Source: Mycolicibacterium mengxianglii | GTDB lineage: Bacteria; Actinomycetota; Actinomycetes; Mycobacteriales; Mycobacteriaceae | Direction of reading: 5' to 3' | DNA: 64,000 nt | NCBI RefSeq assembly: GCF_015710575.1 | Contig: NZ_CP065373.1 | Location: 806,001-870,000, forward strand | Shown: in pieces, positions 1 through 64,000 of the stretch | How the letters are laid out: the number at the start of each line of letters is the position of its first letter | Position numbering within the stretch: the first letter of the stretch is position 1 | Program-made: the position numbers and the translations under genes | Notes under the pieces: model-generated | Seen by the model: the letters and a program-made list of their open reading frames with translations, nothing else | What the model was told of the DNA's origin: nothing | The model's database searches: none

Positions 1-1326
1 GACCAGCTCGGCGGCGCGCTCCGTGTCGAGCAGTGGCCCCAGCACGATGCGCAGGAAGCGATCCACCGCGGCGGGATCGACCTCGGAGAGAAGATGATCG
101 AGGGCGGCATCACGTGCCAACCCCACGAAATCCGACTCCGAGGCCAACTGCGCGGCGGTGGCCGCAGACGACATGGCCTGCGCCAGAGCCGGCAGTTCCC
201 GGGTGGGCTCGGCCACCCCGATCCGCAGGGCCCGCGGCAGTGGCGACGAGTAGAGCTGGGCGACCAGCTCGTCGGCGATGGAACCGGCGTCTCGGCGGCC
301 GTCGAAACGCACGATCGAGCGGTGCCGGCCATCCCGGATCTCCGACAGCACCGGGCGGTCGTCACGGTGCAATATCGCCGAGAGCTCGGCGACCTGGAGC
401 GGACCGTCGACGCTGAGGGCCACCACACCGACATACCAGCCGCCCGGGGTGAACCCGAGCTCCCGGGTGGCCCGCCGCAGCGCAGCTTCGGTGTCGGCCC
501 GCAGCGCTGCGGGCGTACTGGTGTTTTCGGCGAGGGCCATGAGCCGAAAGACCTCACGCAGGTGCTGGTCCGATCGGGTCAGCGGTCGCCACCGCAGCAG
601 TGCCAGTGCCAGTGATTCAGGTGCGCGGCGGCACACCGCACTGACCATCTGTAGGTCCACGCCCGCGCGCGGCAGCACCTCCAGGGTTGCGATGGTCACC
701 CCGGCCGACTCGATGGTCGCGACGTGGGCGTAGGTGCGCGGCCGGGCGCCGTCGACTTCGGCCGCGGCCAGCACTGCGCCGGAAGCCGAGCGCACCGAGA
801 TCGAGCAACCGCTGAGATCGCTCAGCGCCGAGACCATGTCGTCGAGATCGCCCTGTGCCGCCAGCACGCCGGCGAGCAGGTGGGTGACCTCGTCGTTGAA
901 ATGCAGGGCGCGTACCGACTCATTGACCAGACGGCTGTTGATGGCGCGGGTGACCTCGACGAACCGCACGACTTCGGTCAGCTCGATCAGGGGAAACCCG
1001 CGGATACTCGCCTGCTGCACCAGCGCCGCCGGGATCCTGCCGACGCGGGGCCGCTCGACGGCGAGGCCCGCAGCACCGGCCGCGGCCAGTGAGTCGATGT
1101 AATCATGCAGCTGCTCGGTGGTGGAGTCGCCCAGGATCACCCCGGCGACCAGCAGCAGTTCGCCCCCGCTGAGCAGTTCGCCGATGTCGAGCACTTCGCT
1201 GGTGTGCACCCAGCGGATCTCGGTGTCCAATCGGTCCCACCCGGCCAACACCTGTGGCCTGGCCGCGAATAGGGCCGGGTCGTCGAGAACGTCGCGCAGT
1301 GTCATCGACGACGGGGACGGCTGCAC
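1..1326 (-). CDS. PucR family transcriptional regulator (C-terminus beyond left edge)
   Basis: The minus strand is open without a stop from a GTG at 1326 to the window edge (442 codons visible). GTG 1326 is preceded by GAGGAG four bases upstream, so I prefer it over the in-frame ATG at 1305. The N-terminal ~125 residues look like the PucR purine-catabolism regulatory domain (segment with VLDIGELLSGGE and LLLVAGVILGD). A GGDEF-like middle domain follows. The C-terminal PucR-type helix-turn-helix would lie outside the window. It diverges from an NCS1 permease and an amidohydrolase, so it probably controls uptake and breakdown of a purine-like or cyclic-amide compound; the ligand is unknown. Confidence 0.85.
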   Translation of the reverse strand, partial: MQPSPSSMTLRDVLDDPALFAARPQVLAGWDRLDTEIRWVHTSEVLDIGELLSGGELLLVAGVILGDSTTEQLHDYIDSLAAAGAAGLAVERPRVGRIPAALVQQASIRGFPLIELTEVVRFVEVTRAINSRLVNESVRALHFNDEVTHLLAGVLAAQGDLDDMVSALSDLSGCSISVRSASGAVLAAAEVDGARPRTYAHVATIESAGVTIATLEVLPRAGVDLQMVSAVCRRAPESLALALLRWRPLTRSDQHLREVFRLMALAENTSTPAALRADTEAALRRATRELGFTPGGWYVGVVALSVDGPLQVAELSAILHRDDRPVLSEIRDGRHRSIVRFDGRRDAGSIADELVAQLYSSPLPRALRIGVAEPTRELPALAQAMSSAATAAQLASESDFVGLARDAALDHLLSEVDPAAVDRFLRIVLGPLLDTERAAELV

Positions 1327-1390
1327 GGGGCTCCTCACAGAAACGGTTGCGCGGGAGGTGAACAGAAGCTATACAAACTGGCACAAGTTA

Positions 1391-1405
1391 TAGACAAATT
1401 GTCTA
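1391..1405. promoter_or_regulatory. Palindromic operator candidate between pucR-like gene and permease
   Basis: Perfect inverted repeat TAGACAA-A-TTGTCTA (7-bp arms, 1-bp centre) inside an AT-rich stretch of the divergent intergenic region. It lies 65 bp upstream of the GTG of the PucR-type gene and 86 bp upstream of the permease ATG. The position suits an operator for the local regulator; the protein that binds it is inferred. Confidence 0.5.
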
Positions 1406-1491
1406 TCACCATGTTTACCCCGCCGGCCACAGGATGGACACACCGCGCATCGTCGCGCCGTGGTCTTCCGACTCGACAACTAGGAACTCCC

Positions 1492-2919
1492 ATGTCAGCT
1501 GTGACCGCCGGGGAATCTGGCCCCGGGACCGAGCGCCTCGAATCCGAACTCACCGTCATCCCCGAGTCCAGCAGGACCACCGACGTCCGCGGCCAGTTCT
1601 GGATCTGGGCGGGCGCCAACATCGCACCGATCAACTGGGTCCTGGGCGCACTGGGCGTCTCCATGGGTCTGGGGTTGTTCGAAACGATCGCCGTACTGGC
1701 AGTAGGCAACGCGATCGGCATGTCCGTGTTCGGACTGTTCGTCGTCATGGGACAGCGCACCGGTTTGACCGGAATGGTGCTGTCGCGGGCGGTCTTCGGG
1801 CGCCGCGGGGCCTACGTGCCCGCCGCCGTGCAGGCCCTGGTGTGCATGGGGTGGTGCGCGGTCAACACCTGGATCGTGCTGGACCTGGTGATGGCACTGC
1901 TGGGTCGCATCGGCGTGGTGGATCCCGATAACGCCGCCTACGGCCCGCGCATCGCGGTGGCCGCCATCATCATGGTCATCCAGGTGGTCATCGCCTGGTT
2001 CGGCTACCGGGTGATCGCGGCGTTCGAACGGTGGACGGTGCCCCCGACGGTCGCCATCCTGCTGGCCATGACCGTCGTGGCGTGGTTCGGTCTCGACGTC
2101 CAGTGGGGGTACGCCGGTGACGCGACACTGACTACGGGCCAGCACGTGGCCGCGCTGAGCGCAGTGATGACCGCCATCGGGATCGGTTGGGGTATCACGT
2201 GGTTGGGGTATGCCGGCGACTACTCCCGCTTCGTCTCGACCTCCGTTCCGTCGCGCAAGCTGTTCTTGGCCAGCGCGCTCGGGCAGTTCATCCCGGTGCT
2301 GTGGCTGGGGGCTCTCGGCGCCACTCTGGCCACATTGAGCTCGTCCACTGACCCCGGCGAGATCATCGTCGACGCCTACGGCGCGCTGGCCATCCCGGTG
2401 CTGCTGTTGGTGGTGCACGGCCCGTTGGCCACCAACATCCTCAACATCTACACCTGCACGGTCTCCACCCAGGCACTCGACATCCGCATCGACCGGCGAG
2501 TGCTCAATGTCGTCATCGGTGTCGTGGCGATGGCAGTGGTGGTGCTGTTCGTGATCAACGGCGACTTCGCCTCCACCATCGATGCCTGGCTGGTCGGCAT
2601 CGTCGGCTGGCTGTCCCCGTGGGCCGCGGTCATGCTGGTGCACTGGTTCGTCATCGCGCGCCAGCAGGTCGACGCCGAGGCGCTCGTCGCCCCGCCGAGT
2701 GCCGGGCTGCTGCCGACGGTACGGCCGACTGCACTCGCCGCGCTGGCCATCGGAATCGTCTTCACCTGGATGTTCATGTACGGGATGATCCCGCTGCTGC
2801 AAGGGCCGATCGCCAACGCCATGGGCGGGGTCGATCTGTCATGGCTGGCCGGTGGCCTCGCGGCCGGGCTGAGTTACCTTGCGCTGGAGTCTGTTCGCAG
2901 CCGCCAGGTGCAGCGGTGA
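1492..2919 (+). CDS. NCS1-family purine/cytosine-type permease
   Basis: 475-residue polytopic membrane protein with about 12 hydrophobic segments, beginning after a ~40-residue hydrophilic N-terminus. It resembles the NCS1 nucleobase:cation symporters (CodB, allantoin and hydantoin permeases): the early segment FWIWAGANIAPINWVLGALG and the later segment GYAGDYSRFV are typical. ATG 1492 is chosen because AGGA sits six bases upstream; the frame is open back to a TTG at 1399, but that start would consume the promoter and palindrome. Its stop overlaps the GTG of the amidohydrolase by 4 bp, so the two are translationally coupled. Substrate unproven. Confidence 0.88.
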   Translation: MSAVTAGESGPGTERLESELTVIPESSRTTDVRGQFWIWAGANIAPINWVLGALGVSMGLGLFETIAVLAVGNAIGMSVFGLFVVMGQRTGLTGMVLSRAVFGRRGAYVPAAVQALVCMGWCAVNTWIVLDLVMALLGRIGVVDPDNAAYGPRIAVAAIIMVIQVVIAWFGYRVIAAFERWTVPPTVAILLAMTVVAWFGLDVQWGYAGDATLTTGQHVAALSAVMTAIGIGWGITWLGYAGDYSRFVSTSVPSRKLFLASALGQFIPVLWLGALGATLATLSSSTDPGEIIVDAYGALAIPVLLLVVHGPLATNILNIYTCTVSTQALDIRIDRRVLNVVIGVVAMAVVVLFVINGDFASTIDAWLVGIVGWLSPWAAVMLVHWFVIARQQVDAEALVAPPSAGLLPTVRPTALAALAIGIVFTWMFMYGMIPLLQGPIANAMGGVDLSWLAGGLAAGLSYLALESVRSRQVQR

Positions 2920-4442
2920 GTGTCGGCTATCTGATCGAGGACGCGACAGTCCTCACCATGGACTCCACCACCGGGGCGAGCCCTGTCACCCGGTCGATCC
3001 GAGTGCGTGACGGTGAAATCGTCGATATTTCAGGGGCTCTGGAGCGTCTCGACGGCGACACCGTGCTCAGCGGGCGGGACCGGCTGGTGGTGCCGGGATA
3101 CGTCAACGCCCACACCCATTCGTGGGAAGGACTGTTCCGGGCACGCCTGGACAATCTTCCGTTGGAACACTGGATGTTGCTGTCGTACCCCGTGCTGGGG
3201 CTGGCCCCCCTGTCGCCGGATCTCATCCGGCTGCGCTCGCAACTGGTGGCCATCGAATCACTGCGCAACGGAGTCACCACATTGGTCGACGACGTCCTCG
3301 AGATCCCCGGCCAGACCGAGGATCAACTCGCCGCGGTGTTCGAGGCCTATCGCGATATCGGCATCCGGGCCAATATCTCCGGCCACGTCATGGATCGCCC
3401 GTTCGTCGACCACTTCCCGTTCCTGGCCGACGCACTCGAGCCGGACCTGCGCCGCGAACTCGATGCCCTGGCGGTGCTCGGCGGTGACGAATACCTGGCC
3501 TACGCCCGCGCCGCCGCCGAACGCTACCGCGACTACGCCGACGGACGGCTACGGTTCATGCTGGGACCGTCTGCGCCGCAACGCTGCACACCGGAGATGT
3601 TGGTCGGAATCGACGACATCGCCAAGGATCACGACCTCGAGTTCCACATCCACGTGTTGGAGACGCGGACCCAGGCGGTGACCGCCGGGGAGTTCTACGG
3701 CAAGACCATGGTCGAGTACCTGCACGCGTTGGGGGTGCTGGGCGAGCGGGTCACGATGGCGCACGGCATCTGGGTGACCGATTCCGATGTGGCTGTTCTC
3801 GCCGACACCGGCACGTCGGTCTCACACAACCCCATTTCGAATCTCAAGCTCGGTTCGGGCATCGCCCCGTGGCGCAAGTACCTCGACAGCGGAGTGAACC
3901 TGGGCATCGGCACCGACGGCATGTCCAGCAGCGATACCGCACGGATGTCGGAGGCCGTCAAGGCCGCTGCGCTGCTGCACAAGGTCACCGGGCCCGACTA
4001 CCGGCAGTGGCCGACCGCACAGGAGGTACTGACTGCCGGTACCCTCGGCGGCGCACGTTCAGCCAGACTGGGCGACACGGTGGGCAGCATCGAGGTGGGC
4101 AAGCGGGCCGATCTGGTGTTCTACGACATGAACTCGCTGGCGTTCACGCCACGCAACAAGCCCGAATTGCACCTGGTGTACTCGGAGAATGGATCGTCGA
4201 TCGAGACGGTGATGGTCGACGGACGAATTGTGCTGCAGGACGGGCATTTGACGTCGATCGACGAGCGTGCGGTGCTTGACGAGCTGCAGGCACGCGGTCC
4301 CGAACTCCGGCAGTGGCAGGACCAGCTGGAGACCCTGAACCGGGCATTGTTACCGGCCTTCGACCGCCAGTACACCGCCGCGATGAATCGTGGTGTGGCA
4401 GTTGATCGTTACAGCGGACGAGGGGAGTGCTGGCTCAACTAG
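2916..4442 (+). CDS. ATZ/TRZ-type amidohydrolase (metal-dependent deaminase/hydrolase)
   Basis: 508 residues. Amidohydrolase-superfamily metal ligands are visible in order: NAHTHS (His66, His68), FHIHVLET, MAHGIWV and IGTDG. The overall form is that of guanine deaminase, chlorohydrolase and TRZ/ATZ enzymes, which hydrolyse C-N bonds of heterocycles. The GTG start overlaps the permease stop (GTGA). The last 8 bp overlap the convergent desaturase gene. With the PucR regulator and NCS1 permease it forms an uptake-plus-hydrolysis unit for a purine, pyrimidine or related ring; which one cannot be read from sequence. Confidence 0.87.
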   Translation: MSVGYLIEDATVLTMDSTTGASPVTRSIRVRDGEIVDISGALERLDGDTVLSGRDRLVVPGYVNAHTHSWEGLFRARLDNLPLEHWMLLSYPVLGLAPLSPDLIRLRSQLVAIESLRNGVTTLVDDVLEIPGQTEDQLAAVFEAYRDIGIRANISGHVMDRPFVDHFPFLADALEPDLRRELDALAVLGGDEYLAYARAAAERYRDYADGRLRFMLGPSAPQRCTPEMLVGIDDIAKDHDLEFHIHVLETRTQAVTAGEFYGKTMVEYLHALGVLGERVTMAHGIWVTDSDVAVLADTGTSVSHNPISNLKLGSGIAPWRKYLDSGVNLGIGTDGMSSSDTARMSEAVKAAALLHKVTGPDYRQWPTAQEVLTAGTLGGARSARLGDTVGSIEVGKRADLVFYDMNSLAFTPRNKPELHLVYSENGSSIETVMVDGRIVLQDGHLTSIDERAVLDELQARGPELRQWQDQLETLNRALLPAFDRQYTAAMNRGVAVDRYSGRGECWLN

Positions 4443-5739
4443 CAGTCGCTGCCGGGGCGGGGGCCGTTCGAGCAGCGGCGAGGCGTCGCAGCGCACGCCG
4501 GCGCCACGTCCGCTGTGCTGCCAGTTCCTTGGTCGCGGTGCTCAGACCGGTGCGCGGCGCGCCCGACGCCCGTGGGCCGAACACCCGCGGGTGGGCTTTC
4601 TCAGCACGGAATCTGAGCTCGGAGGCGGTCTCTGGTGCGTCATCGGAGGTCGCACGCAGAAAGCGGTCCGGCAAGGACAGCTTGCAGATGGTGCGGACAG
4701 TGTGCCAGAACTGCCGGTACAGCGGCCCGGTCGTGTAGGGCAGGTCGTACTCAGCCAGCACGGCTCGAACGCGCACCGCGATCTCGGGGTATCTGTTGCT
4801 GGGCAGGTCGGGGAAGAGGTGGTGCTCGATCTGGTAGCAGAGATTGCCGCTCATGAACGCCATCACCGGCCCGGCGTTGAAGTTGGCGGTGCCGAGCAGT
4901 TGCCGCAAGTACCACTCCGGCTTCGTCTCGTTCTCCAGAGCTTGCGCAGTGAATTTCTCCGCGCCATCGGCGAAGTGGCCGCAGACGATCACGATATAGG
5001 CCCAGGCGTTGCGAATCATGTTGGCGATTAAGTTCGCCCAGAACGTTCGAAGCCAGCGGCGGCCGCTGAGCGCGGGAAAGAACGCGTAGTCCTTGGCGAC
5101 CTGGCGGGCCATTTTGTGCAGCATCGCCCGTTTGAGCTCGGCCTTGCCTTCTTCGGTCTGCTGATGTTCCTGCTCGGCGTAGAGATCGTGTAGAGCGATA
5201 CCCCATTCGAACGCCACAGCCAGCAGCGCAGCCCGCAGTGGGGCGAACAAGTAGTCCAGCTTCCATTCCTGATCGCGGCTGACCCGGAGCACGCCGTAAC
5301 CCAGGTCGTCGTCGACGCCGATGACATTGGTGAACACATGGTGGCGGTAGTTGTGCGAATACCGCCACTGCGACGACGGCCCCGCCATGTCCCACTCCCA
5401 GGTGTTGGAGTGGATCTCCGGATCGTTCATCCAGTCCCACTGCCCGTGGCCGATGTTGTGGGCGAGTTCCATGTTCTCGATGCACTTCGCCGCGACCAGC
5501 GTCGCAGTGCCCAGTGCCCACCCGGTTCGGCTTCGGCTGCGCAGAATCGTCAGACGTCCGGCGATCTCCAGGCAGCGCTGAAAGGTGATGGCACGCTTGA
5601 TGTATGCCCGGTCGCGAGCCCCCAGCGACGCCTCGATGTCGCTTCGGATCTCATCGAAGGCGTCAGCGATGGCCGTGATGTCGTCGTCATGGAGATGCGC
5701 ATACTCAGCTATCTCGGTGATCGCCACTGTGCCCCACAT
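4435..5739 (-). CDS. Membrane fatty-acid (acyl-CoA) desaturase, DesA3-like
   Basis: 434 residues with the three histidine boxes of di-iron membrane desaturases: HNIGHG, HNYRHH and, near the C-terminus, QIEHHLF. The N-terminus (AITEIAEYAHLHDDDI) resembles mycobacterial DesA3, the stearoyl-CoA delta-9 desaturase. GTG at 5727 (fifth codon) is an alternative start and fits the DesA3 N-terminus better. The last ~60 residues are Ala/Arg-rich and variable. The product should sit in the cytoplasmic membrane and introduce a double bond in acyl-CoA using a reductase partner; none is adjacent. Position of desaturation is inferred from family only. Confidence 0.88.
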   Translation of the reverse strand: MWGTVAITEIAEYAHLHDDDITAIADAFDEIRSDIEASLGARDRAYIKRAITFQRCLEIAGRLTILRSRSRTGWALGTATLVAAKCIENMELAHNIGHGQWDWMNDPEIHSNTWEWDMAGPSSQWRYSHNYRHHVFTNVIGVDDDLGYGVLRVSRDQEWKLDYLFAPLRAALLAVAFEWGIALHDLYAEQEHQQTEEGKAELKRAMLHKMARQVAKDYAFFPALSGRRWLRTFWANLIANMIRNAWAYIVIVCGHFADGAEKFTAQALENETKPEWYLRQLLGTANFNAGPVMAFMSGNLCYQIEHHLFPDLPSNRYPEIAVRVRAVLAEYDLPYTTGPLYRQFWHTVRTICKLSLPDRFLRATSDDAPETASELRFRAEKAHPRVFGPRASGAPRTGLSTATKELAAQRTWRRRALRRLAAARTAPAPAATAS

Positions 5740-5891
5740 CTGGTCGAGTCGGAGGAATGGCCTGGGTGCGGGATGAAGCGTTGACGAACAACGCAGGGTC
5801 CCCCGTCCCTTCAGCCATGCGAATCTTCACTGGACGTCCACAATATCTGAGTCCGCTCCGGGTGGCCTGGTCATGTAGTCGGGCTAACGCT

Positions 5892-6911
5892 TCAGCGGCC
5901 GAGGTAACGCTGCAGGCGTCGGAGCGCCGCGGGCGACGGGTTGCGTTCGCTGGGTGCGACGGCCGCACTCAGGCGACTGCGGACATCCTCCATGTCGAGA
6001 TGCATGCCGATCGCCACCAGGGTGTTCGCCGCGGTACCGGTGTCGCCGCGGCGCAGGTGTACCGACGGGCCCACCACATTGACCACATATGCCCTGGTGC
6101 GGGAACGATGGCGGACCGCGACGGTGCCCTTGAGCCGATACACCCCGGCGGGTGGGCTTTCGAGCATGTCAAGGACGGCATCGGGGTCGACGTCCCCGGC
6201 GCTCGTCACGGTCACCGAATCAGCGTGGACGTGGTGATGCGGGGTCTCGTCGGGCTCCGTCAGATCGAACAGGGCATCGCGGAACGAGAGCTGGCCGTAC
6301 TCGTCCCGGGCCGCAGCCACGTCATAGAGCAGCGCGGGGTCGATGCGTCCGCCGACGGCGCCGACCACCTGTGCACGTGGGTTCCGTTGATGCACACGCT
6401 GTTCGATTCTGCGGACCGTGGTCTCGCGGTCGGACTCCGGCAGCTGGTCGAGCTTGTTCACCACGACCAGCGTCGCTGCGCCGTAACGCGCCGGTGGCAC
6501 CACCCCGTCGTCGACCTTCTCGAAGTGGGTCGCCGCGTCCACCACATCGATGACGCCGCCGTCGCGCACACCCTCCACCCCGCTGAAACCGACCATTCGC
6601 GCCAGCGAAACCGGATCCGCGAGCCCGCTGGCCTCGATGATGATGGCGTCGAGCCGCAGTTTCGGGTCCGCGAGCCGGGCCAGGGCGGCGTCGAGTTCAC
6701 CGTCGTCGGGCAGGCAGCAGATGCAGCCCCCGGCGATCGAGGCGGGCTCGTCGACCTGGCCGCTGACCAATCCGGCGTCGACATTGATATCGCCGAAATC
6801 GTTGACCACCACCCCGATCCGGGCATGGGGAGTCCGCAGCACGTGATTGAGCAGACTGGTCTTGCCTGCGCCTAGATAGCCCGTGACGGCGATGACGGGA
6901 ATCGATCCCAC
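5892..6911 (-). CDS. CobW/COG0523-family G3E GTPase (metal chaperone type)
   Basis: 339 residues. Walker A motif GYLGAGKT lies near residue 10, the family metal-binding motif GCICC near residue 62 and the guanine motif NKLD near residue 153. A His-containing linker (PHHHVHAD) precedes a C-terminal CobW_C domain. COG0523 members load Zn, Co or Ni into client proteins. There is no cobalamin or obvious zinc-regulon neighbour here, so the metal is undefined. ATG 6911 diverges from the thioesterase gene. The 150 bp between its stop and the desaturase start holds no gene I can support. Confidence 0.88.
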   Translation of the reverse strand: MGSIPVIAVTGYLGAGKTSLLNHVLRTPHARIGVVVNDFGDINVDAGLVSGQVDEPASIAGGCICCLPDDGELDAALARLADPKLRLDAIIIEASGLADPVSLARMVGFSGVEGVRDGGVIDVVDAATHFEKVDDGVVPPARYGAATLVVVNKLDQLPESDRETTVRRIEQRVHQRNPRAQVVGAVGGRIDPALLYDVAAARDEYGQLSFRDALFDLTEPDETPHHHVHADSVTVTSAGDVDPDAVLDMLESPPAGVYRLKGTVAVRHRSRTRAYVVNVVGPSVHLRRGDTGTAANTLVAIGMHLDMEDVRSRLSAAVAPSERNPSPAALRRLQRYLGR

Positions 6912-7003
6912 ACGTGTCCTCCGCGATCCGTTGTCAGGGCTCCGGGCACTGTACCGCCGAACCGCTGACCGGGGGGCGCGCGGTGCTGTGCGACGATGCG
7001 CTG

Positions 7004-7816
7004 ATGAGCCAGCGTCCCGCCCACTTCGCTCGTACCGACGAGGATGGTTATCTGCCGACCGAGTACGCCCAGAGCCACTGGGGCGAGGACCACCTCAACG
7101 GCCCGGCGGTGGTGGGTCTGGCCGCGTACATCCTGGAGACCTCGTACGGCCTGCCGGACTTCCTGCCCGCCCGCCTCACAGTGGACCTGTTCAAGGCGGC
7201 CAGGGGGGTGCCGACGACGACGAAGACCGCGTTGGTGCGCGACGGCCGGCGGGTGCGCAATTCCGAGTGTGAACTGGTGCAGGACGGGGTGACCGTGGCC
7301 AGGGCGACGCTGGTGCAGTACCGCCTGGCAGAAGCCCCCCGTGGCGCCGAGTGGATCCGTCCGTCCGATTTCGCGCGGCCCTCGGAACTCGATGAGTCGC
7401 GCGGTATCAATATCGGCAGCGACGGGCGGGGATGGACATCTTCGATCGCCGATCACCAGAACACCGCGCGCAAGCGGTGCTTCAACCGGACCATCGATGT
7501 TGTTGACGGCCAGGGCAATACCGCGTTTGTACGCGCCGTGATGGCCGCTGAGGGCACCAGCCTGGTCTCCAACCTGGGCACCGCGGGTGTCGGTTACATC
7601 AACGGCGACCTCACCGTTGCGCTGTCCCGGTTGCCCGACGATGAGTGGATCGGGGTGGAAGCGGATTCGCACTGGGCCGACAATGGAATCTCGGTGGGTT
7701 CGGCCACGTTGTTCGACCGCCGCGGCGCCTTCGGAACCGGATTGGTGACAGCGGTGAGCAATCCGGCCGCTCAGATCGACTTCACCGACGACCCGTTCCC
7801 GACCAGGACGCGCTGA
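7004..7816 (+). CDS. Thioesterase-like (TesB-type hotdog) protein
   Basis: 270 residues from ATG 7004; the frame is open to a GTG at 6914, but homologue-like sequence begins at MSQRPAHFARTDEDGYLPTE. The layout is a double-hotdog acyl-CoA thioesterase: an N-terminal half around WGEDHLNGPAVVGL and a C-terminal half with YINGDLTVALSRLP, where the Gln/Asp/Asn catalytic region of TesB proteins would lie. It would hydrolyse acyl-CoA in the cytoplasm. The next gene starts 6 bp after its stop, suggesting co-transcription with the amidase. Confidence 0.72.
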   Translation: MSQRPAHFARTDEDGYLPTEYAQSHWGEDHLNGPAVVGLAAYILETSYGLPDFLPARLTVDLFKAARGVPTTTKTALVRDGRRVRNSECELVQDGVTVARATLVQYRLAEAPRGAEWIRPSDFARPSELDESRGINIGSDGRGWTSSIADHQNTARKRCFNRTIDVVDGQGNTAFVRAVMAAEGTSLVSNLGTAGVGYINGDLTVALSRLPDDEWIGVEADSHWADNGISVGSATLFDRRGAFGTGLVTAVSNPAAQIDFTDDPFPTRTR

Positions 7817-7822
7817 CCCCGC

Positions 7823-8641
7823 GTGCCCGACGCCCGACGTTGGACCGGCGACCCGGTCTGGCTCGCGGAGGTGCTGCGCGCTGAGGGCGTCAATCTGGTG
7901 GAATTCCCGGGCTGGCGCCAGCGCGGACACGGCGACTTCCTGGACATCCGCGGGGTGATGGTGCACCACACCGGGGCCGACGACGTCGCTGCAGCCAGCA
8001 TCGCCGAGGGCCGCAGCGACCTGGCCGGGCCGCTGTCGCAGCTGCACATCGCCCGCGACGGCGCCGTGACCGTCGTTGCCGCGGGAGTGTCCTGGCACGC
8101 CGGACTCGGGGCGTGCCAATGGTTGCCCGTCAACATGGGCAACTGGCACACCATCGGCATCGAGTGCGCCAACAACGGCACGGCACCGGATGCCCCGCAT
8201 CGCCAGAACTGGCCGGACGCACAGTATTTCGCGCTGGTCCGCTGCTGCGCGGCCATCAACCGACGACTCGGGCAATCCGCGAGCCGCACCATCGGACACA
8301 AGGAGTACGCCGGCCGCGTGCAGGGCAAATGGGACCCGGGAGCCATCGACATGGACGTACTCCGCGCCGACATCCAGGCCAGGATCGGCACGCAGCCGGC
8401 CCGCGGGTACGCCGACGTTTTGCTGTACCGCGGCAGCACCGGCCCACAGGTGCGCGAATTGCAGCGCCGGCTCAAAGCCGCCTACGTGCAGTACGCCGGG
8501 CACCTCCGGATCGACGGTATCTTCGGCCCGCTGACCGAGGCCGCGGTCAAGGAGTTTCAGCGGCGCACCCCGGGCCTGGAGGTCGACGGGATCATCGGTC
8601 CGGCCACCGCCGAGGCTATGCGGTTGCGGCTGCTCGACTGA
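7823..8641 (+). CDS. N-acetylmuramoyl-L-alanine amidase with peptidoglycan-binding domain
   Basis: 272 residues. An amidase_2 (PGRP-like, zinc) domain spans roughly 35-190: VMVHHTG carries the first Zn His, WHAG the central His, and IGHKEYAG followed by KWDPG supplies the C-terminal His, Lys and Asp. A PG_binding_1 domain follows at about 200-272 (repeated VDGIIGPAT-like element). It cleaves the MurNAc-L-Ala bond of peptidoglycan. No signal peptide is visible from the GTG start, which is unusual for a wall hydrolase; phage-endolysin-like and Rv3594-like mycobacterial proteins share this design. It follows the thioesterase by 6 bp. Confidence 0.85.
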   Translation: MPDARRWTGDPVWLAEVLRAEGVNLVEFPGWRQRGHGDFLDIRGVMVHHTGADDVAAASIAEGRSDLAGPLSQLHIARDGAVTVVAAGVSWHAGLGACQWLPVNMGNWHTIGIECANNGTAPDAPHRQNWPDAQYFALVRCCAAINRRLGQSASRTIGHKEYAGRVQGKWDPGAIDMDVLRADIQARIGTQPARGYADVLLYRGSTGPQVRELQRRLKAAYVQYAGHLRIDGIFGPLTEAAVKEFQRRTPGLEVDGIIGPATAEAMRLRLLD

Positions 8642-8675
8642 GGCGGTTTCCGTCCGCACTTTGCGACACAACCGG

Positions 8676-8969
8676 TCATCGTGCGCAGTTCAGCGACACC
8701 GTGACGGTGCGGCGTTGGAAGTCGAACGGGTTGTGGGAGTCGCGATCAAAGATGATGTGAGAACGCCGCACTCGTGCGTTGCGGATGCCGGTCACCTCGC
8801 ACTCGCTGAGCGGTGCGCTGCCGATCCGGTCGACTTTGACGTCAAAGCCCTGCGCTTCGAGTTGTCCGATGGTGACGGCCGCGGACTCGGCAGCTACAGC
8901 CGACGGGGCCAGCAGCAGACCTGCGGCGGCAGCTGTCGCGACGCCGGTGGCGATGAGGTACTTGTTCAT
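8676..8969 (-). CDS. Small secreted protein, paralogue of the protein at 14356-14658
   Basis: 97 residues from ATG 8969 (GGG-rich ribosome site just upstream). It has a clear Sec signal peptide: MNK, then a hydrophobic Ala/Leu segment ending SAVAA. The mature part contains IGQLEAQGFDVKVDRIGSAPL and a C-terminal VSLNC. Two Cys residues (PLSEC, SLNC) could form a disulfide. The same pattern recurs in the 100-residue protein at 14356-14658. I recognise this as a common mycobacterial secreted-protein pattern without assigned function. Confidence 0.8.
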   Translation of the reverse strand: MNKYLIATGVATAAAAGLLLAPSAVAAESAAVTIGQLEAQGFDVKVDRIGSAPLSECEVTGIRNARVRRSHIIFDRDSHNPFDFQRRTVTVSLNCAR

Positions 8970-9135
8970 GGTGAAACCCTTTGTGCGGGAGCCGGTTGCC
9001 GACCCTGGTTTGATGACGCTGTGGGACGACTCCAATGCTGTCGCGACAGCGGGCCCCGCACTTGGAGGCCGGGTGGAGATTGGCTGGAGATGGGCAGTAG
9101 CTACGTGGCACGAACGTCGAGGTGCGGCGGCCTGG

Positions 9136-9342
9136 TTAGGGGTGGTCACCGGACCGGCGGGCGGCGCGCAGTGCGCGCACACCGGCGATCCCCACCGATA
9201 GTCCGACGCTGAGGGCGAAGACCGCCAGGATCGCGTGCCGGGGGTGCTGCGAGCTGAAAAACGCCCACAGCTGCAGCCCACCCGCGACGAGCGCGAGGGC
9301 CGCGAACACCAGCGCCGCTATCGGAAGCTTCTTGTCTGCCAT
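9136..9342 (-). CDS. Small two-TM membrane protein, unknown function
   Basis: 68 residues with a basic N-terminus (MADKKLP), two hydrophobic helices (about 8-28 and 38-56) and a basic C-terminus (RALRAARRSGDHP). It starts 15 bp after the stop of the DUF427 gene on the same strand, so it is probably the last gene of the LLM-oxidoreductase/DUF427 operon. Base composition matches the neighbours. No family recognised. Confidence 0.65.
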   Translation of the reverse strand: MADKKLPIAALVFAALALVAGGLQLWAFFSSQHPRHAILAVFALSVGLSVGIAGVRALRAARRSGDHP

Positions 9343-9357
9343 GGGCTGGGGCGCGGG

Positions 9358-10125
9358 TCAGCTGAAGTGGGTCTGCGGGCGTGGCACCGCCACGCCGTCC
9401 ACTGTGATGTCGACCTTCTCGTTGTAGAAGGCCACCAGACCGGCGATGGGGGCCACCGCCGGAAGCGGGTAGTGATAGCTCCAGGCAAGATCGGCGTGCA
9501 GTTCGCCGCCGGCGCGCACCGACCAGTACTGCGAGGTGACGCCCTTGTACGGGCACAGGGTCTGCGTGTCCGAGGGTTCGAGATTGGCCGACACCACGTC
9601 GGTCAGGTCGATGTAATACCGTGTGGGCAAACCTGTTTCGAACAACAGGACCGGGCTGGTGGTGTCGGCCAGGGTGACGCCGTCGAGTTCGACACGCACA
9701 TGCCGGTGAGAGCGCAACGCGTCCACCCGGGCGTAGGGGCTGCGGGGATGGCCGTAGATCGGCTCGTCCTCCTCGAACCACGTCAGCCGGTCCCATTCGA
9801 AACGCACCAGTCCGGCTACCGCCCCGTCGCCGTCGTCGAACACCCGTGCCGCAGAGGCGTATTCGGCCCCGCCGGCGGTCAGCGAGTGCAATCGTGATGC
9901 GCCGAACTGCACCTTCTGCGGACGGTTCTCGTCGTGCAACACACCAGGCCGGACGTCGGACAGTGGAATGTAGTACTGCGGATAGTAGGGCACCTCCCAC
10001 ACGTACCGAGCCGATGTGGTGTCGAAGACGAGGTCGTCACCGCAGAATCCCCGCACCCGGCGCGGCGCGGGCTCCACCCGGCCGCGCTCTGCCGCCGATT
10101 TCGGATAGTCCGGTGTCGCGCTCAT
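9358..10125 (-). CDS. DUF427 domain-containing protein (two DUF427 repeats)
   Basis: 255 residues. Two copies of the compact DUF427 beta-fold can be seen: one around VWEVPYYPQYYIPLSDV (about 45-120) and one around TRYYIDLTDV, CPYKGVTSQYW and AWSYHYPLP (about 150-250). ATG 10125 overlaps the stop of the upstream oxidoreductase gene by 4 bp (ATGA), which fixes the start. The function of DUF427 is unknown. Coupling to a predicted F420-dependent oxidoreductase is the only contextual clue. Confidence 0.85.
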   Translation of the reverse strand: MSATPDYPKSAAERGRVEPAPRRVRGFCGDDLVFDTTSARYVWEVPYYPQYYIPLSDVRPGVLHDENRPQKVQFGASRLHSLTAGGAEYASAARVFDDGDGAVAGLVRFEWDRLTWFEEDEPIYGHPRSPYARVDALRSHRHVRVELDGVTLADTTSPVLLFETGLPTRYYIDLTDVVSANLEPSDTQTLCPYKGVTSQYWSVRAGGELHADLAWSYHYPLPAVAPIAGLVAFYNEKVDITVDGVAVPRPQTHFS

Positions 10126-10988
10126 CGGATCGCACTCTGCGCGGCGATGTCTTCCAACACCGTGAGATGTTCGTCGAGGGTCGCCAATCCGGCGTTCATC
10201 GTGTTGATCGACACGTGGGTGGCCCCGGTGTCCCCCCACGCCGCCAGCTCGTCGACGGCCCGGGCCACGTCACCGCGGAAATTCACCCGACCCTCCATGC
10301 CGATGTCGGCGGGATCGCGGCCGGCTTCTACCGCCGCCCGCTCGACGACCGCGCGGGCCTCGTCGAGTTTCGGACCGGGACCCATCATCGGGAACCAGCC
10401 GTCGGCCAGCCGACCCGCGCGCCGGTAGCCCGGCTCGGCAGCGGCGCCGATCCACACCGGGATCGGACGCTGCACCGGCAACGGCGCCAGACCGGCACCC
10501 GTCACCGTGTGGAACTTTCCGTCGAAGTTGACCGTCGGCTCGGTCCACAGGCGGCGCAGCAGCTCGATCTGCTCGGACGAGCGCCGGCCGCGGTTGCCGA
10601 AGTCCTCGCCGAGCGCCTCGTATTCGACTGCGTTCCAGCCTATTCCGACGCCGAGCCGAAGCCGACCCGAGCTGAGCAGGTCGACCTCGGCTGCCTGCTT
10701 GGCCACCAGGGCGGTCTGCCGCTGCGGGAGGATGAGCACACCGGTGACCAGCTCCAGCGATTGTGTCACCGCGGCGAGAAATCCGAACATCACCAGCGGT
10801 TCGTGGAACGTGGTGTGCACGTTGTACGGCCCGGCCCAACCGGTGTGGACCTCCGGGTCCGCCCCGAGAACGTGGTCATAGACCAGCAGGTGCTTGAAAC
10901 CCAACTCCTCGACCCGCTCGCCGTAGGAACGCACCGCACCGGGATCTCCGCCGAGCTCCGTCTGGGGAAATACGACTCCGAATTGCAT
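10122..10988 (-). CDS. LLM-class (F420-dependent type) oxidoreductase
   Basis: 288 residues from ATG 10988, with an AAGGG site upstream. It shows the luciferase-like TIM-barrel signatures: MQFGVVFPQTE at the N-terminus, HLLVYDHVLGAD, TGVLILPQRQTALVAKQAAEVDLLSSGRL-type text, and GVGIGWNAVEYEALG. This subfamily usually uses coenzyme F420 in mycobacteria, an inference from family. It is the first gene of a tightly spaced operon (oxidoreductase, DUF427 protein, small membrane protein). Substrate unknown. Confidence 0.85.
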   Translation of the reverse strand: MQFGVVFPQTELGGDPGAVRSYGERVEELGFKHLLVYDHVLGADPEVHTGWAGPYNVHTTFHEPLVMFGFLAAVTQSLELVTGVLILPQRQTALVAKQAAEVDLLSSGRLRLGVGIGWNAVEYEALGEDFGNRGRRSSEQIELLRRLWTEPTVNFDGKFHTVTGAGLAPLPVQRPIPVWIGAAAEPGYRRAGRLADGWFPMMGPGPKLDEARAVVERAAVEAGRDPADIGMEGRVNFRGDVARAVDELAAWGDTGATHVSINTMNAGLATLDEHLTVLEDIAAQSAIR

Positions 10989-11101
10989 GTGCAGGCCCTT
11001 CCCTTCGACGCACAAGTTTTGGGTTACTACGCCAGAATGTGCGCTGTGATTCCCCGGGTGGCCCGGTCTCTACTCGATCATGCTCCAATTAGCATGGCCT
11101 C

Positions 11102-12430
11102 GTGGAGAACACACTCACCTACATGGACCAGGGCTCGTTTCTGGCGCTGCGCGCGCTCGGCCGCCAACCCCTGATCCAGTTCGTGTGGCTCTACGACCGC
11201 GCCGTGGACATCGACGGCCTGCGGCGCTTTCAGCGCAATCTCGGACACGGTCTGCTGGGCCGACGGATCGAAACCTCACCGTTGCCGTTCGGTCGGCACC
11301 GGTGGGTGGCCGACCCTGGCCCCGCAGACCTGGAGATCGCCGCCGCGGAGCGATCACGCGACCAGGTGTGGGAATGGGCTGACGAACATGTGCGCCTGCC
11401 CGTGGACCCGGAATGGGGCCCCGCGTGGCGCTTGGGCGTCCAGCCGTTGACCGATGGCGGCGCGGCAGTCTCCTTGGTGGTGTCACATTCGGTGGCCGAC
11501 GCCCTGTGCTTGGTCACCGCGATCGCTGACGCGGCGAGCGGTAACCGCAGAGATCTGGGATATCCGGCCCCCGGTTCGCGCACCCGCGGACGGGCGTTGG
11601 CGCAAGATCTTCGGACCACGATCCGGTCTCTGCCCGACACCGGCAGGGCGCTGGCGGCGACGATCCGCACGGCCCGCAGTTCAGGCGAGGACCTGGCGTC
11701 GTCCGCGAAGGCCGCTGCTCCGCGTCGGACTCCCGGCGGTGACCAGCAGGTGGTGGCGCCGACGGCCACGGTGTGGATAGACCTGCAACAGTGGGATCAG
11801 CGGGCCGAAAGCCTTGGCGGGAGCGGTAATTCACTGTTCGCCGCGGTGGCGGCCCGCCTCGCCGTCGCACACGGCAGGGTGGGCGACGGCAACGAGGCGC
11901 TGTTGTCGTGGCCGGTCAGTGACCGTGTTGCCGGTGACACCCGGGCGAACGCGTTGACCGCAGTGATGCTGCCCGTCGACGCGGCGGAGGTCACCACGTC
12001 ACTGGCGGGGGTCCGGTCCGGTATGAAGGCTGCGTTGACGGCCCTGCCGGAGACGTCCAAGGAACTGCTGGCGCCACTGGGGATGGTGCCGGTGACACCG
12101 AAGTTCCTGTTGCGGCGCATCGAGATGATGGTCGGCAAGATCGGCGACCCGACCGGCTGTTCCAATGTCGGCGACCTCGATCCCGCGGTGAATCGTCCCG
12201 ACGGCACCGACGCCGCCTGGATGGCTTTCCGGAGTCTCGAACCTCAGATCACCGCCAGCATGCTCGACCGGACCCGCGGATACCTCTATGCCGGATCGGG
12301 TCGCGTGCACGGCCAGGTCTTCGTCAGCGTCGGGGCTTGGGTGGCGGGTGGGTCCAATACCAAGGAGCGCCTGCGCGAATCGCTGGCGCAGGCCGTCGCG
12401 GACATGGGACTGACGGGAACAGTGGAATAG
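11102..12430 (+). CDS. HxxxD-motif acyltransferase-like protein (condensation/WS-DGAT fold)
   Basis: 442 residues. The motif SHSVADA (His129, Asp133) matches the HxxxD active site of condensation domains and wax-ester/diacylglycerol acyltransferases, although the usual second His and Gly are replaced. The N-terminus (TYMDQGSFLALRALGRQ) also resembles the first helix of WS/DGAT proteins, and a C-terminal segment with CSNVGDLDP corresponds to the SNVPGP-like region. It probably transfers an acyl group to an unknown acceptor. GTG 11102 has TAGCAT at 11090-11095, six bases upstream, as expected for a leaderless mRNA. Confidence 0.7.
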   Translation: MENTLTYMDQGSFLALRALGRQPLIQFVWLYDRAVDIDGLRRFQRNLGHGLLGRRIETSPLPFGRHRWVADPGPADLEIAAAERSRDQVWEWADEHVRLPVDPEWGPAWRLGVQPLTDGGAAVSLVVSHSVADALCLVTAIADAASGNRRDLGYPAPGSRTRGRALAQDLRTTIRSLPDTGRALAATIRTARSSGEDLASSAKAAAPRRTPGGDQQVVAPTATVWIDLQQWDQRAESLGGSGNSLFAAVAARLAVAHGRVGDGNEALLSWPVSDRVAGDTRANALTAVMLPVDAAEVTTSLAGVRSGMKAALTALPETSKELLAPLGMVPVTPKFLLRRIEMMVGKIGDPTGCSNVGDLDPAVNRPDGTDAAWMAFRSLEPQITASMLDRTRGYLYAGSGRVHGQVFVSVGAWVAGGSNTKERLRESLAQAVADMGLTGTVE

Positions 12431-13122
12431 CTGTCGGGGTACGCGAGCGCCCGACGCTCCGGACGCGGCGCCAGGGCGCATCTGCCGTTACCCATGATCT
12501 TGACCGGCGTGGGTGTGGCCGTGCGGGGTCAGCCGACTCCCTTCGGCGATGTCCACCTTCGCGATGGGTTGGCCGAACACGGCGCTGACCAGCACTCGTG
12601 GTGTCGTCCAGCGAGCCGAGGGGGATCTTGCGGCACGCAGCGGGACGCGGCACCGCGGGGGCGGTATCCACGACGTCGCAATCTCAGCGAACATGGCTGT
12701 CGGACCCTGCCGGGTTCAGTCGGGTTCCGCCGGTGTGTTACGAGCGTGTTGCATGGCCGCTGCGATCGGCAGCGGAGACACGCAGGGGACGGGGGGTGTG
12801 ATTTAGCCCTCAATTTCTTCGCCTAGCTAAGAATTTGATAATTAAGGGAATTCGAAGAATTTGTTGAGTATCAATAGCTCCCGGGGCGAACGTGCAGGTG
12901 GGACGCATTGTATTAATAGCTGTCGGCAAACAGCACAATTGCATAACGGCGGCGACTGAGTGCGCCCTGAAGCCGTTGGCTGCAAATGATCTCCGTGTAC
13001 GGCGTGAATGGATTGAGCCGTCTTCTCCGCCGCTACACTCGATTCAGGTAAGCGCCGAGGCGGCGCTCTAACAGACGGGGACGCGGCAGTATCGCGACCG
13101 TCACCAAGGGAAGGCCAAGAAC
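12431..13122. other. 692-bp intergenic region with an AT-rich right half
   Basis: No gene supported. The left part (to ~12790) is GC-rich with competing short frames, the best a 68-codon minus-strand frame at 12488-12694 that I do not trust. The right part, from about 12800 to 12960, is strikingly AT-rich for this genome, with several AATT, TTGATAATTAAG and GAATTC-like stretches. It presumably holds the promoter of the beta-propeller gene and is a plausible binding region for the mycobacterial silencer Lsr2 (inference). Confidence 0.5.
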
Positions 13123-14331
13123 ATGGCAAACAAAGTGGCGAATGTGGACGATGTGACTGTAGGGATTGGCAGCCTCGCTGCGGCGGAGCCCGCATCCTCC
13201 GAGGCCCACCGACTGCCCGCGCCCCACGCCATGCCTGCGAACATGCTCCGGTCCCACCTGCACCGGGTGCCCGAGAAGGCGGCCGTCGTCGCCGAGTCCG
13301 TAATCGCCGACGAGACCCACACCAGCGACGTCACCGCCTCCAGCTTCGCCGCCAAGGGACAGGCGGCTGTCGGCACGGGTGTCATCACCGCGATGGCGGC
13401 CAACGCGTTCGACGGACGCCTGTACGTCGCGAACTATGCCGACGACAGCGTGTCGGTCCTCGACGGCTACACCCTCGCGGTGGTGTCCACCATCGCCGGC
13501 ACGCCTGAGCCCTACGCGCTCGCGGTCGCCCGGGGTCGGGCCTACGTCAGCACTGTTGTCGGCGCTTACGACGCCCTGGCCGTCACCGATGCGGAATCGG
13601 TCGTGGCCACCCACTCGCTGGCTGACACCGTGCAGGATGTCGTGGTCGACCGTGAAGGCCGCTATGCCTACGTCGCCCGGACCGGCCGTGGCGGCGCTGA
13701 CGTGGCAGTCATCAACACCGCGACCGGCGCCGTCAACACCGTTGATCTCCACAGCCGCTCCGGCGAGGTGGCCAACACCCTGAGCATCAGTGGCGACGGC
13801 CGAACCTTGTTCGTGGCCACCACCGATCAGCTCAGCGGCCGCCTCGTGATCGTCGACACCGCGCAACTGCGGGTGGTCGACGCCCTGACCGTGGTCGAGC
13901 CCATCCGTGGTCTGGCCGCCAGCCACGACGGTGCCACCGTCTGGGTGGCCACCGACGACGCGACGGCGCACGGTCTGGTGGATGCGCTGGACACCCGTTC
14001 GCACCGACTGCTGGCGTCCGTCGAAATCGGTAGTGCGGTAAAGCAATTGATGCTCAGTGCCGTGGGTGACCGGGTTTACGCCGTCACCGATGAAGCCGTC
14101 GTCGTGGTGTGTGCCAACACCTACGAGGTCGTCGACACCATCGTCACTCCCTGGGCGCCGTCCTGCGTGGCGGAAAGCGTCGACGGGTCCCGCCTGTATG
14201 TGGCCGGGTTCGACGGACGGGTTGCGCTGTACTCCGTTGCGTCGACCACGCCGTCGCTGCTGGCGCGCATGGCCACTCCGGAAGCATTGGCAGGGCCCGC
14301 TGCCCGCGAGCTGGCGCGGGCAGGCGTCTGA
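13123..14331 (+). CDS. YncE/YVTN-type beta-propeller protein
   Basis: 402 residues. After a ~85-residue non-repetitive N-terminus come about seven blades of the YVTN/YncE type, each with a pattern such as GRLYVANYADDSVSVLDG, RTLFVATTDQL or SRLYVAGFDGRVALYS. The ATG at 13123 follows GGGAAGG. No signal peptide is apparent, so it may act in the cytoplasm or use another route. Such propellers are interaction scaffolds or ligand binders; the partner is unknown. It stands alone behind a long AT-rich upstream region. Confidence 0.82.
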   Translation: MANKVANVDDVTVGIGSLAAAEPASSEAHRLPAPHAMPANMLRSHLHRVPEKAAVVAESVIADETHTSDVTASSFAAKGQAAVGTGVITAMAANAFDGRLYVANYADDSVSVLDGYTLAVVSTIAGTPEPYALAVARGRAYVSTVVGAYDALAVTDAESVVATHSLADTVQDVVVDREGRYAYVARTGRGGADVAVINTATGAVNTVDLHSRSGEVANTLSISGDGRTLFVATTDQLSGRLVIVDTAQLRVVDALTVVEPIRGLAASHDGATVWVATDDATAHGLVDALDTRSHRLLASVEIGSAVKQLMLSAVGDRVYAVTDEAVVVVCANTYEVVDTIVTPWAPSCVAESVDGSRLYVAGFDGRVALYSVASTTPSLLARMATPEALAGPAARELARAGV

Positions 14332-14355
14332 CGCCGGCCCGCCCGGGCGCCGCTG

Positions 14356-14658
14356 TCAGCCCGTGCAGTTCAGCGAGACAGAGATGGTCTGACTGGTGAT
14401 GACGCGGACGGCGCCGTCTTCGTCATCTCCGACGATGCCGACGTACTCGCTGTTGGTCTGCGGGTTGCGCACACTGGTCACGACGCATTCGGACAGCGGC
14501 TTGGTGCCGACCCGGTCGATGTTGACGGTGTAGCCCTGCGCCTGCAGGTTGGCGATGGTCTCGCCGGCCGTCTGCTCCGCTGAGGCCAGGCCGGCCGGGC
14601 CGGCAAGCACTCCGAACCCCGCCATCGCCAGCGCTGCGATTGTTGTTGCCGTCCGCAT
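14356..14658 (-). CDS. Small secreted protein, paralogue of the protein at 8676-8969
   Basis: 100 residues from ATG 14658 with GAGGAGA six bases upstream. Sec signal peptide: MRT, hydrophobic core, LASA cleavage region. The mature part has IANLQAQGYTVNIDRVG, PLSEC and a terminal VSLNC, matching the earlier paralogue nearly position for position. The middle differs: this copy carries an acidic stretch (VGDDEDGA). Function unknown. It converges on the beta-propeller gene. Confidence 0.82.
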   Translation of the reverse strand: MRTATTIAALAMAGFGVLAGPAGLASAEQTAGETIANLQAQGYTVNIDRVGTKPLSECVVTSVRNPQTNSEYVGIVGDDEDGAVRVITSQTISVSLNCTG

Positions 14659-14763
14659 ACCGTCTCCTCTTGTGATGCACCCCCCCGGCGATCGATCATT
14701 CCTGAAGGTACATCGCCGGAGCACGGCGAAACGTTCCCATTTGGGTTGATCACCCGGCGCTGA

Positions 14764-15096
14764 TCACCCGCCCCGCGGGGCGTACATGATCACCGCGACG
14801 CCGAGGAGGCAGACGAGCGCGCCCGTCACGTCCCACCGGTCCGGCCGGAACCCGTCCGCCACCATCCCCCAGGCGAGCGAACCGGCGACAAAGACCCCGC
14901 CGTACGCGGCCAGGATGCGGCCGAAGTTGGCGTCGGGCTGCAGGGTGGCGACGAACCCGTAGATCCCCAGAGCGGCGATACCCAGGCCCATCCACAGCCA
15001 GCCACGGTGCTCCCGGACGCCCTGCCACACCAGCCAGGCCCCACCGATCTCGAACACCGCGGCCAAGACGAACAGCAGCACCGATTTGGCAACCAT
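14764..15096 (-). CDS. YnfA family (UPF0060) membrane protein
   Basis: 110 residues, the usual YnfA length, with four hydrophobic helices in the EmrE-like small multidrug resistance size class. Family signatures visible: [12 protein letters not shown] in helix 1, [18 protein letters not shown] in helix 3 and [20 protein letters not shown] at the end. ATG 15096 is chosen by family length; the frame is open to 15153. YnfA proteins are proposed drug-efflux subunits. It is the last gene on the minus strand downstream of the thiolase and a small acidic gene. Confidence 0.85.
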
Positions 15097-15115
15097 CACA
15101 GGCTGCAAGATAGCG

Positions 15116-15316
15116 TCAGGAGCCGGTGTGTGGCTCCTCGGCCGTGTCGTCACCTTCGGCCTGATCGGGCTGAACTGCCGCGCCGCTCGTCATCATTTCG
15201 GGGTCGGCGTCGGGATCGCCGCCGGTGTCGTCGTCGAGGCTGCCGCTGCCTCCGGGTGATGTCATCATGGTGCGGCGATACCCGCTGGCGCGGGTTTCAT
15301 GCTGCTGAAACTCCAC
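15116..15316 (-). CDS. Small acidic low-complexity protein, hypothetical
   Basis: 66 residues from a GTG at 15316, or 50 from the Met-Met pair at 15268. It is rich in Asp, Glu, Gly and Ser ([22 protein letters not shown]) and therefore likely disordered. It begins 9 bp after the stop of the thiolase gene on the same strand and ends 19 bp before the YnfA start, so it may be co-transcribed with both. No homologue recognised; the start is uncertain. Confidence 0.5.
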
Positions 15317-15325
15317 GAACCGCCA

Positions 15326-16513
15326 TTATTGGGCGCGTTGATAGGCGGTGACGACGGCCGCCCCGCCCAGCCCGATGTTGTGCTGCAGTGCAGCACGGAC
15401 ATTGTCGACCTGACGCTTGTCTGCGGTGCCGCGCAGCTGCCAGGTCAGCTCGGCGCACTGCGCCAAGCCGGTGGCGCCCAGCGGATGACCCTTCGAGATC
15501 AGCCCGCCCGACGGGTTGACCACCCAGCGCCCGCCATAGGTGGTGTCATTGTTGTCGATCAGCTCGGGTGCCTCACCTTCACCGCACAGCCCCAGCGCTT
15601 CGTAGAGCAGCAGTTCGTTGGCCGAGAAGCAGTCGTGCAGCTCGATCACCTGAAAATCGGCGGGCCCCAGCCCTGATTGTTGGTAAACCTGTTGGGCGGC
15701 TTGCACATTCATGTCGTAGCCGATGATGTTACGAGCGCTCCCGTCGAACGTGCTCGCGAAGTCGGTGGTCATGGCCTGCCCGACGATCTCCACGGCCTGG
15801 CCGGCGAGGTCATGCTTGGCGACATAATCCTCGCTGGCCAGGATCGCCGCGCCGGAGCCGTCCGAGGTGGGGGAGCACTGCAGCTTGGTCAACGGGTCCG
15901 AGATCATCCGGGCCCCGAGGATGTCGTCGAGGGAGTACTCGTCCTGGAACTGCGCGTACGGGTTGTTCACCGAATGCTTGTGGTTCTTGTAACCGATTTT
16001 GGCGAAGTGTTCGGCGGTGGTGCCGTACTTCTTCATGTGCTCACGCCCGGCGGCCCCGAACATCCACGGCGCCACCGGGAACGCCATCTCGTCGAGTTCG
16101 TTGAGGGCGACGATGTGGCGCATCATCGGTGACTCGCGATCGTCGGCCCCGCCGCCGAGAGACCCGGGCTGCATCTTCTCGAAGCCGAGCGCCAGCACAC
16201 AGTCGGCCAACCCGCCGCGGATTGCCTGCGCCGCCAGGAACAGCGCGGTCGAGCCCGTCGAGCAGTTGTTGTTGACGTTGACGATCGGGATGCCGGTCAT
16301 GCCGAGTTCGTAGAGCGCCCGCTGACCACAGGTGGAGTCCCCGGCGACGTAACCGACGTAGCCCTGCTCGATGTCGCGGTAGTCGACGCCGGCGTCCTCG
16401 AGCGCCTTGGTGCCGGACTCCTTGGCCATCTGGGGGTAGTCCCAACCCTCGCGGCGGCCGGGTTTCTCGAACTTCGTCATACCGACGCCGACCACGAACA
16501 CTTTGTTAGGCAT
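15326..16513 (-). CDS. Lipid-transfer protein / SCP2-thiolase-like acyl-CoA thiolase
   Basis: 395 residues from ATG 16513 (another ATG at 16525). Thiolase fold with nucleophilic Cys84 (NNNCSTGS) and the C-terminal HPLGATG motif. There is no second CxG cysteine as in FadA; the sequence resembles mycobacterial nonspecific lipid-transfer proteins (Ltp/Rv1627c type) acting on sterol side chains. The gene diverges from an oxidoreductase gene over an exact KstR-type palindrome at 16558-16571, so steroid-dependent control is likely. Start choice by similarity to [11 protein letters not shown]. Confidence 0.85.
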
Positions 16514-16557
16514 GGGCAGAAACATACAGATCGCAGTTGGTTTCGTGTAGACCTAAA

Positions 16558-16571
16558 TAGAACGTGTTCTA
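16558..16571. promoter_or_regulatory. KstR-type operator in a divergent promoter
   Basis: TAGAACGTGTTCTA fits the published KstR consensus TnnAACnnGTTnnA at every fixed position, with 6-bp perfect arms around two central bases. It lies 44 bp upstream of the thiolase ATG and 32 bp upstream of the GTG of the divergent reductase gene, so one TetR-family dimer could control both. KstR represses cholesterol-catabolism genes until a steroid CoA ester binds (established); its action here is inferred. Confidence 0.75.
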
Positions 16572-16603
16572 GTACATCGCCGGGATGCCAAAGGAGGCAC
16601 TCA

Positions 16604-17665
16604 GTGGCGCTCAGGGTCGTGCAATGGGCAACCGGAGGCGTGGGAGTCGCGGCCATCAAAGGCGTACTCGAGCACCCCGATCTCGAATTGGCCGGGTGCT
16701 GGGTGCATTCAGACGCCAAGAACGGCAAGGACGTCGGCGAGTTGATCGGCACCGGCCCATTGGGGGTGACGACGACGAACAACCTCGACGAAATCCTCGC
16801 CCTGGACGCCGACGCGGTGATCTATGCCCCGTTACTGCCCAACCCCGACGAGGTGGCGGCACTGCTACGTTCCGGCAAGAACGTCGTCACGCCCGTCGGT
16901 TGGGTGTACCCCAGTGAGCGGCAGGGCGCAGCGCTGTCCGCGGCCGGAGTCGAAGGCAATGCCACGCTGCACGGCACCGGGATCGCGCCCGGCGGGATCA
17001 GTGAGAAATTCCCGCTCCTGTTGTCGGTGATGTCGACCGGGGTGACCTATGTGCGCGCCGAGGAATTCTCCGACCTGCGCACCTACCTGGCGCCCGACGT
17101 GGTGCGGCACGTGATGGGCTTCGGCGACAGCCCGGAGAAGGCACTGTCGGGCCCGATGCAGAAACTGCTCGACGGCGGCTTCATCCAGTCCGTGCGGATG
17201 ATCGTCGACGAGATGGGCTTCAACGCCGATCCGACGGTGCGCGCCACCCAGGAGGTCGCGGTGGCCACCGCTCCTGTCGACTCGCCCATCGGCGTCATCG
17301 AGCCCGGACAGGTAGCGGGCCGGAAATTTCACTGGGAGGCTCTGGTCGACGGCAGCCCCGTCGTTCGGGTCACGGTCAACTGGTTGATGGGCACCGAAAA
17401 TCTGGATCCTGCATGGGATTTCGGTCCCGAAGGTCAGCGCTACGAGATGGAGGTCAGGGGCAACCCGGCCTTCACCATGACCATCAAAGGTTTCCAATCC
17501 GAATACGGTGAGGATGATGACGGCGTGGAGGCGGGCGTGGTCGCCACCGCAGCACATTGTGTGAACTCGATCCCGGCGGTGTGCGCCGCCAAGCCCGGGA
17601 TCGCCACCTATTTCGATTTGCCGCTGTTCGCGGCCAAGGCAGCAGCTCATCTGGCACGGCCGTAG
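16604..17665 (+). CDS. NAD(P)H-dependent amine-dehydrogenase-like / dihydrodipicolinate-reductase N-domain protein
   Basis: 353 residues. A Rossmann nucleotide-binding N-terminus (VVQWATGGVGVAAIKGVL, with a following acidic loop) resembles the DapB/2,4-diaminopentanoate dehydrogenase group common in mycobacteria. The GTG start is well set by AAAGGAGG at 16590-16597. The gene diverges from the lipid-transfer thiolase and shares the KstR-type site, which suggests a role linked to sterol or lipid breakdown rather than lysine synthesis. Substrate unknown. Confidence 0.8.
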   Translation: MALRVVQWATGGVGVAAIKGVLEHPDLELAGCWVHSDAKNGKDVGELIGTGPLGVTTTNNLDEILALDADAVIYAPLLPNPDEVAALLRSGKNVVTPVGWVYPSERQGAALSAAGVEGNATLHGTGIAPGGISEKFPLLLSVMSTGVTYVRAEEFSDLRTYLAPDVVRHVMGFGDSPEKALSGPMQKLLDGGFIQSVRMIVDEMGFNADPTVRATQEVAVATAPVDSPIGVIEPGQVAGRKFHWEALVDGSPVVRVTVNWLMGTENLDPAWDFGPEGQRYEMEVRGNPAFTMTIKGFQSEYGEDDDGVEAGVVATAAHCVNSIPAVCAAKPGIATYFDLPLFAAKAAAHLARP

Positions 17666-17688
17666 CCGACGACGGCTACCGTAAGGCC

Positions 17689-18165
17689 ATGACGAAGTCG
17701 TGTGTCATGTCCGAGGCGCGGGCCATTCCCGTCGAACCGGCTACCGCGTTTCATCGCACGCTCGTGACGCCATTGCCCGGTCTGTTCCGTCGCCGCTATG
17801 GACCCATCGCCCCGGTCACAGCCGTCACCGGCCAGGTGGGTGAGTGGGGCACCGTCGGCCAGACGCGAACCGTCACGCAGGCCGGTGGCGGCAGCATGCA
17901 CGAGAAGCTCACCCTCGTCGACCCGCCCCGGGTGTTCGGCTACACCCTGTCCGGAATCACCGGGCCGCTGGCACCATTGGTCGACCATATCGAGGGGACC
18001 TGGAGTTTCAGCCCGGTAGGCACCGGGACCGAGGTCGTGTGGCGGTGGGAGGTGTACCCGAAGTCGTCGGTGGCCGGCGTGCTGATGCCGGTGTTCGCCC
18101 GACTGTGGCGGGGCTTCGCCCGGCAATCGCTTGAGGTACTGTCGGACGAACTAGTGCGCACGTAA
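17689..18165 (+). CDS. SRPBCC (polyketide cyclase/START-like) family protein
   Basis: 158 residues with the SRPBCC ligand-binding pattern: an N-terminal strand VEPATAFHRTLVTPLPGLF, middle strands REKL-like VTQAGGGSMHEKLTLVDPPRVFGY, and WRWEVYP before a long C-terminal helix. These helix-grip proteins bind hydrophobic ligands; some are cyclases. ATG 17689 has TACCGT at 17677-17682 six bases upstream, which suggests a leaderless transcript of its own although it lies only 23 bp after the reductase gene. Confidence 0.78.
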   Translation: MTKSCVMSEARAIPVEPATAFHRTLVTPLPGLFRRRYGPIAPVTAVTGQVGEWGTVGQTRTVTQAGGGSMHEKLTLVDPPRVFGYTLSGITGPLAPLVDHIEGTWSFSPVGTGTEVVWRWEVYPKSSVAGVLMPVFARLWRGFARQSLEVLSDELVRT

Positions 18166-18195
18166 CCCGTTGCACCGCAGACTCTTCCGAACAGA

Positions 18196-18702
18196 ATGGG
18201 ACCGATGCCGCAATCAGGAGCGCAAGGATTCGAGCAGCTGGTCGGGCTACTCGACTACCCGATATTCGTCGTGACCACCCGCTTCGAGGAGACCAGGGCC
18301 GGTTGCGTGGTGGGGTTCACCAGCCAAACCAGTATTAACCCGCCGCGTTTCCTGGTGGGGCTGTCCAAACACAATTTCACCTTCCGAGTCGCACAGAACG
18401 CCTCCCATCTGGCGGTGCACCTGTTGGAACGGCGTTCATTGGAGTTGGCCAAGATGTTCGGTGGCCAGACCGGTGACGACATCGACAAATTCGCGCGCTG
18501 CGATTGGCACGACGGACCCGAGGGCATGCCGATTCTCGACGACGCGTCGGCGTGGTTCGTCGGGGCCATCACAAAGCGCTTCGACGTGGGTGACCACGTC
18601 GGACACCTGCTGGAGCCAATCGCCGGCAATGCCCCCGACGAGCTCACCGACCTGGTCACGTTCTCCGATGTCCGCGACATCGAAGCCGGCCACGACGCAT
18701 GA
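18196..18702 (+). CDS. Flavin reductase-like (FMN-binding split barrel) protein
   Basis: 168 residues resembling the flavin reductase/DIM6-NTAB family: the N-terminal GCVVGFTSQTSINPPRFLVGLSK strand-loop region binds FMN in homologues. Met4 (18205) is an alternative start. It overlaps the next gene by 4 bp (ATGA at 18699-18702), which implies translational coupling to a reductase of the RibD C-terminal family. It may supply reduced flavin or reduce a substrate directly. Confidence 0.8.
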   Translation: MGPMPQSGAQGFEQLVGLLDYPIFVVTTRFEETRAGCVVGFTSQTSINPPRFLVGLSKHNFTFRVAQNASHLAVHLLERRSLELAKMFGGQTGDDIDKFARCDWHDGPEGMPILDDASAWFVGAITKRFDVGDHVGHLLEPIAGNAPDELTDLVTFSDVRDIEAGHDA

Positions 18703-19403
18703 CCGCGCCGACCGAGGTCGTCGACGTCGAGGAACTGGTCGAGTTCTACCGTGACCCCCCGGTGGGGGTACGGGCCAACATGATCTTCAGCGCCGACGGT
18801 GCGGCGGCCTTCGGTGGCCGGGCAGGGCCGCTGTCGTGCCCACTGGATCAGCAATTGCTCAAGGCGTTACGCGGTTTGGCCGACGTGGTGCTCGTCGGGG
18901 CGGGGACGGCGCGGGCGGAGAATTACGGGCCCGTCCGGCTCAGCGACGCCCAGCGTGAGTGGCGGGCGGCCCGTGGGCTGGCAGACGTGCCACCGATCGC
19001 AGTGGTCAGCATGACCGGCAACCTGCCGCAGTCTCTGTTCGACCCGAGTGCCCCCGCGCCCATCCTGGTGACCAGCGCGCAGGCCGTGGCACGCCACCAC
19101 CTCAGCGGCGAGCGCTGGCAGTTGTTGATCGCAGGGGACGACACTGTGGCGGTGTCGGACGCCGTTCAGCAGTTGAAAAGCCAGGGTCTGCAACGAATCC
19201 TGTGCGAGGGCGGCCCGACCCTGCTGGATTCACTCGTCGACGAAGGCCTGGTGGACGAACTCTGCGTGACGATCGCGCCGCGCCTGGCGGGTGGTCAGCC
19301 AGTGGGGACCCGGATCCAGGCGCGCCTCGCCTCACCCACTGCGCTGCGACTTCGCCATGTCGTCCAACATCAGGACTACCTGTTTTTGAAATACGCCCGC
19401 TGA
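18699..19403 (+). CDS. RibD C-terminal domain / dihydrofolate reductase-like family protein
   Basis: 234 residues. The fold of bacterial bifunctional deaminase-reductase C-termini is visible: VRANMIFSADGAAAFGG at the NADPH-side loop, DVVLVGAGTARAENYGP, and near the C-terminus ILCEGGPTLLDSLVDEGLVDELCVTIAP. The deaminase domain of RibD is absent, so this stand-alone reductase is probably not the riboflavin pathway enzyme. It is coupled to the flavin reductase gene upstream by an ATGA overlap. Confidence 0.82.
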   Translation: MTAPTEVVDVEELVEFYRDPPVGVRANMIFSADGAAAFGGRAGPLSCPLDQQLLKALRGLADVVLVGAGTARAENYGPVRLSDAQREWRAARGLADVPPIAVVSMTGNLPQSLFDPSAPAPILVTSAQAVARHHLSGERWQLLIAGDDTVAVSDAVQQLKSQGLQRILCEGGPTLLDSLVDEGLVDELCVTIAPRLAGGQPVGTRIQARLASPTALRLRHVVQHQDYLFLKYAR

Positions 19404-19430
19404 GCGGCGTGCCGATGTTGTGAACGTCAC

Positions 19431-19733
19431 ATGCGCGGGTACCCGCCCGACATGGCTTCACAACGATGGGGATGGATAAGGCACATCGCGGTCCTGGGTG
19501 GTTTCGAGCTGATATTTGCCGGTGTCGCGGCAGTGGGGATCTTCCTCACCGCGGCCGCTTTCGGCGTGATCGACGGTGCCGTCGCCGTGGCGGCGGCGGC
19601 CGTGGTGCTGATCGCGGTGGGGATGCTGTTGCTGCGGGCCAGCTCGAAAAAGGGCGGTCTGCTCGATGCCCGCCGCACCAAAGCGCGCCGGATGATCTAC
19701 CGCGACCAGTATCGGGGCCGACCCACCGGCTGA
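19431..19733 (+). CDS. Small membrane protein, unknown function
   Basis: 100 residues (or 93 from Met8 at 19452) with two hydrophobic helices at about 20-45 and 50-72 and a strongly basic C-terminus (SSKKGGLLDARRTKARRMIYRDQYRG), which should face the cytoplasm. It starts 27 bp after the RibD-like gene. Its stop abuts a minus-strand coding-like stretch. No family recognised. Confidence 0.68.
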   Translation: MRGYPPDMASQRWGWIRHIAVLGGFELIFAGVAAVGIFLTAAAFGVIDGAVAVAAAAVVLIAVGMLLLRASSKKGGLLDARRTKARRMIYRDQYRGRPTG

Positions 19734-19910
19734 TCAGCTGGTGGGGGTTTGCCGGTCGGGGTGCGGGTTGTCCCTGACGTACTCGGCTTCGACCCGGAGC
19801 ACCCGACGCCGCTCCATGCCCAGCCAGCCGAAGCCCGCGAACGCCAAGACCGCCGCGACGATGACGCCGCCAATGCCCAGCTCGGGGCAATCGATCGAAA
19901 CGGCTGCCCG
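19734..19910 (-). CDS. Probable single-TM peptide gene without a usable start codon
   Basis: On the minus strand, the frame ending at TGA 19736-19734 reads CPELGIGGVIVAAVLAFAGF, then a WLGM segment, then a charged tail (ERRRVLRVEAEYVRDNPHPD). A hydrophobic helix followed by a basic tail, with G or C at almost every third codon position, looks strongly coding. Yet between the upstream in-frame stop (just beyond 19910) and the helix there is no ATG, GTG or TTG. Either a rare start (ATT, ATC or CTG) is used, or a frameshift (natural or sequencing) separates it from the ATG-led frame that starts at about 19953. Confidence 0.5.
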   Translation of the reverse strand, partial: RAAVSIDCPELGIGGVIVAAVLAFAGFGWLGMERRRVLRVEAEYVRDNPHPDRQTPTS

Positions 19911-19951
19911 TCACGACGCCGCCACCACCGGAACTGGCAGACTCGGACCTC

Positions 19952-20809
19952 ATGACCATGACGCGAGGACTCGTGTTGGCCGGTGGCGGCTTGGCCGGCA
20001 TTGCTTGGGAAACCGGCCTGCTGCTCGGCATCGCCGACGAATTTCCCGACGCCGCCGACACCGTGCTCCGCAGTGACGTACTGGTGGGCACATCGGCCGG
20101 ATCGGCGGTCTCGGCGCAGATCAGCAGCGGGGTCGGACTGCAGGAACTGTTCGACCGTCAGATCGCCGGAACGGTCCGGGAAATCGACCCCGGCGTCGGC
20201 ATCGACGAGATCACCGAACTGTTCGTGACGGCCATGATGACCCCTGGCGCCGGCAAAGAGCAGAAGCTGCAGCGCATCGGGGCCGTCGCGGCGGCTGCGG
20301 ACACCGTGGCCGAATCGGTGCGCAGGCAGGTGATCGCCGACCGACTGCCGTCCCACGACTGGCCGGACCGGGTGCTGCGGTTGACGGGCATCGACATCGA
20401 GACCGGCGAACTGGCCGTCTTCGACCGCAACTCCGGTGTCCCGCTGGTGGACGCCGTCGCGGCCAGTTGCGCGGTGCCCGGTGTGTGGCCGCCGGTGACC
20501 ATTGCCGGCCATCGCTACATGGACGGCGGGGTCGCAAGCATGGTCAACATGGCGGTGGCGTCCGATTGCGATGCCGTGCTGGTCCTGGTGCCTTCCGGAG
20601 AGAATTCGCCGTCACCGTTCGGCGACGGCGCGGCAGCGGAGGTCAAAGCCTTCCCGGCACCGACGCTGGCGGTCTTCGCCGACGACGACGCGCTGGCGGC
20701 CTTCGGCCCCAATCCGCTGGACCCGCAATGCCGCACGCCGTCGGCGCTCGCGGGCCGGGCGCAGGGCCGGCGCTGCGCGGCCGCGGTCGCGGAGTTCCTG
20801 GCCGGCTAA
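19952..20809 (+). CDS. Patatin-like phospholipase family protein
   Basis: 285 residues with the patatin serine-aspartate dyad: oxyanion region LVLAGGGLAGIAWETG, nucleophile elbow GTSAGS and Asp in MDGGVAS. It would hydrolyse acyl lipids; the site of action is unknown because no signal peptide is seen. It corresponds in place and type to M. tuberculosis Rv1062 (from memory). Its 3' end overlaps by 4 bp a second, convergent patatin-like gene. Confidence 0.87.
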   Translation: MTMTRGLVLAGGGLAGIAWETGLLLGIADEFPDAADTVLRSDVLVGTSAGSAVSAQISSGVGLQELFDRQIAGTVREIDPGVGIDEITELFVTAMMTPGAGKEQKLQRIGAVAAAADTVAESVRRQVIADRLPSHDWPDRVLRLTGIDIETGELAVFDRNSGVPLVDAVAASCAVPGVWPPVTIAGHRYMDGGVASMVNMAVASDCDAVLVLVPSGENSPSPFGDGAAAEVKAFPAPTLAVFADDDALAAFGPNPLDPQCRTPSALAGRAQGRRCAAAVAEFLAG

Positions 20810-21777
20810 GCCGGCGATTCCACCGCCGGCCGGTGCAGCGAGTCCAGCGCTGTCGTCGCCAGCTCGCGCCCGACCTCGATCATCTCGGCGGCACGATGGA
20901 ATTCGAGTGTGCGACAAGCGGTTCGAGGAACCTCGATCAGCAAGTCGGGTGGATAGGCGGCCAGGGTGTGGCGGGCGAGGGCGGACTGCGCGATGTCGAT
21001 CGTCCGGTTCATCACCTCGAAGCTGCCCAACTTCGGTGCCGGGGATTCCTTGTCAGCATCGACGAGCTCGTCGTCGCTCGACGTGGCGAACCGGCTGAGC
21101 ACCGAGCGCGCCGACGGGGTGTCGAGCACGGTTCGCGCTGCCCGGGTGTCCAACAGGGCCGAGGTGCTGCGCCACATCCGGTTCAGCCACTCGGTGCCCA
21201 CTTTGGGTTCGGTGCCGTCGGTCGGGGGCCGCGGGACCTCGCCCGCCAAGCTGATGGCGATCGTCAGGTCGGCGTTCACTGCTGAGATCGGCGCCATCGG
21301 CAACGAGTCGAGGATCCCGCCGTCGGCGAGCAATCGTCCGTCGAGCACGTACGGGCTGATCATTCCGGGAATGGCGATGGACGCGCGGATCGCCGCGTCC
21401 GCGGCGCCGCGCTGCAGCCACACCGATTTACCGGCGATCAGATCGGTGGCCACCGCGGTGAACGGGATGGGCAGGTCTTCGATGGCGACATCCCCCAGGA
21501 TCTCCCGCACGGCGTCGAGGATCTTCTCCGCGCGCAGTACCCCGGCCGCGCTGATGGACGGGTCCAACAGGCGCAGCACCGCCCGTTGGGTCAGCGAGGT
21601 CGCCCAGTCGGTGTACTCGTCCAGCTTGCCTGCCGCGTAGACGCCACCCACCAGGGCGCCCATCGACGACCCTGAGATGCCGACGATGTCATGGCCACGT
21701 TCGAGCACTTCATTGATGACCCCGATGTGGGCGTAGCCGCGCGCCCCACCGCTACCAAGGCACAGCGCCACCCGCAT
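20806..21777 (-). CDS. Patatin-like phospholipase family protein (RssA-like)
   Basis: 323 residues from ATG 21777; the frame is open to 21867, but that start would overlap the divergent VOC gene. Motifs: LCLGSGGARGYAHIGV at the N-terminus, nucleophile GSSMG (as GISGSSMGALVGG) and DGG (LLADGGILDSLP). This subgroup resembles NTE-like/RssA esterases. It is the Rv1063c-like partner of the convergent patatin gene; the two are not closely similar to each other outside the motifs. Confidence 0.87.
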   Translation of the reverse strand: MRVALCLGSGGARGYAHIGVINEVLERGHDIVGISGSSMGALVGGVYAAGKLDEYTDWATSLTQRAVLRLLDPSISAAGVLRAEKILDAVREILGDVAIEDLPIPFTAVATDLIAGKSVWLQRGAADAAIRASIAIPGMISPYVLDGRLLADGGILDSLPMAPISAVNADLTIAISLAGEVPRPPTDGTEPKVGTEWLNRMWRSTSALLDTRAARTVLDTPSARSVLSRFATSSDDELVDADKESPAPKLGSFEVMNRTIDIAQSALARHTLAAYPPDLLIEVPRTACRTLEFHRAAEMIEVGRELATTALDSLHRPAVESPA

Positions 21778-21823
21778 CGCTACATTGTGGCCTGATTCGA
21801 AAAGACCGCCGCGGGCAACTCCC

Positions 21824-22192
21824 ATGGGCGTGATCGGAAAACTTCGCTCCGTTGTGGTCGACTGCAAGAATCCGCGCCTACTCGCCGCCTTCTACGCCGA
21901 GGTACTCGGCGGTGAGGCCGATGTCGAGGACGAGACGTGGGCCGTGGTGACCGACCCGCAGGGTCACCGCCTGGCGTTCCAGCTGGCTCCCGAGCATGAG
22001 CCGCCGGCATTTCCGGACCGCCGCGGATCCCAGCAGTTCCACCTCGACATCGAAGTCGACGACGTCGACGACGCCGAAGCGACGGTGCTCGCGCTGGGCG
22101 CCACCCGGGTGACGGACGCGCCCGGGGAGGACGACTTCCGGGTGTTCCGCGATCCGGCAGGGCACACCTTCTGCTTGGTGTTCAACACCTAG
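21824..22192 (+). CDS. VOC/glyoxalase-fold protein
   Basis: 122 residues, one pair of beta-alpha-beta-beta-beta modules: VVVDCKNPRLLAAFYAEVLGGEAD and FHLDIEVDDVDDAEATVLALGATR, ending FRDPAGHTFCLVFNT. That matches single-domain vicinal-oxygen-chelate proteins of the lyase/bleomycin-resistance superfamily. Start ATG 21824 is chosen by family pattern. It diverges from the second patatin gene with a 46-bp gap. Activity unknown. Confidence 0.82.
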   Translation: MGVIGKLRSVVVDCKNPRLLAAFYAEVLGGEADVEDETWAVVTDPQGHRLAFQLAPEHEPPAFPDRRGSQQFHLDIEVDDVDDAEATVLALGATRVTDAPGEDDFRVFRDPAGHTFCLVFNT

Positions 22193-22225
22193 CTCCGGAT
22201 TTGGCTCAGCGTGATTCGAAGGCGG

Positions 22226-22693
22226 TCATCCGCACTCGTCGTTTGCCGCGCCGTTGACAGCCAGCACCACCGCGGCCTGCTGGGCCGGCGTCAATTGCGC
22301 CCACGGTGTGTCGAACGTGCCGGGCCCGACCACGCCGGGGGTCTGCAGTTCCTTGAGGTATGCCTCCGCCAGCGCGGGTGGATCGCCGGGCTTGTCCGTC
22401 ATCCAGAGCTTCGCGGCCCGGCAGGCCTGGCCGTACTGCGATTCTGTGGCATCGGCGGGCACATCGACCTTGGTGGTGACACCGCCGGGGGAGACCCCCA
22501 CCGAACCCGGGGGCGTCGGCTCCTCGGGCAGCGGGGGCGGCTCCGAGAAGGCGGTGCTCGAGGGGGATGCGGGGGCTGAAGTATCGGCGGCCTGGTCGCC
22601 ACTGTCGGTCGAAGAGCAGCCGGTGACGGCCACCAGAATCGTTGCGGCGGCCACGGCGCTGCGTCGCACCGGGCGGTTGAGGTACCTGCGCAT
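22226..22693 (-). CDS. lpqV: LpqV-like lipoprotein
   Basis: 155 residues from ATG 22693. A short basic N-terminus and hydrophobic core lead to the lipobox AVTGC, so the mature N-terminal Cys is lipidated and the protein anchored outside the cytoplasmic membrane. A Pro/Ser/Glu-rich linker follows (FSEPPPLPEEPTPP). The C-terminal part, with VGVSPGGVTTKVD, YGQACRAAKLWM and LTPAQQAAVV, resembles M. tuberculosis LpqV (Rv1064c), which has the same neighbours. Function unknown. Confidence 0.83.
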   Translation of the reverse strand: MRRYLNRPVRRSAVAAATILVAVTGCSSTDSGDQAADTSAPASPSSTAFSEPPPLPEEPTPPGSVGVSPGGVTTKVDVPADATESQYGQACRAAKLWMTDKPGDPPALAEAYLKELQTPGVVGPGTFDTPWAQLTPAQQAAVVLAVNGAANDECG

Positions 22694-22725
22694 GAACCCC
22701 AATCTATGCAACACTGGCCGGCGTG

Positions 22726-22767
22726 ATGAAGCGCATCGGTTTTCAGGAGTGTTGTCCGGCTCGTTGA
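22726..22767 (+). CDS. Cys-Cys upstream ORF (putative cysteine-responsive leader peptide)
   Basis: ATG 22726 opens a 13-codon frame encoding MKRIGFQECCPAR and ending at TGA 22765-22767; an in-frame GTG lies directly before the ATG. It sits 45 bp upstream of the cysteine-dioxygenase-like gene. Short upstream ORFs with adjacent Cys codons are a described mycobacterial device in which ribosome stalling at low cysteinyl-tRNA changes expression of downstream sulfur genes. The downstream gene is predicted to consume cysteine or a related thiol, which makes the match functionally sensible. Too short for routine gene callers. Confidence 0.65.
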   Translation: MKRIGFQECCPAR

Positions 22768-22812
22768 GCCGCCCCACGCCCCTGCCCGTTTCATCCTCTG
22801 GAGTCCTCCGCT

Positions 22813-23370
22813 ATGACTGCCGTCGCGCCTTCTTTCCTGCCTGCAACCGACGTCCCCTCCGTCTCCGGACCGACCCGGCTGCGCCTGCCTGACCTGTTGC
22901 ACGCCACCGACCGCACCGCCAACGACGTCCTCGAGGGGCGCTACGACCATCTGCTCCCGCCGGGGGGCGTGCCCACCGACCGGCGCTGGTTCACCCGCGT
23001 GCATGGTGACGACGAACTCGACGTCTGGCTGATCAGTTGGGTGCCCGGACACGCCACCGAGTTGCACGACCATGGTGGTTCGCTCGGCGCGCTCACGCTG
23101 CTCACCGGTGCCCTCGACGAATTCCGTTGGGACAGAGATCAATTGCGTCGCCGTCGTATTGAGGCCGGCGATCAGGCCGCATTCCCGCTCGGCTGGGTGC
23201 ACGACGTGGTGTGGGCCCCCTCGTTCACCGTCGACTCCGCCCCGGAACCCACACTGTCGGTGCACGCGTACTCACCTCCGCTGACGGCGATGTCCTACTA
23301 CGAGGTGACCGAGCGCAGCACACTACGTCGCCAGCGCACCGAACTCACCGACAAGCCGGAATCCGAATGA
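22813..23370 (+). CDS. Cysteine dioxygenase-family cupin protein
   Basis: 185 residues. The cupin metal site is seen in ATELHDHGGS (His85, His87) followed by the conserved FPLGWVHDVVW with the third His. These are the features of bacterial cysteine dioxygenases, iron enzymes that oxidise a thiol to sulfinate with O2. Its stop overlaps the rhodanese start by 4 bp. GGAG lies 12 bases upstream of ATG 22813 and is followed by CTCC, so a small hairpin could mask it. Position corresponds to Rv1065. Exact thiol substrate unproven. Confidence 0.82.
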   Translation: MTAVAPSFLPATDVPSVSGPTRLRLPDLLHATDRTANDVLEGRYDHLLPPGGVPTDRRWFTRVHGDDELDVWLISWVPGHATELHDHGGSLGALTLLTGALDEFRWDRDQLRRRRIEAGDQAAFPLGWVHDVVWAPSFTVDSAPEPTLSVHAYSPPLTAMSYYEVTERSTLRRQRTELTDKPESE

Positions 23371-23756
23371 GCCGCATCGACACCCTGCTCGACGCCGCCC
23401 GCGCCCGGCTACAGCGGATGCCGGCAGCCGAAGTTCCCGCCGCGTTGCACCGGGGCGCACTGCTGGTCGACATCCGGCCGGCCGCCCAGCGCGCGCAGGA
23501 GGGCGAGGTGGGCGAGCTCCCCGGAGAGACCCTGGTCATCGAACGCAACGTGCTCGAGTGGCGGTGCGACCCCACCAGCGATGCCCGGCTGCCGCAGGCC
23601 ACCGGCGATGACGTCGAATGGGTGATCCTGTGCTCGGAGGGCTACACCTCCAGCTTGGCCGCGGCGGCGTTGCAGGATCTCGGCCTGCACCGGGCCACCG
23701 ACGTGATCGGCGGCTACCACGCGCTGGTGGCGGCCGGCGTGCTCGAACCCGCCTGA
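23367..23756 (+). CDS. Rhodanese-like sulfurtransferase domain protein
   Basis: 129 residues, a single rhodanese domain: LLVDIRPAAQRAQEGEV, then the active loop with Cys89 (ILCSEGYTSS), then GYHALVAAG. The active loop lacks the usual Arg of thiosulfate sulfurtransferases, so the donor may differ. Coupled to the cysteine-dioxygenase-like gene by ATGA at 23367-23370; the pair looks like a small thiol-oxidation/sulfur-transfer operon under the Cys-Cys leader. Confidence 0.85.
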   Translation: MSRIDTLLDAARARLQRMPAAEVPAALHRGALLVDIRPAAQRAQEGEVGELPGETLVIERNVLEWRCDPTSDARLPQATGDDVEWVILCSEGYTSSLAAAALQDLGLHRATDVIGGYHALVAAGVLEPA

Positions 23757-23758
23757 CC

Positions 23759-25477
23759 CTATTCGCCCGAATGCATCTGCGGGCGCAGCCGGGCGGTCTT
23801 CTCCGGCGTCCAGCCCGGTGGCTGCAACACCGCAGCCCAGGCATTGGCAACATTCTGGACGTAACGGTGGCCGTGCCCGTCGGGAACATCGACGGCGACC
23901 GCCATGTCCGCCGAAACCTGCACAAATGTCACCACCGGGATCCAGCGCACGCTCGGCAGCACGTCGTACCCGCGCGGTTCTTTGAGCCAATCCGGTTCCG
24001 CGAACAGCAGGTGCGGGTTCCACCACGCGATCGGATCCGAGGCGTGCTGCATATACACCACGCGCGGATGACCCCAGGGTTGGTCGGGCCGGTTGAGATC
24101 CTCTGGCCGCGCGGCGAATCGGACGTTGTCCCCGGCGTCGTAAATCGGCAGCCACTCCGGTGATCCGGCGTCGCGGGTCCGCGTCAACTCTGCCCACACG
24201 GTGTTGTTGAAGGTCGGGCCGCTGAACAGCGCGCCATCGGTGCGCGCGACGATGTTGTTCAGGCTCAAGAACGGTGCCTCACCACCGAAGGAGCCCAGGC
24301 TCTCCCCGAAGACCACCAGCTTGGGCCGCTGCGCCTCGGGCATCACGCGGATCAGCTCGTCGACGGCCTCGAACAGGGCCTGCCCGGCCTGACGGGCGTT
24401 CTCCCGGTCCACCAGGAACGACAACCAGCTCGGCAGGAACGAGTACTGCATCGACACGATCGCGGTGTCGCCGTTGTACATGTACTCGAGCGCGTCGGCC
24501 TCGGCCTGGTTGATCCACCCGGTGCCCGTGGTGGTGGCCACCGCCACGACTGCGCGGTTGAGCCCGCCGGTGCGTTGTAGTTCCTGCGCCGCCAACTCGG
24601 CGGTGGCCTTGATGCCGTCGGCCGAATTCAGCCCGGCGTACGCGCGGATCGGTTCGACGGCCGGGGTCCCGTTGAACTCGGTGAGCTGGGCGACCGTCGG
24701 CCCGCTGCCGATGAACATCCGGCCCTGATGGCCCAGCGACGACCACGTCACCAACGAGTCCGGGCCGCCGGAACGCAGCGCTGTGGTCGGTGCCGAATTG
24801 TCCGGGCTCTCTTCATTGTTGACGGACTCGAAGGTGTTGTTGAGGGTGCTCATCGCAAAACGGACCACCACACCGTTGAGCAGTGCGATCGTCAGCGCCA
24901 CCAGCAGCAGCACCGACACCGTGGCCGAAACCCGTGGCGGTGCAACTCGATTGAGCTGGCGGGACAGGAACCGGGTGAGCCTGCCTGCCTGCTGGCCGAT
25001 CTCGACGAACAGGAACAGGACCACGATTCCGATCACGGCGGCCATCGGATAATCGATCCAGTCCAGCCGTGGCACATCCATCAGGTCACGGACGTCGTCC
25101 TGCCAGCGGTGGAACCAGATGATCATCAACACCTGACCGACGATGCCCGCGACGACCAGGACCAACCACGCCCACCCGGGCGCTCGGGGGCTGGAATCTT
25201 TGGAGCGCATATAGCGGACCAGCCACACCGCGAACACCCCGAGGCCGTAACCGACCGCCCCGCAGGCGCCGCTGACGATGCCCTGAAACAGCGGGCCGCG
25301 GGGCAGCAGCGACGGCGTCAGCGACAGCCAGATCATGATCAGGCCGGCGGCGGTCCCGACGAAGGTGTAATGGCGCAGCCACCAGGGAGTGTCATCCGCC
25401 GGCGCGACCTCGGCGGGCTCGGTTTCCTCAGCGGTGACGGATTCGGTGTTGCGGTCCGTCGCCGGCGACGTGGTCAC
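23759..25477 (-). CDS. Membrane-anchored alpha/beta-hydrolase (Rv1069c-like)
   Basis: 572 residues. The N-terminal ~215 residues hold an acidic cytosolic tail and about five or six transmembrane helices; the C-terminal part is an alpha/beta-hydrolase-type domain with nucleophile elbow GESLGS near residue 400 and a likely catalytic His near HASDP. It may be a membrane esterase with its active domain on one face of the membrane. It converges on the rhodanese gene with 2 bp between stops. M. tuberculosis has PE_PGRS genes in this interval; there are none here. Confidence 0.8.
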   Translation of the reverse strand: MTTSPATDRNTESVTAEETEPAEVAPADDTPWWLRHYTFVGTAAGLIMIWLSLTPSLLPRGPLFQGIVSGACGAVGYGLGVFAVWLVRYMRSKDSSPRAPGWAWLVLVVAGIVGQVLMIIWFHRWQDDVRDLMDVPRLDWIDYPMAAVIGIVVLFLFVEIGQQAGRLTRFLSRQLNRVAPPRVSATVSVLLLVALTIALLNGVVVRFAMSTLNNTFESVNNEESPDNSAPTTALRSGGPDSLVTWSSLGHQGRMFIGSGPTVAQLTEFNGTPAVEPIRAYAGLNSADGIKATAELAAQELQRTGGLNRAVVAVATTTGTGWINQAEADALEYMYNGDTAIVSMQYSFLPSWLSFLVDRENARQAGQALFEAVDELIRVMPEAQRPKLVVFGESLGSFGGEAPFLSLNNIVARTDGALFSGPTFNNTVWAELTRTRDAGSPEWLPIYDAGDNVRFAARPEDLNRPDQPWGHPRVVYMQHASDPIAWWNPHLLFAEPDWLKEPRGYDVLPSVRWIPVVTFVQVSADMAVAVDVPDGHGHRYVQNVANAWAAVLQPPGWTPEKTARLRPQMHSGE

Positions 25478-25486
25478 CCATGCACT

Positions 25487-26263
25487 TTAGCGGTGTGTGA
25501 AGTTGGCAGCGCGTTTCTCGGTGAACGCGGCCATCCCTTCCGTCTGATCGTCGGTGGCGAACGCCGAGTGGAACAGCCGACGCTCGTAGAGGATGCCCTC
25601 GGTCAGGGTCGCCTCGAAGGAGCGGTTGACGGCCTCTTTACACATCCGGGCGGCGGTCAGTGACATCTGCGAGATCGTGGTGGCGACGGCCCTGGCCTCG
25701 GTCAGCAGGTCGGCGGCGGGCACAACGCGGGACACCAGTCCGGCCCGGTCGGCCTCCTCGGCGCCGATGGTGCGGCCGGTCAGGATCAGATCCATTGCCT
25801 TGGCCTTGCCGATCGCGCGGGTGAGCCGCTGACTGCCGCCCATGCCCGGCAGTACACCCAGCTTGATCTCCGGCTGGCCGAACTTGGCGGTGTCGGCGGC
25901 GATCAGCACGTCACACATCATCGCCAGCTCGCAGCCGCCGCCCAGGGCATAGCCGGCGACCGCGGCGATGGTGGGAGTGCGTACCGCGGCGAAATCGGTC
26001 CAGCCGGCGAAGAAATCGGCCGCGAAGACATCGGAGAACGACAGCTCCGACATCTCCTTGATGTCCGCACCGGCGGCGAAGGCCTTCTCGTTACCGGTCA
26101 CGATGATGGCGCCGATACCCGGGTCGTTGTCGAGCTCTCGTGCTGCCGCGGTGACTTCGGCCATCACCTGGCTGTTGAGCGCATTGAGTGCCTTGGGGCG
26201 GTTCAACGTGATGGTGGCGACGCGCTCATCGCGGTCGACGAGAATGGTCTCGAAGCTGGCCAT
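25487..26263 (-). CDS. echA8: Enoyl-CoA hydratase
   Basis: 258 residues, typical crotonase length, from ATG 26263 with AGGAG upstream. Both catalytic glutamates of enoyl-CoA hydratases are present: Glu112 ([11 protein letters not shown]) and Glu132 ([13 protein letters not shown]). It hydrates trans-2-enoyl-CoA in beta-oxidation in the cytosol. It lies 10 bp downstream of the echA9-type gene and is presumably co-transcribed with it. Confidence 0.93.
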
Positions 26264-26273
26264 ACGGATTCTC

Positions 26274-27326
26274 CTAGAAGGTGAGGTCGGGATCGGCAGG
26301 GGCGAAGTAGGCGTCGACGTCGTCGGAGGTGACAGCGGCAATCGAGGCCGGCGACCACTTCGGGTTGCGGTCCTTGTCCACCAGCTGGGCCCGGATACCC
26401 TCGACCAGGTCGTGGGAGCGCAGCGACGCGCACGAGACCCGGTAGTCCTGGATCAGCGCGTCCTCGAGCGTTTGGTGATCGGTGGCCCGCCTGATGGCCT
26501 CGCGGGTGACCGCCACCGAGATCGGTGAGCGGCCGGCGATCACATCGGCCGCGTCGTTGGCCGGTCCGGCGTTGTGCCCGCGCAGACCGGCGATGACCTC
26601 CGGCAGCGGTTTCGGTTCCTTGGTGCTGCCGAAGCATTCATCAATCCAATGCCGTTGCGTAACAAGGTTGCTCGCGGGCGGCTCGACGGTGTGGCGGCTC
26701 AGTGCGGCCTCGACGCCGGAGGTGGCGATGTCGGCGGCGAAGTCGGCGAGGCTGTCGTGGGGTACGAAGTGGTCGGCGAGCCCCAGTGCGATCGCGTCCG
26801 CTCCGGTGAACGTCGAACCCGTCAACGCCGCGTAGAGGCCCAGCGCGCCGGGACTCTGCGCCAGCACGTAGGTGCCGCCGACATCGGGGACGAACCCGAT
26901 GCCCACCTCGGGCATCGCGAGCTTGGTGGTGTCGGTGACGACGCGGACGCTGCCGTGCGCGCTGAGGCCGACGCCGCCGCCCATCACGATGCCGTCCATC
27001 AACGCCACATAAGGCTTGGGGTAGCGCCCGATCAGCGCGTTGAGCCGGTACTCGTCGAACCAGAACTTGCGTGCCTCGGTGCCGTCGGCCCGGGCGCTGT
27101 GATAGATCGCCACCACGTCGCCGCCCGCGCACAGTCCGCGCTCACCGGCGCCGTCGAGGACCACCGCGTTGACGGTGTCATCGGTGGACCACGCCGTCAG
27201 CGCCTCGGCCATCGCGTCGACCATGGTCTGGTTCAGCGAGTTGAGGGCCTTGGGCCGATTGAGGGTGACGTAGCCCACGCCGCCGTCGACACGGGTGAGG
27301 ATCTCATCGGTCACTGATATCGCCAT
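26274..27326 (-). CDS. echA9: 3-hydroxyisobutyryl-CoA hydrolase / crotonase-family (EchA9-like)
   Basis: 350 residues. Crotonase fold with [10 protein letters not shown] and [13 protein letters not shown]: the first catalytic Glu of hydratases is replaced by Gly, the second kept, as in HIBYL-CoA hydrolases of valine degradation. The long C-terminal extension (DECF, then [21 protein letters not shown]) is typical of that group. ATG 27326 is chosen over the more distant in-frame codon at 27461. First gene of a two-gene operon, with a palindrome about 41 bp upstream. Confidence 0.85.
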
Positions 27327-27366
27327 CCCGATCGTCTGAGGTGCAGGAAAGTGAGCTGACCCACAA

Positions 27367-27384
27367 TAGTAGGACATCCTAGTA
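27367..27384. promoter_or_regulatory. Inverted repeat upstream of echA9-echA8
   Basis: TAGTAGGA-CA-TCCTAGTA: two 8-bp arms with seven of eight positions complementary. It lies 41 bp upstream of the echA9 ATG in the 195-bp divergent region shared with the Bax-inhibitor gene. The geometry is that of a TetR-family operator, and TetR proteins often control acyl-CoA genes in actinobacteria. The cognate regulator is unknown and not encoded in this window. Confidence 0.45.
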
Positions 27385-27521
27385 ACGGCCCTCACGGCGC
27401 CGTGGGACCGAAGAAATAGCCAGAAAATTGCCCTCGGCCTACGGGAACCGTCGACAGGCATCTATTCGTTGGACCATTGTTCGTGTAAGACTTCCAGGGA
27501 CTTCACAGGAAAGGAACAACG

Positions 27522-28352
27522 GTGCGGGAATCCAGCAATCCGGTATTCCGCTCGCTGCCTAAGCAGCAGGGTGGGTACGCGACATTCGGCTCCGGTGCTG
27601 CCGGCGCCGCGACAGCCCAGGTGCATCAAGGCTACGAGCCGTACACGGTGCCGCCTCAGACCGGCGTCTCACGACCCATGACCATCGACGACGTGGTCAC
27701 CAAGACCGGCATGACATTGCTGGTCCTGACCGCGGTCGCTGCGGTGTCGTACTTCTTGGTCGACGCCAACAACGGCTTGATGATGCCGTTCACGCTCATC
27801 GGCGCTCTCGGTGGGCTGGCGCTCGTGCTGGTGGCCACCTTCGGCCGTAAGCAGGACAACCCCGCGATCGTCATCAGCTACGCCGCTCTGGAGGGCCTGT
27901 TCCTCGGCGCCGCGTCGTTCCTGTTCGCCAACCTGGTGTCCAACGGTGGCCCGGGGATGATCTTCCAGGCTGTTGTCGCCACCTTCGGCGTGTTCTTCGG
28001 CATGCTGGTCGTCTACAAGACCGGCGCGATCCGCGTGACGCCGAAGCTCACCCGGATGATCGTCGCGGGCATGTTCGGTGTGCTCGCCCTGGCCCTGGTG
28101 AACATCCTGTTCATGGCGTTCTCCGGAAGTGCGCCGTTGACCGACGGTGGCCCGCTGGCGATCGGCTTCTCGCTGCTGTGCATCGCGCTGGCCGCGTTCA
28201 GCTTCCTGATCGACTTCGACGCCGCGGACCAGATGATCCGCGCGGGGGCTCCTGAGAAGGCTGCCTGGGGAGTCGCGCTGGGGCTGACCGTGACGCTGGT
28301 CTGGCTCTACCTCGAGATCCTGCGTCTGCTCAGCTACTTCCAGAACGACTAG
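27522..28352 (+). CDS. Bax inhibitor-1 / YccA family membrane protein
   Basis: 276 residues. A ~55-residue hydrophilic N-terminus precedes seven hydrophobic helices; the family region with DFDAADQMIRAGAPEKAAWG before the last helix is the conserved acidic/charged segment. GTG 27522 has AAAGGA a suitable distance upstream. Bacterial members are thought to be pH- or calcium-sensitive leak channels. Corresponds in place to Rv1072. A strong terminator follows directly. Confidence 0.87.
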   Translation: MRESSNPVFRSLPKQQGGYATFGSGAAGAATAQVHQGYEPYTVPPQTGVSRPMTIDDVVTKTGMTLLVLTAVAAVSYFLVDANNGLMMPFTLIGALGGLALVLVATFGRKQDNPAIVISYAALEGLFLGAASFLFANLVSNGGPGMIFQAVVATFGVFFGMLVVYKTGAIRVTPKLTRMIVAGMFGVLALALVNILFMAFSGSAPLTDGGPLAIGFSLLCIALAAFSFLIDFDAADQMIRAGAPEKAAWGVALGLTVTLVWLYLEILRLLSYFQND

Positions 28353-28361
28353 CTGCAAGAC

Positions 28362-28394
28362 AAAAGGCCCGGCGCACGCGCCGGGCCTTTTTTT
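28362..28394 (+). terminator. Canonical intrinsic terminator after the Bax-inhibitor gene
   Basis: A 13-bp perfect stem (left arm 28362-28374, right arm 28379-28391, loop CACG) followed by a run of seven T ending at 28394. The core is GGCCCGGCG/CGCCGGGCC. The flanking A run also gives an A-stem-T arrangement, so it could work for both strands. It is the only terminator in this window with a full U tract. Confidence 0.92.
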
Positions 28395-28413
28395 GCGCCT
28401 AGGCGCCCAGTCA

Positions 28414-28453
28414 GACCTCAGCGCAAGGCGCGACGATCCATCGCGCTGAGGTC
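28414..28453 (-). terminator. Hairpin downstream of fadA3 (terminator without U tract)
   Basis: Perfect 11-bp arms GACCTCAGCGC (28414-28424) and GCGCTGAGGTC (28443-28453) with an 18-nt loop, 16 bp beyond the fadA3 stop. A separate 12-bp self-complementary block, GCGCCTAGGCGC, lies at 28395-28406. No T tract follows on the minus strand. A terminator or mRNA 3'-end stabiliser for fadA3 is the likely role. Confidence 0.5.
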
Positions 28454-28469
28454 CGACTTCAAAGCGGGG

Positions 28470-29687
28470 TCAGGACAGGCGCTCCAGGACCATCGCCATG
28501 CCCTGCCCGCCGCCGACGCACATGGTCTCCAGGCCGAACGTCTTGTCGTACGTGCTGAGGTTGTTCAGCAGGGTGGTGGTGATGCGGGCGCCGGTCATGC
28601 CGAACGGGTGCCCCAGCGCAATCGCTCCGCCGGACACGTTCAGCCGGTCCTCATCCATGCCGAGCTCACGAGCCGAGCCCAGCACCTGCACGGCGAATGC
28701 CTCGTTGATCTCGTAGAGGTCGATATCGCTCAGCGACATCTTGGCGTTGCCGAGCGCCTTCTTGACGGCCTCGATCGGGCCCAGTCCCATGATCTCCGGC
28801 GACAGTCCACTGACACCGGTCGACACCACCCGCGCCAGCGGCGTCAGGCCCAGCTCTTTGGCCTTGGTGTCACTCATGATCACCAGCGCGGCCGCGCCGT
28901 CGTTGAGCGGGCAGGCGTTGCCGGCGGTGATGGTTCCGTTCGGCCGGAACACCGGCTTGAGCTGACTGATCTTCTCGTAGGTGGTGCCGGCGCGGGGTCC
29001 GTCATCAGTGCTGACGACGGTGCCGTCGGGCAGGGTGACGGGCACGATCTCGCGCTCGAAGAACCCACTCTTGATCGCTTCCTCGGCGCGGTTCTGGCTG
29101 CGGACACCCCAGTGGTCCTGGTCTTCGCGGCTGATTCCGGTGAACAAGGCGACGTTCTCCGCGGTCTGGCCCATGGCGATGTAGACGTCGGGGATCGAGC
29201 CGTCGGCACGCGGGTCGTGCCATTCGTCGGAGCCTTCGGCCTGCTTGGCGGTGCGTTCCTGCGCGTCGTCGAAGAACGGGTTCTTGCTGTTCGGCGCACC
29301 GTCGGCGGCGCCGATGCCGAAGCGGGACACCGCTTCGACGCCGGCCGAGATGAACACGTCACCTTCACCGGCCTTGATGGCGTGGAACGCCATCCGGGTG
29401 GTCTGCAACGACGACGAACAGTAACGATTGACGGTAGTGCCGGGTAGGAAGTCGTATCCGAGCTCGACGGCTACCGCGCGGCCGATGTTGTAACCGGCCT
29501 CACCGGCGGGCTGGGCGCACCCCATCATCAGGTCGTCGATGTCCTTGGGATCCAGCGACGGCACCTTGTCCAGCACGGCGCGGACCATCTGGGCGGCCAG
29601 ATCGTCGGTGCGGATGGAGGCCAGGGAGCCTTTGACGGCCCGGCCGATCGGAGACCGGGCGGTGGCGACGATGACGGCTTCAGGCAT
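28470..29687 (-). CDS. fadA3: Acetyl-CoA acyltransferase (beta-ketothiolase)
   Basis: 405 residues, standard thiolase length. The three catalytic elements are present: nucleophile Cys90 ([10 protein letters not shown]), His in [10 protein letters not shown], and the C-terminal acid/base Cys in MCVGGGQG. It cleaves 3-ketoacyl-CoA in the last step of beta-oxidation. The start is set by AGAGGAG upstream of ATG 29687. A CAAG-type palindrome at 29709-29722 lies 21 bp before the start. Neighbours echA8/echA9 and this gene together cover hydration and thiolysis. Confidence 0.93.
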
Positions 29688-29708
29688 AACTGCTCCTCTT
29701 GAGACTTG

Positions 29709-29722
29709 AACAAGTGCTTGGT
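29709..29722. promoter_or_regulatory. KstR2-like palindrome upstream of fadA3
   Basis: AACAAGTGCTTGGT fits the reported KstR2 consensus AnCAAGnnCTTGnT at every fixed position. It lies in the 54-bp gap between fadA3 and the SGNH hydrolase gene, just upstream of the fadA3 ribosome site, where a bound repressor would block the promoter. KstR2 controls the late cholesterol ring-degradation genes; other TetR regulators of lipid genes bind similar CAAG-type sites, so the regulator is uncertain. Confidence 0.55.
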
Positions 29723-29741
29723 TGCTTACTTGTTTTCCACG

Positions 29742-30692
29742 CTAACCTGCAGTGACCACGACGGGTGCGGGCACCCCGGTGGTGCGGCGCGGCCACAGTC
29801 GCGCGAGCATCCGCAGCCTGGTGGCCAGTGAGCGGTTCTCGGCGCTGCGCGACTCCCACGGCAGTTCCCCGGACCATTCGCCCAGCGAGTAACACAACGC
29901 CGGCAGCAGCTGATTGGCCGCCAGTGAGTACCCGGCGGCCGAAGGGTGGAACTGGTCCTCGGAGAACAACACATCAGGAGCCTGCAGGAACTCCGGGGTC
30001 AGCAGGTCGGCCAGCGGCACGGGCAGCCCGCCGGCAGAACGCACGGCGGCGGCCTGCGCGCGGGCCAGCCGCAGGCCCATGGTGCGGGTGACCCACCGCA
30101 ACGGCTGCGGGATCGCGGTGATGATGCCGAAGTCCGGACAGGTGCCGACGACGACCTCCGCACCACTGGCACGAAGGCGCTTGACCGCATCTCCGAGCCG
30201 GCGCGACGAGGCGGCGATGCCGTTCAACGCGGTGATGTCGTTGGCGCCGATCATGATGACGGTGGCATCCGGCGGGGGGCCGGCGACGAACATCGCGTCC
30301 ACCTGACCTGACAGTCCCTTCGACGTTGCACCGACAATCGCCTTGGTGCTCAATCGGATTCGCTTACCCGACTGCTCAGCCAGGCCGCGGGCCAGCAGAA
30401 CCCCAGGCACTTCGTCGGCGGTCTTGCAGCCGTATCCGGTGGCTGTGGAATCGCCGAAGACCATCAGGTGGATGTCGAAGGGGACGTTGCGCTGCCAGCG
30501 CTGCACGGGGCCACCACCGCGGGTGTAGACGCCGTCGGCGCGCGGGGGCACGTCCCAGGACTTGGGGATGACCTCCCGCGCCTTGACGGCCTGGCCGGTG
30601 AGCAGGTTGCGCGCGCCGACCACGCCGGCTCCGGTCGAGCCGAGCAAGGCGGCAACCGCAAGGGCGGACCGACGCGAAACGCGTGTACCCAC
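29742..30692 (-). CDS. SGNH/GDSL-type esterase, exported
   Basis: 316 residues from GTG 30692 (the frame is open to a GTG at 30752). Blocks of SGNH hydrolases: VFGDSTATG with the nucleophile Ser, MIGANDIT with the Asn, and DQFHPS with catalytic Asp and His. The N-terminus has SRRSALAVAALLG, a twin-arginine-like or Sec anchor, so export is likely. It corresponds to Rv1075c, described as a GDSL lipase/esterase. Start is by length match and the position of the signal sequence. Confidence 0.82.
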   Translation of the reverse strand: MGTRVSRRSALAVAALLGSTGAGVVGARNLLTGQAVKAREVIPKSWDVPPRADGVYTRGGGPVQRWQRNVPFDIHLMVFGDSTATGYGCKTADEVPGVLLARGLAEQSGKRIRLSTKAIVGATSKGLSGQVDAMFVAGPPPDATVIMIGANDITALNGIAASSRRLGDAVKRLRASGAEVVVGTCPDFGIITAIPQPLRWVTRTMGLRLARAQAAAVRSAGGLPVPLADLLTPEFLQAPDVLFSEDQFHPSAAGYSLAANQLLPALCYSLGEWSGELPWESRSAENRSLATRLRMLARLWPRRTTGVPAPVVVTAG

Positions 30693-30787
30693 GAGCGACA
30701 GTTTAGGTCGCAAAGCGACGAGAAGATGATCGTCACGAGTCCGCACAGTCACGGACAGGTGCCCGAACGGGTATCAAACAGGTACCG

Positions 30788-30798
30788 GATACGGTATC
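30788..30798. promoter_or_regulatory. GTATC-type repeats upstream of lipU
   Basis: Perfect palindrome GATAC-G-GTATC at 30788-30798, with a further GGTATC at about 30770 and GGTACC at 30781 in the same 30 bp. The cluster sits in the divergent region of the SGNH esterase and lipU genes. Likely an operator array; regulator unknown. Confidence 0.4.
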
Positions 30799-30925
30799 GA
30801 ATCCGCCACCGCTGACGTTGTATGGATCACACCTGCCAAGCTAATAAGCCCGACTATGTGGAGAACACCGCACAACGGGCAGCTCGCGACAACAGGCCGC
30901 TACAACGCCGTAGGGGAGTGTCAAG

Positions 30926-31978
30926 ATGACCGCACCAAGCAAAGTCTCCGGCGAGCCGCGCACCCAGATCGGTGTGGGCGGAGCCCGGAGAAATCGGAAG
31001 TTCCCGGTCAGCGACGGCGCCCCCGTCGAGATCGTGGAGACAAGCACCAGCCTTCGTGGCCGACTGGTATCACTGAGCGCCCGGATGACGGTCCGGCCGG
31101 TGCTGGCCGTGTGCAGCCACGTGCCCAACCTGCCGTGGCCGTGGGGCGTCGTCGACTTCGCCTCGCGCGCGCTGCTGCCCAAGGCCGGGACCGTGCGTGC
31201 CACGATCGGCCTACCCAATGCCGACGCCCAGTTGGTGCGGGCCCCGGGAGTGCTGCCCGCCGACGGCAGACGCCGGGTGGTGCTCTACATGCACGGCGGC
31301 GCCTTTTTGACCTGCGGAGTGAACTCCCACAACCGGATAGTCACGACCTTGTCGACGGCGGCTGACGCACCGGTGCTGGTGGTCAACTACCGGATGGTGC
31401 CCAAGCACACGGTGGGGATGGCGGTCGACGACTGCCAGGATGCGTACAACTGGTTGCGGTTGCGTGGGTACGAGCCCGACCAGATCGTGCTGGCCGGCGA
31501 TTCCGCCGGCGGCTACCTGGCGCTGACGCTGGCGCAGCGATTGCAGGCCGCCGGAGAGCACCCGGCCGCACTGGTGGCCATTTCACCGCTGCTGCAGCTG
31601 GCCAAGGAGCCCAAGCAGGCCCACCCCAACATCAAGACCGACGCGATGTTCCCGCCGAAGGCGTTCGACGCGCTGGTCAGCCTGGTAGCCAGAGCTGCCG
31701 CCAAAAACATCGTCGACGGCGAGCCGGAACAGATCTACGAACCACTGGACCACATCGAACCCGGTTTGCCACGCACGCTCATTCACGTCTCGGGTTCGGA
31801 AGTGCTGCTGCATGACGCCCGATTGGCCGCCCGCAGGCTCGCCGCCGCGGGTGTGCCCGCCGAGGTTCGGGTCTGGCGTGGCCAGGTGCATGACTTCCAG
31901 ATTTTCGCTCCGATCATCCCCGAGGCCCAACGGTCCCTGCGGCAGATCGGTGAGTACATCCGCGAGGCCACGGGGTAG
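30926..31978 (+). CDS. lipU: HSL-family lipase/esterase
   Basis: 350 residues. Hormone-sensitive-lipase family motifs: oxyanion-hole MHGGAFL near residue 122, nucleophile GDSAGGYL near 193, and catalytic His in VHDFQIF near 327 with an Asp about 30 residues earlier. No signal peptide. It hydrolyses acyl esters; mycobacterial Lip enzymes mobilise lipids. Synteny with Rv1076 supports the symbol. Cbs starts 61 bp downstream. Confidence 0.88.
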   Translation: MTAPSKVSGEPRTQIGVGGARRNRKFPVSDGAPVEIVETSTSLRGRLVSLSARMTVRPVLAVCSHVPNLPWPWGVVDFASRALLPKAGTVRATIGLPNADAQLVRAPGVLPADGRRRVVLYMHGGAFLTCGVNSHNRIVTTLSTAADAPVLVVNYRMVPKHTVGMAVDDCQDAYNWLRLRGYEPDQIVLAGDSAGGYLALTLAQRLQAAGEHPAALVAISPLLQLAKEPKQAHPNIKTDAMFPPKAFDALVSLVARAAAKNIVDGEPEQIYEPLDHIEPGLPRTLIHVSGSEVLLHDARLAARRLAAAGVPAEVRVWRGQVHDFQIFAPIIPEAQRSLRQIGEYIREATG

Positions 31979-32039
31979 CGCTGGTCGAGCTGGCCGGGGC
32001 GCGGCGGCCCACCCGCACCAGGTAGGCCAAGATAGAGGT

Positions 32040-33434
32040 ATGCGGATCGCACGGCACATCAGTGAGCTCATCGGCAACACCCCCCTGGTCCAGCTGACCT
32101 CGGTGGTTCCCGAGGGAGCAGGCACCGTGGTGGCCAAGGTGGAGTACCTCAACCCCGGCGGCAGTGTCAAGGACCGCATCGCGGTCAAGATGATCGACGC
32201 CGCCGAGGCCAGCGGTGAGCTCAAGCCCGGGGGCACCATCGTCGAACCCACCTCCGGCAACACCGGCGTGGGGTTGGCCCTGGTGGCCCAGCGGCGCGGC
32301 TACAAATGTGTGTTCGTCTGCCCGGACAAAGTCGGTGAAGACAAGCGGAACGTGCTGCGGGCATACGGGGCCGAAGTGGTGGTGTGCCCGACGGCGGTCG
32401 CTCCCGAAGACCCTGCGTCGTACTACAGCGTGTCCAACCGTCTCGTCGAGGAAATCGACGGCGCGTGGAAGCCGGACCAGTACTCCAATCCGAAGGGTCC
32501 TGAAAGTCATTACGAGACAACGGGTCCGGAGATCTGGGCCGACACCGACGGTAAGGTGACGCACTTTGTCACCGGCGTCGGCACCGGCGGCACCATCACC
32601 GGGGCCGGGCGCTACCTCAAGGAGGTGTCCGGCGGGTCCGTGAAGGTGATCGGCGCCGATCCCGAAGGCTCGGTGTACTCCGGCGGAACGGGCCGGCCCT
32701 ACCTTGTCGAAGGTGTGGGCGAGGATTTCTGGCCCAGCGCCTACGATCCGTCGATCACTGATCAGATCATTGCGGTATCGGACGCCGATTCCTTCGACAT
32801 GACCCGTCGCCTCGCCCGCGAAGAGGGACTGCTGGTCGGCGGCTCCTGCGGGATGGCCGTCGTGGCCGCGCTCGAGGTCGCCCAGCAGGCCGGCCCGGAT
32901 TCACTGGTGGTGGTGCTGCTGCCCGACGGCGGCCGCGGATACCTGTCGAAAATCTTCAACGACGCATGGATGTCGTCCTACGGGTTCCTGCGCAGTCGCC
33001 TCGACGGTTCCACTGAAGAGGTGACCGTCGGCGACGTACTCCGCCGCAAGTCCGGCGCGCTGCCGGACCTGGTGCACACCCACCCGTCCGAAACGGTGCG
33101 TGACGCAATCGGAATTCTTCGCGAATACGGTGTTTCGCAGATGCCCGTCGTCGGTGCCGAACCGCCGGTAATGGCAGGCGAGGTCGCCGGTAGCGTTTCT
33201 GAACGCGAGCTCCTTTCCGCGGTATTCGAGGGCCGGGCGAAACTCGCCGACGCGGTGGCAGAACACATGAGTCCAGCTTTGCCATTAGTCGGCGCCGGTG
33301 AACTCGTCAGTGCAGCAGCCAAAGATCTGCGTGAATGGGATGCCGTGATGGTGGTCGAGGATGGCAAGCCGGTGGGCGTGCTCACCCGCAGTGACCTGCT
33401 CGGATACCTCTCGGACGGTTCCGTCCACCGGTGA
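32040..33434 (+). CDS. cbs: Cystathionine beta-synthase
   Basis: 464 residues, equal to the M. tuberculosis length. Fold-type II PLP domain with Lys44 (GGSVKDRIA) and the phosphate-cupping loops EPTSGNTGVG and GVGTGGTITGAG. A pair of CBS domains occupies about 345-464 (TVGDVLRRKSG ... VGVLTRSDLLGYL). It condenses homocysteine with serine to cystathionine in reverse transsulfuration. There is no N-terminal heme domain. ATG 32040 has AGAGG very close upstream. metB, the partner enzyme, lies 1.6 kb downstream. Confidence 0.95.
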   Translation: MRIARHISELIGNTPLVQLTSVVPEGAGTVVAKVEYLNPGGSVKDRIAVKMIDAAEASGELKPGGTIVEPTSGNTGVGLALVAQRRGYKCVFVCPDKVGEDKRNVLRAYGAEVVVCPTAVAPEDPASYYSVSNRLVEEIDGAWKPDQYSNPKGPESHYETTGPEIWADTDGKVTHFVTGVGTGGTITGAGRYLKEVSGGSVKVIGADPEGSVYSGGTGRPYLVEGVGEDFWPSAYDPSITDQIIAVSDADSFDMTRRLAREEGLLVGGSCGMAVVAALEVAQQAGPDSLVVVLLPDGGRGYLSKIFNDAWMSSYGFLRSRLDGSTEEVTVGDVLRRKSGALPDLVHTHPSETVRDAIGILREYGVSQMPVVGAEPPVMAGEVAGSVSERELLSAVFEGRAKLADAVAEHMSPALPLVGAGELVSAAAKDLREWDAVMVVEDGKPVGVLTRSDLLGYLSDGSVHR

Positions 33435-33631
33435 CCCGACACCCCGGGTGAAATCCTGGCCAAAGGTGTGCGGCAATTGATTCATTAGGTTGCCACCAAC
33501 AGCCGTAAGCAATTTGTTTGCGCGAAATGCGCAATTGTGAACGTTTCATTTTTGCCGCGCTCGTTAGACCACTTCTCGGGTACTGTAAGGCCGCTTGAAT
33601 GCAGTTGCGGTACCTGTGAGTGGAAGGCGCC

Positions 33632-34288
33632 ATGAACGAACAACCGCCGGGCCCGCCGCCCGGAAACTACCCGCCGCCTCCACATCCGTCCGGAAGCGGG
33701 TTCCCGCAGCAGTACTCCGCGTACCAGTCACCCGCGGGCGGGTTTGCGCCGATGCCGGGGTACGGATGGGGCGCACCGCCACCTCCGGGCCTCGGTCCGC
33801 TACCCACGTCGGCCTACACCCCGTGGATACACCGGGTGCTCGCGTTCCTCATCGACTACATCCCCTACCTGATCATCGTCGGGATCGGCTGGGGAATCCT
33901 CCTGGGCACCCAGCAGTGTGTGGACTTCGCCGACACCGGACTAGGCGAGGTCCTCGGCGAGTCCTACGGCGCACAGGTGTGTGACGCATCGACGATCGGG
34001 CAGACGGCCGTGACGCTGGCCGGCCTGGTGGGCCTGGGCTACGTGCTGTGGAATTACGGCTACCGGCAGGGGACCACCGGTAGCAGCATCGGCAAATCGG
34101 TGATGAGATTCCGGGTCCTCAGCGAAAAGACCGGCCAGCCACTGGGTTTCGGGCCGTCGATCATCCGCCAACTGGCGCACGTCGTGGATCTGTTCCTCTG
34201 CGGCCTCGGCTTCCTGTTCCCGTTGTGGGACAACAAGCGTCAGACACTTGCCGACAAGATCATGGCCACCGTCTGCCTACCCAGATGA
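33632..34288 (+). CDS. pra: Proline-rich RDD-domain membrane protein (Pra-like)
   Basis: 218 residues. An N-terminal Pro/Gly/Tyr-rich region (about 1-58) precedes an RDD domain with three hydrophobic segments (WIHRVLAFLIDYIPYLII; AVTLAGLVGLGYVLWNY; HVVDLFLCGLGFLFPLW) and the family text YRQGTTGSSIGKSVMRFRV. GGAAGG lies just upstream of ATG 33632. A TACTGT -10 candidate is at 33581. The next gene is a tandem paralogue. Confidence 0.87.
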   Translation: MNEQPPGPPPGNYPPPPHPSGSGFPQQYSAYQSPAGGFAPMPGYGWGAPPPPGLGPLPTSAYTPWIHRVLAFLIDYIPYLIIVGIGWGILLGTQQCVDFADTGLGEVLGESYGAQVCDASTIGQTAVTLAGLVGLGYVLWNYGYRQGTTGSSIGKSVMRFRVLSEKTGQPLGFGPSIIRQLAHVVDLFLCGLGFLFPLWDNKRQTLADKIMATVCLPR

Positions 34289-34328
34289 CTGCCCCGATAT
34301 CACGCACCGTCCGACCCGAGGAGAGACC

Positions 34329-34979
34329 GTGACCGACTACCCGCCGCCCCCGCCCGGCAACTATCCGCCGCCCCCGCCCGGCAACTACCCGCCGCCACCG
34401 CCGCAAGGCAACTACCCGCCGCCGCCTCCCGGCGGATATCCCGGTTACGGCGGCGGATACGCCGGTGGGTTTCCCCAACCACTGCCGAGAGAGGCGTACA
34501 CCTCGTGGTTCACCCGCGTGGTCGCCTCACTGATCGACGGCCTCATCGTGGGCATACCGGTCGGCATCGCCCAGGGCATCTCCTACGCCACCGGTGACAG
34601 TGAGTGCACCACCGACACCGTGGACGGCTACAGCGCCTATTGCTCGTCGAGTCCGTCGGCCCTCGGTTGGATCCTCACCACCGTGGTGGGCCTGGCGGCG
34701 TTCGCCTTCGGAATCTGGAACTACGGCTATCGCCAGGGCACCACCGGGTCGAGCGTAGGCAAGTCGATCATGAAATTCCGCGTCGTCAGTGAAAAGACCT
34801 GGCAGCCCATCGGATTCGGGCTCTCGCTCGTCCGGCAGATCGCCCACTTCGTGGACGCCGTGATCTGCTACATCGGCTATCTGTTCCCGCTGTGGGACCG
34901 CAAGCGCCAGACGATCGCCGACAAGATCATGACCACCGTCTGCGTGCCGAACGACCCCAACCGCACGCCCAATCCCTGA
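34329..34979 (+). CDS. Second proline-rich RDD-domain membrane protein (tandem pra paralogue)
   Basis: 216 residues from GTG 34329 with GAGGAGA upstream. The N-terminus is built of near-identical units, PPPPPGNY repeated with one GNY to QGNY change, before the RDD domain. The RDD region shares YGYRQGTTGSSVGKSIMKFR and IADKIMTTVC with the upstream gene, so the two arose by tandem duplication and then diverged in the loop between helices 1 and 2. M. tuberculosis, as I recall, has a single pra here. Confidence 0.87.
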   Translation: MTDYPPPPPGNYPPPPPGNYPPPPPQGNYPPPPPGGYPGYGGGYAGGFPQPLPREAYTSWFTRVVASLIDGLIVGIPVGIAQGISYATGDSECTTDTVDGYSAYCSSSPSALGWILTTVVGLAAFAFGIWNYGYRQGTTGSSVGKSIMKFRVVSEKTWQPIGFGLSLVRQIAHFVDAVICYIGYLFPLWDRKRQTIADKIMTTVCVPNDPNRTPNP

Positions 34980-35017
34980 CCGCGGGCAGACTTGCTGCGT
35001 TGATTACGCTCGACTGT

Positions 35018-36199
35018 ATGAGCGAGCAGCGCAGCAAGGCCGATGCCCATCGCTGGCAGGGACTGGCCACCAAGGCCATCCATGCCGGTTTCCGCCCGGA
35101 TCCCGTGACCGGGGCGGTCAACGCGCCCATCTATGCCAGTTCGACGTTCGCTCAGGACGGTGTCGGGGGACTGCGCGGGGGCTTCGAGTACGCGCGCACC
35201 GGTAACCCCACCCGCTCTGCACTGGAAGCGTCGCTGGCCGCGGTCGAGGAGGGCACCTACGGCCGGGCGTTCAGCTCCGGCATGGCGGCCACCGACTGCG
35301 CTCTGCGGGCGATCCTGCGCCCCGGTGACCACGTCGTGATCCCCGATGACGCCTACGGCGGCACCTTCCGGCTGATCGACAAAGTGTTCACCCAATGGGG
35401 GGTCGAGCACACCCCAGCCGCTCTCGGCGATGTGGACGCCGTGCGCGCGGCATGCACCGACCGCACGAAGCTGATCTGGGTCGAGACGCCCACCAACCCA
35501 CTGCTGACGATCGCCGATATCACGGCGATCGCCGAAATCGGGGCCCAGCGTAAAGCAAAGGTCTTGGTGGACAACACCTTCGCGTCTCCCGCGCTGCAGC
35601 AGCCACTGGTTCTCGGGGCCGACATCGTGCTGCACTCGACCACCAAATACATCGGTGGGCACTCCGATGTCGTCGGCGGAGCGCTGGTGACCAACGACGA
35701 AGAACTCGATTCGGCATTTGCGTTCCTGCAGAACGGGTCCGGCGGGGTGCCGGGCCCGTTCGACGCCTACCTGACGATGCGCGGCCTGAAGACGCTGTCG
35801 CTACGGATGCAACGGCACAGCGAAAACGCCACGGCGATCGCGGAATTCCTCAACAGTCACCCAGCGGTCAGCAGCGTGCTCTACCCCGGCCTGCCTGAGC
35901 ACCCCAACCATGCCGTCGCGGTCCGGCAGATGCGGGCCTTCGGCGGCATGGTGTCGCTGCGGATGCGGGGCGGCACGGCCGCGGCACGGGAACTGTGCTC
36001 CAGGACAGAGCTTTTCATCCTCGCCGAGTCGCTCGGCGGGGTGGAGTCGCTGATCGAGCTCCCAGGCGCGATGACCCACGCTTCAACCGCAGGGTCGCAG
36101 CTGGAGGTGCCGAACGATCTGGTCCGACTCTCGGTGGGAATCGAGGACATCGGCGACCTGCTCGGTGATCTCGAGCAGGCGCTGGCCGCGGCCCGCTAG
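35018..36199 (+). CDS. metB: Cystathionine gamma-synthase/lyase (trans-sulfuration PLP enzyme)
   Basis: 393 residues. Fold-type I gamma-family enzyme with PLP Lys210 (HSTTKYIGGHSD), the EYARTGNPTR substrate-loop region and VDNTFASP. In mycobacteria this gene, next to cbs, is thought to act in both cystathionine synthesis and cleavage. A TACGCT -10 hexamer at 35005-35010 ends seven bases before ATG 35018, so it is likely transcribed leaderless from its own promoter. Confidence 0.93.
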   Translation: MSEQRSKADAHRWQGLATKAIHAGFRPDPVTGAVNAPIYASSTFAQDGVGGLRGGFEYARTGNPTRSALEASLAAVEEGTYGRAFSSGMAATDCALRAILRPGDHVVIPDDAYGGTFRLIDKVFTQWGVEHTPAALGDVDAVRAACTDRTKLIWVETPTNPLLTIADITAIAEIGAQRKAKVLVDNTFASPALQQPLVLGADIVLHSTTKYIGGHSDVVGGALVTNDEELDSAFAFLQNGSGGVPGPFDAYLTMRGLKTLSLRMQRHSENATAIAEFLNSHPAVSSVLYPGLPEHPNHAVAVRQMRAFGGMVSLRMRGGTAAARELCSRTELFILAESLGGVESLIELPGAMTHASTAGSQLEVPNDLVRLSVGIEDIGDLLGDLEQALAAAR

Positions 36200-36205
36200 T
36201 CGCGC

Positions 36206-36700
36206 TCAGGCCTGGTAGGGCTCGGCGCTGACCAGCGTCACCTTCACGGAGTTGCCGTTGGGCACCGTGTAGGTGCGGGTCTCGCCGACCTTCGCGTCGA
36301 TCAAGGCACCGCCGAGGGGCGAGTTCGGGGAGTACACCTCGAGCTTGCCGTCATTGACAGCCTGCTCGCGCGTCCCGATCAGGAATGTCTCGGTGTCGGA
36401 CTCGTCACCGTCGTAGTAGACCTTGACCACGGAACCGGGCAGCGCCACTCCGGACTGCTTGGGCGCCTCGCCGACCTTGGCGTTGTTCAGCAGCTCCTGC
36501 AGTTGGCGGATACGCGCCTCTTCCTGGCCCTGCTGCTCCCGGGCGGCGTGGTAACCGCCGTTCTCGCGGAGGTCGCCCTCTTCGCGACGGTCGTTGATCT
36601 CGGCGGCGATGATGGGTCGGTTTGCGATGAGCTGGTCGAGCTCGGCCTTGAGCCGGTCGTAGGACTCCTGGGTGAGCCACGTCACCTGGGTATCAGTCAT
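36206..36700 (-). CDS. greA: Transcription elongation factor GreA
   Basis: 164 residues, matching mycobacterial GreA. The N-terminal coiled coil carries the acidic tip residues in the segment [13 protein letters not shown], which reaches into the RNA polymerase secondary channel to stimulate transcript cleavage. The C-terminal FKBP-like domain follows ([19 protein letters not shown]). ATG 36700 is preceded by AGGAG. Convergent with metB, 6 bp apart. Confidence 0.96.
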
Positions 36701-36982
36701 CTCGCGCTCCTGTCGTATGGGGGTGGTCCGCGATATCCGCGTCGGGGCAGTTTGTGACGATCTCCGGCTGCCGGGAAGCTCCCAAATACATCGGTAGCCG
36801 CGCGTATTGCCATCTCAGAGCGGCGGTCACACACGCTAAAGACGCAATACACGGTCCCAGCAGGAACCGTGTATCAGTCGATCGTACCATCGGCGCCCCG
36901 TCGGCTTCCCCTGATTTCGCCGGACCGAATCAGTTGCGGGGCCCTCCGCCGCCGGGTTCACCCGCAGGTCGCGGTGCGCGCA

Positions 36983-37417
36983 TCAGGGTGCCACGAGGTA
37001 ACCGGGTACGTCGGTGCCGCAGCCGTACACATCGCCGATCACCGGCGGCCGTGATGTCTTCACGACCGTCGTGACCTGGACCGATGTCGCCTCGGAGGGG
37101 CCGACCAGGATCTCCCGACGGCCCGTCTCGCTGCCGTCTTTGGAGCGCCCGCGCACAATGCACACCGCAGGACGGGAGGGGTCGGAGCGGGTGACGGTAA
37201 TGGTGACTTCCACGGTCTGCCCGTCGATCAGCCGGTAGCCGGCGAGCTTGCCCTCGACCTCGCTGGTGCCCAGCCGCTGGTAGCCCACGAAGGCGATCGC
37301 CACGCCCAGCGCCAGGACCAGGGCCGCGAGGGCGATGACGATGCCGCGCCGGGAGCGGCGCGACAGCCGTTTGGCGCCGTAGCGGGATTCCGGGGGCAGT
37401 AATTGGCCTTCGGTCAT
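36983..37417 (-). CDS. DUF4307 membrane protein (Rv1081c-like)
   Basis: 144 residues with one transmembrane helix at about 25-45 (GIVIALAALVLALGVAIAFVG) after a basic cytosolic segment, and an extracytoplasmic beta-rich domain (EVTITVTRSDP, PAVCIVRGRSKDGSE) containing two Cys. Location between greA and mca matches M. tuberculosis. Function unknown. The 282 bp between it and greA shows no supported gene. Confidence 0.8.
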   Translation of the reverse strand: MTEGQLLPPESRYGAKRLSRRSRRGIVIALAALVLALGVAIAFVGYQRLGTSEVEGKLAGYRLIDGQTVEVTITVTRSDPSRPAVCIVRGRSKDGSETGRREILVGPSEATSVQVTTVVKTSRPPVIGDVYGCGTDVPGYLVAP

Positions 37418-37563
37418 CGGAGAAAATTCTGGCCTGTCTGTGCCGTGGGCGGATTTCGGGTCCCGACGGACGGAATGGAACCATCGGGGTGGAAGTATTA
37501 GAGGTAGGACTCGAGGGGTTGCTCAAACTATAGGCACCCCGCTCAACAGCGACACGAAGGCAG

Positions 37564-38433
37564 ATGGTGACCGAACTGCGGCTCATGGCGGTGCACGCAC
37601 ATCCGGACGACGAGTCCAGCAAGGGTGCGGCGACGATGGCCAAGTATGCGGCTGAAGGCCACCGGGTCATGGTCGTCTCACTTACCGGAGGCGAGCGCGG
37701 GGACATCCTCAACCCGGCGATGGACCTCCCGGAAGTGCACGGCCGAATCCACGAGATTCGGCGTGACGAGATGGCGCGGGCGGCCGAGATCCTGGGGATC
37801 GAACACGAGTGGCTGGGTTACATGGACTCCGGGCTGCCCGAAGGCGACCCGCCGCCGCCACTGCCGGAGGACGCCTTCGCGCTGGTCCCGCTCGAGGAGC
37901 CGGTGGGCAAGCTGGTACGCCTGATCCGCCAGTTCAAACCGCACGTGATGACCACTTACGACGAGAACGGTGGCTACCCGCACCCGGATCACATCCGCTG
38001 CCACCAGGTTTCTGTCGCCGCCTACGAGGCCGCGGGTGACTACCTTCTCTACCCCGAGGCCGGCGAGCCGTGGAACGTCTCCAAGCTGTACTACAACCAC
38101 GGATTCCTGCGGCAGCGGATGCAGGTGCTTCAGGACGAGTTCGCCAAACACGGGCAGGAAGGTCCGTTCGCCAAGTGGCTGCAGGACTGGGATCCCGCCG
38201 ACGATGTGTTGGCCAAGCGCGTGACCACCCGGATCGAGTGCGCCCAGTACTTTGAACAGCGGGACCTGGCACTACTGGCCCACGCCACCCAGATCGACCC
38301 GAAAAGCTTCTTCTTCAGCACACCCATGGAATGGCAACAACGACTGTGGCCCACCGAGGAGTACGAGCTGGCGCGCTCGCGCGTGGCGGTCAACCTGCCC
38401 GAAGACGACCTGTTCGCCGGGATTGAACCGTGA
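37564..38433 (+). CDS. mca: Mycothiol S-conjugate amidase
   Basis: 289 residues. LmbE/PIG-L zinc-hydrolase fold with the metal motif HAHPDDE (His13, Asp16) and the second site HPDHIRCH (His140-His147 region). It cleaves mycothiol S-conjugates to a mercapturic acid and GlcN-Ins in the detoxification of electrophiles and antibiotics; its presence marks an actinobacterium that makes mycothiol. GTG 37567 is an alternative start. The stop overlaps the next gene's GTG by 4 bp. Confidence 0.95.
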
Positions 38434-38721
38434 ACGACATGTGGCTGAGCGCCGTGGTGCTGCTGGCCGATGAGCAGCCGGCCAACACCGGGCCGGACTT
38501 CGGTAAGGCCAGCCCGTTCGGCCTGCTCGTCGTGGTCTTGCTGTTGATCGGCACGTTCGCGTTGGTGTGGTCGATGAACCGCCACCTCAAACGGCTGCCG
38601 GAGTCCTTCGACCCCGAACACCCGGAGCCCGACCAGGCTGTCGACGAGGGAACGGTGGAAGTCGAAGTCGAACCCGGGACGTCGCAGCCGGATCAGCCGA
38701 AGACGCCGCCGCAGGAGTCCA

Positions 38722-38729
<8 letters not shown>
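38430..38729 (+). CDS. Small single-TM protein with acidic tail (Rv1083-like)
   Basis: 99 residues. One transmembrane helix at about 28-48 ([21 protein letters not shown]) followed by RHLKRLP and a Pro/Glu/Asp-rich disordered tail ([17 protein letters not shown]). It overlaps mca by GTGA and the DUF255 gene downstream by 8 bp, so the three are one translation-coupled unit. Function unknown. Confidence 0.83.
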
Positions 38730-40740
<2,011 letters not shown>

Positions 40741-40750
40741 CGTGCGGCGA

Positions 40751-41125
40751 ATGACCGCCGCTGTGGATCCTGAAGCCCTTGTCAAGCGCTACCTCAGCAC
40801 CGTGGCCACCGGCACCGCCGAGGACGTCGCCGCGCTGTACGCCGAGGACGCCACCTTGGAGGACCCGGTGGGATGCGGCGAAATACACATCGGACGCCAA
40901 GCCATCGCCGGTTTCTACAAGAACACCGAGGCCGCCGAGATCGAAACCGAAATCCTGCACCTTCGGGTGGGGGGTCATGAGGCGGCGTTCATGTTCGCGA
41001 TCACGGTGACGATGGGCGAGGCGAAGATGCGAATCGAGCCCATCGAGGTGATGACATTCAATGGCGCGGGTGAGGTCACCTCGATGAAGGCCTACTGGGG
41101 CCCGGGCGACATCACACAGCTCTAG
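40751..41125 (+). CDS. Steroid delta5-3-ketoisomerase homologue (SnoaL/NTF2 fold)
   Basis: 124 residues, the exact size of classical ketosteroid isomerases. From ATG 40751 it aligns without gaps to my memory of the Comamonas testosteroni enzyme: RYLSTV with Tyr14, YAEDATLEDPVG with Asp38, EAAFMFAI, and I98-E99 where Comamonas has I98-D99. Tyr14 and Asp38 are the oxyanion-hole and proton-transfer residues; Asp99 is replaced by Glu. It would shift a 5,6 double bond to 4,5 in a 3-ketosteroid, or act on a similar ketone. TAGCGT at 40738-40743 predicts a leaderless mRNA. Confidence 0.8.
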   Translation: MTAAVDPEALVKRYLSTVATGTAEDVAALYAEDATLEDPVGCGEIHIGRQAIAGFYKNTEAAEIETEILHLRVGGHEAAFMFAITVTMGEAKMRIEPIEVMTFNGAGEVTSMKAYWGPGDITQL

Positions 41126-41135
41126 AAAGTCGGCG

Positions 41136-41885
41136 TCAGAACACCGCGAACCACATCGCCACGTAGTGGCACAGGGCCGCGACCGCGGTGAAGGCGTGGA
41201 AGAACTCGTGGTGACCGAAGGTGCGCGGCCACGGGTTGGGCCATTTCAGGGCGTACAACACCCCGCCGATGCTGTAGAGCGCACCGCCGACGATCAGCAG
41301 CACCACCGCCGCGACTCCGGCGCCGTCCATGATCGGTCCGATGAACCAGGCCGCCACCCACCCGAGCAGGATGTACAGCGGCACCCCCAGCCAGCGCGGT
41401 GCCGACGGCCAGAACATCTTGAGCGCCACCCCGGCCAGCGCGCCGCCCCAGACGATCCAGAACAGCACCATGCCTTTGTCGGCGGGCAGGGCCAACAGCG
41501 CGAACGGGGTGTAGCTGCCCGCGATGAACAGAAAGATCATCGAGTGATCGGCGCGCTTCATCCATTTACGTGCGACGGGGGAGTGCCATGTCACTCGGTG
41601 ATATGTGGCACTCACCGCGAACATCGCGACGATGGTCACGGTGTAAATCAGGGTCGCCAACCCGGCCCGGGTGGACTGCTCGACCCAGGACACCGATACC
41701 AGGGCGGCGCCGCAGAAGAACGCCACCACTGCTGAGTACAGGTGGATCCAGCCACGAGCCCGTGGCCTGCCGAGGATCTCGGCGACGCCGTCGGCAAGGG
41801 CTTCAGGGAAGTCTTCGGAATCATCAGTAGGGACCCCGGTGCGCGATGGGCGTCCCGGATCTTCGGTCCCGGTTGGTGCCGTCAT
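41136..41885 (-). CDS. Hemolysin III / TrhA (PAQR) family membrane protein
   Basis: 249 residues from ATG 41885, which has GGAGGAG directly upstream. Seven transmembrane helices, with the family metal-site pattern: ATYHR after helix 2, [16 protein letters not shown], and HHEFFHAF before the last helix; the histidines form the zinc site of PAQR-fold proteins. Bacterial TrhA members affect membrane lipid homeostasis. Convergent with the isomerase gene, 10 bp apart. Corresponds to Rv1085c. Confidence 0.9.
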
Positions 41886-41970
41886 ATCTCCTCCACCGCC
41901 GGAATGTGCAGCACTGCAGTTGCCCAGGATCCGGTAGGCATCGCTGTTGGCCACAGTAGTCTGGATATTC

Positions 41971-42765
41971 GTGGAGATCATTCCCCCGCGATTCAAAGAG
42001 CCCGTGTACAGGGTTTATGAGATGCGGCTGCGTCAGGACCTGGCGCGATCCAAGTCACAGTTGCCCCGCCATATTGCGGTGCTGTGCGACGGCAACCGGC
42101 GGTGGGCCCGTGACGCCGGCTACCACGATGTGAGCTACGGCTATCTGATGGGCGCGGCCAAGATCGCCGAGATGCTGCGGTGGTGCCAGGACGCCGGAAT
42201 CGAGATGACAACGGTTTACCTGTTGTCGACGGAAAACTTGCAGCGCGATCCCGACGAGCTCGCGGCGCTGATCGAGATCATCACCAATGTGGTCGAGGAG
42301 ATCTGTGCGCCGGCGAACCGGTGGAGTGTGCGCACAGTCGGCGACCTGTCGCTGCTCGGCGAGGAACCCGCCCGTCGTCTCCGGGAAGCGGTCGAAGGCA
42401 CCCAGGTGGCAGCTGCCGGGTCTTTTCACGTCAACGTCGCCGTCGGCTACGGCGGTCGGCAGGAGATCGTCGACGCGGTACGGGCACTGCTGAGTAAGGA
42501 GCTGGCCAACGGCACGGCGCCGGACCGGCTCGTCGATGCGGTGACCGTCGAGGCGATTTCGGAGAACCTGTACACCTCCGGGCAGCCGGACCCGGACCTG
42601 GTGATCCGCACCTCCGGTGAGCAACGGCTCTCCGGTTTTCTGCTCTGGCAGAGCGCGTACTCGGAGATGTGGTTCACCGAAGCGCACTGGCCGGCGTTTC
42701 GGCGGGTCGACTTCCTGCGCGCCCTGCGGGATTACACCCGGCGTCACCGCCGCTTCGGCGCCTGA
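41971..42765 (+). CDS. Short-chain Z-isoprenyl diphosphate synthase (UppS family, Rv1086-like)
   Basis: 264 residues from GTG 41971. Cis-prenyltransferase motifs: [18 protein letters not shown] with catalytic Asp, [10 protein letters not shown] and [20 protein letters not shown]. The sequence is close to M. tuberculosis Rv1086, which makes omega,E,Z-farnesyl diphosphate, a precursor of decaprenyl phosphate for cell-wall arabinogalactan synthesis. TAGTCT at 41957-41962 ends eight bases before the GTG, consistent with a leaderless start; an upstream TTG in frame is not needed. Confidence 0.93.
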
Positions 42766-42778
42766 CTCCGGCGGGATC

Positions 42779-42819
42779 TGTGGAGTTTCAGCGGCGTTGA
42801 GCGCCGCTGAAACTCCACA
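42779..42819. terminator. Long hairpin between convergent genes (bidirectional terminator)
   Basis: Perfect 18-bp arms (42779-42796 and 42802-42819) with the 5-nt loop TTGAG, midway between the converging ends of the prenyl synthase and the porin gene. The right arm contains GCTGAAACTCCAC, which recurs in near-identical context at 15304. No T tract on either side; mycobacteria can terminate at such I-shaped hairpins. Confidence 0.7.
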
Positions 42820-42840
42820 AACCGCAACTACTTCGGCGCG

Positions 42841-44256
42841 TCACTCACCGGAATCGGACGAGTCTTTCGACGGCTTCTCCGGCGACTTCGCGGACTCCGA
42901 GGCGTCCTTCTTGCCTGAGGAGTCCGAGGGCTCCGAGGCGTCCTTCTCGGGGCGCTTGCCGAAGCCGGAAATGGCCGAGTTGAACCGATCACCAGCCTTT
43001 TTGACGGCCTTGACGAGTTGGCCGCCCGGGACTTTGGTGTCCGTGCCCTCATCGGTGCTCGAAGCGGGTTCGGCGTCCTTCGCCGGAACCGTGGACGGTT
43101 CCTCAGCGTCGTCGGTGGACTCCTCGACGGTGGGGTCGGCGACGGTGGCCAGCGGTTCTTTGGGCTCCTCGGTGCTCGACTTGAGCGGTGTTGTCAGCGC
43201 AGGTTCGACGGCGGTGCCGGTGTCGGTGTCGGTCTCCGTCTGGGTGGACACCGTGATCGTCTGCGACTTCTGGGCGGGGCCGGGCGGCAGAGCGGGATCG
43301 GAGACTCTTGCCTCGGGACCTGGCTCCGGCGTGGTGAGTGGCGGCGCCAACGGGTTACCCGTGCCGTCCCAGCCGAGGGCCTTGGCGATGGTCTGGGTCA
43401 GGCCGATCAGCGAGCCGATGGCACCCGGGCCCTGTCCGGCAGCGAGCTCGAAGGGGCCGTCGTCGATTACGAAGCCGAAATCGAGGGCGTTGAATATCGA
43501 ACCACCCGGGCTCAGTAGCCCGCCGAAGGTGACTCCAACGGTGATGGGGATACCCGGCGACAGTTCCAAGTTCAATCCCAGTGCCGTCAGCACGGGGGTG
43601 AGGTCGAGGGACTGGCCACCGTTGAGGAAGGCGTCGGTCATGGCGGCGGGGGTATTGATCAGGGTGTTGACCGCTGCGCCGAGATCTGGCGTTTCACCGG
43701 TGAGATTGGCGACGATCTCCGCGACATTGGCACCCAGTGCCAGTACCGGGCCGATCACGGGGCCGACGAGGCCGAGGAGAACTCCGCTGAGGAACGTCGT
43801 CGAGAAATCAAGTATCGGCTGGAGTGCGGCAGGTACGTCCAGAATCATCGGGAGCAGCTCGAGGATGGCCTCGTGTGACGCGTCGAGCGAACCGGTGCCT
43901 ACACCCGGGCCCACCAATGTCTGCCCGACGGCCTCTATATGTGCCGCCACCTGCCCGACGATCGTTTCGAAGTCGGGGAGTTCGCGCAGGTAGCCGAGCT
44001 GGTTGGCAATGATCTGCTGCAACACCGGGGCCGGAGCTTCGAGCCACGTGTTGGCGAGGTCGGCGAAGTTGACCTCTGCGGTGTTGAAGACGTTCAGCCA
44101 GGGCGTGATCGGGTCGACAGCGGCGGAGAGCTGCACTGCGGGACTGGCGACCCGAATGTCAGGCAAGGGCGGTGGCGCGACCGGGGTGATCGCGATGACG
44201 CTGGCTCCCACCAGCGCGATGCCTGCAGTTGCATACGGACGAAGCTTCGATTCCAT
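42841..44256 (-). CDS. GjpA-type outer membrane porin
   Basis: 471 residues. Signal peptide MESKLRPYATAGIALVGASV with a short Pro-rich mature start (PVAPPPLPDIRVAS). The middle ~300 residues are rich in small and hydrophobic residues in amphipathic helices (FNTAEVNFADLANTWLEAP; AVNTLINTPAAMTDAFLNG), typical of the mycobacterial proteins named after the Gordonia porin GjpA. The C-terminal ~150 residues are Thr/Ser/Glu/Lys-rich, repetitive and probably disordered. M. tuberculosis carries PE/PE_PGRS genes at this spot. Porin function is by family name only. Confidence 0.78.
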   Translation of the reverse strand: MESKLRPYATAGIALVGASVIAITPVAPPPLPDIRVASPAVQLSAAVDPITPWLNVFNTAEVNFADLANTWLEAPAPVLQQIIANQLGYLRELPDFETIVGQVAAHIEAVGQTLVGPGVGTGSLDASHEAILELLPMILDVPAALQPILDFSTTFLSGVLLGLVGPVIGPVLALGANVAEIVANLTGETPDLGAAVNTLINTPAAMTDAFLNGGQSLDLTPVLTALGLNLELSPGIPITVGVTFGGLLSPGGSIFNALDFGFVIDDGPFELAAGQGPGAIGSLIGLTQTIAKALGWDGTGNPLAPPLTTPEPGPEARVSDPALPPGPAQKSQTITVSTQTETDTDTGTAVEPALTTPLKSSTEEPKEPLATVADPTVEESTDDAEEPSTVPAKDAEPASSTDEGTDTKVPGGQLVKAVKKAGDRFNSAISGFGKRPEKDASEPSDSSGKKDASESAKSPEKPSKDSSDSGE

Positions 44257-44294
44257 AACGGTCCCCTAACGGTTCGGTCAGTCCGTGAGGGAAC

Positions 44295-44308
44295 TTACTT
44301 GAAAGTAA
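44295..44308. promoter_or_regulatory. Palindrome upstream of the porin gene
   Basis: TTACTT-GA-AAGTAA, 6-bp perfect arms, 38 bp upstream of the porin ATG. The flanking TTAGGTTA on the minus strand resembles half of an IdeR iron box, but the other half does not match. Operator candidate for the porin gene. Confidence 0.4.
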
Positions 44309-44348
44309 CCTAAGAAATCTGCGAATCCGTAAATTTCGTCTAGCTGCG

Positions 44349-44395
44349 ATTTCGGCGCGCTCGTGACCGCTCAGCGGTCACGAGCGCGCCGAAAT
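44349..44395 (-). terminator. 47-nt perfect hairpin immediately after coaA
   Basis: Two perfectly complementary 23-bp arms (44349-44371 and 44373-44395) flank a single C. It begins 3 bp beyond the coaA stop and lies upstream of the porin promoter region. The predicted RNA stem is extremely stable but lacks a U tract. Roles: coaA terminator or insulator; it may also be a dispersed palindromic element. Confidence 0.7.
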
Positions 44396-44398
44396 CCC

Positions 44399-45337
44399 TC
44401 AGAGCTTGCGCAGGCGCAGTCGGTTGATCGAGTGGTCAGAGTCCTTGCGCAGTACCAGCGTCGCGCGCGGCCGGGTGGGCAGGATGTTCTCGATCAGGTT
44501 CGGCCGGTTGATCGTGTGCCAGATGTCGCGGGCGGCGAACACCGCCTGCTCGTCGGTCAGCGTCGAGTAGTGATGGAAGTGCGAGGCGGGATCGGCGAAC
44601 GCACCCGCGCGCATCGCCAGGAACCGCGACACGTACCACTCCTCGATGTCCTCGATGCGGGCGTCGACGTAAACCGAGAAATCGAACAGATCCGACACCA
44701 TCAGCGTCGGCCCGGTCTGCAGGACGTTGAGTCCCTCGAGGATGAGGATGTCGGGATGGCGGACGACGTGCTTCTCGTCGGGCACGATGTCGTAGAGCAG
44801 ATGCGAGTACACCGGCGCGCACACCTGGTCGGAACCCGATTTCACCGACGTCACGAAACGCATCAAACCGCGTCGGTCGTAGCTGTCCGGAAAACCCTTG
44901 CGGTGCATCAGGTTTCGGCGGGTCAACTCGTGGTTGGGATAGAGGAACCCGTCGGTGGTGACGAGGTCGACGCGGGGGTGGTGACCCCAGCGTGCCAGTA
45001 GCGCCTGAAGCACACGGGCCGTGGTGGATTTACCCACGGCGACGCTGCCGGCGACGCCGATGATGAAGGGCACGGGGCGGTCCGGATTCTGCTGCGGCTC
45101 GCCGAGGAACTCTGAGGTGACCGCGAACAGGCGTTGCCGCGCGGCCACTTGCAGGTGGATCAAGCGGGCCAGCGGCAGATACACTTCCTCGACCTCGAGC
45201 AGGTCGAGTTGCTCGCCGAGGCCCCGCAGTCCGAGCACTTCTTCTTCGGTCAGCTTAAGCGGCGTGGACATACGCAACGCACGCCATTGACTCCGGTCGA
45301 ACTCCACGTAGGGGCTCGGCTCGCTCAGGCGCGCCAT
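44399..45337 (-). CDS. coaA: Type I pantothenate kinase
   Basis: 312 residues from ATG 45337, equal to the M. tuberculosis enzyme. P-loop [12 protein letters not shown] at about 94-105, followed by [12 protein letters not shown] and the DPASHFHHY region of bacterial CoaA. It phosphorylates pantothenate in the first committed step of CoA synthesis and is feedback-inhibited by CoA in the family. An ATG at 45355 would add six residues. Divergent from the DUF885 gene. Confidence 0.95.
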
Positions 45338-45409
45338 GGGTAGTTCATACCGCATTCCCTCGCCTGCATCATCGTCAGGTGGGTCCAAGCGGTGACTAAC
45401 CTGTGGAAC

Positions 45410-46621
45410 ATGGAGCCCGACACCCTGATCCGCGAGTATCTGCTTCTCGGCCTGCGCTTCGACCGCATCGAGGAGGGATACGTCGATTCCTACACCGGAG
45501 ACCAGGCGTTGCGCCAGGTAGTGGCCAATGAGCCGGCCCCGGATCCGGCTCAGCTCGCCCGGCAGGCGCAGCGGTTGCTCGACGTGCTGCCGCAGGTTCC
45601 CTTCGACGGTTCGTTCACCGCGGCGCGCGCCGACTACCTGGGCGCTCACCTGCGGGCGTTGGCCTGCGCGGGTCGCAAATTCGCCGGGGAGCCAGTCGGA
45701 TTCGTCGACGAAGTGCGCGACTATTTCGACGTCACCATCACCAAAGGTGACCCGGACCGCTACCGGGACGCCCACGCCAAGCTGGACGCCGCACTCGGGG
45801 GAACCGGACCACTGGCCGACCGGATGCAGGCCTACCGTTCGGGCGAGGAAATCCCGCCCGAGCGTCTCGGTGAGTGCATCGAAGCGTTCTCCAGCGCGCT
45901 GCGCGACCGGGTCCGTGCCGAATTTCCCCTCGCCGCCCGCGAGACGGTGAAGTACGAGATCGTCACCGACAAACCGTGGTCGGGGTTCAATTACTACGAG
46001 GGTGACCACCGGTCCACAGTGGCCGTCAACGCCGACGTCAAACTGCAGATGTCCAGCCTGCCCCGGCTGGTCGCCCACGAGTCCTACCCGGGACACCACA
46101 CCGAGCACTGCCGCAAAGAGGCGGGCCTGGTCGAAAAGCAGGGCCAGCTGGAGCAGACGATCTTCCTGGTGAACACCCCGCAGTGCCTGATGGCCGAGGG
46201 ATTGGCCGATCTGGCGCTCTACGCAGCGGTCGGCCCGGGCTGGGGGACCTGGGCTGCGGAGATCTACGCCGATCTGGGGCTGCAGTTCGACGCCGAGCGG
46301 GCCGAGGCGATCTCCGAGGCCTCCGCTGCGTTGGCCGACGTTCGGCAGGATGCGGCCTTGATGCTGCACGACGAGCATCGCGACGTCGACGAGGTGGCGG
46401 CCTTCCTGCAACGCTGGCTTCTGGTCAACGACGAGCGCGCCCGTCAGTCCTTGCGGTTCCTGTCGTCACCGCTCTGGCGCGCTTACACCAGCACGTATGT
46501 CGAGGGCTATCGGCTGTTGCGGGGGTGGCTGGACGACCGGCCGGCCGAGATGAGCCTGACCCGGCAGTTCGCCAGGCTGCTCGACGAGCCGCTGATCCCG
46601 TCCAGCCTGCGTGCGGCCTGA
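45410..46621 (+). CDS. DUF885 family zinc-peptidase-like protein
   Basis: 403 residues, on the short side for DUF885. The motif [11 protein letters not shown] carries the HExxH-like zinc site shifted by the family's YPG insertion. The C-terminal half is helical ([19 protein letters not shown]). Predicted cytosolic carboxypeptidase-like metallopeptidase, no signal peptide. TAACCT at 45397-45402, seven bases before ATG 45410, supports a leaderless transcript; a GTG at 45392 is in frame but would overlap that element. Confidence 0.82.
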
Positions 46622-46666
46622 CCGTCGCATTTCTCCGCGGGAAGGCCCGCGACTACCCTTGACCCC

Positions 46667-48154
46667 ATGACTGCCGAGTCTTCACTTGCTGGATCGACCG
46701 AGGCCTACGTAGCGCCAGGGGCCGAATACGCCGCCACCGCCAGTGAGGCGTACCAGGCGGCCCTGCGGGTCATCGAGGCGGTCGAACCGCGCGTTGCCGA
46801 CGCGACTCGTAAAGAGCTTGCCGATCAACGTGATTCGCTGAAACTGATCGCCAGTGAGAACTACGCCTCGCCCGCGGTACTGCTGACGATGGGGACTTGG
46901 TTCTCCGACAAGTACGCCGAGGGCACCGTCGGGCACCGGTTCTACGCGGCCTGCCAGAACGTCGACACCGTGGAGGCCCTGGCCGCCGAGCATGCTCGCG
47001 AGCTGTTCGGCGCCCCCTACGCCTACGTCCAGCCGCACTCCGGTATCGACGCCAACCTCGTCGCCTACTGGGCCATCCTGGCCACCCGCGTCGAAGCCCC
47101 CGGCCTGGCCGAACTCGGCGCCAAGCACGTCAACGACCTGTCCGAGGCCGACTGGGAGACGCTGCGCGGCAAGCTGGGCAACCAGCGGCTGCTGGGAATG
47201 TCGCTGGACACCGGCGGCCATCTGACACACGGTTTCCGGCCCAACATCTCGGGCAAGATGTTCCACCAGCGCCAGTACGGTACGAACCCGGAAACCGGGC
47301 TGCTCGACTACGACGTGGTGGCTGCCGCCGCCCGCGAGTTCAAGCCGCTGGTACTGGTCGCCGGTTACTCGGCCTACCCGCGCCGGATCAACTTCGCCAA
47401 GATGCGTGAGATCGCCGACGAGGTGGGCGCCACGCTGATGGTCGACATGGCGCACTTCGCCGGTCTGGTGGCGGGCAAGGTCTTCACCGGCGACGAGGAT
47501 CCCGTGCCGTTCGCCCACGTCACCACCACCACGACGCACAAGTCGCTGCGAGGTCCGCGCGGCGGCATGGTGCTGGCCACCGAGGAGTTCTCCGGCGCCG
47601 TCGACAAGGGCTGCCCGATGGTTCTGGGCGGCCCGCTGTCGCACGTGATGGCCGCCAAGGCCGTCGCGCTGGCCGAAGCCCGCCAGCCCGAATTCCGCGA
47701 GTACGCCCAACGCATCGCCGACAATGCCAAGGCGCTGGCGGACGGTTTCCTCAAGCGCGGGGCCCGCCTGGTCACCGGCGGCACCGACAACCACATCGTG
47801 CTGCTGGACGTGACGTCGTTCGGGCTGACCGGCCGCCAAGCCGAGTCGGCCCTGCTGGATTCCGGCGTCGTCACCAACCGCAACGCCATTCCCGCCGACC
47901 CCAACGGTGCCTGGTACACCAGCGGCATCCGGTTCGGCACTCCCGCGCTGACCACCCGCGGGTTCGGCGCCGACGACTTCGATCGGGTGGCCGAGTTGGT
48001 GGTGGAGGTGCTGTCGAACACCCAGCCCGCCGCCGGCCCGTCCGGACCGTCCAAAGCGAAGTACAACCTGGCCGAGGGCACTGCGGCACGGGTGCAGGCT
48101 GCGGCGTCGGAGTTGCTCGCCGCCAACCCGCTGTACCCGGGGCTGACTCTCTGA
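46667..48154 (+). CDS. glyA: Serine hydroxymethyltransferase, long insertion-containing form
   Basis: 495 residues, about 70 longer than the ~425-residue common form. PLP Lys292 ([15 protein letters not shown]), IASENY, QPHSG and [12 protein letters not shown] are all present, so it should interconvert serine and glycine with tetrahydrofolate. There is an N-terminal extension (~50 residues) and an insertion at about 139-173 ([20 protein letters not shown]) absent from E. coli-type GlyA but matching my memory of chlamydial GlyA. TACCCT at 46654-46659, seven bases before the ATG, predicts leaderless transcription. Confidence 0.93.
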
Positions 48155-48169
48155 TTCGGCCCTGCCGTC

Positions 48170-48185
48170 GGGGACTTCGGTCCCC
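48170..48185 (+). terminator. TTCG-loop hairpin after glyA
   Basis: GGGGAC-TTCG-GTCCCC, a 6-bp GC stem closed by a UUCG tetraloop, 15 bp after the glyA stop and followed by ATTTGG. Compact but very stable; likely the glyA terminator or 3'-end. Confidence 0.55.
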
Positions 48186-48222
48186 ATTTGGCTGACACGC
48201 TGGTACCGATTTCAAGGAAGCT

Positions 48223-48246
48223 GTTAACTCGGGTTACAGTTAACTC
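48223..48246. promoter_or_regulatory. Direct GTTAACTC repeat abutting the desA2 start
   Basis: GTTAACTC at 48223-48230 and again at 48239-48246, 16 bp apart, the second ending right before the desA2 ATG. Between them lies the -10 candidate TACAGT (48235-48240). A regulator bound to these repeats would cover the promoter of a leaderless transcript. Regulator unknown. Confidence 0.5.
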
Positions 48247-49074
48247 ATGGCTGTTACCCCCGTTGCGAATGCGCTGACGCTGGAGATCGAGCCGGTCGTT
48301 GCCGAGAACTACCGGCGGCATATCGAGACTGCCGAAGAGTGGTTCGCGCACGACTACGTGCCCTTTGACCAGGGGAAGGACTTCGCCTTCCTCGGCGGCA
48401 CCGACTGGGACCCGTCCGAGGTGACGCTGCCCCAGCCCGTCGTCGACGCGCTGGAAATTCTGCTGATCACCAAGGACAACCTCGCCGCCTACCACCGCGA
48501 GCTCGTCGAGCATTTCATCCTGGAATGGAAGTGGGGTCGCTGGATCGGGCGCTGGACCGCCGAGGAGCACCTGCACGCGATAGTGCTGCGCAACTACCTC
48601 GTCGTGACCCGCAACTTCGATCCGGCCGCCAATGAGGACGTGCGCGTCGCGCATGTCATGAAGGGCTACCGGGCCGACCAGTTCACCCAGATCGAGACCC
48701 TGGTCTTCATGGCCCTCTTCGAGCGGGCGCACGCCGTGTTCTGCCGACGTCTGGCCGAGCAGATCGACGAGCCCGTGCTCAAGTCACTGGTCGACAAGAT
48801 CGCCATCGACGAAGAACGCCACGAGCTGTTCTATACGAACCTGGTCCGCTGGTGCCTGGATTACGACAACGCCGAGGCCATCAAAGCGGTGGTCGCGCGG
48901 GCGGCCGCATTCGAGGTCATCGGTGCCGATATCGACGCCTACGCCGACAAGGTCTCCGCGGTCGCAGAGGCCGGCATCTTCGGTCCTGACCAGCTGCGCC
49001 AGGTGATCTCTGAGGAGATCGTCGCACTGGGTCTGGCCGACGAACCGCAGCTCGCGTCCTACGTCGTCCGCTGA
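48247..49074 (+). CDS. desA2: Soluble acyl-ACP desaturase-like protein DesA2
   Basis: 275 residues, the M. tuberculosis DesA2 length. Ferritin-like di-iron fold with the ligand motifs EEH (TAEEHLHAI) and DEERHELFY; both helices needed for the diiron centre are visible. DesA2 is linked to mycolic acid or fatty acid desaturation in mycobacteria, although its own catalytic activity has been debated. ATG 48247 has TACAGT six bases upstream (leaderless pattern). Confidence 0.93.
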   Translation: MAVTPVANALTLEIEPVVAENYRRHIETAEEWFAHDYVPFDQGKDFAFLGGTDWDPSEVTLPQPVVDALEILLITKDNLAAYHRELVEHFILEWKWGRWIGRWTAEEHLHAIVLRNYLVVTRNFDPAANEDVRVAHVMKGYRADQFTQIETLVFMALFERAHAVFCRRLAEQIDEPVLKSLVDKIAIDEERHELFYTNLVRWCLDYDNAEAIKAVVARAAAFEVIGADIDAYADKVSAVAEAGIFGPDQLRQVISEEIVALGLADEPQLASYVVR

Positions 49075-49157
49075 CCCCGGCGGCTTCCTGACTCGCGCCT
49101 GAACCGACGGCGCGCCTGCCCGGCGAGATTCCCGAAACGGGGGTAGCGTCGCACTCG

Positions 49158-49376
49158 ATGGCTAGCAACTTGCTCTGCTGTCCGGGCGGTACCTCCCGTA
49201 GCGACTACGGCAGGACCGGCCCCGGTCCTGGTGCCGCAGCGCCCGCCGAAACATCTCCGCGGGGCCGCTGGAGTCGAGGAGCGCCACGTGACAAGTTCTC
49301 CGGTTCGGACCTATGTGCTCGATACGTCCGTTCTGCTCTCGGATCCCTGGGCCTGCACCAGGTTCGCCGAACATGA
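49158..49376 (+). CDS. Short ORF overlapping phoH2 start (PhoAT-like, with Cys-Cys)
   Basis: 72 codons beginning [16 protein letters not shown], ending at 49376 inside phoH2 in another frame; the overlap with phoH2 is 89 bp. A TAGCGT -10 hexamer at 49144-49149 ends eight bases before the ATG, so the mRNA may start at this ATG. In mycobacteria phoH2 is preceded by a short overlapping gene, phoAT, reported as the antitoxin partner. The N-terminal Cys-Cys also recalls cysteine-responsive leader ORFs. Whether the peptide acts as antitoxin, leader or both is open. Confidence 0.5.
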
Positions 49377-50601
49377 GGTCGTTGTTCCCCTGGTAGTGAT
49401 CAGTGAGCTGGAGGCCAAACGCCACCACCACGAGCTCGGCTGGTTCGCCCGCCAGGCACTGCGGATGTTCGACGATCTCCGACTGGAGCACGGCCGCCTC
49501 GATCAGCCCATTCCCGTTGGGACACAAGGCGGCACATTGCACGTGGAACTCAACCACAGTGACCCCAACGTGCTTCCCGCCGGCTTCCGGACAGACACCA
49601 ACGACGCCCGCATCCTCACGTGTGCGGCCAATCTGGCGGCCGAGGGCAAGCGAGTCACCTTGGTCAGCAAGGACATTCCGCTGCGCGTCAAGGCTGGCGC
49701 CGTCGGTCTGCCCGCTGACGAATACCACGCCCAGGATGTGGTGACCTCGGGGTGGACCGGGATGGCGGAGCTCGAGGTGTCCGCCGACGAGATCGGCGCC
49801 ATGTTCACCGACGGGGAGATCGACCTGGCTACAGCGCGGGATCTGCCGTGCCACACCGGAGTTCGGCTCCTCGGCGGCAGCTCGCATGCGCTGGGCCGGG
49901 TCAATCCCGACAAACGGGTGCAGCTGGTGCGCGGTGACCGCGAGGTGTTCGGGCTGCGCGGACGCTCCGCCGAGCAGCGGGTGGCGCTGGATCTGCTGCA
50001 GGACGAATCGGTGGGGATCGTCTCGCTCGGCGGCAAGGCCGGCACCGGCAAGTCGGCACTGGCGCTGTGTGCGGGCCTGGAGGCCGTGCTGGAGCGGCGC
50101 ACTCAGCGCAAGGTTGTGGTGTTCCGGCCGCTGTACGCGGTTGGCGGCCAGGAACTCGGCTACCTTCCCGGCAGCGAGAGCGACAAGATGGGGCCCTGGG
50201 CGCAGGCCGTTTTCGACACGCTGGAAGGGCTGGCCAGCCCGGCGGTGCTCGAAGAGGTGCTCTCGCGAGGAATGCTCGAGGTGCTGCCGCTGACGCACAT
50301 TCGCGGGCGCTCCCTGCATGATTCGTTCGTGATCGTCGACGAAGCGCAGTCGCTGGAGCGCAACGTCCTGCTGACGGTGTTGTCGAGGTTGGGTGCCGGG
50401 TCGCGGGTGGTGCTCACCCACGATGTCGCCCAGCGTGACAACCTGCGGGTGGGTCGGCACGACGGTGTCGCCGCGGTGATCGAGAAGCTCAAGGGTCACC
50501 CGTTGTTCGCCCACATCACACTGTTGCGCAGCGAGCGCTCGCCGATTGCGGCGCTGGTCACCGAGATGCTGGAGGAGATCAGCCCCGGCGCCCTGCCCTG
50601 A
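49288..50601 (+). CDS. phoH2: PhoH2: PIN domain - PhoH ATPase fusion (sequence-specific RNA helicase/RNase)
   Basis: 437 residues from GTG 49288 with GAGGAG upstream. N-terminal PIN RNase domain (about 1-140) with acidic residues in [19 protein letters not shown] and TDTNDARI. The C-terminal PhoH domain has Walker [10 protein letters not shown] and Walker [12 protein letters not shown]. In mycobacteria PhoH2 unwinds and cuts RNA and behaves as a toxin with PhoAT (established for M. tuberculosis and M. smegmatis). The first codons overlap the upstream short ORF. Confidence 0.93.
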
Positions 50602-50608
50602 TGCACCC

Positions 50609-50675
50609 CACGTTGACACTGCGCCGACGGCACGGTCTACTCGCATTTCTTGTCCGTCAGCGCAGTGTCGACGTG
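50609..50675 (+). terminator. Long stem-loop after phoH2
   Basis: Arms 50609-50630 and 50654-50675, 22 bp with two positions that become G-U pairs in RNA, and a 23-nt loop. It starts 8 bp after the phoH2 stop and ends 18 bp before the next ATG. Probable phoH2 terminator lacking a U tract. Confidence 0.6.
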
Positions 50676-50692
50676 AGGGAGAGTCCCCGTAG

Positions 50693-51892
50693 ATGGGCAC
50701 CGAAACCGCATTCGTGCTGACCCTGCTGGTGTTGGCCTACGCAGTGGTCTCCAGCGTGGTGACCCGCTGGTATGTGGCCCCGGCGCTGATCTTCGTGGTG
50801 TCCGGGGTGCTGCTCGGGCCGTCGGGTCTGGGTGTTCTCGACATCGATTCTGACACCGGCACCTTCACCGTTGTGGCGCAGCTGGCGCTCACGGTGATCC
50901 TGTTCAACCAGGCCGCCGAACTGGACCTGCGCTCAGTGTTGCGCCGCGGCCACGACAGCTTCCGGCTGATCGTCATCGGCATCCCGCTCACGATCGGGCT
51001 CGGCGTGGTGACAGCGGTGTTGGTGCTGCCCGAGATGCCGCTGTGGGAGGCAGTCTGCCTGGCGACGATCGTCGCACCGGCGGAGGTCGTGCTGATCGAG
51101 GCGCTGCTCGAAGACCGTCGGATACCCGAACGCGTCCGTCATGCGTTGTCGGTGGAAAGCGGCTGTTACGACGGGTTCGCCCTGGCCGCCTTGTTCGCCG
51201 CTTTGGCGCTGGCCTCGGATCGTGCCGGGACCCCCGATTGGGGCTGGTTCCTGGTCCGCACCGAGGTGCTATCGCTGGGCGCCGGTGCCGTTGTCGGCGT
51301 TGTGGGGGCGCTGCTGATCTCGACGTCCTACGAGCGCGGGTGGGTCAACGACACCTGGTCGCAGCTGGCGACGTTGGCGGTGGCGCTGATCTGCTTCCAG
51401 GTGGGGGAGATGTTCCACGGCAGCGGGTTCGTCGCAGCATTCGCCGGCGGTCTGGCCGCCGCAGTGGTGGCCCAGCGAACCGGAGCCGAAGTGCCGCGGC
51501 AGGTGTCCGACGCTGCCGGCCACCTGCTGGAGTTGTTGGTATTCGCCATGTTCGGCGCCGCCGTGGTGATCACCGGGTGGCGCGACGCGGACTGGCGGGT
51601 GGTGCTGTTCGCAGTGCTGGCGGTTTTTGTGATGCGGGTGGTCTCGGTGTGGCTGGCACTTCTGCGTACGGACATGCCCGCCCGCAGCCGGCTGTTCATC
51701 GGATGGTTCGGGCCACGGGGCATCGGGACGCTGGTGCTCGGTCTGTTGGTGGTGCAGGAGGGTGCCATCGAGCAGGCCGATCTGATCACCCAGACGGTGG
51801 TGGTCACTGTGACCCTCAGCCTGCTGACGCACAGCCTGACGGCGCCGCTGGGTATTCGGCTCGTCCAGCGCGATCGACTGATGCAACATTGA
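50693..51892 (+). CDS. Cation:proton antiporter (CPA/NhaP-like)
   Basis: 399 residues, about 12 transmembrane helices. Family features: the early VVSGVLLGPSGLGVL, ATIVAPAEVVLIEALLED at the ion-binding discontinuous helices, and GWFGPRGIGTLVLGLLVV near the C-terminus, matching the FGPRG motif of NhaP-type exchangers. No C-terminal regulatory domain. Ion (Na+ or K+) not deducible. Confidence 0.87.
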   Translation: MGTETAFVLTLLVLAYAVVSSVVTRWYVAPALIFVVSGVLLGPSGLGVLDIDSDTGTFTVVAQLALTVILFNQAAELDLRSVLRRGHDSFRLIVIGIPLTIGLGVVTAVLVLPEMPLWEAVCLATIVAPAEVVLIEALLEDRRIPERVRHALSVESGCYDGFALAALFAALALASDRAGTPDWGWFLVRTEVLSLGAGAVVGVVGALLISTSYERGWVNDTWSQLATLAVALICFQVGEMFHGSGFVAAFAGGLAAAVVAQRTGAEVPRQVSDAAGHLLELLVFAMFGAAVVITGWRDADWRVVLFAVLAVFVMRVVSVWLALLRTDMPARSRLFIGWFGPRGIGTLVLGLLVVQEGAIEQADLITQTVVVTVTLSLLTHSLTAPLGIRLVQRDRLMQH

Positions 51893-51930
51893 CGTTTGCG
51901 CCGCAGATCGATGCTCTACGCTCAGCGGCT

Positions 51931-52284
51931 ATGAGATCAGCTTCGTGGGTGCTGGGTGGGGCAGTGGCGGCGATCGCGTGTGCCGGTGCGATCAGTGTGG
52001 CCCCGACAGCCGGAGCTGATCAGATCGGCTACCTGGTCAATGTGACGGTGAAGCCGGGCTACAACTTCCCCAATGCCGACGCGGCACTGGGCTACGGCTA
52101 CAGCCTGTGTGATCGGATCCGTGCGGGTGAGGCGTATCCGGCGCTGGCCGCGTCGATCCGGCAGAATTTCCGCACCGACGAGTACGGGGCGTCGTACCTG
52201 CTGAGCCAGGCCACCCAGGAACTGTGCCCGGCCCAGATCTGGGCGCTGCGCCAGTCAGCCGGCGGTTACCGACCCCAGCCCTAG
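51931..52284 (+). CDS. DUF732 family secreted protein
   Basis: 117 residues with a Sec signal peptide (MRSASWVLGGAVAAIACAGA, cleavage near AGADQ). The mature domain has ALGYGYSLCDRI and QATQELCPAQ, the two Cys and helix pattern of mycobacterial DUF732 proteins. Function unknown. TACGCT at 51917-51922 ends eight bases before ATG 51931 (leaderless pattern). Confidence 0.85.
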   Translation: MRSASWVLGGAVAAIACAGAISVAPTAGADQIGYLVNVTVKPGYNFPNADAALGYGYSLCDRIRAGEAYPALAASIRQNFRTDEYGASYLLSQATQELCPAQIWALRQSAGGYRPQP

Positions 52285-52293
52285 GCGCCGAAA

Positions 52294-52331
52294 CTGCATG
52301 CAGTGCGCGGATTCTCCCGCACTGCATGCAG
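52294..52331 (+). terminator. Hairpin after the DUF732 gene
   Basis: Perfect 14-bp arms CTGCATGCAGTGCG (52294-52307) and CGCACTGCATGCAG (52318-52331) around a 10-nt loop, 10 bp after the stop. Each arm contains the self-complementary octamer CTGCATGCAG. No T tract. It directly abuts the 47-bp tandem repeat. Confidence 0.6.
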
Positions 52332-52332
52332 C

Positions 52333-52490
52333 CTCGTTCGCGCAAGCGCTCACTCGCCGTCTTGGGTCATCGCGCCGGGCTCGTTCGCGCAGGCGCTCAC
52401 TCGCCGTCTTGGGTCATCGCGCCGGGCTCGTTCGCGCAGGCGCTCACTCGCCGTCTTGGGTCATCGCGCCGGGCTCGTTCGCGCAAGCGC

Positions 52491-52502
<12 letters not shown>
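52333..52502. repeat. 47-bp tandem repeat, 3.6 copies, extending from the 3' end of fum
   Basis: Units start at 52333, 52380, 52427 and 52474; the first three are full length and the fourth stops after 29 bp, inside the last codons of fum. Copies differ only at CGCAAGCG versus CGCAGGCG. Read on the minus strand, each unit repeats the end of fum (GACGGCGAGTGA, Asp-Gly-Glu-stop) and adds ATGACCCAA, so each spells a tiny ATG-to-TGA frame, MTQDGE. Unit length and position fit a mycobacterial VNTR/MIRU-like minisatellite, probably variable in copy number between strains. Confidence 0.92.
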
Positions 52503-53918
<1,416 letters not shown>

Positions 53919-53941
53919 GTGGTCCCCTTGTTTGTTCGGAC

Positions 53942-54988
53942 TTATGGCAATGGGTGGGCGGCGGTGAGATCCCCGGTGAAGTTCACCGCGGAATATTCGT
54001 TGAGCTTGGACAGGCGGTGGTAGGCCTCGATCATCCGCACGGTGCCGGACTTCGAGCGCATCACGATCGACTGGGTGGTGCAACCGCCGCCGTAGAAGCG
54101 GGCACCCTTGAGCAGGTCGCCGTCGGTGACGCCGGTGGCGGAGAAGAACACGTTGTCACCGGAAACCAGGTCCTCGGTCATCAGGATCTGATCCAGGTCG
54201 TAGCCACGGTCGATCGCCTTCTGACGCTCGTCGTCGTCGGTGGGGGCGAGCTGAGCCTGGATCGCGCCACCCATGCAGCGGATCGCGGCGGCGGCGATGA
54301 TGCCCTCTGGCGTGCCGCCGATCCCGGCGAGCATGTCAGTGCCGGACTCGGGACGGCAGGCGGAAATGGCGCCGGCGACGTCGCCGTCGGAGATCAGCCG
54401 GATCCGGGCGCCGGCTTCGCGGACATCGGCGACCAGTTGGGCATGCCGGGGGCGGTCGAGCACACACACCGTGATGTCGTTCACCGCCGATTTGCGCACC
54501 TTGGCCACCCGCCGGATGTTCTCGCCGATCGGTGCGGTGATGTCGATGACGTCGACGCAGTCGGGGCCCACGGCGATCTTGTTCATGTAGAACACCGCCG
54601 ACGGGTCGAACATGGCGCCTCGGTCGGCGACCGCGAGCACCGAGATGGCATTGGGCATGCCCTTGCTCATCAGGGTGGTTCCGTCCACCGGGTCGACGGC
54701 GAAGTCGCAGTCGGGCCCGTCGCCGTTGCCGACCTCCTCGCCGTTGTAGAGCATCGGCGCGTTGTCCTTCTCGCCTTCGCCGATCACCACGACGCCGCGC
54801 ATCGAGACCGAATTGACCAGCTCACGCATGGCGTCGACGGCCGCTCCGTCGCCGCCTTCCTTGTCTCCCCGGCCCACCCAACGGCCCGCGGCCATGGCGC
54901 CGGCCTCGGTGACCCGTACGAGTTCGAGTGCGAGGTTGCGGTCGGGGGCTTCGCGGCGGCGGGCGGGCTGCTCAGGCGGTGTGGTCAT
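53942..54988 (-). CDS. glpX: Fructose-1,6-bisphosphatase class II
   Basis: 348 residues from ATG 54988. Metal and substrate motifs: [30 protein letters not shown] and [14 protein letters not shown]. This is the only FBPase type known in mycobacteria and is needed for gluconeogenesis. The N-terminus is shorter than my memory of the M. tuberculosis protein (362 residues), in the variable stretch before RREAPDRNL. Operon with fum. Confidence 0.95.
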
Positions 54989-55043
54989 GGTGACAGATTG
55001 TCCCAGAAGCAGAAGTTGCGCGGAGAGCTGGGATACTGGACCA

Positions 55044-55706
55044 ATGAGTACGCAACCGCCGCAGACACCGGGTGGTGTCGAGCCGGGCGTGCCGATGCCG
55101 AAAGAGGCCAAGCCACGGTTGCTCCAGGACGGGCGCGACATGTTCTGGTCGATGGCGCCTCTGGTGGTCGGTTGCATCCTGCTCGCCGGAATGCTGGGGA
55201 TGTGCTCGTTCCAGCCGAGCGGGCCCTCCCGGGGGACGATCCCCACCTACGACGTCGAGGGTGCACTCGGCTCGGATGCCGAGACGCTGGGCTTCCCGAT
55301 CCGGATGCCGGTACTGCCGCAGGGTTGGCGGGCCAACTCGGGGCGTCGTGACGGCCTGGACGGGGCCCGCACCGACCCGGTGACGGGCCAGCCGACGCGG
55401 GCGTTGATCTCCAACGTCGGCTACGTGACCCCGGACACCAGGTTCATGAGCCTGACCCAGAGCAACGCCGACGAGGACGCCCTGGTGCGCTCCATCGCAG
55501 CAGGCGCGTACCCGACCGGAACTGTCAACGTCGGTGGCCGGCAGTGGGTGGTCTATGAAGGCACCTCCGAAGACGGCCCTGGCGAACCGGTGTGGACGAC
55601 CCGGATCGGCAGCACCCAGCTCGCCATCACCGGTGGCGGGTCCACCGAGGATTTCCAGACGCTGGCCAACGCCACCCAGACCCAGCCGCCGCTACCGGCG
55701 GACTAG
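55044..55706 (+). CDS. DUF4245 membrane-anchored protein (Rv1100-like)
   Basis: 220 residues. One transmembrane helix at about 37-57 ([20 protein letters not shown]) and an exported domain with [35 protein letters not shown] and WVVYEG, typical of DUF4245. Divergent from glpX with a 55-bp promoter region containing GATACT six bases upstream of ATG 55044. Function unknown. Confidence 0.83.
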
Positions 55707-55738
55707 GACCCGAGCCGCCACGACCGAACGGAGCTCCG

Positions 55739-56539
55739 ATGACCGCACTCGAGGCCGACCTGGTGGGGTGGAGCTGCGCGCCGTTCACCGGCGGCGGCTA
55801 CACCCATGACGTCTACCGCAAGGGTGCGGGGCCGGGAGTGGTGCTCATCCCCGAGATGCCCGGGCTGCACCCGGGTGTTCTGGCGTTGGGCAATCATCTG
55901 GTCGACAACGGTTTCACCGTGGCGGCGCCGTCGATGTTCGGGACCCCGGGTGCGTCCGCGCTGGGGCCGTCGGCGCTCCCGGCATTGGTGCGAGGGTGCA
56001 TCGCCAAGGAGTTCGCGGCGTTCGCCACCAACAAGCAGCGGCCGGTGGCGATGTTCTTGCGGGCGTTGGCACGCGATCTCAACGCCCAGACGCCGGGCAA
56101 AGGTGTCGGGGTGATCGGGCAGTGCTTCACCGGTGGGTTCGCGTTGGCCGCCGCAGTCGATGACAGCGTGCTGGCCCCGGTGATCAGCCAGCCGTCCCTG
56201 CCGCTGCCCCTGACGCCGCGGCAACGCCGCGACGCGGGTGTCTCCGAGGACGAGCTCAAGATCATCGAGAAACGGGCCGCAGACGAAGGTCTGTGCGCCC
56301 TGGGTCTGCGGTTCAGCGCGGACCGGATGTCGCCGGCAGAGCGCTTCGTCACCCTCAAGCAGCGCCTCGGTGATGCCTTCGAAGTGATCGAGATCGACTC
56401 CGGCCCCGGTAATCCTGACGGGCTGAGCCGGATGGCGCATTCGGTGTTGACCGATCAGGTGCGCGAGGTCGACGGGCACCCGGCTTTCGAGGCCCGCAAG
56501 CGCGTCGTCGAGTTCCTCACCGAGCGACTGGCGGGCTAG
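55739..56539 (+). CDS. Dienelactone hydrolase family protein
   Basis: 266 residues. Alpha/beta-hydrolase with a Cys nucleophile in GQCFTGGFAL, the hallmark of dienelactone hydrolases, and the early HPGVLALGNHLVDNGFTV region. Catalytic Asp and His would lie near SADRMSP and in the C-terminal helix region. ATG 55739. Overlaps the convergent regulator gene by 23 bp. Substrate unknown. Confidence 0.82.
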   Translation: MTALEADLVGWSCAPFTGGGYTHDVYRKGAGPGVVLIPEMPGLHPGVLALGNHLVDNGFTVAAPSMFGTPGASALGPSALPALVRGCIAKEFAAFATNKQRPVAMFLRALARDLNAQTPGKGVGVIGQCFTGGFALAAAVDDSVLAPVISQPSLPLPLTPRQRRDAGVSEDELKIIEKRAADEGLCALGLRFSADRMSPAERFVTLKQRLGDAFEVIEIDSGPGNPDGLSRMAHSVLTDQVREVDGHPAFEARKRVVEFLTERLAG

Positions 56540-57380
56540 CTGTCCGGATGGGTGACGGCAGTGTCGAGGCGATGAGCAGTGCCAGCTTGTCGGCGTTTTC
56601 GGTGCCGGCCTCGGGGTGGTAGATCACCAGATACATGCCGTCGGTACCGCTGATGGCGAGTCGCTCGCGGTGCAGCTCCAGTTCACCGACCTGCGGGTGG
56701 TCGAATCGCGTGGTGGCGCCCCGCTGCGCCCCGACATCGTGACGGGACCACATGGACCGGAAGCGTGGGCTGGCCAAGGACAGCTCGCCGACAAGCTCGA
56801 TGAAGCGCGGGTCGTCGATGTCGGTGCCCACGGAATGGCGCAAGCTGGAGATCAGGCACTCGGTGGTGCCGTCCCAGTCCGGATGCAGCGCGATCTCGCT
56901 GGGATCGAGGAACATGTCGCGTAATTGGTTGCGGCCCAAGGCAAGGCGCGGCGACAACGCCGTAGCCAAGGGGTTGGCGGCCAGGACGTCGAAGTAGCGC
57001 CCCTCGACGAATGCGGGTTGCGGCAACGTCGGTAGCAGCTTGCGGATGCCGGCCGGCACGGTCTCGGTGCGGGGTCTGCGTCGCGTCCGGCGGGGCTTGT
57101 CTGCGGCCAGGCTCACCAGGTAGGCGGTGTTCTCGTCGTCGAGTTGCAGTACCCGAGCCAGGGATTCGAGAACCTGCACCGACGGGTTACGGTCCCGACC
57201 CCGCTCCAGGCGGAGGTAGTAGTCGGCGCTGATACCGGCCAACATGGCCACCTCTTCCCGGCGCAGCCCGGGGACGCGTCGCCCTCCGAGATCCGGGATG
57301 CCGGCCTGCTCCGTTGTGACGAGCCCGCGGCGGGCGCGCAGGTATTCACCCAGATGATTCCGTTCCTCCGCCATCCCCAT
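56517..57380 (-). CDS. XRE-type regulator with MmyB-like ligand-binding domain
   Basis: 287 residues (or 285 from Met3 at 57374). N-terminal helix-turn-helix at about 10-75 (GLRREEVAMLAGISADYYLRLERG), the signature of the MmyB-like group that often controls a divergent oxidoreductase gene. The C-terminal PAS-like MmyB domain covers about 110-280 (FDVLAANPLATALSP; ELSLASPRFRSMW) and binds fatty-acid-like ligands in a structurally studied relative. It diverges from an NADP-dependent oxidoreductase, its likely target. Confidence 0.87.
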   Translation of the reverse strand: MGMAEERNHLGEYLRARRGLVTTEQAGIPDLGGRRVPGLRREEVAMLAGISADYYLRLERGRDRNPSVQVLESLARVLQLDDENTAYLVSLAADKPRRTRRRPRTETVPAGIRKLLPTLPQPAFVEGRYFDVLAANPLATALSPRLALGRNQLRDMFLDPSEIALHPDWDGTTECLISSLRHSVGTDIDDPRFIELVGELSLASPRFRSMWSRHDVGAQRGATTRFDHPQVGELELHRERLAISGTDGMYLVIYHPEAGTENADKLALLIASTLPSPIRTASPPVAR

Positions 57381-57418
57381 AACGTATCGCCCCTGCCGCG
57401 GCTCTGAGGGGGTCCTGT

Positions 57419-57447
57419 CACTACCTGGGAGTGCCGGGGCACTACCT
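57419..57447. promoter_or_regulatory. Twin CACTACCT operator candidate in the divergent promoter
   Basis: CACTACCT at 57419-57426 and again at 57440-57447, start-to-start 21 bp (two helical turns), in the 123-bp region between the XRE regulator and the oxidoreductase. Direct repeats on one DNA face suit two regulator protomers. Likely autoregulation plus control of the oxidoreductase gene. Confidence 0.6.
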
Positions 57448-57503
57448 CGGTTTGGGTGTCACCCCGAACATTGCCTGTGATCATCCATCAGGAAGGCAGT
57501 CAT

Positions 57504-58520
57504 ATGAACAAGTCGAGGAATCGTCAGATCCTGCTGGCGGCGCGCCCGCATGGCGACCCGAAGCCAAGCGATTTCGACATCGTGGAGGGCGTCGTGCCGG
57601 TACCGGGTGAGGGGCAGGTGTTGATCCGCAATGTGCTGGCGTCACTCGATCCGTACAACCGCATCATCATGGGCAATGCCGACAGCGACCAACCGCCGAT
57701 CGAAGTCGGAGACCCGATGTTCGGCTTCACGATCGCCGTGGTCGAGCAGAGCAACAACCCCGCCTTCTCGCCAGGCGACCATGTCGCCAGCATGTCCGGG
57801 TGGCAGGACTATGCCGTCTCCGACGGTTCGGACCTCAGGGCGGTTGATGGCGAAAAGGCCGCACTGTCAGCGTATCTCGGCGTTCTCGGGCATACAGGGC
57901 TGACGGCCTGGGTGGGGCTGACAAAGATTCTCGATCCGAAGCCGGACGGCACGCTGGTGGTGACTGCAGCGGCCGGCGCCGTCGGTTCGGTCGCCGCTCA
58001 GATCGGCAAGCTGCGGGGGCAGCGGGTCGTCGGCGTCGCCGGCGGGCCCGTGAAAACGCGTCATCTGCTCGAGGATCTGGGCCTCGATGCTGCGGTGGAC
58101 TACAAGGCGCCCGATTTCGCCGAGCAGCTGGCGCGGGCTGTGCCCGACGGTATCGACACGGTCTTCGAGAACGTGGGCGCTTTCATGTTCGAGGCGTTGT
58201 TGCCGCACCTGAACCTCAAAAGCCAGATCGTCGTGTGCGGCGTCATGTCGCAGATCAACCGCACACAGGCCGCCGACGGGCCCAACCGGATGCCCGACCT
58301 GCTGCGAGCCGTGCTCTACAAGGACCTCACGATCCGCGGCTTCTCCGTGCCCGACTACTGGGACTGCTTTCCCGATTTCCTCGACGAGGTGGCGCCGTGG
58401 GTGGCTGAGGGCAAGATGCAGTACGCCGAATATGTCATCGACGGACTCGAGGCCATTCCCGCCGCGTTTCCGGACATGTTCCAGGGCCGCGTGACGGGGA
58501 AGATGATCGCCACGCTGTAG
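57504..58520 (+). CDS. NADP-dependent oxidoreductase, MDR superfamily (leukotriene/prostaglandin reductase-like)
   Basis: 338 residues from ATG 57504 (AGGAAGG upstream). N-terminal groES-like domain with ASLDPYNRIIMG, and nucleotide-binding AAAGAVGSVAAQIGKLRG near 155-170. There are no zinc ligands, as in the curcumin/2-alkenal reductase branch that reduces the double bond of enones with NADPH. Under probable control of the divergent XRE/MmyB regulator. Confidence 0.88.
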   Translation: MNKSRNRQILLAARPHGDPKPSDFDIVEGVVPVPGEGQVLIRNVLASLDPYNRIIMGNADSDQPPIEVGDPMFGFTIAVVEQSNNPAFSPGDHVASMSGWQDYAVSDGSDLRAVDGEKAALSAYLGVLGHTGLTAWVGLTKILDPKPDGTLVVTAAAGAVGSVAAQIGKLRGQRVVGVAGGPVKTRHLLEDLGLDAAVDYKAPDFAEQLARAVPDGIDTVFENVGAFMFEALLPHLNLKSQIVVCGVMSQINRTQAADGPNRMPDLLRAVLYKDLTIRGFSVPDYWDCFPDFLDEVAPWVAEGKMQYAEYVIDGLEAIPAAFPDMFQGRVTGKMIATL

Positions 58521-58523
58521 CCC

Positions 58524-58787
58524 TCACTTACCGTTGCGCTCGCGGTGCTTGCAGCCCGGCCAACAGCAGGGCCGGCGCTTGCCTTCCTCGAGTTCTTCTT
58601 GCGTGCGGCGAATACGGCGCTGTCGGGTTTTGTCCTGTTTGGCGTCCTCGACCCAGCAGATGAATTCGTTGCGCGCCAACGGCGTGATGTCATGCCAGGC
58701 CGCCAGGGCGTCACTGTTGGCAGTCAGCGCCGTTGCCAGATCTGCCGGGAGCCGGTGGACGGTGCCGTCCGGTACGTGCGCGCTCAC
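58524..58787 (-). CDS. YdeI/OmpD-associated family protein
   Basis: 87 residues. The C-terminal YdeI region is recognisable: LTANSDALAAWHDITPLARNE, ICWVEDAKQDKTRQRRI and the end KRRPCCWPGCKHRE with clustered Cys. Short for the family, which often carries an extra N-terminal domain, but this stand-alone size is common in mycobacteria. Convergent with the oxidoreductase gene, 3 bp apart. Function unknown. Confidence 0.78.
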   Translation of the reverse strand: MSAHVPDGTVHRLPADLATALTANSDALAAWHDITPLARNEFICWVEDAKQDKTRQRRIRRTQEELEEGKRRPCCWPGCKHRERNGK

Positions 58788-58806
58788 CCGGCCAGGCTAA
58801 CCCCGA

Positions 58807-59997
58807 TCAGGGAGTTGACGTCGCCGGTTCGGGTTTCTTCCGCACAGTGCTCTTGCCGCCCTTGGCTATTCGCGCCTTGATCCGCTGCCACAGCGACGGC
58901 TTCTTGTCGGCGTCGTCCTCATCGGCCGGCAGTTCGATGTCAACGCCTTTGAACACCGCCAGATACACACTGATGGTGGTGACGATGAGGATCATCACGA
59001 CCGGGCCCAGGACGATTCCCCAGAAGCCGAACATGCCGAGGCCGGCGAAGACCGACAGCAGCATCAGCGACGGATTCAGGTACGCCTGCTTGGGCACCAG
59101 GAAGGGGCGCATCGCATTGTCGATGTTGGTGACGGCGAGGACGTGGAAGGCGACGACGAAGATGCCACCGACGACATTGCCCGTCAACGCCATTCCGATG
59201 CCCAGCGGGATGGTGACGATACCGCTGCCCAGCGGGACGAACGCCAGCACTGTCAAGAAGATCGCGAACATGAAGAAGCCTTGGTGCAGGCCCCCGATGT
59301 AGATCGAGACTGCCCCGGCGACACCTTGGAACAGGGCGATGATGAACTGGCCGCGTACCGTCGCCCGCACCATGGCACCGGTTTTCGCCAGGTACAGATC
59401 GGAGACCTCTTCACCCAGCGGGTTGAGCTTGCGGATCAGGTTCAGCACCCGGTCGCCGTTGGTGAGCAGGGACATGAAGACGTACAAGAAGATGATCGCC
59501 GCGGCGAGGGCGAACGCCGCCCCGCCGGCGGAGTCGCGCAGGAAACCCAGCACCGTCTGGCCCACCGTCTGTCCGGCTTTGGTGGCGTACTCCTTCAACA
59601 ATTCCGGGGTCAGATTGACGTCGAGGAAGGGGACCTTGTCCACCACCCGGTTCCCGACGTCGAGGAGGTGGTTGCCCAGCGCATTGAGATCGGTGCGGTC
59701 CACCCACTGGCCGATGCTCTCGACCATCTGCCCGATCTGTAGCACCGCAAGGAAGATGACCAGTCCCAGCGGGATACCGACCGTCGCGATTGCCGCCAGT
59801 AGCGTCAACGTCGCGGCCCACCCGGAGCTGAACCGCTTGCACAACCGTAGATACAACGGATTGAACAGATAGGCCGCCACCGCGGCGACGACGATCAGCA
59901 CGAAGTACCGGCGCAGGAAGTAGGCACCGAAGGCGAGGGCGATGATCGTGACGATCGCCAGGGCGCGCCGCTGCGTCGGGGTGAAGTCGTCGAGCAT
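58807..59997 (-). CDS. AI-2E family (UPF0118/PerM-like) transporter
   Basis: 396 residues with about eight hydrophobic helices; the family segment FVPLGSGIVTIPLGIGMALTG and the paired helices near the C-terminus (FAGLGMFGFWGIVLGPVVMI) are typical. The C-terminal 40 residues are charged and cytosolic. Corresponds to Rv1101c. Members export autoinducer-2 or drive Na+/H+ exchange; the substrate here is unknown. Confidence 0.87.
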   Translation of the reverse strand: MLDDFTPTQRRALAIVTIIALAFGAYFLRRYFVLIVVAAVAAYLFNPLYLRLCKRFSSGWAATLTLLAAIATVGIPLGLVIFLAVLQIGQMVESIGQWVDRTDLNALGNHLLDVGNRVVDKVPFLDVNLTPELLKEYATKAGQTVGQTVLGFLRDSAGGAAFALAAAIIFLYVFMSLLTNGDRVLNLIRKLNPLGEEVSDLYLAKTGAMVRATVRGQFIIALFQGVAGAVSIYIGGLHQGFFMFAIFLTVLAFVPLGSGIVTIPLGIGMALTGNVVGGIFVVAFHVLAVTNIDNAMRPFLVPKQAYLNPSLMLLSVFAGLGMFGFWGIVLGPVVMILIVTTISVYLAVFKGVDIELPADEDDADKKPSLWQRIKARIAKGGKSTVRKKPEPATSTP

Positions 59998-60056
59998 CGG
60001 GCCAGTTTAGGGCCGGGCGAGGAAAATGAGTCCGGGCTAGTCGAACAGAGCCGGGC

Positions 60057-60815
60057 CTACTGCCCCGCGAACTTCATCAGATGGTCGTGGATGTCCGGGT
60101 AACGCTTGAGATGCGCGCCACCGTTGAGGTCGAGAACCTCGCCGGTCATCCAGGACGATTTCTCCGAGCACAAGAACGCCACCGCGTCGGCGATGTCCTG
60201 CGGTGTCCCGGTTCGGCCCAACGGGGTGTTCTCGACGTACTCTTCGACCACTCCGGGGATCATTGCGGCCGGCTCGGTCAGCGGGGTGGGCACGAAACCG
60301 GGGGAGACGGCGTTGACGCGGATGCCGCGCGGTCCGAGTTCGAGCGCGGCCACTTGGGTCAGCATGGCCAACCCCGCTTTCGCCGAACAGTAGGCGCTCA
60401 TCCCGATGGCGGGCTGCCGGGCGTTCAACGACGTCAACGACACGATCGCACCGCCGTCGCCCATCCGCTGGCCCGCATGCTTGATCACCAGAAACCCGCC
60501 GGTGAGGCACACGTCGACCACTTCACGGAACTGTTCGACCGCGAGGTCGGTGATGGGCCCGAATCCGCTGTATCCGGCACAGTTGACGACGACAGCTGGG
60601 GTCGGTAGATCCTCGAACAGCGCCTGCACCGAGGGTTCGTCGGTGACGTCGACCGTCGCGGCGGCGTGCGGTGCACCGAGTTCAGCGGCGCGGTCGCGAG
60701 CTCCCTCGGCGTTGCGGTCGGCGATGGTGACGGTGGCGCCCTCGGCGGCCAGGGTCTGCGCGACGGCCCAGCCGATGCCGGAGGCGCCGCCGATGACGAC
60801 GGCGTGGCGGGTCAC
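60057..60815 (-). CDS. Short-chain dehydrogenase/reductase
   Basis: 252 residues from GTG 60815. Classical SDR: TGxxxGIG motif as GGASGIGWAVA, NCAG, catalytic Ser in SLTSLNA and YCSAK. The N-terminal Asp in IADRNAE suggests NAD rather than NADP. Overlaps the upstream epimerase-like gene by 4 bp (GTGA), so they form an operon near hsd. A steroid or hydroxyacyl substrate is plausible by context only. Confidence 0.87.
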   Translation of the reverse strand: MTRHAVVIGGASGIGWAVAQTLAAEGATVTIADRNAEGARDRAAELGAPHAAATVDVTDEPSVQALFEDLPTPAVVVNCAGYSGFGPITDLAVEQFREVVDVCLTGGFLVIKHAGQRMGDGGAIVSLTSLNARQPAIGMSAYCSAKAGLAMLTQVAALELGPRGIRVNAVSPGFVPTPLTEPAAMIPGVVEEYVENTPLGRTGTPQDIADAVAFLCSEKSSWMTGEVLDLNGGAHLKRYPDIHDHLMKFAGQ

Positions 60816-61882
60816 TGCTTGCCCTGTCCGGTCGCGTGGGGGCGGGGATCTCCCCATTTCGCGGTGACAGCACCCCACGGATCGGCGTAGCTGCCCGGCG
60901 CCTTGTAGTAGGCGGCGCGGCGCTTGAGGATCTGGTGGGCAATGGGCGCGGCGAGTCGCATCACGTGTCGTTTCCACCCGGCGTTCTCGGCTATCTCGAC
61001 CAACATCTCAGGCCACGAATGTCGTTGGAAATCAAGCACTTCCTGCGATCGCATGGTGTCCATCCAGTCTGTGGCGAACCACTTGGTGTCGCTGTCGGGA
61101 TCGCCCTTGCGGCCGATCGGTAGTCCGCCCACGAGGCCCATTGCCGCGGCGGTGGCCGGGCCGATGTCGCCCTGGGTCAGGCGGTGGGTGCTATCACCGC
61201 CGATCAGCAAGGTCTCGCCGAGACAGTCGGCGGTGGTGGCCGCGGCGAAGGCACGGGCCACGTCGCGTACGTCCACCGTCTGGATCCGGCCGTCGGTGGG
61301 CAGCAGGCCTTCGAAGAAAATGAAATCGGGATTGAGGTCGAGTCGCAGGGCGACGGTGAGGACCCCGCCGAGTCGCAGGATCACCCAATCCAGCTGCGAC
61401 GAGCGCACCGCCGCTTCGGCCTGCACCTTGTGTGTGCCGTAGATGTCATAGGGCGCAACGGGCGTGTCGGCGGTCAGGACGTCGGTGATGTGGTGCGGGT
61501 TGCGTGGACCGTAGACCGCGACGCTGGAGGCCAGGACGAACCGCGGCGGGGTGGGCTGCTTTGCCGCTGCGGCAACCAGATTCGCGGTGCCGTCCACATT
61601 GACCTTCTCGGCCAAGGCGTGCCTGCTGTAGCAGTGCGGGGCGATGACGGCGGCCAGATGGATCACCGAGGTCGGGATCACGTCGGTGAACAAAGCGTCA
61701 ACCGCGGCCGGGTCGGTGATGTCGGCGTATCGGACCAGCACCCCCGGCGGCAACTCGGTGGCGGCTTCCCGGTTGGCGGGGATGTCGAGGTCAGTCGCGA
61801 CCACCCGGCGTCCCTGCGCGGCCAGATGAGCGACGGTGGCGGATCCGACCAAGCCGAACGCCCCCGTGACCAGTACCGTCAT
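60812..61882 (-). CDS. NAD-dependent epimerase/dehydratase family protein
   Basis: 356 residues. Extended SDR with TGAFGLVGSATV, Asp-ended second strand (VVATDLD), and the active-site pair Tyr/Lys in IYGTHK. The C-terminal part (DFQRHSWPEMLVEIAENAGW) is substrate-specific. A KstR-like imperfect palindrome lies 19 bp upstream of ATG 61882. With the SDR downstream and hsd upstream it forms a three-gene, same-strand dehydrogenase group. Confidence 0.83.
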   Translation of the reverse strand: MTVLVTGAFGLVGSATVAHLAAQGRRVVATDLDIPANREAATELPPGVLVRYADITDPAAVDALFTDVIPTSVIHLAAVIAPHCYSRHALAEKVNVDGTANLVAAAAKQPTPPRFVLASSVAVYGPRNPHHITDVLTADTPVAPYDIYGTHKVQAEAAVRSSQLDWVILRLGGVLTVALRLDLNPDFIFFEGLLPTDGRIQTVDVRDVARAFAAATTADCLGETLLIGGDSTHRLTQGDIGPATAAAMGLVGGLPIGRKGDPDSDTKWFATDWMDTMRSQEVLDFQRHSWPEMLVEIAENAGWKRHVMRLAAPIAHQILKRRAAYYKAPGSYADPWGAVTAKWGDPRPHATGQGKQ

Positions 61883-61900
61883 GCGTCTCCTTCACCGAAC

Positions 61901-61914
61901 TGAACCAGGTTCCA
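61901..61914. promoter_or_regulatory. Imperfect KstR-like site upstream of the epimerase-SDR operon
   Basis: TGAACCAGGTTCCA differs from the KstR consensus TnnAACnnGTTnnA at one fixed base (ACC for AAC). It shares the half-site GGTTCCAGT with the perfect site upstream of hsd (GTGTTCCAGTT). Weak evidence alone; its place 19 bp before ATG 61882 strengthens it. Confidence 0.45.
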
Positions 61915-61974
61915 GTCATCTTCGCCTAGTGGGCTGTTCTACACCATCGATTCAGCCTCGGGTTCAGCCGCTAC

Positions 61975-63063
61975 TCACGCCACCGTCGGCGCGGGTTCGC
62001 CGGCGGCCTTCATCTTGGCGAACAGCTCGGTGTAATACGGCAGGCAGTCGCGCAGTGCCTGCTCGGTCGTGAACAACGGCTCGTACCCCAGGTCACGGCG
62101 GGCCTTGTCGATGGAGAAGTAGTTGTCCATGGAAATCCGTTCCACCGCAAGCGGTTCCAGGAGCGGCTTGGGCAAACCGAACCGGAAGTGCAGGAACTGC
62201 CACACCGTCATCACGGTGTGCACCAGCCGCCCCGGGACCCGCAGCGCCGGCCAGGGCTGTCCGCACGCCTGCACCACCGGGCGGGAGAACTCGAACATGT
62301 TGATGGGCTCGCCGTCGTTGATGAAGTACGCCTGCCCGGGCGCGGTGCCGCCGGGCACCAAATGCTCTGCGGCCAAGATGAACCCGTGTACGAGGTTGTG
62401 CACGTAGGAGTTGTCGAGCTTGACGTTCTTGCTGCCGACGAGCACCTTGACGTGGCCGGCGAGCACGCTCTCGAACACCTTGCGGAACATCGTCTGATCG
62501 CCGCCGCCCCAGATTCCACTCGGGCGGACCGAGCAGGTGAGCATGCCGTCTGCGCCGTTGATCCCCAGCACGAACTTCTCGGCCACCACCTTGGTCTCGG
62601 TGTAGAGGTCGTTGAACCGGCTGGTGTACGGCAGCGTCTCGTCGCCCCCGGAGATCGGCTGCCCACCCATCACCACACTGTTGGATGCGGTGTAGACGAA
62701 GCGTCTTACGCCGGCCCGCTGGGCGGCGTGGGCCAGGTTCTTGGTGCCGTCGACGTTCACCGCGAAACTCCGCTGCCGGTACTCCTGGGTGACCGAACCA
62801 CCGCCCATCAGGTCGATGATCGCCGCGGTGTGGAACACGGTGTCGACGCCCTCGACGGCGGCGGCTACGTCCTCGGGATCGCAGATGTCGCCGACGATCG
62901 TCGTCAGACGCTGATGGTCCGCCAACTTGGACGGCACCCGGTCGAACGAATGGACGTGGTGACCACGGTCCAGCAGTTCGGTCACCAGGTTGGCGCCGAC
63001 GAAGCCGGAGCCGCCGGTGACCAGCACGCGGCCGAGGTTGGTGGTCAGCGATGAATCACCCAT
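61975..63063 (-). CDS. hsd: 3beta-hydroxysteroid dehydrogenase (cholesterol dehydrogenase)
   Basis: 362 residues. Extended SDR/3beta-HSD fold: TGGSGFVGANLV, acidic end of the second strand, and catalytic Tyr/Lys in YTETKVVAEK; the C-terminal ISMDNYFSIDKARRDLGYEP is the family hallmark. Synteny with Rv1106c, the NAD-dependent cholesterol oxidising enzyme that forms cholest-4-en-3-one. An exact KstR-type palindrome starts 15 bp upstream of ATG 63063. Confidence 0.93.
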   Translation of the reverse strand: MGDSSLTTNLGRVLVTGGSGFVGANLVTELLDRGHHVHSFDRVPSKLADHQRLTTIVGDICDPEDVAAAVEGVDTVFHTAAIIDLMGGGSVTQEYRQRSFAVNVDGTKNLAHAAQRAGVRRFVYTASNSVVMGGQPISGGDETLPYTSRFNDLYTETKVVAEKFVLGINGADGMLTCSVRPSGIWGGGDQTMFRKVFESVLAGHVKVLVGSKNVKLDNSYVHNLVHGFILAAEHLVPGGTAPGQAYFINDGEPINMFEFSRPVVQACGQPWPALRVPGRLVHTVMTVWQFLHFRFGLPKPLLEPLAVERISMDNYFSIDKARRDLGYEPLFTTEQALRDCLPYYTELFAKMKAAGEPAPTVA

Positions 63064-63077
63064 GCTCGGAGCGTAAC

Positions 63078-63091
63078 TGAAACGTGTTCCA
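63078..63091. promoter_or_regulatory. KstR-type operator upstream of hsd
   Basis: TGAAACGTGTTCCA fits TnnAACnnGTTnnA at every fixed position, and the flanks extend the dyad to AACTG ... CAGTT. It starts 15 bp upstream of the hsd ATG, between hsd and xseB, so a bound repressor would block hsd transcription only. Supports cholesterol-responsive control of hsd. Confidence 0.8.
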
Positions 63092-63121
63092 GTTACGAGC
63101 GTCTAGGGGCGGACGGAGCTC

Positions 63122-63364
63122 TCATTCTTCGTCGTCACCCTCATCGGAAGCCAGAGCATCCGCGACACGCTGGCGCGCGCCGGCCAGGTGTTCTTCGCAC
63201 CGTTTGGCCAGCTTCTCGCCCCTTTCCCACAGGGTCAGCGACGCATCGAGGTCCAGCCCGCCTTGTTCCAGGGTGCGGACCACATCGATGAGTTCATCCC
63301 GGCACTCCTCATAGCCGAGCGCACTAATGGGATTCGTATCTTTACTCTTCGTATCCTTACTCAT
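63122..63364 (-). CDS. xseB: Exodeoxyribonuclease VII small subunit
   Basis: 80 residues from ATG 63364. A single XseB domain of two helices: [22 protein letters not shown] and [18 protein letters not shown], with the conserved Leu-Glu-x-Gly turn. It multimerises on XseA. The C-terminus is acidic (SDEGDDEE). It overlaps the 3' end of xseA by 8 bp. Confidence 0.95.
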
Positions 63365-64000
63365 TGGACGCTCCTTCGTCATTGGCCGGGCCGGCACTCA
63401 CCGCCGCGACCGCGCCGTCCGCCACCCGGATCCGCAGCTGTGCGCCTGCGGGTGCATCCGCCACCGAGCGGAGCACATGTGCCTGCACCTGGACCACGGC
63501 GTACCCGCGGGCCAACGTCGCCGCCGGGCCCAGGGTGGCCAGGCGGGCCGCCAGATGGCTCACCCGGTCGGACTCGGCGCTGATGAGACGGGTGACGTCG
63601 CGGCGCAACGCGGCCCGTGTCCGCTCTACCTCGTGGCCGCGGTCGGTGATCGCGCGCAGCGGGTCGGCCAACGCGGGCCGGCTGCGAAGTTGCGCGATGT
63701 GGCGCTCCTCCCGGTGCACCCAGTTGCGCAGGGCCTGGGCGCTGCGGCGGCGTAGGTCGGCGACAAGTGCCTGTTCGGCGGCGGTGTCCGGGACGATCCG
63801 CTTCGCCGCGTCGGTGGGAGTGGCGGCCCGCAGGTCCGCCACCAGATCGCACAGCGGGTTGTCCGGTTCGTGGCCCACCGCGCTGACCACCGGCGTCGTA
63901 CACGCGGCTATCTCCCGGCACAGCGTCTCATCGGAGAACGGCAGCAGATCTTCCACGCTGCCGCCGCCACGGGCCAGGACGATCACGTCGACGTCCGGGT
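63357..64000 (-). CDS. xseA: Exodeoxyribonuclease VII large subunit (5' part beyond right edge)
   Basis: The minus strand is open from TAA 63359-63357 to the window edge (about 214 codons, the C-terminal half). It reads [20 protein letters not shown], the conserved catalytic-domain core of XseA, then the coiled-coil region with repeated Arg/Leu helices and a small C-terminal domain. N-terminal OB fold and start lie outside the window. With XseB it degrades single-stranded DNA to oligonucleotides. Confidence 0.95.

Follow-up and report, generated by a model that had tools for sequence, protein, structure and literature searches.

The window, a stretch of 64,000 nucleotides that corresponds to positions 806001-870000 of the 5.96 Mb single-contig genome of Mycolicibacterium mengxianglii, contains a gene for a thiol dioxygenase that is followed by a gene for a rhodanese-like protein and preceded by a very short upstream open reading frame (uORF) with two adjacent cysteine codons. 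The protein-coding genes at this locus are:

22226..22693, minus strand: divergent lpqV-family lipoprotein gene (LpqV PF17301, E 4.5e-43, Pfam), a neighbour outside the switch discussed here
22813..23370, plus strand: thiol dioxygenase of the cysteine-dioxygenase type, 185 aa (CDO_I PF05995, E 4.7e-13, Pfam)
23367..23756, plus strand: rhodanese-like protein (Rhodanese PF00581, E 3.6e-05, Pfam)

An earlier note on this DNA had predicted a thiol dioxygenase coupled to a rhodanese, and both Pfam matches bear this out, as does the ATGA overlap at 23367 that the two genes share. The dioxygenase residues His85, His87 and His130 as well as Ser149, His151 and Tyr153 were invariant among 11 aligned sequences, and we take them to be the catalytic positions (three-His iron site and Ser-His-Tyr triad) of a PF05995-type dioxygenase. 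The nearest sequence relatives in the PDB were solved cysteine dioxygenases (best E 5.8e-10), and no model for the protein was found in NCBIfam. Among named loci, those closest to the window's dioxygenase were mycobacterial. Judged by its encoded proteins, the operon looks thiol-oxidising and not cysteine-making. In all 121 mycobacterial loci with enough sequence, the dioxygenase gene was followed by an ORF of 100 aa or more; 119 of these loci had a CxxG loop of the rhodanese type and 66 the -1 overlap. The order lpqV, dioxygenase, rhodanese presumably corresponds to Rv1064c-Rv1065-Rv1066; the one paper found for Rv1065, the presumed gene number, concerned antigen presentation. The dioxygenase was undetected at E 1e-40 in 23 of 297 genomes of the genus, and 18 of the 20 dioxygenase-less genomes listed were at most 4.6 Mb in size, some of them being incomplete.

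Between the divergent lpqV gene and the dioxygenase start, the following elements of the leader were recognized:

22710..22715, plus strand: -10-like hexamer AACACT, predicted promoter of a leaderless transcript, from its spacing in relatives
22723..22767, plus strand: leader uORF of 14 codons, VMKRIGFQECCPAR-stop, with GTG 22723 as the likeliest start and ATG 22726 in frame, from translation and relatives
22750..22755, plus strand: presumed sensor codons TGT TGT (Cys-Cys), from codon conservation
22800..22803, plus strand: Shine-Dalgarno (SD) sequence GGAG of the dioxygenase; an SD with 4-5 matching bases occurs in 96 of 109 distinct rows

The ATG frame at 22726-22767 (translation MKRIGFQECCPAR-stop) and the 45 nt between its stop and the dioxygenase ATG at 22813, both described in the earlier note, were confirmed. 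Since GTG 22723 immediately adjoins ATG 22726 on its 5' side and lies 7 nt downstream of the AACACT box, a box-N7-RTG spacing that recurs in relatives, this GTG is most likely the start and the transcript is predicted to be leaderless. Of 109 distinct mycobacterial rows, 72 had AACACT, a figure that is somewhat circular because the score by which starts were chosen favours this spacing; the RTG taken as start was GTG in 76 of these 109 rows and ATG in the other 33. A sigma-70 consensus scan of 22500-23000 found no promoter. The uORF stop and the dioxygenase start were separated by 36-55 nt in 105 of the 109 distinct mycobacterial rows, and GAGTGTTGTCNG was present once in the entire 5.96 Mb genome. 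The leader locus is presumably linked to a name of the form Ms5280A, for which a literature search found nothing. The neighbouring lpqV is likewise predicted to be leaderless (minus strand, TAGATT-N7-ATG, window 22691-22706) and its box lies 3 bp from that of the uORF, so that the two promoters should be mutually exclusive. A strict divergent leaderless lpqV promoter (TANNNT-N7-RTG) was rejected as a general trait, as only 20 of 108 relatives fit.

The presence of a Cys-Cys short ORF is by itself weak evidence and not significant, since one was found within 160 nt upstream of 2 of the 44 window genes, the dioxygenase gene and one other. Following a comparison proposed in the earlier note, according to which a lack of conservation of the Cys pair would have refuted its reading, homologous loci were inspected for the pair. 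It was kept ahead of the dioxygenase in 128 of 131 mycobacterial loci, the window included, and, among the other genera of this GTDB family (the sister genera), in 44 of 63 loci. The mycobacterial loci, defined by a dioxygenase identity of at least 60%, comprised 23 with the window among them, the best 80 named ones and 28 more, the top scorers among 274 matching genomes; some genomes were counted twice. The sister-genus loci comprised 23 from one search plus 40 out of 59 additional places in its listing. Three mycobacterial loci were without the pair, one at a contig edge (L023) and two with an identical leader sequence (L045 and L135). In the latter, represented by M. shimoidei (L045), promoter and uORF were kept and Cys-Arg replaced Cys-Cys (VMERTGFWECRRA-stop), while the spacer of 92 nt was about twice the usual length, making this a natural single-Cys variant. 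A stricter script retained 126 of the 131 loci, 109 of them distinct, with L055 and L064 additionally dropped; L055 is a mycobacterial-type locus (dioxygenase identity 80%) on a contig filed as an Acidobacteria MAG and probably represents contamination.

As a rule the uORF ended in (E)CC(R)x-stop, with Glu before the Cys pair in 110 of 126 mycobacterial leaders and ECCRG-stop in 39 of the 44 sister-genus leaders. At the pair, TGT accounted for 213 of the 218 mycobacterial codons and for 85 of the 88 from the sister genera, compared with 35 of 155 Cys codons in the 44 window genes, counts that are not independent events because the loci are related. TGT is nonetheless clearly retained at the pair. 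The N-terminus was highly variable across relatives; codons 3-9 had a synonymous share of 0.35 versus 0.25 expected (58 distinct uORFs, compared in pairs that are not independent), which suggests some peptide-level constraint on this part. Taken across the family, we regard this conservation as decisive in marking the leader as more than a chance ORF, a judgement drawn from sequence comparison.

Folding and co-variation pointed to a hairpin with two stems:

22725..22733, plus strand: 5' arm of the lower stem, GATGAAGCG, pairing with 22787-22795
22757..22762, plus strand: 5' arm of the upper stem, CGGCTC, one base 3' of the Cys codons, from a co-varying stem
22763-22765, plus strand: loop of the upper stem, GTT, with the stop codon 22765-22767 at the loop
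22766..22771, plus strand: 3' arm of the upper stem, GAGCCG, from folding and co-variation
22787..22795, plus strand: 3' arm of the lower stem, CGTTTCATC, ending 4 nt before the SD, from folding

The window's leader RNA had a minimum free energy of -32.8 kcal/mol (z -3.08), with 1 of 200 shuffles as good. The upper stem begins directly or a few bases 3' of the Cys codons and encloses the uORF stop codon. Across 87 distinct rows with 40 distinct 5' arms, leaders with the stop at most one codon after the Cys pair being omitted, its native score was 13.32 compared with a permuted mean of 11.24 and a top of 12.42 among 1000 permutations, and 37 of the 40 arms paired better with their own partner. 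Taken alone, the stretch 3' of the Cys codons did not fold with a lower energy than its shuffles (mean z -0.08); position and co-variation were the sole features of this stem that stood out.

When 105 rows aligned with MAFFT were given to RNAalifold, no structure resulted (energy 0.0), probably because spacer lengths vary, and pairwise co-variation was therefore assessed by permutation, with rows clustered at 75% identity and phylogeny unmodelled. This analysis and the opening energies described below drew on the rows with a placeable SD and start, 120 out of 126 for Mycobacterium and 41 out of 44 for the sister genera, which were then clustered. In Mycobacterium (48 clusters, 88 window pairs) uORF and spacer co-varied along an anti-diagonal with z to -5.8, its ends lying at start+0..+14 with SD-12..+2 (z -4.2) and start+28..42 with SD-36..-22 (z -4.5). 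Sister genera (20 clusters, 88 window pairs) gave z to -5.0 along a shifted diagonal, on which the pairing joins uORF start+4..18 to SD+4..+18, in the region of the start codon. This pattern suggests that the leader forms one long hairpin with the uORF as its 5' arm and the stop at its loop, which extends over the dioxygenase ribosome binding site (RBS) in the sister genera and ends just before the SD in Mycobacterium. Lower stem pairing was kept despite sequence change, as in GATGAAGCG/CGTTTCATC (L001, the first of three examples), ATGAAGCG/CGCTTCAT (L112) and TGAAGTG/CACTTCA (L125). A different switch, the pairing of GGAG with CTCC before the main start, had been proposed in the earlier note; both motifs are present (22800-22803 and 22806-22809), but SD-spacer pairing of at least 4 bp was found at 23 of 110 loci versus 27% of shuffles, which leaves this proposal unsupported. 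The only Rfam match within 22400-23400 was a sub-threshold one to mir-448 (E 0.27).

The cost of opening the region from SD to start was calculated with a modelled ribosome at different positions on the uORF. For the sister genera it fell from 12.8 to 7.4 kcal/mol with the ribosome at the Cys codons and was 9.3 with the ribosome at the stop; it was lower with the Cys-codon ribosome in 19 of 20 clusters, and the gain of 5.38 exceeded that of shuffled uORFs (0.90; highest of 15 set means 1.60). In Mycobacterium (48 clusters) the core RBS, from SD to start, cost 6.3-6.7 kcal/mol in every modelled state, and its gain with the Cys codons occupied was 0.09 compared with 0.58 for shuffles, under all 15 set means, while the wide 30S footprint gained 3.91 versus 2.68 (highest of 15 set means 3.04). 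The gains of the window's own leader were unremarkable for both the core (0.0 versus 1.2 in shuffles) and the wide footprint (2.2 versus 2.7). When this genome's cysA2-type and nirA-type leaders were put through the same calculation as a control, no gain was observed. Since these control leaders have the appearance of the published kind, the calculation neither validly excludes such opening in Mycobacterium nor counts as a validated test of it, and the positive model result rests on the sister genera. The mean unpaired probability of the SD was dropped as a measure of accessibility in favour of opening energies; in Mycobacterium it was uninformative, at 0.234 free and 0.193 stalled, with the stalled value higher in 43% of 95 sequences, and in the sister genera it was 0.27 free and 0.12 stalled, against expectation, with only 6 of 44 showing the higher value when stalled.

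Attenuation by leaderless short ORFs with poly-cysteine runs was reportedly described for M. smegmatis by Canestrari et al. in 2020 (doi 10.1111/mmi.14498). Excerpts of further papers state that leaderless short ORFs with Cys codons attenuate in a cysteine-dependent manner in M. smegmatis (PMC9031893, PMC9094748, PMC13236596), that M. tuberculosis has six such Cys ORFs (PMC9094748), and that cysA2, Rv0485 and nirA are each preceded by a conserved Cys-rich leaderless uORF (Shell et al. 2015, PMC4633059). RNA pairing between the uORF and the downstream landing region also belongs to the published kind (PMC13236596). The dioxygenase leader shares with the poly-Cys attenuators a predicted leaderless ORF, consecutive Cys codons near its end, a sulfur-metabolism operon and predicted pairing between uORF and landing region, and its architecture is the same as that of the cysA2, Rv0485 and nirA uORFs as far as these are depicted in the excerpt of PMC4633059. 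It differs in having usually two Cys codons (mostly TGT-TGT) within 14 codons instead of a poly-Cys run, in a hairpin that stops just before the SD in Mycobacterium, and in an operon that looks thiol-oxidising where theirs are cysteine-making. Two leaders ahead of cysA2-type and nirA-type loci were found in this same genome (L242 and L251; VSARTELVLTKRRAVDLCRVAGCCCCCCSC-stop and VIAARHPQPRVVLVARRHVDFKRVCSCCCLP-stop), the identities being inferred from Pfam matches (two-domain rhodanese and NIR_SIR, respectively). They possess an RR-containing stretch before a run of 3-6 Cys, both of which the dioxygenase leader is without, and the cysA2-type leader follows the arrangement TAAGGT-N7-GTG. The ilvB1 transcription attenuator of M. 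tuberculosis, with a 166-nt leader and a Rho-independent terminator in the excerpt of PMC13236596, resembles the dioxygenase leader in placing codons of the sensed amino acid in a uORF ahead of a metabolic operon; unlike ilvB1, the stretch 22500-23000 around the dioxygenase leader held 0 terminator-like sites (hairpin and T-run). Our literature search, which covered material other than the full text of Canestrari et al. 2020, did not find the dioxygenase leader described; as the kind is known and six ORFs are stated for M. tuberculosis, it may already be on that list. The kind of switch is already known in mycobacteria, and the less expected part is a dioxygenase/rhodanese operon under such control.

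The leader is real and conserved, and it most likely belongs, in minimal form, to the known kind of mycobacterial cysteine attenuator. On balance we consider it probable that it acts as a cysteine sensor read by ribosomes, with the operon raised at low cysteine through hairpin opening. Transcription would begin at GTG 22723 and 70S ribosomes would enter the leaderless RNA. With sufficient Cys-tRNA they would pass the uORF fast and exit at its stop, the hairpin would refold and dioxygenase translation would be low. When Cys-tRNA is short, ribosomes would pause at the Cys codons and occupy the uORF arm, the hairpin would stay open, and the landing site of the dioxygenase/rhodanese message would be freed. 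The operon would be up at low cysteine, perhaps releasing sulfur as sulfite from other thiols. The sister genera, whose binding site is opened by the ribosome in the model, are the reason for favouring induction at low cysteine. Weighing against this explanation, the modelled core RBS of Mycobacterium stays as costly to open with the Cys codons occupied, the induction of a cysteine-destroying enzyme by cysteine shortage would be physiologically odd, and the 19 of 63 sister-genus loci without the Cys pair also count against it. These 19 are a mixed group, some with single- or split-Cys leaders (for example VIHHPTSRRCRS-stop and VDYVRIAGGFCGCRACR-stop) and several in which no leader was seen.

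The same leader could work with the opposite sign, ribosomes finishing the uORF when cysteine is plentiful and re-initiating at, or keeping open, the dioxygenase start, so that a stall would mean off. This would fit the catabolic role presumed for a CDO-type enzyme (Pfam), and the nearly constant cost of the mycobacterial core RBS, for which the model needs no stall for exposure, as well as the stop-to-start distance of 36-55 nt in most rows point the same way. It is nevertheless doubtful, as the sister-genus model suggests that the RBS is buried when the uORF is untranslated and freed by a stall, which corresponds to the usual sign, and a gap of 36-55 nt, mostly followed by a good SD of its own, is unlike the RTGA coupling in the excerpt of PMC4633059. 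The leader might also have been rewired between neighbouring genera: the RBS would be buried in the sister genera, while Mycobacterium would have released it, with the hairpin shifted upstream, the switch there operating by re-initiation or transcription and its sign perhaps reversed, with thiol oxidation on at plentiful Cys-tRNA. We offer this tentatively and as a possibility with a small chance of being right.

Control at the level of transcription, with the C-rich and G-poor spacer as a Rho entry site and uORF ribosomes setting the exposure of the RNA, we regard as unlikely. The mycobacterial spacer contains 51.7% C and 18.5% G versus 33.9% and 26.3% upstream of window genes, and premature termination in M. 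tuberculosis is, going by the title of D'Halluin 2023, said to be shaped by Rho and translated uORFs, which we counted in favour of Rho. C-richness is equally demanded by the 3' arm of the hairpin, though, the spacer is short at about 45 nt, and no intrinsic terminator-like site was found around the leader. That the uORF product serves as a functional micropeptide acting in trans, for instance via its Cys pair, would agree with the excess of synonymous changes in codons 3-9; the highly variable N-terminus speaks against it, codon choice and RNA pairing are constrained too, and we find this reading very improbable. Least credible of all is an untranslated ORF arising by chance within a conserved promoter or spacer: short Cys-Cys ORFs do occur near 2 of 44 window genes, the dioxygenase included, but here Cys pair, frame, stop and start spacing are preserved across the family while the surrounding bases vary.

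If the sensor reading is true, cysteine-sensing ribosomes would govern an operon of thiol-oxidising appearance in addition to the cysteine-making ones, in Mycobacterium and many sister genera, and the sign of control would tell whether the dioxygenase removes excess cysteine or recovers the sulfur of other thiols. As the sensor would be very small, with two codons, it would permit a simple test of the minimum codon number and of the preference for TGT over TGC. The contrast between genera with a buried and a free RBS would provide a natural comparison of two wirings of one leader.

Other types of leader were also observed ahead of the dioxygenase gene. Five sister-genus loci (L170, L171, L199, L211 and L225) carried a leader of the form VD(L/Y)V(H/R)(V/I)AGG(S/F)CGC... 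with up to six consecutive Cys that is cysA2-type-like, and three loci (L204, L224 and L226) a single-Cys leader of the type V(I/L)HHPTSRRCR(S/G)-stop. In other families of the order, the leader ahead of the dioxygenase gene was often of another and longer type that carries FWxxRRxxxFD[EQ]xC close to its C-terminus. This motif was seen by eye in 14 of 33 distinct outgroup loci, which were the best-scoring outgroup loci only:

L024, L025, L027, L139-L142, L144, L149, L151, L152, L162, L164, L166: FWxxRRxxxFD[EQ]xC leader, e.g. MTARELLAPFWAGRRADSFDETCC-stop

Four outgroup leader peptides matched no NCBIfam model. With constrained residues in front of its Cys, this leader resembles a signal for nascent-chain stalling more closely than a plain codon counter.
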